Positions 1 through 40,361 of a stretch of 40,361 nt of DNA are shown here, one piece after another. The stretch covers positions 1-40,361 of the forward strand of contig NWBJ01000076.1 of the NCBI GenBank assembly GCA_002633115.1. Reading direction: 5' to 3'. Each line of letters begins with the position of its first letter. Position 1 is the stretch's first letter. The notes under the pieces are model-generated. The model ran no database searches, was not told the origin of the DNA, and saw only the letters and a program-made list of their open reading frames with translations. The position numbers and the translations under genes are program-made. This DNA is from Muribaculaceae bacterium Zag1 (GTDB lineage: Bacteria; Bacteroidota; Bacteroidia; Bacteroidales; Muribaculaceae).

Positions 1-2
1 GA

Positions 3-875
3 CTTTTGCGCATGAGCCCAAATAAAACTAATCTTACAGCAGATACCCCAGTAAAATCTAAAGGCTCTGTAGTATCCACTAAGATTGTCTCAGATGTAGA
101 TAAAGACATTCCTTCGGTAGGAAACACAAACAACGAGAATACTTTTGCGGTAATCATTGCTAATGGTCTATATCAAAAAGTGGCCCAGGTAGAGCATGCC
201 GAAAATGATGGCCGCACCTTTGAAGAATATTGTAACAAGACTCTGGGCATTCCGGATACCCATATCCGCAGCTATTATAATGTGACCTATGGGGATCTGT
301 TGGATGCTATCGAGGATATCAAGGCGATTGCCACAGCAAAACGGGGAGATCTTAACATCATCTTCTACTATGCTGGCCATGGTATCCCAAATGAAGATAC
401 TAAGACTGGATATATCCTGCCGGTTGATGCCGATGGAAAGCAGATGAGAGTTTGTTATCCCCTAAAAGAGCTATACACGGAATTGGGTGAGCTTAAGGCT
501 AGCAACACTGTTGTTTTCCTCGATGCATGCTTTTCGGGCGCACCCCGATCGAGCGGCGAGATGCTAATCCCAGCTCGCGGCGTGGCCATTGTTGCAAAGG
601 ATGATATTCAGGGCAAACTCGTAGTATTCAGCGCCGCCAGCGGCAGCCAGACGGCCCTGGGTTATGATGAGCAAGAGCACGGCCTCTTCACCTATTTCCT
701 GCTCAAGAAGCTCAAGGACACCAAGGGCTCGGTCGACCTTGGCTCGTTGGCCGACTACATCCAGGAGAACGTCTCCCTCGAATCCCAGCTGAAAAACCGC
801 AAGCAGCAGACCCCCACCGTAATGGCTGGCAGCGCCTACGGCGATGCCTGGAAAAAACTCACCCTCAACAAGTAA
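3..875 (+). CDS. Caspase-like (peptidase C14) protease, 5' end outside window
   Basis: The frame is open to the left edge, so the N-terminus is probably missing; the first ATG in frame is at 12. A caspase/metacaspase p20 fold is visible. After a poorly conserved linker of about 45 residues comes a strand reading FAVIIAN, then the catalytic His in YAGHG (codon 378-380) and the catalytic Cys in DACFSG (codon 528-530), spaced as in the C14 family. Both dyad residues are present, so an active cysteine protease is expected, with the Arg/Lys or other specificity unknown. In bacteria such domains often form the C-terminal or N-terminal part of larger proteins with sensor or repeat domains, and the missing 5' part could hold one. 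The first roughly 500 bases are AT-rich and the last 350 GC-rich, suggesting a mosaic gene. No clear terminator follows the stop. Confidence 0.85.
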   Translation, partial: LLRMSPNKTNLTADTPVKSKGSVVSTKIVSDVDKDIPSVGNTNNENTFAVIIANGLYQKVAQVEHAENDGRTFEEYCNKTLGIPDTHIRSYYNVTYGDLLDAIEDIKAIATAKRGDLNIIFYYAGHGIPNEDTKTGYILPVDADGKQMRVCYPLKELYTELGELKASNTVVFLDACFSGAPRSSGEMLIPARGVAIVAKDDIQGKLVVFSAASGSQTALGYDEQEHGLFTYFLLKKLKDTKGSVDLGSLADYIQENVSLESQLKNRKQQTPTVMAGSAYGDAWKKLTLNK

Positions 876-963
876 TCTATTCCAAACTCTTCACCTCGAC
901 AAGCTCGTGAAATAGAGTTCTGCAAATTGGCCCTTAATAATTTTTGAGGTTTAGGGAGTTCGG

Positions 964-2271
964 TTAGAATAGCAGGGAGGAGAGGTATTGGCCTACGGCA
1001 CAGAGAGGGACATTGGTCAGATAGTCTTGGCGCCGATAGTCGGCAAGGGAAAATCTGAGGGCGCTGGTGAGATGACATTTGTCACAGAAAGCTCGCAAGC
1101 TTTTGCTGCGCAGGTTTTCTTCAGCCTTCACTTCGATGGGGATGATAGAATTATCAGCCTCGATTACAAAATCGACCTCGCCGCGTGAATTATCGGCCGA
1201 CCAATAATAAATAGAATCTCCCAATAGGGGGCGCATTTGCTGATAGACATATTGCTCGGTAAGGGCCCCGCGATAGGTCATAAATAGGTCATTGCCCAAA
1301 ACAGCCGCCTTAGGTGACAAATTAGCCATTGCGCCCAGAAGGCCTGTATCGAGCATATACATCTTAAACGCATCCAAATCAACAAAGGTCGACAATGGCA
1401 TCTCACCGGTTGATACTCGGTTGACTTTATATATAAGTCCCGCGTCCCTTAGCCACTCTATGGCAATCTCAAATTCCTTGGCCCTCCCACCCTTCTTCAG
1501 GGCGCCATAAATAAATTTCCGATTCTCTTTGGCCAACTGTGATGGGATAGAAGCCCATACCATCCTAATGCGTGGCACCTCCTCAGTTGGCTCATGCTTT
1601 GAAAAGTCAAGCTGAAATGAAGCCAACAGTTCGGCCTGCTCTCGGCGCACCTCGTTGAGATCATTAGTATTGATGAATTCAAGCACTACCCGAGGCATGC
1701 CCCCTATGAAATAGTACAGCTTCAACAATTCGGTAGTTTTGTTCTTTAGGCTACCGAGCACGCTCCATTGCTGCTCTACGATTTGATCATCCAGGATTTT
1801 GTTATTCGTTGCCCATAAAAATTCTTCAAAGTCAAGAGGGTAAACATTTAAAAGACTCACTTTGCCTACCGGAAATGAGTCATCCCTGTGCAGAGACAAA
1901 CCCAGCATCGACCCCGCCGCAATTATGCGCCTTCCAGGTTCTTTCTCATAAAAATATTTGAGGGCCATTGTGCCGCGTTTCGCCTCTTGTATTTCGTCAA
2001 ACAAAAACAAGGTATCCTTATTTATCTCAACCGCCTTGACAATCTTTATGGTAGTCTCAATTCGAGAGATGTCAAAGTCTTGCTGGAATAGAGTCTTCAG
2101 ATCCTCTTCGTCCTCAAAATTTATATACACATAGTTGTCCGGATAATATCTATTGGCAAACTCTTTCATCAGCCAAGTCTTTCCCACCTGGCGCGCTCCA
2201 TTGAGCACCAGCGGTTTGAATGACTGCCTCTGATTCCATTTTATGATATCATTAAGAGCTTTACGTTGCAT
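964..2271 (-). CDS. AAA ATPase with C-terminal DUF4143 (nuclease-like) domain
   Basis: A 435-residue protein of the AAA_14/DUF4143 family, very common and multicopy in Bacteroidales. Visible are the Walker A motif GARQVGKT (residues 25-32), a Walker B FLFDE (about 89-93), and a C-terminal region with EVDFVIE...IPIEVKAEE, the D-ExK arrangement of PD-(D/E)XK-like folds. The biological role of the family is not established; ATP-dependent nucleic-acid or toxin-like functions have been suggested, and I assign none. The start at 2271 is an ATG placed 23-30 nt downstream of a good -7 box (2294-2301), so it is well supported. Upstream lies an array of 15-bp repeats that looks like an operator. The gene is monocistronic and convergent with the caspase gene. 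Confidence 0.85.
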   Translation of the reverse strand: MQRKALNDIIKWNQRQSFKPLVLNGARQVGKTWLMKEFANRYYPDNYVYINFEDEEDLKTLFQQDFDISRIETTIKIVKAVEINKDTLFLFDEIQEAKRGTMALKYFYEKEPGRRIIAAGSMLGLSLHRDDSFPVGKVSLLNVYPLDFEEFLWATNNKILDDQIVEQQWSVLGSLKNKTTELLKLYYFIGGMPRVVLEFINTNDLNEVRREQAELLASFQLDFSKHEPTEEVPRIRMVWASIPSQLAKENRKFIYGALKKGGRAKEFEIAIEWLRDAGLIYKVNRVSTGEMPLSTFVDLDAFKMYMLDTGLLGAMANLSPKAAVLGNDLFMTYRGALTEQYVYQQMRPLLGDSIYYWSADNSRGEVDFVIEADNSIIPIEVKAEENLRSKSLRAFCDKCHLTSALRFSLADYRRQDYLTNVPLCAVGQYLSSLLF

Positions 2272-2293
2272 ATACCTATAAATTTGAGTCGAG

Positions 2294-2325
2294 CAAAATT
2301 ACTAAAAATCTCCCACTCCAACAAA
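2294..2325 (-). promoter_or_regulatory. Promoter of the AAA/DUF4143 gene
   Basis: On the minus strand TAATTTTG (2294-2301) matches the Bacteroidota -7 consensus TAnnTTTG, and TTTG (2322-2325) lies 20 nt upstream as a -33 box. The predicted start of transcription is about 15 nt before the ATG at 2271. The operator-like repeat array begins directly upstream of the -33 box. Confidence 0.65.
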
Positions 2326-2434
2326 TTTACGTCCTTAAAAATGCAGCATCGCACACTTTTAAGGACGTAAAAATGCAGTATCGCGCACTTTTAAGGACGT
2401 AAAAGTGTAAAACAACGCACTTTTAAGGACGTAA
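2326..2434. repeat. Phased array of TTTTAAGGACGTAAA repeats (one inverted, three direct)
   Basis: An inverted copy TTTACGTCCTTAAAA lies at 2326-2340. Direct copies begin at 2357, 2389 and 2421 (the last ends ...GTAA at 2434). The direct copies are exactly 32 bp apart, close to three DNA turns, and the inverted copy with the first direct copy forms a perfect 15-bp-arm inverted repeat. The spacers of the first two units also resemble each other (ATGCAG-ATCGC-CAC). The array abuts the -33 box of the AAA/DUF4143 gene, so it is a plausible operator or activator array. It could also be an inert repeat. Confidence 0.75.
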
Positions 2435-2438
2435 TTAA

Positions 2439-2469
2439 GCCCGAGATGCTCAATTAAGGCATCTCGGGC
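2439..2469 (-). terminator. Hairpin downstream of glgB
   Basis: Perfect 11-bp arms GCCCGAGATGC / GCATCTCGGGC (2439-2449 and 2459-2469) around a 9-nt AT-rich loop, located 84 nt after the glgB stop. On the minus strand it is followed by a short T/A-rich stretch. It could also end readthrough toward glgB from the left. Confidence 0.6.
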
Positions 2470-2494
2470 CTATTTTATGTAGGGCCTTTATGGT

Positions 2495-2550
2495 CTTATG
2501 TCCTTACGGTCTTTTGTCCTTACGGTCTTTTGTCCTTATGGTCTTACGGT
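2495..2550. repeat. 16-bp tandem repeats, CTTTTGTCCTTACGGT type
   Basis: Three 16-bp units (2495-2510, 2511-2526, 2527-2542) plus a half unit to 2550, differing only at one or two positions each (CTTATG/CTTTTG and TACGGT/TATGGT). The array stops 2 bp before the glgB stop codon. A related set lies at 10997-11046. Confidence 0.8.
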
Positions 2551-2552
2551 GC

Positions 2553-4682
2553 CTATTTCTTTTTGTTGTATTGGCGCACCTTTTTGAGGACCATGGCCGA
2601 GCGCGACGGGATGTAGAGACGCAGCCACTCCACCCCGTGAGGAGCGTAGAGGGGATCGGGCTGGGTGAAATGCTCAACCTTCTCATCGATGTTGCCGTAG
2701 CCGCCAAAACGAGGATTGTCGGTCGAGAGCACCGTGCGATACTTGCCGCCGGGAGCGAGGATACCGTAGCCGGTAAACGACTGAGTGGGCGAGAAGTTGA
2801 ACACAAACACATAGTCGCCGCGCATAAATGCCAGCACCTGGTCATCATCCTTCTCCCACAGCTTCACCACTGGCAGAGCCTGGAAGTTGTAGATGCCCGA
2901 TACCAGATGGATCATGGCATTGTCAAAGTCCTGCAGATAGATGTATTTCAGCTCTTGACGGTCAACGAGGTCCCACTGGCGGCGAGCATACTTGTAGCTC
3001 CAGCCATTGCCCTCGCGCGGGAAGTCAATCCACTCGGGATGACCAAACTCATTGCCCATGAAGTTGAGGTAGCCGCCGTTGATGGTGGCGAGGGTTACGA
3101 GGCGTATCATCTTGTGCAGCGCCAAGCCACGAGCCACGACCATATTGTCGTCGTCCTTCATCATGTGCCAGTACATCTCCTTGTCGATGAGGCGGAAGAT
3201 CACCGTCTTGTCGCCCACAAGAGCCTGGTCGTGGCTCTCGACGTAGGAGATAGTCTTCTCATCGGCACGGCGATTTGTGAGTTCCCAGAATATCGATGTG
3301 GGGTGCCAATCCTCGTCCTTCTTCTCCTTGAGCATCTTGATCCAGTAGTCGGGGATGCCCATAGCCATGCGGTAGTCAAATCCGATGCCGCCATCGGCCA
3401 CAGGTATAGCCAAGCCCGGCATGCCGCTCATCTCCTCGGCGATGGTGATGGCGTGAGGATTCACCTCATGGATCAGCTTGTTGGCGAGGGTGAGGTATGT
3501 GATGGCGTTGACATCTTGTCCGCCATTATAGTAGTCGTCATAGCTGCCAAATGCCTGGCCCAGGCCATGGTTGTAGTACAGCATCGAGGTCACGCCGTCA
3601 AAGCGGAAACCGTCAAAGTGGAACTCTTCGAGCCAGTACTTGCAGTTGGAGAGCAAGAAGTGCAGCACTTCGTTCTTGCCATAGTCAAAGCAGAGCGAAT
3701 CCCATGCCGGGTGCTCGCGGCGATGGTCGCCGTAGAAATACTGGTTGTAGCTGCCATCAAGGCGACCGAGCCCTTCGTTCTCGTTCTTCACAGCGTGACT
3801 ATGCACAATGTCCATAATCACGGCGATGCCCATCTCGTGAGCCTTGTCAATCAGGGCCTTGAGCTGTTCGGGGGTGCCGAAGCGCGATGAGGGAGCGAAG
3901 AAGTTTGATACATGGTAGCCAAACGATCCATAATACGGATGCTCCTGGATGGCCATGATCTGGATGGCGTTGTAGCCGTCGGCGTGGATACGCGGCAGGA
4001 TGTTCTCGCGGAACTCGTCGTAGGTGCCTACGCCCTCCTTCTCCTGGGCCATGCCGATGTGGCACTCATAGATGAGCAGAGGCTTGGTGTCGGGTTTGAA
4101 CTCGCGGCACTCCCACTTGTACTCCTCATCGGGCACCCATACCTGGGCCGAGAAGATGTGGGTCTTCTCGTCTTGCACCACGCGGTTGGCGTAAGCCGGG
4201 AGGCGTTCGCCGTAGCCGCCCTCCCAGTGCACCATCATCTTGAAGAGTTGGCCCTGCTTCAGGTCGCCGGGCTTGAGATGGATTTCCCATACGCCGTTGC
4301 CGAGGGGATGGAGCTGGTATTTGAGTTCTTCTTTCCAACCCGAGAAGTCGCCGATGAGGGTAATGGAGGTGGCGTTGGGGGCCCACTCGCGGAATATCCA
4401 GCTGCCGTCCTTCTCGCGGTGGAGGCCGAAGTATTTGTAAGCGTTGGCAAAGTCGGTGAGCGACTGTTTGCCTTGTGTCAATTCATATTCCTTGCGCAGG
4501 AAGTCGTGGTGACGCCCCTCGATGGCAGCCTCGAAAGGCTCGAGCCAGGGGTCGTTCTTTATGATGGGTAGGCGGTGAGCCAGGCGCTCTTGGGCCTGCT
4601 TCTCTTCGGCGGTCAGCTCGGGAGCCGACTGCTTGTCTTCAGTAGCTTTCTTAGGGGTTGAGGAGGTTGCTTTCTTTGCCAT
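2553..4682 (-). CDS. glgB: 1,4-alpha-glucan (glycogen) branching enzyme, GH13
   Basis: A 709-residue cytoplasmic enzyme that makes alpha-1,6 branches in glycogen. An N-terminal CBM48-type beta domain (about 80-190, with FREWAPNA and GDFSGW) precedes the GH13 barrel. The nucleophile is Asp362 in GFRFDGVTS and the acid/base Glu416 in IAEEMSG, with a later SHDQ motif carrying the third acidic residue. A C-terminal all-beta domain follows (VFNFSP...). Length and motif style match the branching enzymes of Bacteroidales, which resemble eukaryotic ones. I chose ATG 4682 (MAKKATSS), because the farther in-frame ATG at 4736 lies upstream of the promoter box at 4712-4719. The first 40 residues are Lys/Ala/Ser-rich and low complexity. 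No other glycogen gene is in the window. Confidence 0.95.
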   Translation of the reverse strand: MAKKATSSTPKKATEDKQSAPELTAEEKQAQERLAHRLPIIKNDPWLEPFEAAIEGRHHDFLRKEYELTQGKQSLTDFANAYKYFGLHREKDGSWIFREWAPNATSITLIGDFSGWKEELKYQLHPLGNGVWEIHLKPGDLKQGQLFKMMVHWEGGYGERLPAYANRVVQDEKTHIFSAQVWVPDEEYKWECREFKPDTKPLLIYECHIGMAQEKEGVGTYDEFRENILPRIHADGYNAIQIMAIQEHPYYGSFGYHVSNFFAPSSRFGTPEQLKALIDKAHEMGIAVIMDIVHSHAVKNENEGLGRLDGSYNQYFYGDHRREHPAWDSLCFDYGKNEVLHFLLSNCKYWLEEFHFDGFRFDGVTSMLYYNHGLGQAFGSYDDYYNGGQDVNAITYLTLANKLIHEVNPHAITIAEEMSGMPGLAIPVADGGIGFDYRMAMGIPDYWIKMLKEKKDEDWHPTSIFWELTNRRADEKTISYVESHDQALVGDKTVIFRLIDKEMYWHMMKDDDNMVVARGLALHKMIRLVTLATINGGYLNFMGNEFGHPEWIDFPREGNGWSYKYARRQWDLVDRQELKYIYLQDFDNAMIHLVSGIYNFQALPVVKLWEKDDDQVLAFMRGDYVFVFNFSPTQSFTGYGILAPGGKYRTVLSTDNPRFGGYGNIDEKVEHFTQPDPLYAPHGVEWLRLYIPSRSAMVLKKVRQYNKKK

Positions 4683-4711
4683 AGCGGTATTTGGTTTGCG
4701 GATTATTTTTG

Positions 4712-4719
4712 CAAAGTTA
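4712..4719 (-). promoter_or_regulatory. -7 box of glgB
   Basis: Minus-strand TAACTTTG fits TAnnTTTG exactly and sits 30 nt upstream of the chosen glgB start codon, which argues against the longer reading of the gene. Confidence 0.55.
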
Positions 4720-4804
4720 ACAATTATTTTTTGCAATCGGTATATTTTTTCACCAAATAATATAACAACCCTACCCCCCTATTGGTTTAATCCCCTCGCC
4801 ATGG

Positions 4805-4825
4805 TACAGGGGACGTTCCCCTGTA
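4805..4825. terminator. Short hairpin after the AAA-like/PDDEXK gene
   Basis: TACAGGGGA / TCCCCTGTA arms (4805-4813, 4817-4825) with a 3-nt loop, 13 nt past the stop of the leftward gene. No T-run follows, so termination is only likely. Confidence 0.4.
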
Positions 4826-4837
4826 ACGCTGTGCTTT

Positions 4838-6403
4838 TTACGGTTTTTGGAATTCTTCGATAATCCAATTGGGGTCAATGTTGCGAGTCGAGGAATCAAA
4901 ATTAATGCCCATTAGGTAGATGGTCCGCTCGTCACATTGGTAGGGGATGGCATAGCCTTTGTTGTGAATCTGATCGATGGCTTCTTGAGCTGTTCCTTTA
5001 TACTTGAACTCCATGATGTAAACAAATTTATCTGTTTCTACCACCAGATCAATTCGGCCATTGCTTATGCGCGGTTCGGCTTTTACTTGGAACTTCATCA
5101 AAGAGAAGATTACGAAAAGCACATTCTGGTAATGCGCCTCACGATCAAGTATAAGGTCATAGTTCCAGCCTCCCAACAAAGCTTGGAGATGGAGAAGGAA
5201 TCTGACTGGTTCGCCTCGTCTTACTTCTTCAACAAATTTATCTATCTCATCTTTGCTCGTAGAATTGCCAATGTCGGTGTAGCGAGGCAATAGATAGCGG
5301 AGGAAGCCACGCTCAACTTCTTCGTTAGGGAAATCCAATATGTAAGTTTCGCTTTTCTCTTCATATCTTTTTATCGAGAGATAGCCGCTTTGATATATGA
5401 CTGGGATTGGATTTGAGTGCATCGACTCTATGCTGGTCAGCAAATCAGCATCGGCTTTATATCCCGACAAGGTAGACAAATCCCAATGATGCTCCTGAAG
5501 AGCCTCTACCAAAAAATTTGGAGTGCCAGTTTGGAACCAATAGTCACTCATCTCCTTATCGTTAAGGGCATTCAATAGGCTGAACGGATTAAATACGCCC
5601 TCCTTGGTTTTGGAGAAATGATAGCCATCGTATTTGCGCTCCAATTCAGTCACCATTTTCTCTATGCTATAACTTTTCTTGGCGGCAAACTCCTCTATCC
5701 CTGAATAAAAGTTGGAAAGCATCTCTTGCGTGGTGATGCCGCAGATCGTGGCATACTCTGGCAATAGAGAAACGTCTTTAAGCTGGTTAAGATCACTAAA
5801 TACACTCAATTTCGCGAATTTCGTGACACCGGTTATAAAGATAAACCGGATATATCGTTCTGCCTTCTTCAGGGTGCCATAAAATGGCTTTAGGACCTTT
5901 CTGTATTCGTTTTGTGCCTCCTCATCTTGAATCACTTCAAGCAGTGGCTTGTCATACTCATCAATGAGAATGACTACACGCTGCTTGTTGGCAGAAGCAT
6001 AAGCCTTCTTAATGACATCATTAAAGCGGCCGCCTAAAGTTTTTTTAGGATTACTAACCTGGTAAGTATCCTCCAAATCCTCTAAAACCTCAATCAGACT
6101 CTCTGTCAACTCTTCTTTTGAGGTATATGTGCCATTGTTCAGATCGATATGAATGACAGGATGCTGGGGCCATTCTGTCTCAAGATTTTCGATGGCCAGT
6201 CCCTTAAATAGATCCTTCTCGCCTTGGAAATAGGCCTCAATCGTCGATTGGAGGAGGCTTTTGCCAAAGCGGCGAGGACGGCTTAAGAAGCATCCACGGA
6301 ATGTGTGAGTCAGCTGGTAGATAAGAGCAGTCTTATCTACGTACACATATCCGTCTCTTATCAGATCGGGGAAGCTTTGTATTCCGAGTGGATATAGAGT
6401 CAT
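4838..6403 (-). CDS. AAA-ATPase-like protein with PD-(D/E)XK nuclease domain
   Basis: A 521-residue member of the AAA-ATPase_like (PF09820) plus PDDEXK_9 (PF08011) family, highly multiplied in Bacteroidales. The N-terminus has the hallmark region YPLGIQSFPDLI and YVDKTALIYQL, then a P-loop-like SRPRRFGKSLL and a Walker B-like ILIDEYDKPLLE. The C-terminus carries RIDLVVET...YIMEFKYKG, the D-ExK nuclease core. The function of the family is unknown; it resembles the neighbouring AAA/DUF4143 protein in architecture but not in sequence. I use ATG 6403 (MTLYPLG), since an upstream TTG at 6424 would overlap the -7 box at 6422-6429. The gene is monocistronic. Confidence 0.88.
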   Translation of the reverse strand: MTLYPLGIQSFPDLIRDGYVYVDKTALIYQLTHTFRGCFLSRPRRFGKSLLQSTIEAYFQGEKDLFKGLAIENLETEWPQHPVIHIDLNNGTYTSKEELTESLIEVLEDLEDTYQVSNPKKTLGGRFNDVIKKAYASANKQRVVILIDEYDKPLLEVIQDEEAQNEYRKVLKPFYGTLKKAERYIRFIFITGVTKFAKLSVFSDLNQLKDVSLLPEYATICGITTQEMLSNFYSGIEEFAAKKSYSIEKMVTELERKYDGYHFSKTKEGVFNPFSLLNALNDKEMSDYWFQTGTPNFLVEALQEHHWDLSTLSGYKADADLLTSIESMHSNPIPVIYQSGYLSIKRYEEKSETYILDFPNEEVERGFLRYLLPRYTDIGNSTSKDEIDKFVEEVRRGEPVRFLLHLQALLGGWNYDLILDREAHYQNVLFVIFSLMKFQVKAEPRISNGRIDLVVETDKFVYIMEFKYKGTAQEAIDQIHNKGYAIPYQCDERTIYLMGINFDSSTRNIDPNWIIEEFQKP

Positions 6404-6421
6404 TTCCTTCGCATTAATACG

Positions 6422-6429
6422 CAAAGTTA
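6422..6429 (-). promoter_or_regulatory. -7 box of the AAA-like/PDDEXK gene
   Basis: Minus-strand TAACTTTG, exact match to TAnnTTTG, 19 nt upstream of ATG 6403. This fixes the start codon choice. Confidence 0.55.
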
Positions 6430-6471
6430 ATGTTTTTTCCAGTAATTACCAAATCAACATCTACCAAAAAT

Positions 6472-7503
6472 TTATGGGCGGCCGAGGGCGAGGGTGTGGA
6501 GGGAGGGGTAGCGGCGGAGGAGGTGAGAGATAAGGAGGCAAAGGGCGGTGATGAGGATGGCAGTGATGAGGGGGAGAAGACGGAAGAGAGGATGGCCGTC
6601 GAGAGGGAGGAGAGTGGTGAGGTCGGCAGCTGCGAGTAGGGCGATGGGGAAATAATGGAGGAGGTAGACGGGAAGGGTGGAGCGACCGAGGGTGCAGAGA
6701 GCTGCGCCGATGCGGGCAATAGCGGGATTGCGCACGGCAAGGTTGGCAGCAGTGAAATAAGCCGCGAGCAGGGAGAATATTCCCCACATCGTGGCTATGC
6801 CCAACAGGCCCTTGAGGTAATTGACCGGCAGGTCAAACCATTGCCATTTACAACATAGCAGAAAGGCCACAAGACACGCGCCAACAACCCAGCGATCCCC
6901 CATCAGTCGATGCCACCGCTCGCGATACAACCCCACGGCTGCGCCAACCAAGAAATATGGAGCCATAGCTACGATTTTGCGCGCTGCCAAGATATCAATC
7001 CACCGCTCAGCTGCGCCAAATCCCATGCCCTTGGTATGAATCGCCAAAGCGCCAAGGACAAGCGCCAGAACTATCATCACTGTGGCTTGGCCCCTGCGCC
7101 CCCACCCCAGCAATCCTAAACCATAAGACAAAGCCATATACCCGATGCATATCACCGCCAAGGCGTAAGGGTACCAATATCCCATCTTGGTGGGCATCTC
7201 AAGCATATCCATCACTGAGATGCTAAAGGCAGCGCAAAACACCAGCGCCATCACCACCGTAGGCAGCAGCTGATAGCGCAGCCGATTGGCGCACCGGCGC
7301 CTAAAGAGGCCCATGTCATACAAGCCGCTCGCCAAAAATCCGCTGATGAAGAAGAACAAAGGCATACGCCAATAGCCCGAGATGGCCGACAACGCCGTGT
7401 CGGCCTCCCACGCCTTTTGCAACACATGGTGGTACACCACCATAAGCATCGCAAAACCCCTGAGCGCGTCAATCGCCCTATTTCGCTCTGTCGATGTCTT
7501 CAT
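6472..7503 (-). CDS. Acyltransferase-3 family membrane protein
   Basis: A 343-residue polytopic inner-membrane protein of the acyltransferase 3 (OafA/NodX-type) family, which O-acylates surface sugars or other acceptors using acyl-CoA. The family signature is at the N-terminus, RNRAIDALRGFAMLMVVYHH, with the conserved Arg and the catalytic-type His, followed by about ten hydrophobic segments including MPLFFFISGFLASGL. The acceptor cannot be told from the sequence and there is no glycan-synthesis neighbour. The ATG at 7503 is followed by a short polar stretch before the first membrane span, as usual. A -7 box lies at 7547-7554. The 3' third is strongly GC-rich with G/A-biased plus strand. Confidence 0.85.
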   Translation of the reverse strand: MKTSTERNRAIDALRGFAMLMVVYHHVLQKAWEADTALSAISGYWRMPLFFFISGFLASGLYDMGLFRRRCANRLRYQLLPTVVMALVFCAAFSISVMDMLEMPTKMGYWYPYALAVICIGYMALSYGLGLLGWGRRGQATVMIVLALVLGALAIHTKGMGFGAAERWIDILAARKIVAMAPYFLVGAAVGLYRERWHRLMGDRWVVGACLVAFLLCCKWQWFDLPVNYLKGLLGIATMWGIFSLLAAYFTAANLAVRNPAIARIGAALCTLGRSTLPVYLLHYFPIALLAAADLTTLLPLDGHPLFRLLPLITAILITALCLLISHLLRRYPSLHTLALGRP

Positions 7504-7546
7504 ACTAATCAGTGCGTAGCACGGCCCTCATCCTCAAATCCACCAA

Positions 7547-7554
7547 CAAAGGTA
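7547..7554 (-). promoter_or_regulatory. -7 box of the acyltransferase gene
   Basis: Minus-strand TACCTTTG matches TAnnTTTG, about 44 nt upstream of the ATG. It forms a divergent promoter pair with the cutC box at 7598-7605. Confidence 0.5.
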
Positions 7555-7597
7555 GCAAATATTTGACAATAATTGGGTCGGATTGGAAAAGAATTAG

Positions 7598-7605
7598 TAA
7601 TTTTG
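7598..7605 (+). promoter_or_regulatory. -7 box of cutC
   Basis: TAATTTTG matches TAnnTTTG; a TTG at 7573-7575 is a possible -33 element. The predicted leader before the first GTG start is about 35 nt. Confidence 0.5.
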
Positions 7606-7645
7606 CCCAAAATACCACAAAACACAGACACCTATTAAACCCAAT

Positions 7646-7675
7646 CTCGTGAAACCCATACTCGTGAAACCCATA
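7646..7675 (+). repeat. 15-bp tandem duplication over the cutC start
   Basis: Two exact copies of CTCGTGAAACCCATA (7646-7660 and 7661-7675), each with a GTG in the same frame. It adds five in-frame codons or moves the true start. Confidence 0.85.
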
Positions 7676-8413
7676 CTCGAAGTTTGCTGCAACGATTTAG
7701 TCAGCGTGGCCGCTGCCATCAAAGGCGGTGCCGACCGCATTGAGCTTTGTTCAGCTCTCGAGCTCGGAGGCCTCACCCCGAGCTACGGATTGATACGCCG
7801 CACCCGCAGCATGCTGTCGCTGGCACGCAGCAAAGCCAAACTGAATGTGCTGATACGCCCTCGCCCCGGCGATTTCTATTACGAGGATTTTGACAAATTC
7901 GCCATGCTCGACGACATATCCATAGCCCGCGAACTCGGAGCCGACGGCGTAGTGATCGGCGTGCTCACCGATGATGACGATATCGACACAGCCATGACCG
8001 CCGACCTCATAGACCGGGCCAAAGGCATGACCGTGACATTCCATCGCGCATTCGACCACTGCCGCGACCCATACCAGGCCCTCGAAGATATCATCAAGCT
8101 TGGATGCGACCACCTGCTCACCTCCGGATTGCAACCCACAGCCTTGGAGGGGATACCCATGCTCAGAGTACTCAACGACCAAGCCCAAGGCCGAATCAAG
8201 CTGATAGCCGCCTCGGGCATAAACCCCGAGAACGCCCGACAGATACTCGACCTGACCGGCCTAAACGAAATACATGCATCGGCCAGCGTAGAGGTCGGTG
8301 GCGATAGCGATTTGGAAGACAAGGTGAGGATGGGCCTCGCCGACACCGGCACATACCGCGTCACCAGCATGAAAATAGTTTCACAGATCATAGCAGCCAT
8401 AAATCAACGATGA
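7649..8413 (+). CDS. cutC: CutC family protein (copper homeostasis/PF03932)
   Basis: About 250 residues, the normal length for CutC, a cytoplasmic TIM-barrel. The typical N-terminal sequence ILEVCCNDLVSVAAAIKGGADRIELCSALELGGLTPS is clear in outline, as are later RPRPGDF and TFHRAFD motifs and the LLTSG segment. CutC was linked to copper tolerance in Escherichia coli, but that role has been questioned, so the function is best left open. There are two possible GTG starts, 7649 and 7664, because a 15-bp segment containing the start codon is duplicated in tandem; the second start gives a protein beginning directly at the conserved region. The stop overlaps the start of the next gene by 4 bp, indicating translational coupling. 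Confidence 0.92.
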   Translation: MKPILVKPILEVCCNDLVSVAAAIKGGADRIELCSALELGGLTPSYGLIRRTRSMLSLARSKAKLNVLIRPRPGDFYYEDFDKFAMLDDISIARELGADGVVIGVLTDDDDIDTAMTADLIDRAKGMTVTFHRAFDHCRDPYQALEDIIKLGCDHLLTSGLQPTALEGIPMLRVLNDQAQGRIKLIAASGINPENARQILDLTGLNEIHASASVEVGGDSDLEDKVRMGLADTGTYRVTSMKIVSQIIAAINQR

Positions 8414-10953
8414 AAACCTACGCCCTGCTGCTTCTGGCCCTGATTGCCACAGCCTGCTCCAAGCCCCAACTGCAAGTATCCGACCCCCAAGTGCAAGCCG
8501 ACTTGAAAGCTCGCCAAGAGGCTCTGAACGCCCCGGAATATTTCTCAATCTTGAATACCGACCTTAGTCCCGATCAGCGCCAATGCCTCGAATTTCTCTA
8601 CGCTTATATGCCGCTGCCCGATGTCACCGACTATCCAGGCGAGTATTTCCTCGAGAATGTCGATTTGGCCCTGCAAGCCCGTGAGGAAATGCCCTGGGGC
8701 AAGACTGTGCCCGACCGCGAATTTCGCCATTTCGTGCTGCCGCCTCGCGTCAACAACGAGAATCTCGATGATCATCGCCGCGTGTTCTACAACGAACTCA
8801 AACCCCGTATCCAGAGCCTGAGCATGGCCGATGCCATCCTTGAGGTCAATCATTGGTGCCACGAAAAAGCCACCTACGAACCCTCAGACAGCCGCACTCA
8901 TTCGCCCCTCGCCACAGTGAGCAGCGCCATTGGCCGCTGCGGCGAAGAGTCGACATTCGCCGTGGCAGCCCTTCGCTCGGTTGGCATACCGGCGCGCCAG
9001 GTCTACACGCCCCGCTGGGCACACACCGACGACAACCACGCTTGGGTAGAGGCCTGGGCCGATGGTGAATGGCATTTCCTCGGAGCTTGCGAACCCGAGG
9101 CGCAGCTCGACCTGGGATGGTTCAACGCTCCCGCCTCGCGAGGCATGCTGATGAACACGCGCACCCTCGGCCATTACGACGGCCCCGAGGAGAAATTGCT
9201 CGAGACCCCGATGTACACCGATATCAACGTCACAGCCAACTATGCGCCTGTCGATACCCTGTGGGCCATCGTGGTCGACTCAATCGGCAATTTCATAAGG
9301 GATGCCATCGTGGATTTCCGCCTCTACAACTACGCCGAGCTATACCCGATAGCCACCAAGCGCACTGATGCCGAGGGCCGAGCCTCGATAGTGGCCGGCA
9401 AGGGCGATCTGATTGTCTGGGCCTCGAGCCCCGACGGTTACGCTTTTGAAAAAGCGACAGTCGGCCAGGACAAAACCGTAGAATTACAAATCCGCCCCGG
9501 CTCAAAACCAGCCTCGAAGCAACTCGACATCACTCCCCCAGCCCAGTCTGGCTCGCTGCCGCAGGTTGCCCCAGAGGCCAAAGCGAGAAACGCCGAGCGG
9601 CTGGCTCAGGAGGATTCAATCCGCAATGCCTACACCGCGACCTTTGTCGACAAGTCGCGAGGACATCGAGCCGTGCTCGACCAATTCCTCAATTCCCTGC
9701 CCGAGGCTCGCAAAGCCCAAGGCCAAGCCATGCTCGATTATGTCACAGACAAAGATTGGACCGACATACCCATCGAGGTACTGAGCGATGCCATGCTACT
9801 CGACGTGCCCAACGAGCCCACTTACAACCGATTGGCCCTCTCGCCCCGCATCGAGAATGAGCATCTCAAGCCATTCCGCGCCGCCTTCTACCAATCCTTC
9901 AGCGACAGTCTGCGCCGCGCCTTCCAAGCCCAACCCGAATTGTGGGAGGATTGGGTAGCCGCCAATATCCGAGCCGACCAGCAGTGGCAGCCCTCGACCG
10001 TGAGAATGTCGCCAGCATCGGTGATGAATTTAAGGCGCACCGACGCTCCCTCGCGCAATATCTTCTTTGTAGCTGGCGCTCGCGCTCTGGGCATCCCGGC
10101 GTACATCGACCCCGTCAACGGCATGCCAAAATACATCGATAGCCAAGGCCAGGAGAGAGAGGCAACAAAGGTTCAGCCTGCGCAAACCGCCCAAGAGGGC
10201 ACTGTAAGCAAGGGACTTGTGCAACTTGACTACAAGAAAACCGGCCATATCACCGACCCAGCCTACTATACACATTTCACCCTGTCGCATATCGAGGATG
10301 GACGACCCCAGCTACTGAATTATGACGAAGGAGCCACTTGGAGCAAAGATTTCAAGCGACCCGTAGCTCTCGAAACCGGCCAGAACATGCTTGTCACTGG
10401 CCAGCGACTGGCCAACGGCAGCGTATTGGCACAGGTTGATTTCTTTGATGTCAAGGATAAAGGCACAACGCGTGTGCCACTCAATATACGCCAAGCCACC
10501 GATGAGGTACAAGTACTTGGGAATTTCAATTCCGAAAATCTCTATTATGACCTCGCCACCGAGGCTCAACGCTCAATCCTATCAACCACAGGCCGAGGGT
10601 ATTACATACTCGGCATCGTATCAAATAACCACGAGCCCTCGAATCACGCTCTGCGCGACATCATCGCTCTGCGCTCCCAGCTCGAGGTCAACGGCACGCC
10701 CATGCTTATCCTATTCTCCACGCCCGATGAGGCTCGCGCCAATCAATTGGCATCGCAGCTGCCAGCCACTACCCACCTCGGTGCTGAGGCTGAGAGCGGC
10801 ATAGCACAAGAGATTATCACAGCAATGGAGCTTGACCCCAACGCCGCCCCAATCTTCATCATCGCCGACACCTTCAATCGCGTAGTCTTTGTCACCTCGG
10901 GCTACACCATCGGCCTCGGCCAACAACTATTGGATGTGCTTGCACATCTTTAA
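8410..10953 (+). CDS. Transglutaminase-like lipoprotein with two TG-like modules and a thioredoxin-like tail
   Basis: An 847-residue exported lipoprotein; the signal LLLALIATAC ends at a lipobox Cys16. The first transglutaminase core has Cys177 in GRCGEES and His210 in DDNHAWVE with a following acidic stretch, so a Cys-His-Asp-type triad seems intact. A carboxypeptidase-regulatory-like beta domain (about 270-360) follows. A second module from about 410 repeats the layout (initial helical repeat, then RTDAPSRNIFFVAGARALGIPAYI) but lacks the Cys and looks inactive. The last 150 residues (GYYILGIVSNNHEPSNHALRDI) resemble a thioredoxin-like fold without CxxC. Such Bacteroidales proteins may be peptidases or amide-processing enzymes at the cell surface; the substrate is unknown. 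The start overlaps the cutC stop. Confidence 0.82.
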   Translation: MKTYALLLLALIATACSKPQLQVSDPQVQADLKARQEALNAPEYFSILNTDLSPDQRQCLEFLYAYMPLPDVTDYPGEYFLENVDLALQAREEMPWGKTVPDREFRHFVLPPRVNNENLDDHRRVFYNELKPRIQSLSMADAILEVNHWCHEKATYEPSDSRTHSPLATVSSAIGRCGEESTFAVAALRSVGIPARQVYTPRWAHTDDNHAWVEAWADGEWHFLGACEPEAQLDLGWFNAPASRGMLMNTRTLGHYDGPEEKLLETPMYTDINVTANYAPVDTLWAIVVDSIGNFIRDAIVDFRLYNYAELYPIATKRTDAEGRASIVAGKGDLIVWASSPDGYAFEKATVGQDKTVELQIRPGSKPASKQLDITPPAQSGSLPQVAPEAKARNAERLAQEDSIRNAYTATFVDKSRGHRAVLDQFLNSLPEARKAQGQAMLDYVTDKDWTDIPIEVLSDAMLLDVPNEPTYNRLALSPRIENEHLKPFRAAFYQSFSDSLRRAFQAQPELWEDWVAANIRADQQWQPSTVRMSPASVMNLRRTDAPSRNIFFVAGARALGIPAYIDPVNGMPKYIDSQGQEREATKVQPAQTAQEGTVSKGLVQLDYKKTGHITDPAYYTHFTLSHIEDGRPQLLNYDEGATWSKDFKRPVALETGQNMLVTGQRLANGSVLAQVDFFDVKDKGTTRVPLNIRQATDEVQVLGNFNSENLYYDLATEAQRSILSTTGRGYYILGIVSNNHEPSNHALRDIIALRSQLEVNGTPMLILFSTPDEARANQLASQLPATTHLGAEAESGIAQEIITAMELDPNAAPIFIIADTFNRVVFVTSGYTIGLGQQLLDVLAHL

Positions 10954-10962
10954 ACCTTAAGC

Positions 10963-11020
10963 ACATAAGAAACATAAGGACATAAGAAGTGTGAGACTTA
11001 TGTCCTTATGTTTCTTATGT
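10963..11020. repeat. Perfect 24-bp inverted repeat with 10-nt loop
   Basis: Arms 10963-10986 and 10997-11020 are exact reverse complements, built from ACATAAG/TAAGGACATAAG words. It begins 10 bp after the transglutaminase-like stop and its right arm runs into the 16/17-bp CTTATGTCCTTACGGT units at 11014-11046. Confidence 0.85.
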
Positions 11021-11046
11021 CCTTACGGTCTTTATGTCCTTACGGT
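10997..11046. repeat. CTTATGTCCTTACGGT-type repeats, second locus
   Basis: Units begin at 10997, 11014 and 11030: CTTATGTCCTTATG, CTTATGTCCTTACGGT and CTTTATGTCCTTACGGT. They match the 16-bp units at 2495-2550 and again stand between a stop codon and a GC-rich terminator hairpin. Confidence 0.75.
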
Positions 11047-11051
11047 CAAAA

Positions 11052-11087
11052 ACCGCTCCCGAGGATTTCACAATCGTCGGGAGCGGT
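11052..11087 (+). terminator. Terminator after the transglutaminase-like gene
   Basis: Perfect 11-bp arms ACCGCTCCCGA / TCGGGAGCGGT (11052-11062, 11077-11087), 14-nt loop, then CTTATTT. It may also serve the convergent susD transcript. Confidence 0.7.
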
Positions 11088-11233
11088 CTTATTTCGAGGC
11101 CGCGTTAAGGCTCACGGCTCTGATTATAAAAACAATTTCGTATATTTTCCACTGCAAAGTTACTGCCAATCATTGATATGCGAAATACCTAAAAATAAGT
11201 ATTCTGCAGCCACTTGCAGTGGAAATTCCGAGA

Positions 11234-12892
11234 TTACCAGCCTGGATTTTGCTCAAGAGCTGGATTATTGTTGATATCGGTAGCCGGAATGGGGAAGAGT
11301 TCGTTCTTTCCGGCCTTGAATCCGGGAGCGCCCGTGGCAGTCTCTGCTACTGTGTAATCATACAGGGTGAAGGCACCAAATCCGGGGATCTCCATCGAAC
11401 CAGCCTCGTTGATAGTGCATGAGTATGAAGTCTTGCCGCAGTCGGCGAGCACGGTAGCTGCATCGCCCCAACGCACCAGGTCGATAAAGCGGCAACCCTC
11501 GGCGTAGAGCTCGGCGCGACGCTCTGCCTTCACGCCACAGGTGGCATCATCCATAGTGAGCGAGGTAGCAGCGTCAAGGCCAGCGCGGGTGCGCACCTTG
11601 TTGAGGGCCTCCAGTCCAGTGAGCGAAGAGCCGTTTGATCCGCCCTGAGCCACAGCCTCGGCATAGTCGAGCAGCACCTCGGCATAGCGCAGATACACGG
11701 TGTTACGGCGGCTAAACCAGTTGGGGAGCTGGCCGCAGAGGTCGTCGATGAGTGTGAGGTCCTTGACCTTAAAATAACCCTGACAGCTGGCGATGGTGTA
11801 GGGATAATTCATAAACATTGCCTGATATGACATCAGAGCCGAGGGATAGTCGCAGAGGGTCTGCTGATAGCGAGTGGTAGTGCCATAAGCGGTTGCATCG
11901 TGAGTGCCCATGAAGGTGGCAAATTCCTGCGAGGGATATGCGCCCATGCCAAATGACATGTAGAGGCTACCGTAGGTGGTAGAGTACACGCCGAAGTCGG
12001 CCGAGAAGCAGATGAGGTCGAATGAGCCGTCCTGAGCAGTCTCAGCGCTCGATTCGTCAGCGAAATTGTATTCCCACAGATTCTCGCAGCTGAAATCAAT
12101 AGCTGATGAGTTGAGAGTGGCGAAGTCAGACACCAGGTCATATTTGCCGGTGGCGATCACCTTGTCATGGAGGGTCGATGCAGCTTGGCTATACTTGCCT
12201 TGCCAGAGATATGCCTTGCCCAGATAAGCGTAGGCAGCCTCGCGGGTAAGGCGACCGCCAATCGTGCTTTGGCCATCCAGTCCGCTCTTGGTGGGCAGAT
12301 CGGCTGCGGCTGTGGTGAGTTCGCTCTCAATGAAGGCCCAAGATTCAGCGGCGGGAGTATTGCCCTCTGAGCCGTCCAGAATATGGTCGGCCAATGGAGG
12401 ATTGCCGAAGAGTTGCACTAGGTTCATCATAGCGATGGCGCGGATGGCGCGAGCCTCGGCCAGTACTTGCGTCTTGACATCAGCATCGCACACCTCATTT
12501 TCGGGCAGATTCTCGAGAATCATGTTGCACCAGTATGCCCAACGATAATAGTAACCGTAGATAGCGGCGTAGGTGTTGGCATCGCTGCTCTCGTTGTACT
12601 TGTATCCGTCGGCAGTCTCATCGCTCATGCGCGACAGTTCGTACTGCAGCGAGCGGTAGCTGGCAGGCTCGCCTCCGGCCACGAGCACCGACTGGTATGA
12701 GTTGCCAAGGATTGTTGCGTAGACTGCAGCAATGAATTGCTTGGTCTGTTGGTTGTCGGCAGTGACGTAGGTGGATACGCCGTTGACACCCGGCTGCTCA
12801 ATGTCGAGCAGATTGTCAGAGCAAGCCGATGCTCCCAAAAGCAGAGCCCCACAGGCTGCTGCATTCAGTATATTGCGAAATATATTTTTCAT
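11234..12892 (-). CDS. susD-like: SusD/RagB-family glycan-binding lipoprotein
   Basis: A 552-residue outer-membrane lipoprotein; the signal LLLGASACSDNLLDI ends at a lipobox Cys24 as in SusD homologues. The TPR-like helical scaffold is evident (ETADGYKYNES, the segment AEARAIRAIAMMNLVQLFG with its typical aromatic/helix pattern, and LTREAAYAYLGKAYLW). The C-terminal SusD region has YLRYAEVLLDYAEAVAQGG, LNKVRTRAGL and RRAELYAEGCRFIDLVRWGD, highly diagnostic. SusD caps the SusC transporter and binds oligosaccharides for import. It lies downstream of susC in one operon, 71 bp away; most of that spacer is a heptamer repeat array. The substrate cannot be read from sequence; context suggests a pectic or beta-galactoside-rich glycan. 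Confidence 0.95.
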   Translation of the reverse strand: MKNIFRNILNAAACGALLLGASACSDNLLDIEQPGVNGVSTYVTADNQQTKQFIAAVYATILGNSYQSVLVAGGEPASYRSLQYELSRMSDETADGYKYNESSDANTYAAIYGYYYRWAYWCNMILENLPENEVCDADVKTQVLAEARAIRAIAMMNLVQLFGNPPLADHILDGSEGNTPAAESWAFIESELTTAAADLPTKSGLDGQSTIGGRLTREAAYAYLGKAYLWQGKYSQAASTLHDKVIATGKYDLVSDFATLNSSAIDFSCENLWEYNFADESSAETAQDGSFDLICFSADFGVYSTTYGSLYMSFGMGAYPSQEFATFMGTHDATAYGTTTRYQQTLCDYPSALMSYQAMFMNYPYTIASCQGYFKVKDLTLIDDLCGQLPNWFSRRNTVYLRYAEVLLDYAEAVAQGGSNGSSLTGLEALNKVRTRAGLDAATSLTMDDATCGVKAERRAELYAEGCRFIDLVRWGDAATVLADCGKTSYSCTINEAGSMEIPGFGAFTLYDYTVAETATGAPGFKAGKNELFPIPATDINNNPALEQNPGW

Positions 12893-12903
12893 GACAAAGT
12901 GGT

Positions 12904-12959
12904 CTTTACTTATTACTTATTACTCATTACTTATTACTTATTACTTCTTACTTCTTACT
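12904..12959 (-). repeat. 7-bp tandem array filling the susC-susD spacer
   Basis: Eight heptamers on the plus strand (CTTTACT, TATTACT x2, CATTACT, TATTACT x2, TCTTACT x2). It starts 4 bp after the susC stop and ends 11 bp before the susD start. The minus-strand mRNA reads AGTAATA-type units, rich in stop codons in every frame and A/G-rich. It may affect susD translation. Confidence 0.9.
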
Positions 12960-12963
12960 TAAA

Positions 12964-15900
12964 TCAGAATGCCACATTCAGGCCGAATGATACCGACTTG
13001 CACATCGGATAGCCGCCAAAGTCGATAGGCATTGCGCTGTATTCGATAGCCGAACCGTTGATTTCGGGGTCGCTGCCAGGATAGTTGGTGAAGGTGAAGA
13101 AGTTGTCGAGCGATACATAAGCGCGGAGGGTCTCGAGGCCGAGGTGGCCGAGCAGCGACTTGGGCAGTGAGTAGCCAAGCTGGATCTGCTTGATCTTGAA
13201 ATAAGAAGCGTCGTGCACGTAAGCGCTTGAGTTGTAGATGCGCGGGTCGTAGATTTGATACTGAGCCGAGGGCATCGATGCGTTGGTGTTGGTGGGTGTC
13301 CAACGATCCTCGTAGGAGAATGCCGGGCGGTTGACCCATACCTGGTCGCTGGTGCTCATCATGCCGTACACAAGCTTGTTGCCAGATGCTCCGGCGCCGT
13401 AAGCACTCAGGTCAAAGCCTTTGTAGAAGAGGTTGATCGAAATACCGTAGGTGAAGTCGGGGATTGCCGAACCAAGGTTGGTGCGGTCGGCCTCGGTGAT
13501 TTCGCCGTCATTGTCAAAGTCGTGGAAGATTGGTGAGCCATCGGCCGAATTTACGCCGTCGAGCTGATAGCCGCGGATGTACCACAGCGGATAACCTTCC
13601 TCAAAGTAAGTGATGGGGCTCGATGCTGCCAGCAGTCCAGAACCAGAGAGGCGAGTCCCTACGCCGCGATATTCCTTGACATTGTTCTTAACGGTAGCAA
13701 TGTTGGCCTTGATGCTGTAGCCAAAGTCGCCGATTTGGTCGCGCCATTCTACCTCGGCCTCAAAACCCTCGTTGGTCACCTTGCCAAGGTTTTGGTAAAC
13801 CGATGTGGTACCTGTGCTCAGCGGTGCCAAGCTCTGCACGAGCAGACCGTCGGTAATCTTGTAGTAGTAGTCAAATGTGGCGAGCAAGCGGCTCTGGAGG
13901 AAGCGGAGGTCGAGACCGAGGTCGACTTGCTTTGAGCGTTCCCAACGGAGCTTGGGATTAGCGAGCGATGAGCTTGGATAGGTGCCCTGATAGAGCTGGT
14001 TGTCGAGCCAGTAGGCCATGTTGGCGGTGTTGGTGTTGAGGTCATATTGGCCAGTCTGCAGAGTAGCAGCATACATATAGCCGCCGAGGTTGCTGATCGA
14101 ACCGTTCACACCGTAAGATGCACGGAGTTTACCGAAGTTGAAGCCGGTGCCGGCGTGGTCCTTGATGAAACTTTCGTTGCTGAATGTCCAGCCCAGAGAT
14201 ACCGAGGGGAAGTAGCCCCAGTTGTGGTTGAGATCAAGGTAAGCTGAGTCATACGAGTCAGCGCGGAAGTTGGCCTGCAGGAAGTAGCGGTCAGCATAAG
14301 CCCAGCTCAAACGGCCGAAGTAAGAAATCTTACGGCGCTGGGTGCGTCCGCCCATCACATAGTCGTCAGCGCCATTGGTGCTGTAGTTGAGGTACCAGAA
14401 GTTTGACTGGTCGCTTGAGAGTTGGTTGGTAAGACCGCCGCTATAGTTCTGCTCATAGTCGCTGTAGCTCATACCGACCATCAGGCCGAAATCGTTGTCA
14501 GCAAGCGAGAAATTGTAGTTGGCAAAGTTTTCCCACTGATAATAAGTGGTCTGGTAGGTTGTATTCTGGAGGCGCAGGTCGGTGTCGGCGCTTGAATTGT
14601 ATTTGTCGAGATAGGTGGGGTGGAAGTCGTTCTCGTTGACGCTGCCCAAGGTGTAGCCCAAGCGCGAGGTGAAGAGGAATCCCTTGAAGGGCGAGAGGTT
14701 GATATAGGTCGAACCATTTACAAAGCCTTGAGTGTATTCAGTGGTCTGATTCTCGATAGCGGCAATCGGGTTGCTGGTGCCACCAAGCTGCCAAGAATAT
14801 CCGTAATAGCTGCCGTCGCCAGCCTGGATGGGATGCAGACCGTTGGCGATGTTGGTGGCCATATAGTCGGGAAGCTCATTGTAGTAAACTGGGGTGAGGG
14901 GGTCGATCAGCATCACATTGCGCATGATGCCGTATTGATTATTCTCTGAGAGGCTGCTGCTCTTGACATGGGTCACAGTGTTGTTGGTGCCCACTTCGAG
15001 CCAAGGACGGATCTTGTATGAGGCGTTGATTTGGCCAGAGATGCGCTTGTAGTAGTCTTTGTCAAGCTTGACCATACCGTCGTTGTCGAGGTATCCGAGA
15101 GTGAGGAAGAATTGGCCCTGGTCGTTGCCGCCTTGGAGACCCACGTTGTATTTCTGGATTGTGCCGTGGCCATAGACTTCGTCTTGCCAGTCGGTGTCGG
15201 TGCCGGGGATATAGTATGTGTCATAGAGCTGGGTGAAAGCATCTCCTACGCCCTCGCTGTAGAAGTTGTAGTATTCCTGAGCATTCATCAGGTCGATTGA
15301 GCGTGCTTGGCTGGTGAAGGTGAGTTGGGCATCGAGGGTAACCTTGGTTTTGCCCTTCTGGCCGCGTTTGGTGGTGATGAGGATCACGCCGTTGCCAGCC
15401 TCAGCGCCGTAGATAGCTGCCGATGCGGCATCCTTGAGCACCTCCATGCTCTCGATGGTCGAGGGGTCGAGGTGGCTGATGTCATTGACTTTCAGACCAT
15501 CCACTACATAGAGAGGATTGCTGCTGCCGTTAGAGCTGTAACCGCGCACGCGGATTGTCGGGGTCGAGCCCGGGGCGCTCGAACTGTTGACCACTTGCAC
15601 GCCGCTCACCTTGCCTTGCAGTGCGCTTGAGGCGTCGCTGATCACAGAGTTTTGGAGATCGTCGCTCTTGATGCTGGAGATAGCGCCGGTGACGTTGCTC
15701 TTCTTCTGCACGCCGTAGCCGATCACCACTACCTCTTCGAGGCTCTTCGAGTCTTCTTGCATCACGATATCAATCTGGGTGCGGCCATTGACCTTAATCT
15801 TTTGGGAGTTGAAGCCTACATAGCTCACCGAGAGGGTAGCGTTGGGGTCAACATTAGGCAGGGTGTACATGCCGTCGATGTCGGTGGTTACGCCTTGGGT

Positions 15901-16074
15901 GGTGCCATCGACCAGCACAGCCACACCGATGAGGGGTTCATCGTCAGAGGCCGAGGTCACGGTGCCGGTTACGCGGATGTTTTGCGCCAGAGCGCTTGCG
16001 GCCAGGATTAGGCCAATGGCAGAGAGCAGTGCTCGCTGCAGAGACGTTCCATGGCAAGAAAAGATGCGTTTCAT
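12964..16074 (-). CDS. susC-like: SusC/RagA-family TonB-dependent outer-membrane transporter
   Basis: A 1036-residue protein with a signal peptide (AIGLILAASALAQ), a carboxypeptidase-D-regulatory-like domain (about 32-110: VTGTVTSASDDEPLIGVAV, ... LSVSYVGF), the SusC linker EEVVVIGYGVQKK, and a plug with LYVVDGLKVNDISHLDP and AAIYGAEAGNGVILITTKRG. The rest is the 22-strand beta-barrel ending in ...VSFGLNVAF with a terminal aromatic Phe, the usual barrel ending. It imports oligosaccharides with the SusD partner using TonB energy. No N-terminal extension of the sigma-signalling type is present, so regulation by an anti-sigma pair is unlikely. The ATG at 16074 starts a standard signal peptide; the divergent esterase-GH2 genes share its upstream region. 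Confidence 0.97.
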   Translation of the reverse strand: MKRIFSCHGTSLQRALLSAIGLILAASALAQNIRVTGTVTSASDDEPLIGVAVLVDGTTQGVTTDIDGMYTLPNVDPNATLSVSYVGFNSQKIKVNGRTQIDIVMQEDSKSLEEVVVIGYGVQKKSNVTGAISSIKSDDLQNSVISDASSALQGKVSGVQVVNSSSAPGSTPTIRVRGYSSNGSSNPLYVVDGLKVNDISHLDPSTIESMEVLKDAASAAIYGAEAGNGVILITTKRGQKGKTKVTLDAQLTFTSQARSIDLMNAQEYYNFYSEGVGDAFTQLYDTYYIPGTDTDWQDEVYGHGTIQKYNVGLQGGNDQGQFFLTLGYLDNDGMVKLDKDYYKRISGQINASYKIRPWLEVGTNNTVTHVKSSSLSENNQYGIMRNVMLIDPLTPVYYNELPDYMATNIANGLHPIQAGDGSYYGYSWQLGGTSNPIAAIENQTTEYTQGFVNGSTYINLSPFKGFLFTSRLGYTLGSVNENDFHPTYLDKYNSSADTDLRLQNTTYQTTYYQWENFANYNFSLADNDFGLMVGMSYSDYEQNYSGGLTNQLSSDQSNFWYLNYSTNGADDYVMGGRTQRRKISYFGRLSWAYADRYFLQANFRADSYDSAYLDLNHNWGYFPSVSLGWTFSNESFIKDHAGTGFNFGKLRASYGVNGSISNLGGYMYAATLQTGQYDLNTNTANMAYWLDNQLYQGTYPSSSLANPKLRWERSKQVDLGLDLRFLQSRLLATFDYYYKITDGLLVQSLAPLSTGTTSVYQNLGKVTNEGFEAEVEWRDQIGDFGYSIKANIATVKNNVKEYRGVGTRLSGSGLLAASSPITYFEEGYPLWYIRGYQLDGVNSADGSPIFHDFDNDGEITEADRTNLGSAIPDFTYGISINLFYKGFDLSAYGAGASGNKLVYGMMSTSDQVWVNRPAFSYEDRWTPTNTNASMPSAQYQIYDPRIYNSSAYVHDASYFKIKQIQLGYSLPKSLLGHLGLETLRAYVSLDNFFTFTNYPGSDPEINGSAIEYSAMPIDFGGYPMCKSVSFGLNVAF

Positions 16075-16400
16075 TGCGTTGCGGGTTTTAGATTGATTAT
16101 AGATTTTGTTGTTTAGTTTTTTATGGTAAGGTCAACCTGTGCAGTCGGTATTACTGATTGACGTTGCAAATTTCGGTGTTTTAAATGTTCCGAAAAGAAT
16201 AAAAATTTTCTTAAAAATGAACTTTTGGTTGAAGAGGGATAGTTTTAACAATCTGATAGTCATAAAATTGGAACAAAAATGTACTAAAGGTCGAAAAATC
16301 GAGGGATTCGACTTTTTGTACATTAATCTACCTATTTTTATTCACCCTCCTTATTTAATAATTAGTTACTTTGCAACAGAAATTCTAAAACTATCATTCC
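16075..16400. promoter_or_regulatory. Divergent regulatory region between susC and the esterase
   Basis: A 326-bp AT-rich intergenic region. For susC a near-consensus minus-strand GAAATTTG lies at 16167-16174. For the esterase, TTACTTTG (16366-16373) is near TAnnTTTG. A GTCGAA/TTCGAC inverted repeat stands at 16290-16312 and a TTATTTAATAATTAG motif at 16351-16365 also occurs, with one change, at 21143-21157. AraC or another activator probably acts here; no gene was found. Confidence 0.45.
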
Positions 16401-17447
16401 ATGAAACATTATCTAATACCCCTATTAGGATTGGGCGCAGCTCTGGCCTGTTCAAGCTGCCAGACTCAGACTGCCAAGGCCCAACCCCTGCCGCAACAAC
16501 CAGTCAATCGCGCCGACCAGGTGGAAATCTCCACTTACGACTATGCTATCAAGGGCAACGACACCCTTAAGATCGATATCTATTTGCATCCAGAATATAA
16601 AGATGCCGAGAATCTGCCGGTGATGCTGTATGTGCATGGCGGAGGCTTCTCGATGGGCAGCCGCAAGAATGCCGCTCAGGAGGTGTTCCTGCGCCACTTT
16701 GCCGAGCAGGGCTTCCTCGCCGCCTCGATGGATTATCGCTTGGGATTCGCCGAGGGCAATCCTTATAATATAGCCAGCCTAAGCGATGCCGAGCGTCTCG
16801 CCACCACCGACATGGCTGATGCCACTTGCTACATCCTTGACAATTTCAAGGTCGACCGCAATCGCGTGCTCGCATCGGGCGGCAGCGCCGGCGGCATGAC
16901 CATCATGCAGATGGAATACGACTTGTGCAACGATGAGCCTTATCTTCAAGGCAAGCTCCCCGAGGGATTCAACTACGCCGGCTTGATTCCGGCTGCCGGC
17001 GCTATCACAGTGCCTGGCGGACAAGAACTCAAATGGGCAAAGACCCCGTGTCCAGCCCTGTTTATGGCTGGCGGCAGCGATGTGACGGTGCCAACCGGCT
17101 CGGGCGAATGTCTCGGCATGATCGTAAAAGGCATCCACGAAATGGACAAGAGCTACGCCGCTATGGATGTGCCCCACTGGACATATATCGAGAAGGGCGC
17201 CGACCATATCGTGGCTATGACTCACCTCACCAACAATCTCGAGGAGGCTGACAAATTCTACCGCTCGTATGTGGTAGACGGCAAAAAATCGTCAGCTTAC
17301 ACCGAATGGGCAGATGCCGAACCCGGAAGCATGTCGGATGTGATGATGATGGTCAAGTTCGCCCCTCTCTATATTTTAGGTTACGACAAATACATGCATG
17401 AAATCGACTGGGGCAACCTCGACAAGCCCACCGATATCGTGTACTAA
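16401..17447 (+). CDS. Alpha/beta-hydrolase esterase lipoprotein
   Basis: A 348-residue exported lipoprotein; the signal LGAALACSSCQTQ has Cys at 17 and 20, of which Cys20 is the likely lipidated one. The oxyanion motif is YVHGGGFSMGS, the nucleophile Ser162 lies in ASGGSAGGM, and C-terminal Asp/His candidates are in FMAGGSDVT and GADHIVAM. It resembles hormone-sensitive-lipase-type or BD-FAE-like carbohydrate esterases. In this setting it may remove acetyl or other ester groups from an imported or surface glycan, but the acyl group is not predictable. The GH2 gene follows after 23 bp, so they form an operon driven from the divergent region shared with susC. Confidence 0.85.
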   Translation: MKHYLIPLLGLGAALACSSCQTQTAKAQPLPQQPVNRADQVEISTYDYAIKGNDTLKIDIYLHPEYKDAENLPVMLYVHGGGFSMGSRKNAAQEVFLRHFAEQGFLAASMDYRLGFAEGNPYNIASLSDAERLATTDMADATCYILDNFKVDRNRVLASGGSAGGMTIMQMEYDLCNDEPYLQGKLPEGFNYAGLIPAAGAITVPGGQELKWAKTPCPALFMAGGSDVTVPTGSGECLGMIVKGIHEMDKSYAAMDVPHWTYIEKGADHIVAMTHLTNNLEEADKFYRSYVVDGKKSSAYTEWADAEPGSMSDVMMMVKFAPLYILGYDKYMHEIDWGNLDKPTDIVY

Positions 17448-17470
17448 CCCCTTTCCCCTCCTCTGTAAGT

Positions 17471-19948
17471 ATGGAACCCATGAATAGGATAGGATTCATG
17501 ATAAGCGTGTTGGCGGCCGCTTGCTGCCAGCATGCTTTTGCCCAACGCGATATCCTCTTTTCGCAGGGCTGGGAGTTTGGCCGTGGCGCGGCCGAACCCA
17601 TAATCTGGACCCCCGTAGACCTGCCTCACGATTTCAGCATGATGCCAGCCTACAGCGATTCGGCTCTGTGCGTTGGCCCATTCTCAACCACATCTGAGGG
17701 CAAAAACCACACGGGCTACACCAAGGGTGGCACCGGGTGGTATCGCAAGCATTTTGCCATTTCGCCCTCAAATGCCGACAAGAGCGTGATCATCGACTTC
17801 GATGGCGCGTATATGGAGACCACCGTATGGATCAACGGTTCAAAAGCCATTGAGCATAAGTATGGCTATACGCCATTCTGCATCGATGCCACACCGTATC
17901 TCAACGCTCCTGGCGAGGACAACCTGATAATGGTGCGCGTTGACAATATCGGAGCCAATAGCCGCTGGTACTCTGGCTCGGGCATCTACCGCAATGTGAG
18001 GATGCACTTGGTGCCAAAGGCTCGTCTGGCGCAGTGGGGCGTAAGCGTCACCACGCCAAATATGCGCAAGGATGATGCTCAGGTCAACATCGACATCTCT
18101 CTCATCAACGAGACTGGACAGGAGCTCGATGCCAATCTCGACATTAAGATTCTTGACAACAAGGGCGCTTTGGTGACTTTCCTGAAAAAACCGACCCGCT
18201 TGCAACCGGGCACGAGCCCGCAGACCATGACCCTGCGCGTGCACCAGCCTTCGTTGTGGTCGGTGGATACCCCTACTCTCTACTCGGCTATGGTCACCGT
18301 TGAGACCGCTGAAGGCAAAGACACCTATATCCAGCCTTTCGGATTCCGCAAGATTGAATATTCGGCTGAAAAAGGTTTCCTGATCAATGGCACGCCTACA
18401 TTGCTGCGCGGCGGTTGTCTCCATCACGACAACGGTTTCCTCGGGGCCGCAGCCATCAAGGCCGCTGAGGTGAGACGCGTAAAACTGATGAAGGAGAATG
18501 GCTACAATGCCATCCGCTGCAGCCACAATCCTCCATCGCGTGAGTTCCTCGAGGCTTGCGACAGCTTGGGCATGCTCGTGATTGACGAGTTTGTGGATAT
18601 GTGGCATCACTACAAAAATCCCAACGACTATGCCCAATATTTCAAGGACTATTGGCGCGGCGACTTGGAGAGCATGCTCTTGCGCGACCGCAACCACCCG
18701 AGCATAGTGATGTGGAGCATTGGCAATGAGATACCAGCCTCCTCGACCGACGAGATTAGCGAGACAGCCCAGGAGATGAGAGAATTTATACATCAGTACG
18801 ACACCACCCGGCCTATCACTCAAGGAGTGCCGAGCTTCTTGGCGCTTGGCGGCTGGGCCAAGTCGGCACCGTATTTCTCCAACCTCGACATTTGCGGCTA
18901 CAATTACTTGGCCGACAAATATGTGCCCGACCATGAGCAGTACCCCGACCGCATAATGTACGCCTCTGAGTCATATCCACGCGATGCCTACAAGCATTGG
19001 CGCGCCGTTGAGGACCATCCCTGGGTGATTGGCGACTTTGTATGGACCGCGATGGATTATATCGGTGAGGTGGCAGTGGGACATTCGCAATATGTCGATG
19101 AGCTGAATCAGCGCCCCGGGCTGCAAGACCGCGACGGACTGCCCGAAGGCACTCAGCCCGAACATCTTTTCGACCTGATGAATTCTATGGCTCCCGACAA
19201 ATGGCCCCTCTATCAATCGGGTTGCGGCGACATCGACATCATTGGCCATAAGAAATCTCAAGGCTTGTACCGCGATGTGCTGTGGGGCAACTCGCCAATC
19301 GAGATGGTTGTGCACGAGCCCGTACCAGAAGGTAAGATTGAAGAGGTGACTGGCTGGGGCTGGCCGCGCGAACTCAAGTCGTGGAATTGGGAAGGCTCTG
19401 AGGGTCGCCCCCTGCAGGTGCATGTCTTCTCATCGGCTCCGCGCATCCGCTTGCTGCTCAATGGTGAGCAGATTGATGAGCGCCCTTGCGGCGAGGCTAT
19501 GATCACGGCGTTTGACGTGACTTACCAGCCTGGCGAATTAAAAGCGCAAGCCATCGATGCCGAGGGCGCAATCGTGGGCGAGACGGTGCTGACCACCCAC
19601 AGCCGCCCGACTAAGATCCAGCTCAATCCCGACCAAGCCACAGTCACTGCCGACCGCAACGATTTGGTATTCATCGATATCTCTCTGCTCGATGATAAAG
19701 GGAATCTCACAGTAGCCAACGACGAACTGTGTCATATATCAATTGATGGCGAAGGCGAGTTGGTGGCTTCGGGAAATGCCGACATCCTGGGCATGGCCGA
19801 TGTCAACCAGCCATCAGTGCACACCTATCGCGGCCGAGCACAAGCCATTGTGCGCCCATTCGCCAAGAAGGGTCAGATATCAGTCAAGGTCTCATCGCCA
19901 GGGCTCCCAACCTCTACGCTGACTATCCCAGTGATGAGCGTTGAGTAA
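17471..19948 (+). CDS. Glycoside hydrolase family 2 enzyme (beta-galactosidase-like)
   Basis: An 825-residue secreted GH2 protein. The sugar-binding jelly-roll (about 70-200, with YRKHF and WINGSKAIEHKYGYTPF) is followed by the immunoglobulin-like domain and the TIM barrel. The acid/base is Glu420 in MWSIGNEI and the nucleophile probably Glu500 in YASESYPRD. The C-terminal part contains a DUF4982-type beta domain (VHVFSSAPRIRLLLNGEQ) and a GH2_C5-type domain. This layout is common in Bacteroidales PUL beta-galactosidases, but beta-glucuronidase or another beta-glycosidase activity is possible. ATG 17480 (MNRIGF) may be the actual start; the signal peptide ends near AFAQ. It is in operon with the esterase. 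Confidence 0.9.
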   Translation: MEPMNRIGFMISVLAAACCQHAFAQRDILFSQGWEFGRGAAEPIIWTPVDLPHDFSMMPAYSDSALCVGPFSTTSEGKNHTGYTKGGTGWYRKHFAISPSNADKSVIIDFDGAYMETTVWINGSKAIEHKYGYTPFCIDATPYLNAPGEDNLIMVRVDNIGANSRWYSGSGIYRNVRMHLVPKARLAQWGVSVTTPNMRKDDAQVNIDISLINETGQELDANLDIKILDNKGALVTFLKKPTRLQPGTSPQTMTLRVHQPSLWSVDTPTLYSAMVTVETAEGKDTYIQPFGFRKIEYSAEKGFLINGTPTLLRGGCLHHDNGFLGAAAIKAAEVRRVKLMKENGYNAIRCSHNPPSREFLEACDSLGMLVIDEFVDMWHHYKNPNDYAQYFKDYWRGDLESMLLRDRNHPSIVMWSIGNEIPASSTDEISETAQEMREFIHQYDTTRPITQGVPSFLALGGWAKSAPYFSNLDICGYNYLADKYVPDHEQYPDRIMYASESYPRDAYKHWRAVEDHPWVIGDFVWTAMDYIGEVAVGHSQYVDELNQRPGLQDRDGLPEGTQPEHLFDLMNSMAPDKWPLYQSGCGDIDIIGHKKSQGLYRDVLWGNSPIEMVVHEPVPEGKIEEVTGWGWPRELKSWNWEGSEGRPLQVHVFSSAPRIRLLLNGEQIDERPCGEAMITAFDVTYQPGELKAQAIDAEGAIVGETVLTTHSRPTKIQLNPDQATVTADRNDLVFIDISLLDDKGNLTVANDELCHISIDGEGELVASGNADILGMADVNQPSVHTYRGRAQAIVRPFAKKGQISVKVSSPGLPTSTLTIPVMSVE

Positions 19949-19993
19949 CGTTTGGCCTAATAAAAGATAGAATTGGATACAAATCACAGGTCT

Positions 19994-20026
19994 GAAAGTG
20001 TGGAATTTTGGAGATTCCACACTTTC
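19994..20026 (+). terminator. Terminator of the esterase-GH2 operon
   Basis: Perfect 12-bp arms GAAAGTGTGGAA / TTCCACACTTTC (19994-20005, 20015-20026) with a 9-nt loop, followed by TTTTGT. It separates the operon from the AraC promoter. Confidence 0.8.
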
Positions 20027-20037
20027 TTTTGTATTTG

Positions 20038-20065
20038 GTTGAAAAAATTTAGTATCTTTGCGGTG
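20038..20065 (+). promoter_or_regulatory. Promoter of the AraC-family gene
   Basis: TATCTTTG (20053-20060) is an exact -7 box. The 28-bp block from GTTGAAAAAATT through CTTTGCGGTG agrees at 26 of 28 positions with the block at 31463-31490 in front of the TPR-HTH gene. Confidence 0.65.
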
Positions 20066-20115
20066 CCAATGGATTTTTGCTCACCAATCGCTAATCGCAT
20101 TTTCATCCTCGACCC

Positions 20116-21045
20116 ATGAAAAAAAGCTATACAAAAGTTGATTATTCTACCCTTAAGGAACAGGGTGAGGTGGCTTCTTTGCCCAACAAGATTACCCTCC
20201 ACGATAATATTTGCCAATACGTCGATGTGAAGAGAACCTCAAAGACCTATCTTGGCATGCCTCTGCGCATTGAGGGGGTCACTATTTTCTTGTTTTGCCT
20301 CAGGGGTGAGATCAATATCAAGCTAAGCTTTAAGGACTATACTCTACGCAAAAACGACATTTTCATCGTGCAGAGCGGACAGCTTGGCGAGTTTCACGGC
20401 ATGAGCGATGATGTGCAATTTTTCATCATATTTGTTCACAATGAATTTTGCGAACCCTTGACCCAGGCCACCAATAGCTCTAAGGTTCAAGACCTGATGT
20501 TCCGAGGCCCCTACCATTCATGTTCGGCTGAGAATATGGAGGAGATTTACACTGTCTACAAATACATCCTCAACAAGATACGCGGCAATTACCGCTACAA
20601 GGAGGATGTCATCAAGGGCTATCTCCACGCCATGCTCCACAACATCTACTCTTGGTCGGCCCAGGAAGAAGAGCAGGAGCAGAAATTGGAAAAGTCGAAT
20701 GTCAACGAAGACAATGAGGGCACCAAGCGCCACATGGAGCTGTACAACCGATTCATCGAATTGGTGCAGAAACATTTTGCGCAGGAGCACAAGATCGGTT
20801 TCTATGCCGACAAGCTGTGCATCACGCCTAAATACATGTCTCAAATCATCTACAAGGTGAGCGGACGATTTGCCAAGGATTTCATCCGCGACAGTCTTGT
20901 CATCGAGGCCAAGGTGCTACTAAAAAGCGGCATGCCTATACAGGATGTCGCTTATGAGTTGAATTTCAATAGTCCCACCTTCTTCAGCCGATTCTTCAAG
21001 GAGGCAACCGGCTCTACGCCGTTTGATTACCAGAATGATCGTTAA
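20116..21045 (+). CDS. AraC-family transcriptional regulator with N-terminal cupin
   Basis: A 309-residue cytoplasmic regulator. Residues about 35-150 look like a ligand-binding cupin (IFLFCLRGEINI, YTLRKNDIFIV, LGEFHGMSDD). The C-terminal AraC HTH pair spans about 205-305, with KLCITPKYMSQIIYKVSG as the first and VAYELNFNSPTFFSRFFKEATGSTPFDYQ as the second, the latter being the conserved signature helix in AraC proteins (18-20 residues quoted in outline only). It is placed between the two PUL clusters and on the same strand as the upstream GH2; it probably controls one or both. The inducing ligand is unknown. ATG 20116 follows a 50-nt leader after the -7 box. Confidence 0.92.
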   Translation: MKKSYTKVDYSTLKEQGEVASLPNKITLHDNICQYVDVKRTSKTYLGMPLRIEGVTIFLFCLRGEINIKLSFKDYTLRKNDIFIVQSGQLGEFHGMSDDVQFFIIFVHNEFCEPLTQATNSSKVQDLMFRGPYHSCSAENMEEIYTVYKYILNKIRGNYRYKEDVIKGYLHAMLHNIYSWSAQEEEQEQKLEKSNVNEDNEGTKRHMELYNRFIELVQKHFAQEHKIGFYADKLCITPKYMSQIIYKVSGRFAKDFIRDSLVIEAKVLLKSGMPIQDVAYELNFNSPTFFSRFFKEATGSTPFDYQNDR

Positions 21046-21078
21046 CGAGTGGTACCCTTCATTATTCTGAGAAAAAAC

Positions 21079-21114
21079 AGGGTCAATTGTCGAAGATCTT
21101 CGGCAACTGACCCT
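21079..21114. terminator. Bidirectional hairpin between AraC and the GH2 gene
   Basis: A 36-nt near-perfect palindrome, AGGGTCA...TGACCCT, with only two wobble positions. On the minus strand a run of T follows it (complement of AAAAAACAGGG at 21073-21082), so it is best as a terminator for the leftward GH2 transcript and may stop AraC transcripts too. Confidence 0.65.
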
Positions 21115-21300
21115 AACTATATTACTACTATCCTACCCCCCTTTATTTAATCATTAGCGGTGAAACATTCACCCAAGAGTTAAACTTTTAACATTTTTGT
21201 ATAACCTGCCTCATGCTCAATGCGTTGTAGTTGTATAACAGTCTTATAACCGCAAAATAATGGGTATGTGGTAGCAGACAAGAAATGCAAGAATTTTGAA

Positions 21301-23727
21301 TTAACTCGATGTTAAAGCACAAGTGGCTGTCAAGCCATTTGAAGAGCTAATATTCAATGTCACTGTCCCCGACTCTTGGGTGGAGCGAAGGATGACAGTG
21401 GCTCGTCCTTGATAGAGGCAGCGTTGATTGCCTGTAGAGAGCTCGTCGCTTGTCATATCTCCATTGATGACGCCTACGATTTGGGCAGGACCTTCCACTT
21501 TGAATGTAAGGAGATCTTTTGCGTCAGGCACGCAGCGTTCATGGCTGTCTGTGGCAATGATATCAATATGTTGTAAGTCGAGGCCATCGGCCTTCCAATT
21601 GGAATTGTCGGCCTTAGTAATCAATTGAGTTGCCACCCCAGAAGTCTCAATCTTGTGAGTGGCGACTCTCAGACCATTGCTATAAGCGACGGCCTCGATG
21701 GCTCCTGGAGAGTAGGGGATGGAATCCCATTGTATGCGGTTGCGCTTTTTGGGATTGGATATTTCGTTGGGTTTTCTGCCAAGAGATTTGCCATTAAGAA
21801 GGAGTTCTACCTCATCGGCGTTGGTGTAGGTGAAGAGCGTAAGAGGGGTACCTGGCTTTCGATTCCAATGGTCGCTCAGGCGCTTGGTGCCCACCTTGAC
21901 GTCATTCCACTCAGCATCATCATCGCTGTCAACGATGCCGATATGTACCAGCGGCTCTTTGGGACAGAAGATGCTCTTCAGGAAATAAGCTGTCGGCTTT
22001 GGCTGCAGAGAGATATCAAACACTCCTTGCATCCAACCCTTGGCCGGCCACCCCAGGGATTCGCCAAGGTAGTCGATCATGCCCCAATAAGCAAGACCTA
22101 CCACACGGTCTAAGTCCATTTCATAGAAATTCGGGCCCATGGCCGAGGTGTTGGCCTCGCTCTGATAAAAAATCATCCAAGGGAAGCGTCGGCTGTCGCC
22201 AGGGAAATACATATAGCGATAGTTGTAGGCCGCAATATCAGTTTGCAACGCCAAGGGAGCTGGCAGTGAATCAGTGGAGAGGTCGCGGCCGCGAGGGTGC
22301 ATGGCTACGGTCACTGGCCGGGTAGTGTCAAAGCGCTCGAGCAAGGTCTTTTGCAGCTTATAGGGGGTCACTCCCCAATCGCCGTAAGGGAGATTGCTCA
22401 GCAATTGGAGCTCATTGCCCAGGCTCCACATCACTACCGATGGATGATTGCGGTCTCGCTTTATCCATTCTGGCACATCATTGGGCCACTGCTCCATCCA
22501 ATCGCGTCGGCCTCCGGCGTATTGCTTAAGCCATTTGTCATAGAGCTCATCCACCACCAGAATGCCGTTGCGGTCACACAGGTTGAGAAACTCTTCGCTA
22601 TATGGATTGTGAGACGTGCGTATATGGTTGAATCCAAACTCTTTTAGCAATTCAATGCGCTTCTCAATGGCTCGGGGATAAGCCGCAGCGCCCAAGGCTC
22701 CGAGGGTGTGATGGTTGGCTATGCCCTTGAGCAGGAGCTTTTGTCCATTGAGCTTAAATCCAAATTCAGGCGAGTATTCGATTTTGCGCACACCAAATTC
22801 TGTGTTTGCCTCGTCAACTACGCTTCCATCGTCGGAGAGAAGCTGCATGCTGAGCCGATACAGGTGAGGAGTATCGCAATCCCACAGACGCGGATTGTCA
22901 ATAGTCACAGTATCGACTATGTATTCGCGAGTCTTCTGCCGGCGATCGAACGGGAGCTTTTCCTGACCTTTAAACACTATTTGCCCGTCAGCGTCAACTA
23001 TGCTGGTGCTTACGCTTAAGGATTCGCCCTTGTATCGACCGGCATGGATTGCGGCTTGTATAATTGCAGTGGCTTGGTCAGCAGTGACCTCTGGAGTCGT
23101 GACGTAGATAGGATGACGCTCAAAATACATGTCCCGATCGGTGACTACCAGATTGACATCGCGATAGAGGCCGCCACCGGTATACCAACGCGAGTTTTCG
23201 GGGCTCCCGGTATCAGCATTGACAGCGATAATGTTGGTCTGGCCATAGCGCAGGCGGTCGGTGATGTCGAGCTCAAAGCCCAGATAACCGTAATCAGTAC
23301 CACCAATCAGCTCGCCATTGAAATAGACATCGCCAGTGAGCATAATACCCTCGAAGTCGAGCAACACTCTGCGGCCTTTCCAAGCTGGATCAGCCACCAA
23401 CCCTCGTCGATACCATCCGCTGCCCATTTCCTTGAAGGCACGAGCACTAAGGCGTGAACTCACATTAGCCACCGGATTATCTTTATCGGCTTTTTCATCG
23501 GCTGCGGGCGCTACCCATGGCTGTGAGATTTGATAGTCGTGGGGCAAATTCACCGGTAACCATTCGCTATCGTCATAAGACACAGCCTCAGCTCCCGGCT
23601 GCTCGCCGTAGGCGAATTTCCAACCGAAATTAAGATTCTCTTTTGTCCTTACATTGGCATCTGAGTCGCTATTGCAGATGCATATAAGGGATAAAACCAA
23701 GAAGGATTTTAATAAACTCGAGTTCAT
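21301..23727 (-). CDS. Glycoside hydrolase family 2 enzyme (beta-galactosidase-like)
   Basis: An 808-residue secreted enzyme with a signal peptide (LVLSLICICNS) and GH2 domains: jelly-roll (about 30-200, with LPHDYQISQPW and GWYRRGL), Ig-like, and TIM barrel. The acid/base is Glu439 in MWSLGNELQ and the nucleophile Glu524 in FYQSEANTS. A DUF4982 domain (FTYTNADEVELLLNGKSLG) and GH2_C5-type tail complete it. It is distinct from the other GH2 gene. As a member of the RG-I gene group it likely removes beta-linked side-chain sugars, galactose being likeliest. It is cotranscribed with the esterase remnant upstream (44-bp gap). Confidence 0.9.
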   Translation of the reverse strand: MNSSLLKSFLVLSLICICNSDSDANVRTKENLNFGWKFAYGEQPGAEAVSYDDSEWLPVNLPHDYQISQPWVAPAADEKADKDNPVANVSSRLSARAFKEMGSGWYRRGLVADPAWKGRRVLLDFEGIMLTGDVYFNGELIGGTDYGYLGFELDITDRLRYGQTNIIAVNADTGSPENSRWYTGGGLYRDVNLVVTDRDMYFERHPIYVTTPEVTADQATAIIQAAIHAGRYKGESLSVSTSIVDADGQIVFKGQEKLPFDRRQKTREYIVDTVTIDNPRLWDCDTPHLYRLSMQLLSDDGSVVDEANTEFGVRKIEYSPEFGFKLNGQKLLLKGIANHHTLGALGAAAYPRAIEKRIELLKEFGFNHIRTSHNPYSEEFLNLCDRNGILVVDELYDKWLKQYAGGRRDWMEQWPNDVPEWIKRDRNHPSVVMWSLGNELQLLSNLPYGDWGVTPYKLQKTLLERFDTTRPVTVAMHPRGRDLSTDSLPAPLALQTDIAAYNYRYMYFPGDSRRFPWMIFYQSEANTSAMGPNFYEMDLDRVVGLAYWGMIDYLGESLGWPAKGWMQGVFDISLQPKPTAYFLKSIFCPKEPLVHIGIVDSDDDAEWNDVKVGTKRLSDHWNRKPGTPLTLFTYTNADEVELLLNGKSLGRKPNEISNPKKRNRIQWDSIPYSPGAIEAVAYSNGLRVATHKIETSGVATQLITKADNSNWKADGLDLQHIDIIATDSHERCVPDAKDLLTFKVEGPAQIVGVINGDMTSDELSTGNQRCLYQGRATVILRSTQESGTVTLNISSSNGLTATCALTSS

Positions 23728-23771
23728 GGCACAGATTTAAGGATTTATTTGAGGAGAATAAAGCAGTAGCG

Positions 23772-24098
23772 TTACAAATTGGCTAAGGTAACCTCGATGT
23801 CATAGTTCGGCTGCCACTTTTGGGATGACCATCGAAATGCATCTCCCCTAAGTCCGGCATCGCTCAAGTCGATAGCATAGACATTGGGCAACTCGCTTGC
23901 CACTCGCATCTGGGCCGCCTCTACCTCAGAGCTGTATTGCTTAGAGTCGTGAGGCACGGTGCCAAAGATGAAGGGAAGAGTCTTGTCGGCATTGGATTGG
24001 CCGGCAGTAATGTACACGCTTGCCGGGGTAGCAGCCGTGGCAACTAAAGCACTAACGACTACAGCGCATTGGAGAAGTAAATGTTTTTGGATTCCCAT
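23772..24098 (-). pseudogene. Internally deleted SASA-type sialate O-acetylesterase (CE) remnant
   Basis: A 108-residue secreted product. It keeps the signal peptide and the family N-terminus ending in YITAGQSNAD, where the nucleophile Ser lies in GQSNA. It then passes directly to LPFIFGTVPHDSKQYSSEVEAAQ and NVYAIDLSDAGLRGDAF, which belong near the C-terminus of intact homologues, so roughly 100 residues of the middle are missing. The expected D-x-x-H motif at the end has no His (DAFRWSSQ). The intact family deacetylates glycans, and this remnant should be inactive. The frame is still open, and the promoter at 24127-24134 is intact, so it now leads the GH2 transcript. Deletion is inferred by comparison with the remembered family layout. 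Confidence 0.65.
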
Positions 24099-24126
24099 GA
24101 TTGGATGATTTGTGGAATTGACATTG

Positions 24127-24134
24127 CAAATTTA
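24127..24134 (-). promoter_or_regulatory. -7 box of the SASA remnant and GH2 unit
   Basis: Minus-strand TAAATTTG matches TAnnTTTG, 29 nt upstream of the start at 24098. It forms a divergent pair with the box at 24264-24271. Confidence 0.5.
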
Positions 24135-24263
24135 CAATAAAAATTTCTGTTTCTATCAGTCAAATTGTCCAATCTGGTGTGTGTTTTTATTCATTGAGCC
24201 AGTTTTGACGGTTTTTACAGACGTAATGAACAATTATTCGAGGCCATATCCACGGATATTTTG

Positions 24264-24271
24264 TAACTTTG
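24264..24271 (+). promoter_or_regulatory. -7 box of the RG-I operon
   Basis: TAACTTTG matches TAnnTTTG, 30 nt upstream of ATG 24302. It probably drives the esterase-RhaM-PL11-GH105-DUF4861-gltA run. Confidence 0.55.
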
Positions 24272-24301
24272 TGCATCGAATAATTCTTAACCCACTTACC
24301 A

Positions 24302-25108
24302 ATGAAAAAAGTCGTATTGTTGATTTTTGCTGTTTTTGTCTCAGTCTGCTACTTAGAAACCGAGGCGCAATCAAGGGTAGTCGAGTTTGACTCGCCTAAG
24401 ATGAAGGTGTTTCTGCCGCCGGCAAATATGACCAATGGCCGCGCTGTTGTGGCATGTCCCGGCGGCGGTTACACACATTTGGCCCAGAATCATGAGGGAT
24501 ACTACTGGGCTCCTTACTTCAACAGTCTGGGATATGCCTACGCTGTGGTGGAATACCGATTCCCTGAAGGCAATCGCGATATCCCTATGGATGATGTGAA
24601 ATGCTGCTTTAAGGCATTTTCCGATAGCGCCGAGGTGTGGAAAATTAATCCCGGTCAGGTGGGCATCATGGGCTCATCTGCTGGTGGCCACTTGGCCTCA
24701 GCGTTAGCCACTCATCCTACTGCCAACTGCAAACCAGCCTTCCAAATCCTGTTTTATCCCGTTATTTCGCTTGAGAATGACATCACCCATGGGGGCACTC
24801 GCCGAGGCTTCCTGGGGGAGAATCCCTCAGAAGAACTGGTGAGCGAATGGTCATCTGACCAAAAAGTCGACTCCGACACTCCTCCAGTCTTCTTGGCTCT
24901 TTGCAGTGACGACAAGGTGGTAAAGCCCATCAACAGTATCCTTTATTATAATGCCTTGGTGGATGCGGGAGTGCCAGTGGCCATGTTTGTGTACCCAACC
25001 GGAGGCCATGGTTGGGGCTACCGCTCCAAATTCAAGCAACATGACCAGATGATTGACGAACTTACCGCTTGGCTCAAGAATCTGAAATTTAACTCCGAAA
25101 AAGAATAA
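24302..25108 (+). CDS. Secreted alpha/beta-hydrolase esterase
   Basis: A 268-residue protein with a signal peptide (AVFVSVCYLETEAQ). The oxyanion region ACPGGGY replaces the more usual HGGG, the nucleophile Ser126 lies in MGSSAGGH, and Asp/His candidates are LCSDDKVV and GGHGWGYR, a complete triad arrangement. It resembles xylan or pectin acetyl esterases of the BD-FAE/Axe group in Bacteroidales PULs. In an RG-I cluster an acetylesterase role for acetylated galacturonate is sensible, though not proven. It begins the rightward operon, 28 bp ahead of the mutarotase gene. Confidence 0.85.
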   Translation: MKKVVLLIFAVFVSVCYLETEAQSRVVEFDSPKMKVFLPPANMTNGRAVVACPGGGYTHLAQNHEGYYWAPYFNSLGYAYAVVEYRFPEGNRDIPMDDVKCCFKAFSDSAEVWKINPGQVGIMGSSAGGHLASALATHPTANCKPAFQILFYPVISLENDITHGGTRRGFLGENPSEELVSEWSSDQKVDSDTPPVFLALCSDDKVVKPINSILYYNALVDAGVPVAMFVYPTGGHGWGYRSKFKQHDQMIDELTAWLKNLKFNSEKE

Positions 25109-25135
25109 GATAAGAAAAAAAGAATAAAAAATATC

Positions 25136-25453
25136 ATGAAAAGATTCGCGTTTAAAATGTACCTAAAACCCGGATGCGAGGCGGAATATGAAAGGCGCCA
25201 CGCTCAATTATGGCCCGAGCTCAAGAAGCAGCTCTCTGAGTCTGGAGTGCGCAACTACTCTATCTTTTGGGACAAGGATACAAATATCCTATTTGGATAT
25301 CAAGAGGTAGAGGGCGAGTCTAACTCACAAGATGCCAAGGCTGCTGATGAGGTGACCCGCAAATGGTGGGACTTCATGGCCGACATCATGGAGGTGAATC
25401 CCGACAATTCGCCTGTTACTGTACCTATTCAAGAAGTTTTTCATCTCGATTAA
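25136..25453 (+). CDS. rhaM: L-rhamnose mutarotase
   Basis: A 105-residue cytoplasmic protein of normal RhaM length. It interconverts the alpha and beta anomers of L-rhamnose to feed isomerase. The known active-site pattern is present: Tyr18 and His22 in YERRHAQLWPEL, and Trp77-Trp78 in RKWWDFMAD, equivalent to the residues described for the E. coli enzyme. It implies that the operon handles rhamnose released from rhamnogalacturonan. No isomerase, kinase, aldolase or permease for rhamnose is in the window. Located between the esterase and PL11 genes with 28- and 15-bp gaps. Confidence 0.95.
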   Translation: MKRFAFKMYLKPGCEAEYERRHAQLWPELKKQLSESGVRNYSIFWDKDTNILFGYQEVEGESNSQDAKAADEVTRKWWDFMADIMEVNPDNSPVTVPIQEVFHLD

Positions 25454-25468
25454 TCCACACGTCGCTTT

Positions 25469-27322
25469 ATGAAAAAGATAGCAACTATTCTCCCTATCGG
25501 GGTGATGAGCTTAGCGGCCATAGCCCAATCTAATTATGACTTCTCAAAAATCCAGATGGAGGAGCTGGGACGCGGGGTGGTGGCTGTGCGTGAAAGCCCA
25601 GAGAAAGTGGTGGTGTCGTGGCGCTACCTCACACAGGACCCCGAGCACCAGCAATTCGACGTATATCGCGATGGACAAAAAATCAATAAAAAGCCCATAA
25701 GCGATGTGACATTCTGGGTTGACGAGTATGCTGGCACATCGACTGTCAAATATGAAGTGAAAGCCGCTTCTGGCTCAATCCCCGGCTCTTACGTCTTGCC
25801 CCAAGATGTCCCTATCGGATATATCAATATCCCATTGAATGTGCCCGAGCGCATGGTCGATGAGTTTGGCAAAGAATACACCTACAATGCCAATGATGTA
25901 ACGATAGGCGATGTGGATGGCGACGGCCAATATGAGATTATTCTTAAATGGGATCCCAGCAATTCGCGCGATAATTCCCAAGACGGACTCACTGGCGCTA
26001 CTTTAATCGATTGCTACAAACTCGATGGCACCCAACTGTGGCGCATCGACCTGGGCATCAATATTCGCTCGGGAGCCCATTATACCCAGATGATGGTCTA
26101 TGACTTGGATGGCGATGGCAAGGCTGAGGTGGTGTTGAAGACAGCCGATGGCACGATCGATGGCACAGGCCGAATGCTTGGCGACCGCAAGGCAGATTAC
26201 CGCAATCTTAAAGGACGCATTTTCTGGGGCCCGGAATATCTCACCGTTTTCAATGGAGCCACTGGCAAAGCTATGAAGTCGGTGCCCTATACTCCGCCGC
26301 GCGGCGATATGGGAGCTTGGGGTGATAATTATGCCAATCGTTGCGACCGCTTCTTGGGTGCCATCGCATATCTTGACGGAGTGCATCCATCGGTGGTGAT
26401 GTGCCGAGGATATTATACTCGGTCGGTGCTTGCCGCCTATGACTGGGATGGCAAGGAACTGAAGCAGAAATGGGTGTTTGATACCGATATCCCTGGCAAT
26501 GAAGCCTACGCCGGCCAGGGAAATCACAATCTGCGTGTAGCCGATGTGGATGGCGACGGATGCGACGAAATCATCTATGGACAAATGACTATCAACAACG
26601 ATGGCACCGGGCTCTATTCCACCGGCATGGAGCATGGCGATGCCATCCATCTTCTCTCTGACATCAACAATGAGAAATATTATGTGTGGGGATGCCATGA
26701 AAACAAGAAGGATGGCACCTCGCTGCGCGATGCTGCCACTGGCAAGGTAATCTTGCAATATCCCAGCGACAAGGATATCGGGCGCTGCATGGCGGCTGAC
26801 ATCGATCCTACGCATCCCGGCGTAGAACTTTGGTCGCCCAACACAGGAGGCCTATTGGCTTTCAATGGCGATATGATAATGCCACAGAAGGAGTTCATCA
26901 GTGAAATAGCCAGTTCGATACCTGCTAATTTCTCTGTGCTTTGGGACGGCGACTTGCTTTATGAGATACTCGATGGCAATGTGATTAGCAAATACGATTG
27001 GAAGAATAAGAAGCTTGATGAGCTGGCAAAGTTTGAGGATTGTATGTGGAACAATGGCACCAAGCGCAATCCTTCGCTCCAAGGCGATATCATTGGCGAT
27101 TGGCGCGAAGAGGTGATAATGCGTAGCAAAGATAATTCTGCTCTGCGCATCTATGTCTCGACTATCCCTACCGATTATCGATTCCACACTTTCCTTCAAG
27201 ATCCGGCCTATCGAGTGAGCATAGCCAACCAGGATGTGGCTTACAACCAGCCAGCCGAACCAGGCTTCTATTTCGGCGCTGACCTTAAGGGCAAAAAATT
27301 CCGTGGGACCAAAGTTAAATGA
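25469..27322 (+). CDS. Rhamnogalacturonan lyase, polysaccharide lyase family 11
   Basis: A 617-residue secreted enzyme (signal ILPIGVMSLAAIAQ) that cleaves the RG-I backbone by beta-elimination, leaving an unsaturated galacturonate at the non-reducing end. The family start MEELGRGVVAVR and N-terminal Ig-like part (30-130) precede an eight-bladed propeller. Calcium-binding DxDGDG loops are seen at DVDGDGQYEI, DLDGDGKAEV and DVDGDGCDEI. Other signatures are LKWDPSNSRDNSQDG and GRIFWGPEYLTVFNG, as in Bacillus YesW/YesX. It is the defining enzyme of the cluster. The stop overlaps the GH105 start by 4 bp. Confidence 0.95.
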   Translation: MKKIATILPIGVMSLAAIAQSNYDFSKIQMEELGRGVVAVRESPEKVVVSWRYLTQDPEHQQFDVYRDGQKINKKPISDVTFWVDEYAGTSTVKYEVKAASGSIPGSYVLPQDVPIGYINIPLNVPERMVDEFGKEYTYNANDVTIGDVDGDGQYEIILKWDPSNSRDNSQDGLTGATLIDCYKLDGTQLWRIDLGINIRSGAHYTQMMVYDLDGDGKAEVVLKTADGTIDGTGRMLGDRKADYRNLKGRIFWGPEYLTVFNGATGKAMKSVPYTPPRGDMGAWGDNYANRCDRFLGAIAYLDGVHPSVVMCRGYYTRSVLAAYDWDGKELKQKWVFDTDIPGNEAYAGQGNHNLRVADVDGDGCDEIIYGQMTINNDGTGLYSTGMEHGDAIHLLSDINNEKYYVWGCHENKKDGTSLRDAATGKVILQYPSDKDIGRCMAADIDPTHPGVELWSPNTGGLLAFNGDMIMPQKEFISEIASSIPANFSVLWDGDLLYEILDGNVISKYDWKNKKLDELAKFEDCMWNNGTKRNPSLQGDIIGDWREEVIMRSKDNSALRIYVSTIPTDYRFHTFLQDPAYRVSIANQDVAYNQPAEPGFYFGADLKGKKFRGTKVK

Positions 27323-28713
27323 TTATGAAGTTAAATAATTCTATGGCTCCTATAAAGAAGATATATCCCATAGCCTTGTTGGCCCTGGCATTAGTGGCTT
27401 GCCACAAGAACGAAAAGGTCGAAGAATCCGAAATTAGCGATTCCAAAACTCCGCTCCATTTGTTGCAGCCCGACTACGTCACTCCTTATGGAATGTTGTC
27501 GGCCGATTCTGTCAAAGCTGACATGGATCGAGTGTTCGGCTTTATCGATGCTGCCACTCCTGCCAAAATGACCGATGGAAAGGTGAATCAAGGCACCTAT
27601 AGGCTTACAAGCTACGAGTGGGGTGTGATGTATGATGCCCTGCTCGACGCAGCCAAGATTACTGGCGACACCCGCTATTCTGACTATGTAAGCGACCGAA
27701 TCAGGTTTCTTGCTACAGAAGCCAACCGCTATTCTGGGAATCTGAAAGAGGATGGACAGATGCGGCAATTAAAGCAGCCACTCTCTCTCGACGATGCGGG
27801 GGCTATGTCTGGAGCTTGGATGCGCGCTGCAATGGCTGACTCCTCGCTCGATATAAAGCCATACATAGAGCAATATTGGAAAGTGGTAGAGGAGACTCCC
27901 GTGTATCTTGCCGATGGCACAATTGCTCGCAACCGACCCCATTATAATGCTGTCTGGCTCGATGATATGTTTATGGCTTTGCCATCAATGGCCACTCGCA
28001 GCGTTTATGCCTCTGATCCCAAACAGCTTGACGATGCCGCCAAGATTGCCACAGGATTCATCAAGCGGATGTGGATGCCGGAAAAGAAGATATTCCGCCA
28101 TGGCTACGTAGAGGGCGTCTGGCCTGAGCCCGCAATGGCTTGGGGCAGGGCCAACGGTTGGGCTATACTCACCTTAAGCCAACTGTTGGATTATCTGCCC
28201 GAAAATCATCCCCGACGTGCCCAGCTCATGGAAGCATTTCGCAACCATGCTGAGGGGCTCGCTCAATTGCAAGGCATCGATGGCTTTTGGCATCAACTGC
28301 TCGACCGACCGGAAACGTATAATGAGACCTCAGCCACAGCTATTTTCGCCTATGCTATTGCGCATGGGGTAAATGAGGGCTGGTTGGATCCTGTTGTATT
28401 TGGCCCAGTGGCTCAGTTGGCATGGGAGGCCGTGTCGTCTAAAATTAACGCAAAGGGAGAAGTAGAGGATGTGTGCGTGGGTACTGGCATGGGATTCGAT
28501 CCAGCCTACTATGCGTATAGGCCAGTCAGCGTAAAGGCAGCTCATGGATATGGACCTACAATTTGGGCTGGAGCTGAGATGATCAGGATGCTGAAGACTT
28601 GCTATCCCTATTTAAACGATAGCGCGATCCATTATTACAAGATTGACCCCGAGGCAACCATGCCCATATTCAGTCTTGACGAAAATGGCAAAGCTATGGA
28701 AGTGCTGCATTAG
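27319..28713 (+). CDS. GH105/GH88-type unsaturated rhamnogalacturonyl hydrolase, lipoprotein
   Basis: A 464-residue exported lipoprotein (signal LLALALVACHKN) with an (alpha/alpha)6 barrel. It hydrates and releases unsaturated galacturonate made by PL11. Conserved features include YEWGVMYDALL, WLDDMFMALPS with Asp215/216 as the likely catalytic site, AMAWGRANGWAILTLSQLL and GFWHQLLDRPETYNETSAT. The first Met overlaps the PL11 stop (ATGA); ATG 27325 or 27343 are alternatives. With PL11 in the same operon this is a classic lyase plus unsaturated-hydrolase pair. GH88 is a less likely placement than GH105. Confidence 0.9.
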   Translation: MIMKLNNSMAPIKKIYPIALLALALVACHKNEKVEESEISDSKTPLHLLQPDYVTPYGMLSADSVKADMDRVFGFIDAATPAKMTDGKVNQGTYRLTSYEWGVMYDALLDAAKITGDTRYSDYVSDRIRFLATEANRYSGNLKEDGQMRQLKQPLSLDDAGAMSGAWMRAAMADSSLDIKPYIEQYWKVVEETPVYLADGTIARNRPHYNAVWLDDMFMALPSMATRSVYASDPKQLDDAAKIATGFIKRMWMPEKKIFRHGYVEGVWPEPAMAWGRANGWAILTLSQLLDYLPENHPRRAQLMEAFRNHAEGLAQLQGIDGFWHQLLDRPETYNETSATAIFAYAIAHGVNEGWLDPVVFGPVAQLAWEAVSSKINAKGEVEDVCVGTGMGFDPAYYAYRPVSVKAAHGYGPTIWAGAEMIRMLKTCYPYLNDSAIHYYKIDPEATMPIFSLDENGKAMEVLH

Positions 28714-28758
28714 CGTTCGCTCATAATCCAATTCTATCAACTTCTGGTAGGCCCGTTT

Positions 28759-29649
28759 ATGAAAAAATTAGTGGTTTGGTTAGATACAATCCTCTGGGTG
28801 TTTTCCGCAGTGGCTCAAACTGACGTTTATATTAAGCTCTACGACCACCAAGGAAAGCATCCTCGGATTGAATCCATTACTTATCCCGGCGATGCAAATA
28901 TCTTGGATATGTACAACAGCCTCTACGGCCACGGGGCCGTGATAGAGAATCCATGGGTGGCTTATCGCATCTACATGGACAATCGTCAAAGCCTCGACTT
29001 GTATGTGAAACAGACCCCACGGCTTGAACTTGATGTCACAGGCTTCTATACCACCCCTCAGCAAATGGAAGAAGGTTGCGGATGCGATGTGCTATGGGCT
29101 GGAAAATCGGTCGGTGCTGGCTCTTTCCGAGGCTGGCAGAATAGCAACCCAGTCACGATTGATAGCGTAGCATCAAGGACCCAGACGGTAATTGATTCGT
29201 GTACAGTAGAAATGGTCGACCGCGACTGGATTTATAATGGTCATCCCATCCAGATGACGCAACGATATACAGTGAGCCCCGACAAGCGCGACTTAATGGT
29301 GGAAATTAGACTGAATGGGCATTTGCCCAGCGACATCTTCTGTACCGGCATCCAGAAACTTGAGCTCGACAATCGGGGTTTTGTGCTTTCAAATGGCGTA
29401 GCTGCCTCTTGGGGCAGCAATGTGCCCGACAAATCGCTGCCAGATCTGGTTGAGACAGTGGGCCTTGGAATAGTGGTAAATCCGGAGAATGTTGCCTCGG
29501 TGGTGGAGGATGATCTCAACTATCTGATCTTTCTGCAGCCTGACCCCCATGGAATTGTCCGATATCGTGTCATTTCTTGCGGCACTCGCGAAAAAGAAGG
29601 GTTTACAAATTCCGAAAAATGGTTTGAATATATTTCTAACTTGAAATAA
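28759..29649 (+). CDS. DUF4861 family protein
   Basis: A 296-residue secreted protein (signal ILWVFSAVAQ). It contains the features of DUF4861: YGHGAVIENPWVAYRIY, ELDVTGFYTTPQQMEEGCGCDVL and GAGSFRGWQN. The fold looks all-beta, rather like the galactose-mutarotase/GH-associated class. It is a recurring member of pectin (RG-I) PULs, and the role is not known to me; it may be a glycoside hydrolase or accessory protein. It follows GH105 by 45 bp and precedes gltA by 16 bp. It is shorter than the roughly 400-residue homologues I recall, without a visible frameshift. Confidence 0.72.
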   Translation: MKKLVVWLDTILWVFSAVAQTDVYIKLYDHQGKHPRIESITYPGDANILDMYNSLYGHGAVIENPWVAYRIYMDNRQSLDLYVKQTPRLELDVTGFYTTPQQMEEGCGCDVLWAGKSVGAGSFRGWQNSNPVTIDSVASRTQTVIDSCTVEMVDRDWIYNGHPIQMTQRYTVSPDKRDLMVEIRLNGHLPSDIFCTGIQKLELDNRGFVLSNGVAASWGSNVPDKSLPDLVETVGLGIVVNPENVASVVEDDLNYLIFLQPDPHGIVRYRVISCGTREKEGFTNSEKWFEYISNLK

Positions 29650-29665
29650 TATTTCATATAAGACA

Positions 29666-30967
29666 ATGGAAAAGGAAGAATCTGAGAATTATACTCTGGC
29701 TGAAGCTATAAAGGAAGCTCAGCGCTGCCTCCACTGCAAGGTGCCTGGGTGCAAAAAAGGTTGCCCAATCAGCAATGACATTCCCGATTGGATTGCTGAA
29801 TTGTCGAAAGCGAATTTCGGTAACGCTATGAGCATAATCAATGCCAAGAGCAATCTTCCCGCAGTGTGCAGCCGAGTGTGCGGCCACGAGCGTCAGTGCG
29901 AAGGCAGCTGTGTGCTTGCCAAGAAGGGGGAAGCAATCCGCATCGGAAAACTAGAAAAATTCGTTAGCGACTTTGACAGCGAAGCGGGTTGGCGCCATGA
30001 AGCAATCCCGGAAAAGAGCCGGGGACGCGTAGCTGTAATCGGCAGCGGGCCAGCAGGGCTTACCATTGCAGGCGACCTGTCGCGTCAGGGTTTTGCCGTA
30101 GAAATCTTTGAGATGGAGGCCGAAGCAGGTGGGGTGCTGAAGTATGGCATTCCGGAATATCGTTTGCCCAAGGAGGTTGTCCGCCGGGAAATAAATAAGA
30201 TAGAACGTTTGGGCGTGACTTTTCATCTCAGCACCACGGCCGGGAAGGATTTCACGGTTGATGACTTATTCGCGCAAGGATTCGACGCTATTTTTATGGG
30301 CACAGGCACAGGAGTGCCCAAGCGTCTTGACATCCCCGGCATTGATCATCCAGGAGTGCGCCAGGCGATACGCTTCCTGCGCCGAGTCGGCCTATACGAG
30401 AGTGGCAGCATGAGCCGCGATGAGGTGATGGTTGCAGAGGGAGATAAGGTGGCTGTGATTGGTTGCGGCAACACGGCTATTGATGCGGCGCGCACGGCAT
30501 TGCGCATGGGTGCCAGCGAGGTATCGATTATATATCATCGTGACATCGACAAGATGGCTGCGCTCCGCGCAGAATATGATGAAGCAGTCCGTGAGGGAGT
30601 GAAATTCCTTTGGAACAGCTCGGTCACCAATATTGTCGGCGGCGAGGGCCAAAGATTGAAATCGGTTACAGTGACTTCTGAAGACAACTCCTTTGAAATG
30701 CCTCTCGACCGTCTGATTTTAGCCGTGGGTTCCGTTCCAGCCTCTCGAATCGTTTCCACCACCAAGGGTATTGAGGTGGATGCTAAGGGCTATGTTCTGA
30801 CCCGCGATTATCCTTATGGCATGACTACGCGCAAAGGCGTGTTTGCTGGCGGCGATGTCACCAACCACCCAGCCACTGTGGTGCATGCGATGCATGATGC
30901 CAAGCTTGTAGCCGAAGGCATTGCCAAATACATAGATGCTGTAAAGCTCATGCAATCAATCCAATAA
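29666..30967 (+). CDS. gltA: NADPH-dependent glutamate synthase small-subunit-like oxidoreductase
   Basis: A 433-residue cytoplasmic flavoprotein, homotetrameric GltA/SudA type. The N-terminal Fe-S ligands are Cys21, Cys24, Cys29 and Cys33 (CLHCKVPGCKKGCP) with a second set CSRVCGHERQCEGSC. The FAD motif is GSGPAG (126-131) and the NADPH motif GCGNTA (266-271). It could transfer electrons to a glutamate synthase subunit or serve as a ferredoxin:NADP-type reductase; no large subunit is adjacent. It sits 16 bp behind DUF4861 with no visible terminator in between, so it may be expressed with the RG-I operon, which is an unusual partner. The terminator at 31001-31046 ends the unit. Confidence 0.88.
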   Translation: MEKEESENYTLAEAIKEAQRCLHCKVPGCKKGCPISNDIPDWIAELSKANFGNAMSIINAKSNLPAVCSRVCGHERQCEGSCVLAKKGEAIRIGKLEKFVSDFDSEAGWRHEAIPEKSRGRVAVIGSGPAGLTIAGDLSRQGFAVEIFEMEAEAGGVLKYGIPEYRLPKEVVRREINKIERLGVTFHLSTTAGKDFTVDDLFAQGFDAIFMGTGTGVPKRLDIPGIDHPGVRQAIRFLRRVGLYESGSMSRDEVMVAEGDKVAVIGCGNTAIDAARTALRMGASEVSIIYHRDIDKMAALRAEYDEAVREGVKFLWNSSVTNIVGGEGQRLKSVTVTSEDNSFEMPLDRLILAVGSVPASRIVSTTKGIEVDAKGYVLTRDYPYGMTTRKGVFAGGDVTNHPATVVHAMHDAKLVAEGIAKYIDAVKLMQSIQ

Positions 30968-31000
30968 CAATAAAGCTAAGAGCTTCATTTCCTTATAAGA

Positions 31001-31046
31001 AAGCCTCTGTCAGTCATAACAAATTAGCGCTAGCTGACAGAGGCTT
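31001..31046 (+). terminator. Terminator after gltA
   Basis: Perfect 13-bp arms AAGCCTCTGTCAG / CTGACAGAGGCTT with a 20-nt loop. No T-run follows, so termination is probable but not certain. Confidence 0.55.
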
Positions 31047-31176
31047 ATAGAATGGCAGTTAGCGGACGGGGCCTTGATTCTCTCCAATCCCCCTTTATCC
31101 AATCTTCCCCAATTCTGTACTTTTATTCCCAAAAGTGCATGATTGTACCCCAACAGTCCACTTATAAATATCGTCT

Positions 31177-31212
31177 CACATATAAACCCACATATAAACC
31201 CACATATAAATC
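31177..31212. repeat. Three 12-bp tandem repeats, CACATATAAACC
   Basis: Copies at 31177-31188, 31189-31200 and 31201-31212, the last with one change (ATCC for ACC end). They are followed by direct copies of GCACTGTAAAC. Confidence 0.8.
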
Positions 31213-31320
31213 CATTGCAACCTGGACTGCAAGCCTTGAGTTAGACTGTAAAACTGCACTGTAAACCATCCGTTGCACTGTAAACTGCACTTGCTGTGTA
31301 TCCATAATAATGATAGGATG

Positions 31321-31429
31321 GGTAAGTAAGGGGTCACATTAAAGTTAAATTTTAGTGGATACGAATCGTCTCTTCGAGGCGATTCGTCATTAAGCCATAA
31401 TTTAACTTCAAATTGATTCATTACTTATC
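31321..31429. repeat. 109-nt imperfect palindrome (MITE-like or structured RNA)
   Basis: Nested inverted repeats centred near 31374: outer GGTAAGTAA/TTACTTATC, middle AAGTTAAATT/AATTTAACTT, inner ACGAATCGTCTC/GAGGCGATTCGT with a 3-nt loop TTC. Most of the two halves align over their full length, which is more than a simple terminator needs. Confidence 0.6.
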
Positions 31430-31462
31430 TGTCATATAAATTTCGAGGAAAAGATTTCGTGA

Positions 31463-31490
31463 GTTGAAAAAATTGAGTAACTTTGCGGTG
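31463..31490 (+). promoter_or_regulatory. Promoter of the TPR-HTH regulator
   Basis: TAACTTTG (31478-31485) is an exact -7 box within a 28-bp block that is 26/28 identical with the AraC gene promoter (20038-20065). Confidence 0.65.
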
Positions 31491-31547
31491 TAGGAAGAAA
31501 AGGCCACGGCAAGGCAAGCAGTCAATGTTTTTCTCAACAGATAACCC

Positions 31548-32999
31548 ATGAAATCCATCGCACATACTATTATTTACCTTATCGTGGTGGGGATTATGCT
31601 CGCATGCGGATTCTTCGGTGAATCTTGCAGTCATCGCCAACATAAGATAACAGTCGCCAAGGAATCATTCATGCTTGGCAACCAAGCTTACGAGCAAGAC
31701 AGCCTGGAGGTCTCCTTCAATCATTTCTTGCGAGCTCGCACCCTGGCACTCGATGCGGGCGATGATTCCACGACTTTTCAAGCCTCAGTGTACTTAGCTA
31801 TGCTGTATGAATTGATGGGCCATCCCGATTCGGCCTACAACATACTGAAACGCACTCCCTATATGGAGCATCATGACTTGAAGCATTACAGTTCGCAGTA
31901 CTATCTGCGCATGCTATCACTCTATGCCATGAAGATTGACCAAAACTATGATGCCTCGCTTGATTACAACGCCCAGGTGCTGGACCTCTCACGACGCTTA
32001 TACCCCCAAGATTCCGTATTTGTCTATACCGACTTGGCCAACCGTGCCGAACTCATGTGGCGCAAAGGCGATAATGACCAAGCTTGGGAAATCGTTAACT
32101 ACCTTGAAAGCCTCCCACCGCTCAAGTTCAGGCTATACTTGGCTCAGACTTATCTGGTGCATGGCGCACTGCTGATGGAACAAGGTGATTTTGCCGCAGC
32201 ATACAATTATTTAGAAAAAGCCGAGAGAGAGTCAAGAGCCATCAATCTGCATGAAAACGAGGTTGAAGCTTTGGAGCTCATGGCGCGAATCGATAGTCTA
32301 AGAGAGGATTTTGTCAACTACGTGGCCCACGACACCAGGCGCCACCAAGTGATTGACTTGCTGCGCGGCAGCGAGACTACCTACCAATTGGCTATAATAC
32401 AGGAGCAAAACAAGCGCGATGTAGAGCAGCAAGCTCACGAGCGACAAAAGCTGGTGTTTTGGTTCGGCGTAGCCATACTCTTATTGGCTATAGTGATTCT
32501 ACTCATCATAATGTATTTTATGGGTAGGACAGCGGCTACGCGCCAACGCCTTGCTCAACTCGAGAAAGAACAGCTCGATGCCCAACTCGAGAAGCATCGA
32601 CTGGAGAAAGAGCTCCTCGACTTGCGCATGCTGCAAAGCCAAGCCGAACTCGAGCGCGCCCACAATGACATCCTGGCGCTCAGCCTGCAAATCGCCGAGA
32701 TGCCCGAGGGCGAAAAGCGCAATCAGCACCTGCAGGCCTTTGAAAAACGGCTGCGCGAGATCGACAATGCTTTCTTCCACAAGCTGGAGGCCGCATATCC
32801 CACCCTTACCGACAACGATATGCGCCTCCTGGGAATGCTCAAGCTGGGCATGTCGAGCCATGAAATCCTGGCTTTGCTAAGCATCACAGCCGACAGCCTG
32901 AAGAAAAGCAAATACCGCTTGCGTAAGAAATTGGGCATGAGTCCAGAGACAAGTTTCCAAGATTTCATCCAAAATGTGGCCATGACCCCCGAAAAATGA
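31548..32999 (+). CDS. TPR-containing membrane regulator with C-terminal LuxR-like HTH
   Basis: A 483-residue protein. The N-terminus is a signal/anchor (IIYLIVVGIMLACGFFG), perhaps lipid-modified at Cys20. Residues about 35-250 are a TPR array in the periplasm (SVYLAMLYELMGHPDSAYNI, AQTYLVHGALLMEQGDFAAA). A membrane helix lies at about 301-326 (FWFGVAILLLAIVILLII), then a coiled coil rich in Leu/Glu (330-390), then a C-terminal GerE-like HTH (about 425-478: LTDNDMRLLGMLKLGMSSHEIL...). This architecture is known from Bacteroidota proteins thought to be one-component transmembrane transcription regulators. Its signal and targets are unknown. The two genes downstream are secreted; they may be its targets, or its regulatory partners. 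Confidence 0.82.
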   Translation: MKSIAHTIIYLIVVGIMLACGFFGESCSHRQHKITVAKESFMLGNQAYEQDSLEVSFNHFLRARTLALDAGDDSTTFQASVYLAMLYELMGHPDSAYNILKRTPYMEHHDLKHYSSQYYLRMLSLYAMKIDQNYDASLDYNAQVLDLSRRLYPQDSVFVYTDLANRAELMWRKGDNDQAWEIVNYLESLPPLKFRLYLAQTYLVHGALLMEQGDFAAAYNYLEKAERESRAINLHENEVEALELMARIDSLREDFVNYVAHDTRRHQVIDLLRGSETTYQLAIIQEQNKRDVEQQAHERQKLVFWFGVAILLLAIVILLIIMYFMGRTAATRQRLAQLEKEQLDAQLEKHRLEKELLDLRMLQSQAELERAHNDILALSLQIAEMPEGEKRNQHLQAFEKRLREIDNAFFHKLEAAYPTLTDNDMRLLGMLKLGMSSHEILALLSITADSLKKSKYRLRKKLGMSPETSFQDFIQNVAMTPEK

Positions 33000-33021
33000 G
33001 GTTTGACCCCCTTTTTAACAC

Positions 33022-33043
33022 TCTTGTCCCCCTCTTGTCCCCC
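33022..33043. repeat. 11-bp tandem duplication
   Basis: TCTTGTCCCCC twice, about 23 bp after the TPR-HTH stop codon; part of a C-rich stretch without hairpin. Confidence 0.7.
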
Positions 33044-33075
33044 TCATATTTTTCCTAAATGGCTTGAAATAGCCT

Positions 33076-33083
33076 TAACTTTG
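33076..33083 (+). promoter_or_regulatory. -7 box of the secreted unknown gene
   Basis: TAACTTTG matches TAnnTTTG; the leader to ATG 33178 is about 88 nt and ends in a duplicated 12-mer (AAACCCCGACAC at 33153-33164 and 33165-33176). Confidence 0.5.
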
Positions 33084-33177
33084 CAATGCCTTACCGCTGG
33101 TGGCATAGAGTTGTCCCGGCCTTTTCTCAACCATTTAGAAAACTTAATACCAAAACCCCGACACAAACCCCGACACA

Positions 33178-34809
33178 ATGAAAAAATTTCTACCCATCGC
33201 AGCAGCGCTCCTCGTAGCAGCATCTGCTCAAGCCGCTTGGCTGCCGAGCGATACTCAGTCGCTGATAATAGCCGAGGATCCCGGCTATGAATATTGCTTG
33301 CTAACCGAACTAATGGCCTCTGACGGACGCCTTGTTTATACCTGGCTCGATTACGATGGCTACTATGCCTTGAAGATGCAAGTGATCGATACTGATGGAA
33401 ACCGAATGCTCGGCGACCAAGGCGTGACTATCATGAACCAGCCCACCAAGTCGTGGACTACCGACTATTATCCCGTGCTCACATCAGACAATCAACTGAT
33501 TGTGGCCTTCAACGACACTCGCTATGACGAAACAGGGTGGGATCAGTATAGCAATCTCTTTATCTACCGTTATGATCTGGAGGGTAATCCGGTATGGGAT
33601 GCCGATGGCGTACAGTTTACTATGCCTACTGTAAACGAAGGAGCCTCCTGCAATGACTATATGGGTATGGTTTGCCTCTCAGGCGACAACATCTATGTAG
33701 GCGGAATACACTCTGAGACCTACACTGTACCGGCCACGGAAGACAATTGGCAACCCTCCATCTATTTCCCCGATGAGCCGATGCCCGAGACAGTTACTTT
33801 GACTGACACTATGACCGAACTCCAATTGCTTAACTCTGATGGCACTTTCGCTTGGAATCAAAATCTGGTGATTGAATCGGACAGTTACGCCCTTTGTCCT
33901 TCGCTCGATGGGGATGTGATTGTGCTATTCCAAGGTGACAATTACAACCTAATGGCTCAGCGCTACAATGCGCAAGGGCAGTCGGTATGGGCCGAGGCGG
34001 CCGAGGGTATGCCCGAGACTCTTGGCATCAACTATTTCAGCATGCCAGAATACAAAAGCGATGGCGAGGGCGGTGTAGTGCTCGTGGCTCGCATCCCCAA
34101 CAATTATTATGGCTATGTGGCCATGAATCATATTTTGGCCAATGGCGAAGACCTTCTCCACTCTATACCCTGCAATGGCTCGACCGATGGCGATGGCGAA
34201 AATGCAATTTTCGCTCTGCGAGGCCAAGAGATGCTGGTGATGTGGGAATTTTTGGATTCTAACTACCAGCTAAATATATTAGCCAATGAAATGAGCATCG
34301 AGGGCGACTATCTGTGGTCAGGCGATAACATGTATGGCGTATCTTTTGGCGCTAATGACATGTGGGGCTTTAAACCAGTAGCAGTAGTGCCTCAGGACAA
34401 CGGCTGGGTGCTGTTCTATGGCGAAGGGATGACTTGGTCAACTGCCAATTTCTGGGTGCTCAAGATTGACAATTATGGCGACAAGGTGTGGAAGAAACAA
34501 ATTTCAGAAGACAATTGCGAGATGTCGAGCATCAATGTGGTCACCAGCGGAGACTACGCTTATGTCAGCTATATCCCACCGTATGACTACGATGAGAACT
34601 GGAATCCCTACTATCCTGATGGAGGTCTGTGCGTAATGAAGATAGATATCAGCGACAGCAGCAATACCACCGGCGTCAGCGACATGCGTTGCGGCAACTC
34701 CGAAGCAATATATTACAACCTCAATGGTCTGAAAGCCTCATCTCCTCTTTCCCCCGGAGTGTACATCAAGGTTAGCGATGGCAAGTCGCAAAAAGTAGTG
34801 ATTCGATAG
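33178..34809 (+). CDS. Secreted protein of unknown function with C-terminal sorting-like domain
   Basis: A 543-residue protein with a strong signal peptide (PIAAALLVAASAQAAW). No known catalytic motif was recognised. The central region has repeated tyrosine/aspartate/glycine-rich beta segments such as LNSDGTFAWN, YNAQGQSVWAE and IDNYGDKVWKKQ, reminiscent of beta-propeller or PQQ-like blade repeats. The C-terminus (about 500-543) follows the Bacteroidota pattern YYNLNGLKAS...PGVYIKVSDGKSQKVVIR, similar to C-terminal sorting/anchoring tails of secreted proteins. It is preceded by its own promoter and followed by a terminator, then the GH3-GH20 gene. A surface glycan-binding or adhesin-like role is possible but unproven. 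Confidence 0.8.
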   Translation: MKKFLPIAAALLVAASAQAAWLPSDTQSLIIAEDPGYEYCLLTELMASDGRLVYTWLDYDGYYALKMQVIDTDGNRMLGDQGVTIMNQPTKSWTTDYYPVLTSDNQLIVAFNDTRYDETGWDQYSNLFIYRYDLEGNPVWDADGVQFTMPTVNEGASCNDYMGMVCLSGDNIYVGGIHSETYTVPATEDNWQPSIYFPDEPMPETVTLTDTMTELQLLNSDGTFAWNQNLVIESDSYALCPSLDGDVIVLFQGDNYNLMAQRYNAQGQSVWAEAAEGMPETLGINYFSMPEYKSDGEGGVVLVARIPNNYYGYVAMNHILANGEDLLHSIPCNGSTDGDGENAIFALRGQEMLVMWEFLDSNYQLNILANEMSIEGDYLWSGDNMYGVSFGANDMWGFKPVAVVPQDNGWVLFYGEGMTWSTANFWVLKIDNYGDKVWKKQISEDNCEMSSINVVTSGDYAYVSYIPPYDYDENWNPYYPDGGLCVMKIDISDSSNTTGVSDMRCGNSEAIYYNLNGLKASSPLSPGVYIKVSDGKSQKVVIR

Positions 34810-34820
34810 CTTGGGTCATT

Positions 34821-34857
34821 ACCCGGATGGCTACCCCGTAGGGGTAGCCATCCGGGT
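34821..34857 (+). terminator. Terminator after the secreted unknown gene
   Basis: Perfect 17-bp arms (34821-34837 and 34841-34857), ACCCGGATGGCTACCCC on the left, with a 3-nt loop GTA. No T-run follows. Confidence 0.7.
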
Positions 34858-34991
34858 GCAACTTGAGGATGAAGCTTGATTTGGGAATCTCTCTTCGCTT
34901 TGGAGGAGGAGGAAAGGAGTGGGGAAGCGGATTTGTTCCAAAAGATAATAATTGGGTGGGAAAATGTGGGAGATGAGTGGGGAATATGTGG

Positions 34992-34999
34992 TAATTTTG
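34992..34999 (+). promoter_or_regulatory. -7 box of the GH3-GH20 gene
   Basis: TAATTTTG matches TAnnTTTG. It lies 45 nt before the first ATG (35044) and 87 nt before the second (35086). Confidence 0.5.
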
Positions 35000-35085
35000 T
35001 AATGTGAAATTTCGCCATGATTTAATCAAATTAGAGAGGCGAAATGCAGCTTAGACAAAACATCGTTACCCTACATACCAGCAAT

Positions 35086-38000
35086 ATGAAACCTAAGAAA
35101 TTCTTGCCGATTGCAGCCAGCATGGCCTTAATGGGAGGGATAGCCCACGCGGCTGAGGCCAATCCAGAACGAATGCGCCATTTCGTTGACAGCCTCATGG
35201 CCGAGATGACCCTCGAAGAGAAAATTGGCCAAATAAACCTTGCCTCCGGCATGACTGATGCCGCTGTGCTCGCCGGTGCCGAAGGCACAGAGATGTACCA
35301 AGCAGTGAGAGAAGGGCGCATCGGTGCCACCGGTGCCTCATCATTTGATGTGGTGAAGAAAATCCAAGAATCATCGCAGGAGTCAGCCCACAAAATCCCC
35401 CTGCTCATCGGTCTCGATGTAATCCACGGCCTCAACACCGTGTTCCCGATCCCATTGGCATTGTCTTGCACCTTCGACACTGACCTGATCGAAGAGAGTG
35501 CACGCATCGCTGCCCGCGAATCAGTGGCCGCTGGCGTCAACTGGACCTACTCGCCAATGGTCGACATCAGCCGCGACCCACGCTGGGGCCGAGTGTCGGA
35601 GGGAGGCGGCGAGGACCCATGGTGGGGAAGCCAAGTGGCTCGCGCCATGGTGCACGGTTACCAAGGCGATGACCTTAGCGCTGATTCCACCATAATGGCA
35701 TGCGTCAAGCATTTCGCTCTCTACGGAGCCTCCGAGGCCGGAAGAGATTACAACACCGTGGATATGAGCCGCCAGAAGATGCTCAACGATTACCTGCCTC
35801 CCTACAAGGCAGCATTCCAGGCCGGAGCCGGCAGCGGCATGTCATCATTCAACCTCATTGACGGCATCCCAGCCACTGGCAACCGCTGGCTGATGACCGA
35901 CCTGCTGCGCGGAGAATGGGGTTGGGATGGATTCATCGTCACCGACTTTGACGCCATCAACGAGATGATGGCCCATGGCCTGGGCGACAGCATCAGTGTA
36001 AGCGTGCAAGCCATCAATGCTGGCACCGACATGGATATGCAGAGCAACGCCTACGAGAAATATATGAAGCGAGCTATCGAGCAAGGCTTGGTAAGCATGG
36101 AGACCCTCGACACCGCTTGCCGCCGAGTATTGGAGGCTAAATACAAGCTGGGGCTTTTCGATAACCCATATCTCTATAATGACCCCCAACGCAATGCAAC
36201 CGAACCGGCCAGCTCAGCCAACCTTGCCGCTGCTCGGCGCATAGCCGCCAAGTCGATGGTGCTGCTTAAAAACGAAGACAACTTGTTGCCTCTGAAAAAG
36301 CAAGGCAAGATAGCCGTAGTCGGTCCGTTGGCCGAAGCCAAGGGCGACCTGCTCGGCGCTTGGGTGATGAAACGCGACAAGACCCACATGATCTCAGTAG
36401 CCGATGCCCTCAAGCAGGCTTGCGGCAACGAGGCTGAGGTAGTAACAGCCAAGGGAGCCAATGTCACTGAAGATCCTACTCTGCTATCAATTTTGCGCTC
36501 GCCCTATGCGATGTTTATGGGCGAACCCTTGGATTATGATTCTCGCTCGCCCCAAGAACTGATCGACGAAGCCCTGGCCACAGCTCAAGATGCCGATGTG
36601 ATAGTGGCAGTGCTTGGCGAGACAGCCGCAATGTCGGGCGAGGCATCGAGCCGCAGCGACATCAGTATCCCGGAGAGCCAGCGCAGTCTGCTGAAAGCTC
36701 TGCTCGCTACTGGCAAACCAATTGCTTTGGTTATTATAAATGGTCGACCCCTCACCATCCAGTGGGAGTCGGAGAATGTGCCTGCCATCCTCGAGGCTTG
36801 GGCTCCCGGCACTGCCTCGGGTTATGCCGTGGCTGATGTGCTTTTTGGCGAAATCAATCCCTCAGGTCGTCTTACCATGACCTTCCCGCGTTCGGTTGGC
36901 CAGATTCCAATCTACTATAACCACAAGCCCACAGGTCGCCCATTTGACCCAGTCAACAAATTCACATCCAAATATCTCGACTGCCCTAACGAACCGCTCT
37001 ATCCCTTTGGTTATGGGCTGAGTTATACTGAGTTTGAATACAGCGACTTGGCGCTCAGCAAAACCGACCTGCTTGCCGATGAGTGCCTTAGGGCAACGGT
37101 GACAGTTAAGAATACAGGCGACCGCATGGGCGAAGAAGTGGTGCAATTGTATGTAGCAGATCTGGTGGCAAGGATTTCGCGTCCGGTAAAAGAACTGAAA
37201 GGCATCCAAAAAATCTCACTCAATCCTGGAGAATCGAGGCAAGTGACATTTACCTTGACTGCCGACGACTTGAAATATTTCGATGCTGATGGAAATTACG
37301 ACTGGGATGGCGGCGAATTCGTAATTATGGTGGGCCGCAACTCATCAGATGTAAAATCAGCCAAGGTAAACTGGAGCAAAGGGGAAGCCATTGGGTTGCT
37401 CCCCGCCGTTGGCAAATTTGCCACACTCTCAGATCCAGCCGTAACCCTCTCTCCAGCCATTTATTATTCTGATAAGACGCTGGCACCCCTCGCCGAAATC
37501 TTGGCCCAGGACCTGAAAGCCACGACCGGAGTGAAATTTTCAGTCAGCGCCAAATCGCCCGAAAAAGCCGGTATCATCTTGACCCTTGGGCAAGTCGATG
37601 GCCTGGGCCAAACTTACGGCACCGACCCGGCAGCAGGGGATGATAATGATGAGGCTTATGCCATTAGTATCGCTGGCAATCAGGCCACACTGACCGCCAA
37701 CAGTTATCGCGGCCTGACCAATGCTTGCAGCAGTCTGCGCCAATTAATCACCACCGAAGCTGGAGCCGTTAAGGCTCCGGCTCTGGAGATTGCCGATGCT
37801 CCTCGCTTGGCTTGGCGCGGTCTATTGCTCGATGTATCGCGCCATTTCTTCACCCCGGTGGAGGTAAAGCAAGTAATCGACGCTATGGCTCTCTACAAGA
37901 TGAATGTGCTGCATCTCCATCTCTCCGACAACCAAGGTTGGCGCTTCGAGGTCAAAGGATATAAGCCCCTCTCTGACCAGTTTTATACCCAAAAAGAATA

Positions 38001-38949
38001 TTCTGACCTTGTGGCTTATGCTTCGGTCCGTGGCATAACCATTGTGCCCGAACTTGACCTGCCAGGCCACAGCGCAGCCGTGTTTCAAGCCTTTCCCCAA
38101 TTCAGCAACACCGCTTCGCTGCCTTTTGAGTTTAATTTCCCGGGGCAGGAGATTTGCGCTCTCGACCCCGATGATGCCGAGGCTATGGAGTTTGTCAAGG
38201 CTGCCATCACGCAGCTCTGCGCCCTCACCCCTGGCCAATACATCCACATCGGAGGTGATGAGACATTTGGAATGCATGACGAGCCTTATTCAAAATTCGT
38301 AAAGCAAGTCAAGGCGCTGGTGCGCTCATGCGGCAAGCAAGTGGCCGGATGGCAAGAGATGGCTCGCGCCGACGTGGGCGAGGGCGATGTGGTGCAAAAT
38401 TGGATACGCTTCAGCCGCAAGCAAATGATGATGAAGAAAGATGCTGGCAAATCCAGTCTGCCCGATGAGGTCTCAAAGATGCTCGGCGCAACCTATATGA
38501 AAGCTCCGTCGGATCTGCCCACCTCGATTCAGAATGGCGCAAAGGTGCTGCTTTCGCCTTTGGCTTTTGCCTATCACGACTGCCCTTTTGAGGAGGAAAA
38601 TCTCAACATCGCCTATCAGGAACGCAGTCGCGAACTAGGACTAAAAAATTATGCCCCGCAGAATCTGCGGGACATATACGAGTGGGATCCAACCAATCTT
38701 TATCCTTATCTTGACATTGAGAGCAATATTGCCGGTATCGAGGCAACGCTCTTCTGCGAAACTATCCAGAGCCTTGACGATGCGTTCACTATGATTCTCC
38801 CTCGCCTCGCTTCGATAGCAGAGCATGCTTGGAATTGCGGCCGCGAACTCCCTTGGGACGGCTTCTCCTCCCGCCTCCCCCAGCACGAATCCCTCTATCG
38901 CCTCCACAATTGGCCATTCTTCAAATCCTCAATCATTCCCTGGAACTAA
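35086..38949 (+). CDS. GH3-GH20 fusion glycosidase (beta-glucosidase/xylosidase plus beta-N-acetylhexosaminidase)
   Basis: A secreted two-enzyme protein. Numbered from ATG 35044 (1301 residues): GH3 N-domain about 45-375 with KHFALYG and the nucleophile Asp301 in VTDFDA; GH3 C-domain about 400-620 (IAVVGPL, VAVLGETAAMSGE, LVIINGRPL); fibronectin-III-like domain about 675-770 (EEVVQLYVADL); GH20b-like domain about 785-915; GH20 barrel from about 920 (WRGLLLDVSRHFF) with LHLHLSDNQGWR and the catalytic Asp1072-Glu1073 in HIGGDETFG. Both active sites look complete. I prefer ATG 35086, since MKPKKFLPIAASMALMGGIA gives a clean signal peptide; the first 14 residues of the long form do not. Such fusions should act on a glycan holding both beta-glucosyl/xylosyl and beta-HexNAc units. 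I do not recall a characterised GH3-GH20 pair. Confidence 0.92.
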   Translation: MKPKKFLPIAASMALMGGIAHAAEANPERMRHFVDSLMAEMTLEEKIGQINLASGMTDAAVLAGAEGTEMYQAVREGRIGATGASSFDVVKKIQESSQESAHKIPLLIGLDVIHGLNTVFPIPLALSCTFDTDLIEESARIAARESVAAGVNWTYSPMVDISRDPRWGRVSEGGGEDPWWGSQVARAMVHGYQGDDLSADSTIMACVKHFALYGASEAGRDYNTVDMSRQKMLNDYLPPYKAAFQAGAGSGMSSFNLIDGIPATGNRWLMTDLLRGEWGWDGFIVTDFDAINEMMAHGLGDSISVSVQAINAGTDMDMQSNAYEKYMKRAIEQGLVSMETLDTACRRVLEAKYKLGLFDNPYLYNDPQRNATEPASSANLAAARRIAAKSMVLLKNEDNLLPLKKQGKIAVVGPLAEAKGDLLGAWVMKRDKTHMISVADALKQACGNEAEVVTAKGANVTEDPTLLSILRSPYAMFMGEPLDYDSRSPQELIDEALATAQDADVIVAVLGETAAMSGEASSRSDISIPESQRSLLKALLATGKPIALVIINGRPLTIQWESENVPAILEAWAPGTASGYAVADVLFGEINPSGRLTMTFPRSVGQIPIYYNHKPTGRPFDPVNKFTSKYLDCPNEPLYPFGYGLSYTEFEYSDLALSKTDLLADECLRATVTVKNTGDRMGEEVVQLYVADLVARISRPVKELKGIQKISLNPGESRQVTFTLTADDLKYFDADGNYDWDGGEFVIMVGRNSSDVKSAKVNWSKGEAIGLLPAVGKFATLSDPAVTLSPAIYYSDKTLAPLAEILAQDLKATTGVKFSVSAKSPEKAGIILTLGQVDGLGQTYGTDPAAGDDNDEAYAISIAGNQATLTANSYRGLTNACSSLRQLITTEAGAVKAPALEIADAPRLAWRGLLLDVSRHFFTPVEVKQVIDAMALYKMNVLHLHLSDNQGWRFEVKGYKPLSDQFYTQKEYSDLVAYASVRGITIVPELDLPGHSAAVFQAFPQFSNTASLPFEFNFPGQEICALDPDDAEAMEFVKAAITQLCALTPGQYIHIGGDETFGMHDEPYSKFVKQVKALVRSCGKQVAGWQEMARADVGEGDVVQNWIRFSRKQMMMKKDAGKSSLPDEVSKMLGATYMKAPSDLPTSIQNGAKVLLSPLAFAYHDCPFEEENLNIAYQERSRELGLKNYAPQNLRDIYEWDPTNLYPYLDIESNIAGIEATLFCETIQSLDDAFTMILPRLASIAEHAWNCGRELPWDGFSSRLPQHESLYRLHNWPFFKSSIIPWN

Positions 38950-38969
38950 TCATCCCAGTCACCAAATCA

Positions 38970-39041
38970 AATTTTTGGCCTGAAATCAGACTTTAGCGGG
39001 GCAAAATTGCCCCGCTAAAGTCTGATTTCAGGCCAAAAATT
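38970..39041. terminator. Perfect 35-bp-arm bidirectional hairpin
   Basis: Arms 38970-39004 and 39007-39041 are exact reverse complements with a 2-nt loop AA; the stem core is AGCGGGGCAA/TTGCCCCGCT. It fills the space between two convergent stop codons (38949 and 39052). Left edge AAATTTTTGG and right edge CCAAAAATT give T-runs on both strands, so it is an efficient terminator in both directions. Confidence 0.85.
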
Positions 39042-39051
39042 CTCTACTAAT

Positions 39052-40293
39052 CTACCCCAACAGAGCGGAAAGACGATTGACACGATAGGAGCCATTGCGA
39101 GAATGATCGTACTTAGTATATCTAATTGACTCCAAAATTATTGGATCTATCTCAGATTCTATAGAATATGGGAAACCACAATCCTTTCTTTTCTCTTGTA
39201 GGTAAGAGGAAAGCGATAAGCCTAAAGTCTTACCAAAAATAGTTGGGACGGCATTTCCAACTTGTTGAAATTGATTAGCCTTTGACCCGCAAAAAGTCCA
39301 TTCTTCCGGGAATCCTTGCAATAAGGCTACTTCTTTCAAAGTAAGCCGTCTCAAAGAGTTATCGGGCATCCTTATCCAATCTTGACTTGAGGAACCTGTT
39401 ACGGTACGCGCAGGTTTGTCCACATCGGCAATAAAAGTACCTTGGCGATAACCCCAATGGCCATTTGGTCTAGTAGCCTCAGCCCTTCCCGTACTTTTTA
39501 ATCCAGAGCCATTAGGGAGATTCTTTAAAGCTTCCCAAAGTGATTCTGTAGGACGACACCAATTGCTTTCGTCCTTATCCTCGTGGCTGGATAAAAATTC
39601 TCTCAAAGTCCTCCAAGGCTTAGTGGCTTGTGAGAACAGATCGGCCTCTAAAGCCTCTTTACTGTGAGTAGCAAGTGGAATATCGGGAGCCTTACCAATT
39701 CTAGATCCTATAATGAAACACCTTACTCTCCGTTGGTAGGACCCATAATCGGCTGAATTGAGAAGCATGGCGCGTGAGGAATATCCCATTTGGCCCATGA
39801 GGCGTAACAATTCATGGAGCACCTCTCCTGGTTCCCCATTTTTCCCTCGAGCAGTTGCCAAGCCACGCACATTCTCAAATATAAATGTCAGAGGTTGAAC
39901 TTCTTTCAATAATCTAAGATATTGATACACTAAAGCGCCCCTGCTGTCAAATATTGACTCTTGTTTGCCAGCACTTGAAAAAGCTTGACAAGGGGGCCCT
40001 CCTACCAAGCAATCGATTTCCAAGCCTTCAGGATTCAAATCAGAGGCCGAAATGTTGTATATATCTTCTTGGATAATATGGGTATGCTCTAAATAGGTCC
40101 TATCACTGTCACCGATTCTTAACCCTTTGGATTGATTCAATCTAAGAGTTTGGCTAAAGTCTGGACATATCTCTACAGCCGACAGAGTCTGAAATCCTGC
40201 CTGCTCCAAACCGATATCTAATCCTCCGGCCCCACTAAAAAGACTTATTGAAGTAAGTCGAGGAGATTTTTCATTTTTCAACAACATACTCAT
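39052..40293 (-). CDS. dcm: DNA (cytosine-5-)-methyltransferase
   Basis: A 413-residue C5-MTase. Motif I is LFSGAGGLDIGLEQ; motif IV GGPPCQAFSSAG has the catalytic Cys102; motif VI is FENVRGL; motif VIII QRRVRCFIIG; motifs IX/X are GSSSQDW...LTLKEVALLQGFPEEW and QVGNAVP. The recognition site is unknown and is set by the target-recognition segment (about 245-310), which here has a lengthy TRPNGHWGYRQGTF stretch. It is AT-rich compared with the CAZyme genes and convergent to them, suggesting acquisition. No restriction endonuclease is visible in the window; a partner, if any, would lie beyond the right edge. ATG 40293 or 40287 could be the start. It may be overlapped by a short upstream frame. 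Confidence 0.93.
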   Translation of the reverse strand: MSMLLKNEKSPRLTSISLFSGAGGLDIGLEQAGFQTLSAVEICPDFSQTLRLNQSKGLRIGDSDRTYLEHTHIIQEDIYNISASDLNPEGLEIDCLVGGPPCQAFSSAGKQESIFDSRGALVYQYLRLLKEVQPLTFIFENVRGLATARGKNGEPGEVLHELLRLMGQMGYSSRAMLLNSADYGSYQRRVRCFIIGSRIGKAPDIPLATHSKEALEADLFSQATKPWRTLREFLSSHEDKDESNWCRPTESLWEALKNLPNGSGLKSTGRAEATRPNGHWGYRQGTFIADVDKPARTVTGSSSQDWIRMPDNSLRRLTLKEVALLQGFPEEWTFCGSKANQFQQVGNAVPTIFGKTLGLSLSSYLQEKRKDCGFPYSIESEIDPIILESIRYTKYDHSRNGSYRVNRLSALLG

Positions 40294-40360
40294 ACAAGCT
40301 TTTATCGTGTTCCCAGAATATTAATGCTCCCAGTTCTATAGTTAAAGCGAAATAGATTGC
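40271..40360 (-). CDS. Possible 3' end of an upstream gene overlapping dcm
   Basis: On the minus strand, a frame entering from the right edge codes AIYFALTIELGALIFWEHD and continues to a TGA at 40271-40273, overlapping the dcm start by 23 nt. The length (29 residues) is too short to identify. A second open frame ends with TAA at 40302-40304, so which one is coding is unclear. A coupled restriction or regulator gene is possible. Confidence 0.3.
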   Translation of the reverse strand, partial: AIYFALTIELGALIFWEHDKSLYEYVVEK

Positions 40361-40361
40361 G

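Follow-up and report, generated by a model that had tools for sequence, protein, structure and literature searches.

The DNA stretch analysed (the window, 40,361 nucleotides) includes a gene set that comprises a SusC/SusD pair, two GH2 genes, and genes for an AraC-type regulator, RGL11, GH88, DUF4861 and an esterase. From its content, we consider this set a predicted pectin-type locus. The SusC/SusD genes, together with the kinship to the genomes searched, suggest a host from the Bacteroidota, probably from the Bacteroidales. It lies upstream of a gene for a GH3-GH20 fusion protein, here termed P0001. The genes for an oxidoreductase, a TPR protein and a Pfam-less protein, as well as a hairpin, are located between the two. 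Next to the fusion gene, and running in the opposite direction, is a cytosine methylase gene. The relevant features are as follows:

34821-34857, no strand assigned: hairpin between the fusion gene and the gene before it, formed by a perfect inverted repeat (17 bp; loop of 3 bases), terminator-like, lacking a T run
35086-38949, + strand: GH3-GH20 fusion gene encoding P0001 (ORF of 1287 aa, Pfam)
35086-35151, + strand: probable Sec signal peptide, residues 1-22, cleavage at about AHA/AE (by eye)
35209-36135, + strand: GH3 N-terminal barrel, residues 42-350, with putative nucleophile Asp287 (Pfam, 3u48 alignment)
36256-37026, + strand: GH3 C-terminal domain, residues 391-647, with putative acid/base Glu519 (Pfam, 3u48 alignment)
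37135-37344, + strand: Fn3-like domain, residues 684-753 (Pfam)
37345-37452, + strand: junction, residues 754-789, almost linker-free (Pfam, structure-sequence matches)
37453-37800, + strand: GH20b domain, residues 790-905, matching from profile position 24 (Pfam)
37810-38835, + strand: GH20 catalytic barrel, residues 909-1250, with the predicted catalytic pair Asp1058-Glu1059 (Pfam, alignment)
37945-37992, + strand: shortened loop 2 region, residues 954-969 (12-residue gap relative to SpHex)
38404-38529, + strand: residues 1107-1148, a stretch containing ~30 inserted aa and lying between the counterparts of SpHex Trp361 and Tyr393

Translation of the fusion gene gives a single open frame of 1287 codons with zero internal stops. 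An alternative in-frame ATG at position 35044 would yield a protein of 1301 aa, 14 residues longer. The original prediction had counted from that start: the residues that it named Asp301 and Asp1072-Glu1073 are the right ones, and their numbers become Asp287 and Asp1058-Glu1059. All five Pfam domains score above their cut-offs (GH3, 209.7 bits; GH3_C, 199.8; Fn3-like, 81.1; GH20b, 51.4; GH20, 208.9), and C-terminal of GH20 no Pfam domain was found. The match to the BglX-type structure 3u48 ends at residue 768 and that to the hexosaminidase 7bwg begins at residue 768, leaving P0001 almost without a linker. The N-terminus, judged by eye, looks like that of an exported protein, with a basic start, a hydrophobic stretch, the AHA/AE site and no lipobox Cys. 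P0001 is thus predicted to be a complete BglX-type GH3 fused to a complete two-domain GH20 hexosaminidase. The earlier claim of complete GH3 and GH20 enzymes in one chain, with Fn3-like and GH20b parts between the catalytic domains, is borne out by the domains and catalytic residues present in this single frame, and the signal peptide that it named is probable.

For the GH3 half, the best solved relative is 3u48 (JMB19063), which aligns to residues 29-768 with 906.9 bits. Both Asp287 (VTDFDA) and Glu519 (SGEASSR) lie in locally ungapped parts of this alignment and, by homology, we take them to be the GH3 nucleophile and acid/base, respectively. The acid/base Glu519, present in P0001, was absent from the original prediction. 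A GH3 of the NagZ/Nag3 type, with the His-Asp dyad motif KH(F/I)PG(H/L)G....D(S/T)H described in the available part of PMC5615308, was considered and ruled out: P0001 carries KHFALYG without the His-Asp motif, and scores 31.9 bits with PRK05337 vs. a cut-off of 207. When compared with NCBIfam models, the GH3 half reached 884.4 bits with the BglX equivalog NF011678 (cut-off 666) and 446.7 bits with the xylosidase model NF052329 (cut-off 1050). As the former cut-off is passed and the score for the latter falls far below it, a beta-glucosidase is favored over a beta-xylosidase; of the two sugars proposed beforehand as targets, the glucosyl unit is the likelier.

The best solved relatives of the GH20 half are 1hp4, which we take to be SpHex, and 7bwg, whose match starts at residue 768. 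As a reference we used a list of 13 positions that we assume to form the SpHex pocket. In a MAFFT alignment, P0001 keeps 11 of them: R919, D948, D991, H995, D1058, E1059, W1089, W1106, Y1163, D1165 and E1225. The equivalents of the first seven are identical in 24/24 SpHex-like rows, and those of the last four in 23/23 readable ones, L019 being cut by an in-frame stop and hence not readable at late positions. In the HMMER alignment, Tyr1163 is followed by a gap, and it is Asn1172 rather than Asp1165 that faces SpHex Asp395; because the two alignments differ in this pairing, only 10 of the 13 can be counted with confidence. At the place of SpHex Trp442, P0001 has Phe1223, the residue being Trp in all 23 readable SpHex-like rows. 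No Trp occupies the place of SpHex Trp408, which corresponds to Asn1188 in HMMER and to a different column in MAFFT. With respect to the criteria for model A GH20 enzymes, GH20b and GH20 exceed their Pfam cut-offs, and D1058, E1059, R919 and E1225 are present; SpHex R162 and E444 are given in the available part of PMC4449183. None of the NCBIfam GH20 families scored above its cut-off with the GH20 half. It appears to be SpHex-like, yet very divergent.

The two halves differ in divergence. Standalone BglX proteins among the matches listed are 50-58% identical to the GH3 half, the nearest one compared being L078 (58.2%), and in a FastTree phylogeny its branch measures 0.54 (0.04-0.42 for 14 others). 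For the GH20 half, the nearest relatives compared are ~35-36% identical over the full length, with up to 52% in short stretches. IQ-TREE puts it beside the 24 SpHex-like rows on an end branch of 4.24 (median, 0.53), and FastTree gives it a branch of 2.21 adjoining L020 with weak support, which leaves its position in the tree unsure. Change has been far greater in the GH20 half than in the GH3 half, with the predicted catalytic pair retained.

Part of this change affects loop 2, which in SpHex spans G209-T223 (PMC4449183, available part). An HMMER alignment to SpHex leaves ~3 of these 15 residues in P0001. The common segment that includes loop 2 is 35 residues long in P0001, 47 in all 24 SpHex-like rows, 44-68 in 23 other rows and 36-69 in eight further GH20 rows (L065, 36; L069 and L070, 40; L064, 43). 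It is therefore the shortest of 56 rows, the 55 others having 36-69 residues. In L065, a GH20 of the same family that stands alone, the segment is only one residue longer, which shows that a short loop 2 needs no GH3 partner. Between the equivalents of SpHex Trp361 and Asp395, P0001 has 64 residues, compared with 17-37 in all other rows that can be read there (L019 being cut). The resulting insertion of ~30 residues near the GH20 site is unique among the 55 relatives compared.

Taking into account the very long branch, the cut of loop 2 from 15 to ~3 residues, the Phe in place of Trp442, the missing Trp408 counterpart and a best identity of only ~35-36%, the GH20 half might be decaying or repurposed, no longer working as a hexosaminidase and mainly binding glycan for the GH3 half. 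We regard this as unlikely, since decay would be expected to strike the catalytic pair and the pocket as well, and both the pair and at least 10 of the 13 pocket residues are kept. An active GH20 half is the reading we prefer, although its activity may be reduced or changed.

In model A GH20 enzymes, a remote element can be supplied by a long loop 2, as in SpHex; those whose loop 2 is short receive it from an additional domain or from the other chain of a dimer (PMC4449183, available part). As no Pfam domain follows GH20 in P0001, the candidate sources of such an element would be the insertion, the GH3/Fn3 side and a second chain. The two enzymes might then be structurally interdependent, with the GH20 pocket completed, in place of loop 2, by the GH3/Fn3 portion of the fusion or by a dimer partner that this portion positions. 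The standalone L065, with its segment of 36 residues, lowers the weight of this idea, which we hold to be quite improbable. To our knowledge, there is no described case of a GH20 site completed by another glycosidase.

We then searched for other proteins of this architecture. No second GH3-GH20 fusion was found among the matches listed from 1519 genome searches, which cover ~1,340 distinct genomes sampled from the phylum. The whole protein was searched against 61 genomes and against 395 of the class, and the GH20 half against 395 of the phylum; further searches covered 49 genomes of the genus, 393 of the order, 198 of the family and 28 of the family of G742. These seven sets overlap and are mostly samples, the exceptions being the genus (49, with 400 requested) and the G742 family (28, with 150 requested). 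Up to three candidates per genome were scored in the phylum and order GH20 searches, two in the class whole-protein search and ten in the 61-genome set. For the 61-genome, phylum and order searches the lists give the best rows, and a distant, independent fusion could be hidden. In the class search, 42 of 395 genomes, including that of the host, pass an E value of 1e-225; besides P0001 they give 42 rows from 41 genomes, all of them unfused, with frames of 752-842 aa. Among plasmid records, 870 had a match and none showed one place covering 80% of P0001. A scan of viral contigs yielded no relative; a scan of genome contigs gave one distant GH20, from an alphaproteobacterium (L016).

Long frames among the listed rows were inspected with Pfam. 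GH3 is present in 0/6 long GH20 frames (five of at least 1000 aa, one of 930 aa), and GH20 in 0/6 GH3 frames of 974-1133 aa. Five more GH3 frames, of 1130-1144 aa, are too short for both enzymes, 1144 aa being the longest frame listed besides P0001. In the 894-aa frame L077, GH20 was matched but GH3 was not, and the long GH3 frame L076 has no extra domain above the cut-off. A split form was not seen either: a GH20 match lies beside none of 11 BglX relatives (L005-L015; flanks of ~1.5 kb or less), and no GH3 match lies beside the GH20 relatives (in most loci, flanks no longer than ~1.5 kb). Among the best literature matches listed, none had a GH3-GH20 fusion as the topic of its title or abstract, and in the available part of a study on GH20 architecture (PMC4449183) GH3 is named only as another hexosaminidase family. 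The novelty that had been thought plausible for this fusion agrees with these searches of sampled phylum genomes.

As the fusion occurs in no relative among the matches listed and the draft assembly of the host comprises 137 contigs, two adjacent genes might have been wrongly joined during assembly. Such an artefact would have to account for a frame that is intact over 3.86 kb, for a GH20 part whose start, by eye, lacks a signal peptide, and for the lack of a neighboring GH20 in the 11 BglX relatives mentioned above. Moreover, GC content (0.546 and 0.534) and GC3 (0.62 and 0.59) are alike in both halves, and this composition, slightly above that of the window (GC 0.509), gives no sign of a mis-join. 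We give hardly any credence to an artefact. P0001 is a real two-enzyme fusion, rare in this sample, with an unusual GH20 half.

With regard to its setting, the hairpin at 34821-34857 folds with a z score of -6.3 (0/200 shuffles), and the genome contains no second copy of it when up to 3 mismatches are allowed. Scans for promoters and T-run terminators gave results at chance level. The fusion gene is probably a transcription unit of its own, and if so its neighbors do not tell its substrate. The neighboring genes carry no substrate marker for the fusion enzyme. The gene is not plainly part of the adjoining pectin-type locus, which agrees with the earlier suggestion of a target other than pectin. 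Elsewhere, the genome contains one other GH20 gene, one GH18, two GH16 and eight GH92 matches.

Those GH92 matches, together with a GH20-GH92 fusion (L059) encoded by a member of the same order, fit an enzyme for plant N-glycans, whose GH3 half would take the core beta-1,2-xylose and whose GH20 half the antennary GlcNAc. Two separate enzymes of Bacteroides massiliensis do so, and a GH3 beta-1,2-xylosidase, likely periplasmic, shares one pathway with a GH20 in the available part of PMC9522356. The GH3 half of P0001, however, passes the BglX cut-off and stays far below xylosidase cut-offs, and in a Pfam scan none of 23 window proteins matched GH92, GH29 or PNGase, which makes this specificity very doubtful. 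For the glucosidase-type enzyme that we favor, we can name chitin-glucan fragments or a bacterial exopolysaccharide only as conjectural substrates.

Taken together, P0001 is likely to be a two-headed exo-glycosidase, probably periplasmic, a function well grounded by homology. The protein would be exported, probably to the periplasm. Its GH3 half would free beta-linked glucose, or a similar sugar, from non-reducing ends in a double-displacement reaction, Asp287 acting as the nucleophile and Glu519 as the acid/base; its GH20 half would free non-reducing-end beta-HexNAc by substrate-assisted catalysis involving Asp1058 and Glu1059. Joined nearly without a linker, the two sites may stay close and act in turn on oligosaccharides bearing both sugars. 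A single-sequence structure prediction of residues 640-1287 was set aside (mean pLDDT, 38.8). Fused glycosidases point to sugars that co-occur in one substrate, and a pairing not found in the genomes searched may point the way to a glycan whose ends include beta-glucosyl as well as beta-HexNAc units. In addition, the short loop 2 and the insertion make P0001 a stringent test case for the rule that, when loop 2 is short, a GH20 relies on help from outside to complete its active site.

When compared with known systems, fusion of either module is ordinary, and that of GH3 with GH20 is rare in this sample. Six Bacteroidota GH20 fusions combine the module with GH92 (L059), a GDSL lipase (L061), an endonuclease/phosphatase (L062), DUF4434 (L057) or LamG (L058, L060); three have a second enzyme domain and, unlike P0001, none has GH3. 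The GH3 fusions contain a GDSL lipase (L071), a polysaccharide deacetylase (L073, L074) or DUF4886 (L072, L075) and, again unlike P0001, none has GH20. As each module has other partners in relatives, the kind of fusion is known and this pairing is new here. In Nag3, both activities come from one active site. This Cellulomonas fimi enzyme is a single-domain GH3 acting as glucosidase and GlcNAcase (PMC5615308, available part), whereas P0001 has two unrelated active sites. BglX-type GH3 proteins (3u48, JMB19063; 5xxl and 6r5i, 'periplasmic beta-glucosidase'; 5tf0) share the GH3, GH3_C and Fn3-like span with P0001, and 3u48 has the same nucleophile and acid/base motifs; proteins of this type are standalone, with frames of 752-842 aa in the class search, whereas P0001 continues with ~520 aa of GH20. 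Finally, SpHex-like GH20 enzymes (1hp4, 4c7d; 'model A' in the available part of PMC4449183) have in common with P0001 the GH20b-GH20 arrangement, the Asp-Glu pair and 10 or 11 of 13 pocket residues. P0001 differs from them in the GH3 in front, a loop 2 of ~3 residues vs. 15, the ~30-aa insertion and a Phe for Trp442.

The gene for the GH3-GH20 fusion protein is flanked in the window by the following features:

33178-34809, gene for a 543-aa protein with a signal-like start
34821-34857, perfect inverted repeat with 17-bp arms and a 3-base loop, not followed by a T run
39052-40293, cytosine-5 methylase gene, on the strand opposite to the fusion gene

For the 543-aa protein, the Pfam scan gave no match and the search against the PDB returned nothing useful. 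Its C-terminus, GVYIKVSDGKSQKVVIR, resembles by eye a Bacteroidota C-terminal sorting tail. The inverted repeat, located 5′ of the fusion gene, is terminator-like and occurs as a single copy in the genome, even when up to three mismatches are allowed. The methylase gene has a low GC content (0.43, with a GC3 of 0.36; window GC, 0.51) and was possibly acquired.

At G000:C69:23105-25894 in the same genome, a second BglX-like GH3 gene, 47% identical, is preceded at a distance of about 100 bases by a GH16 match; the two likely form a beta-glucan pair. In seven of the loci from relatives in the genus (L008-L014), a more distant GH3 gene (31-35% identity to the fusion protein) directly precedes the BglX gene, this GH3-GH3 tandem being conserved. 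An example is:

L010:33-1427 beside L010:1537-3705, GH3-GH3 tandem

The genome carrying the fusion measures 4.46 Mb. Among the 48 others in its genus, 47 have sizes between 1.8 and 2.9 Mb, and only G006, at 4.1 Mb, comes near it.

With respect to other GH20 proteins, a standalone member of the same family (L065) has a loop 2, the active-site loop corresponding to SpHex G209-T223, about as short as that of the fusion protein (segment of 36 aa). Within the same order, one genome encodes a GH20-GH92 fusion of 1574 aa (L059:4436-9160), which combines hexosaminidase and alpha-mannosidase family domains in a single chain.
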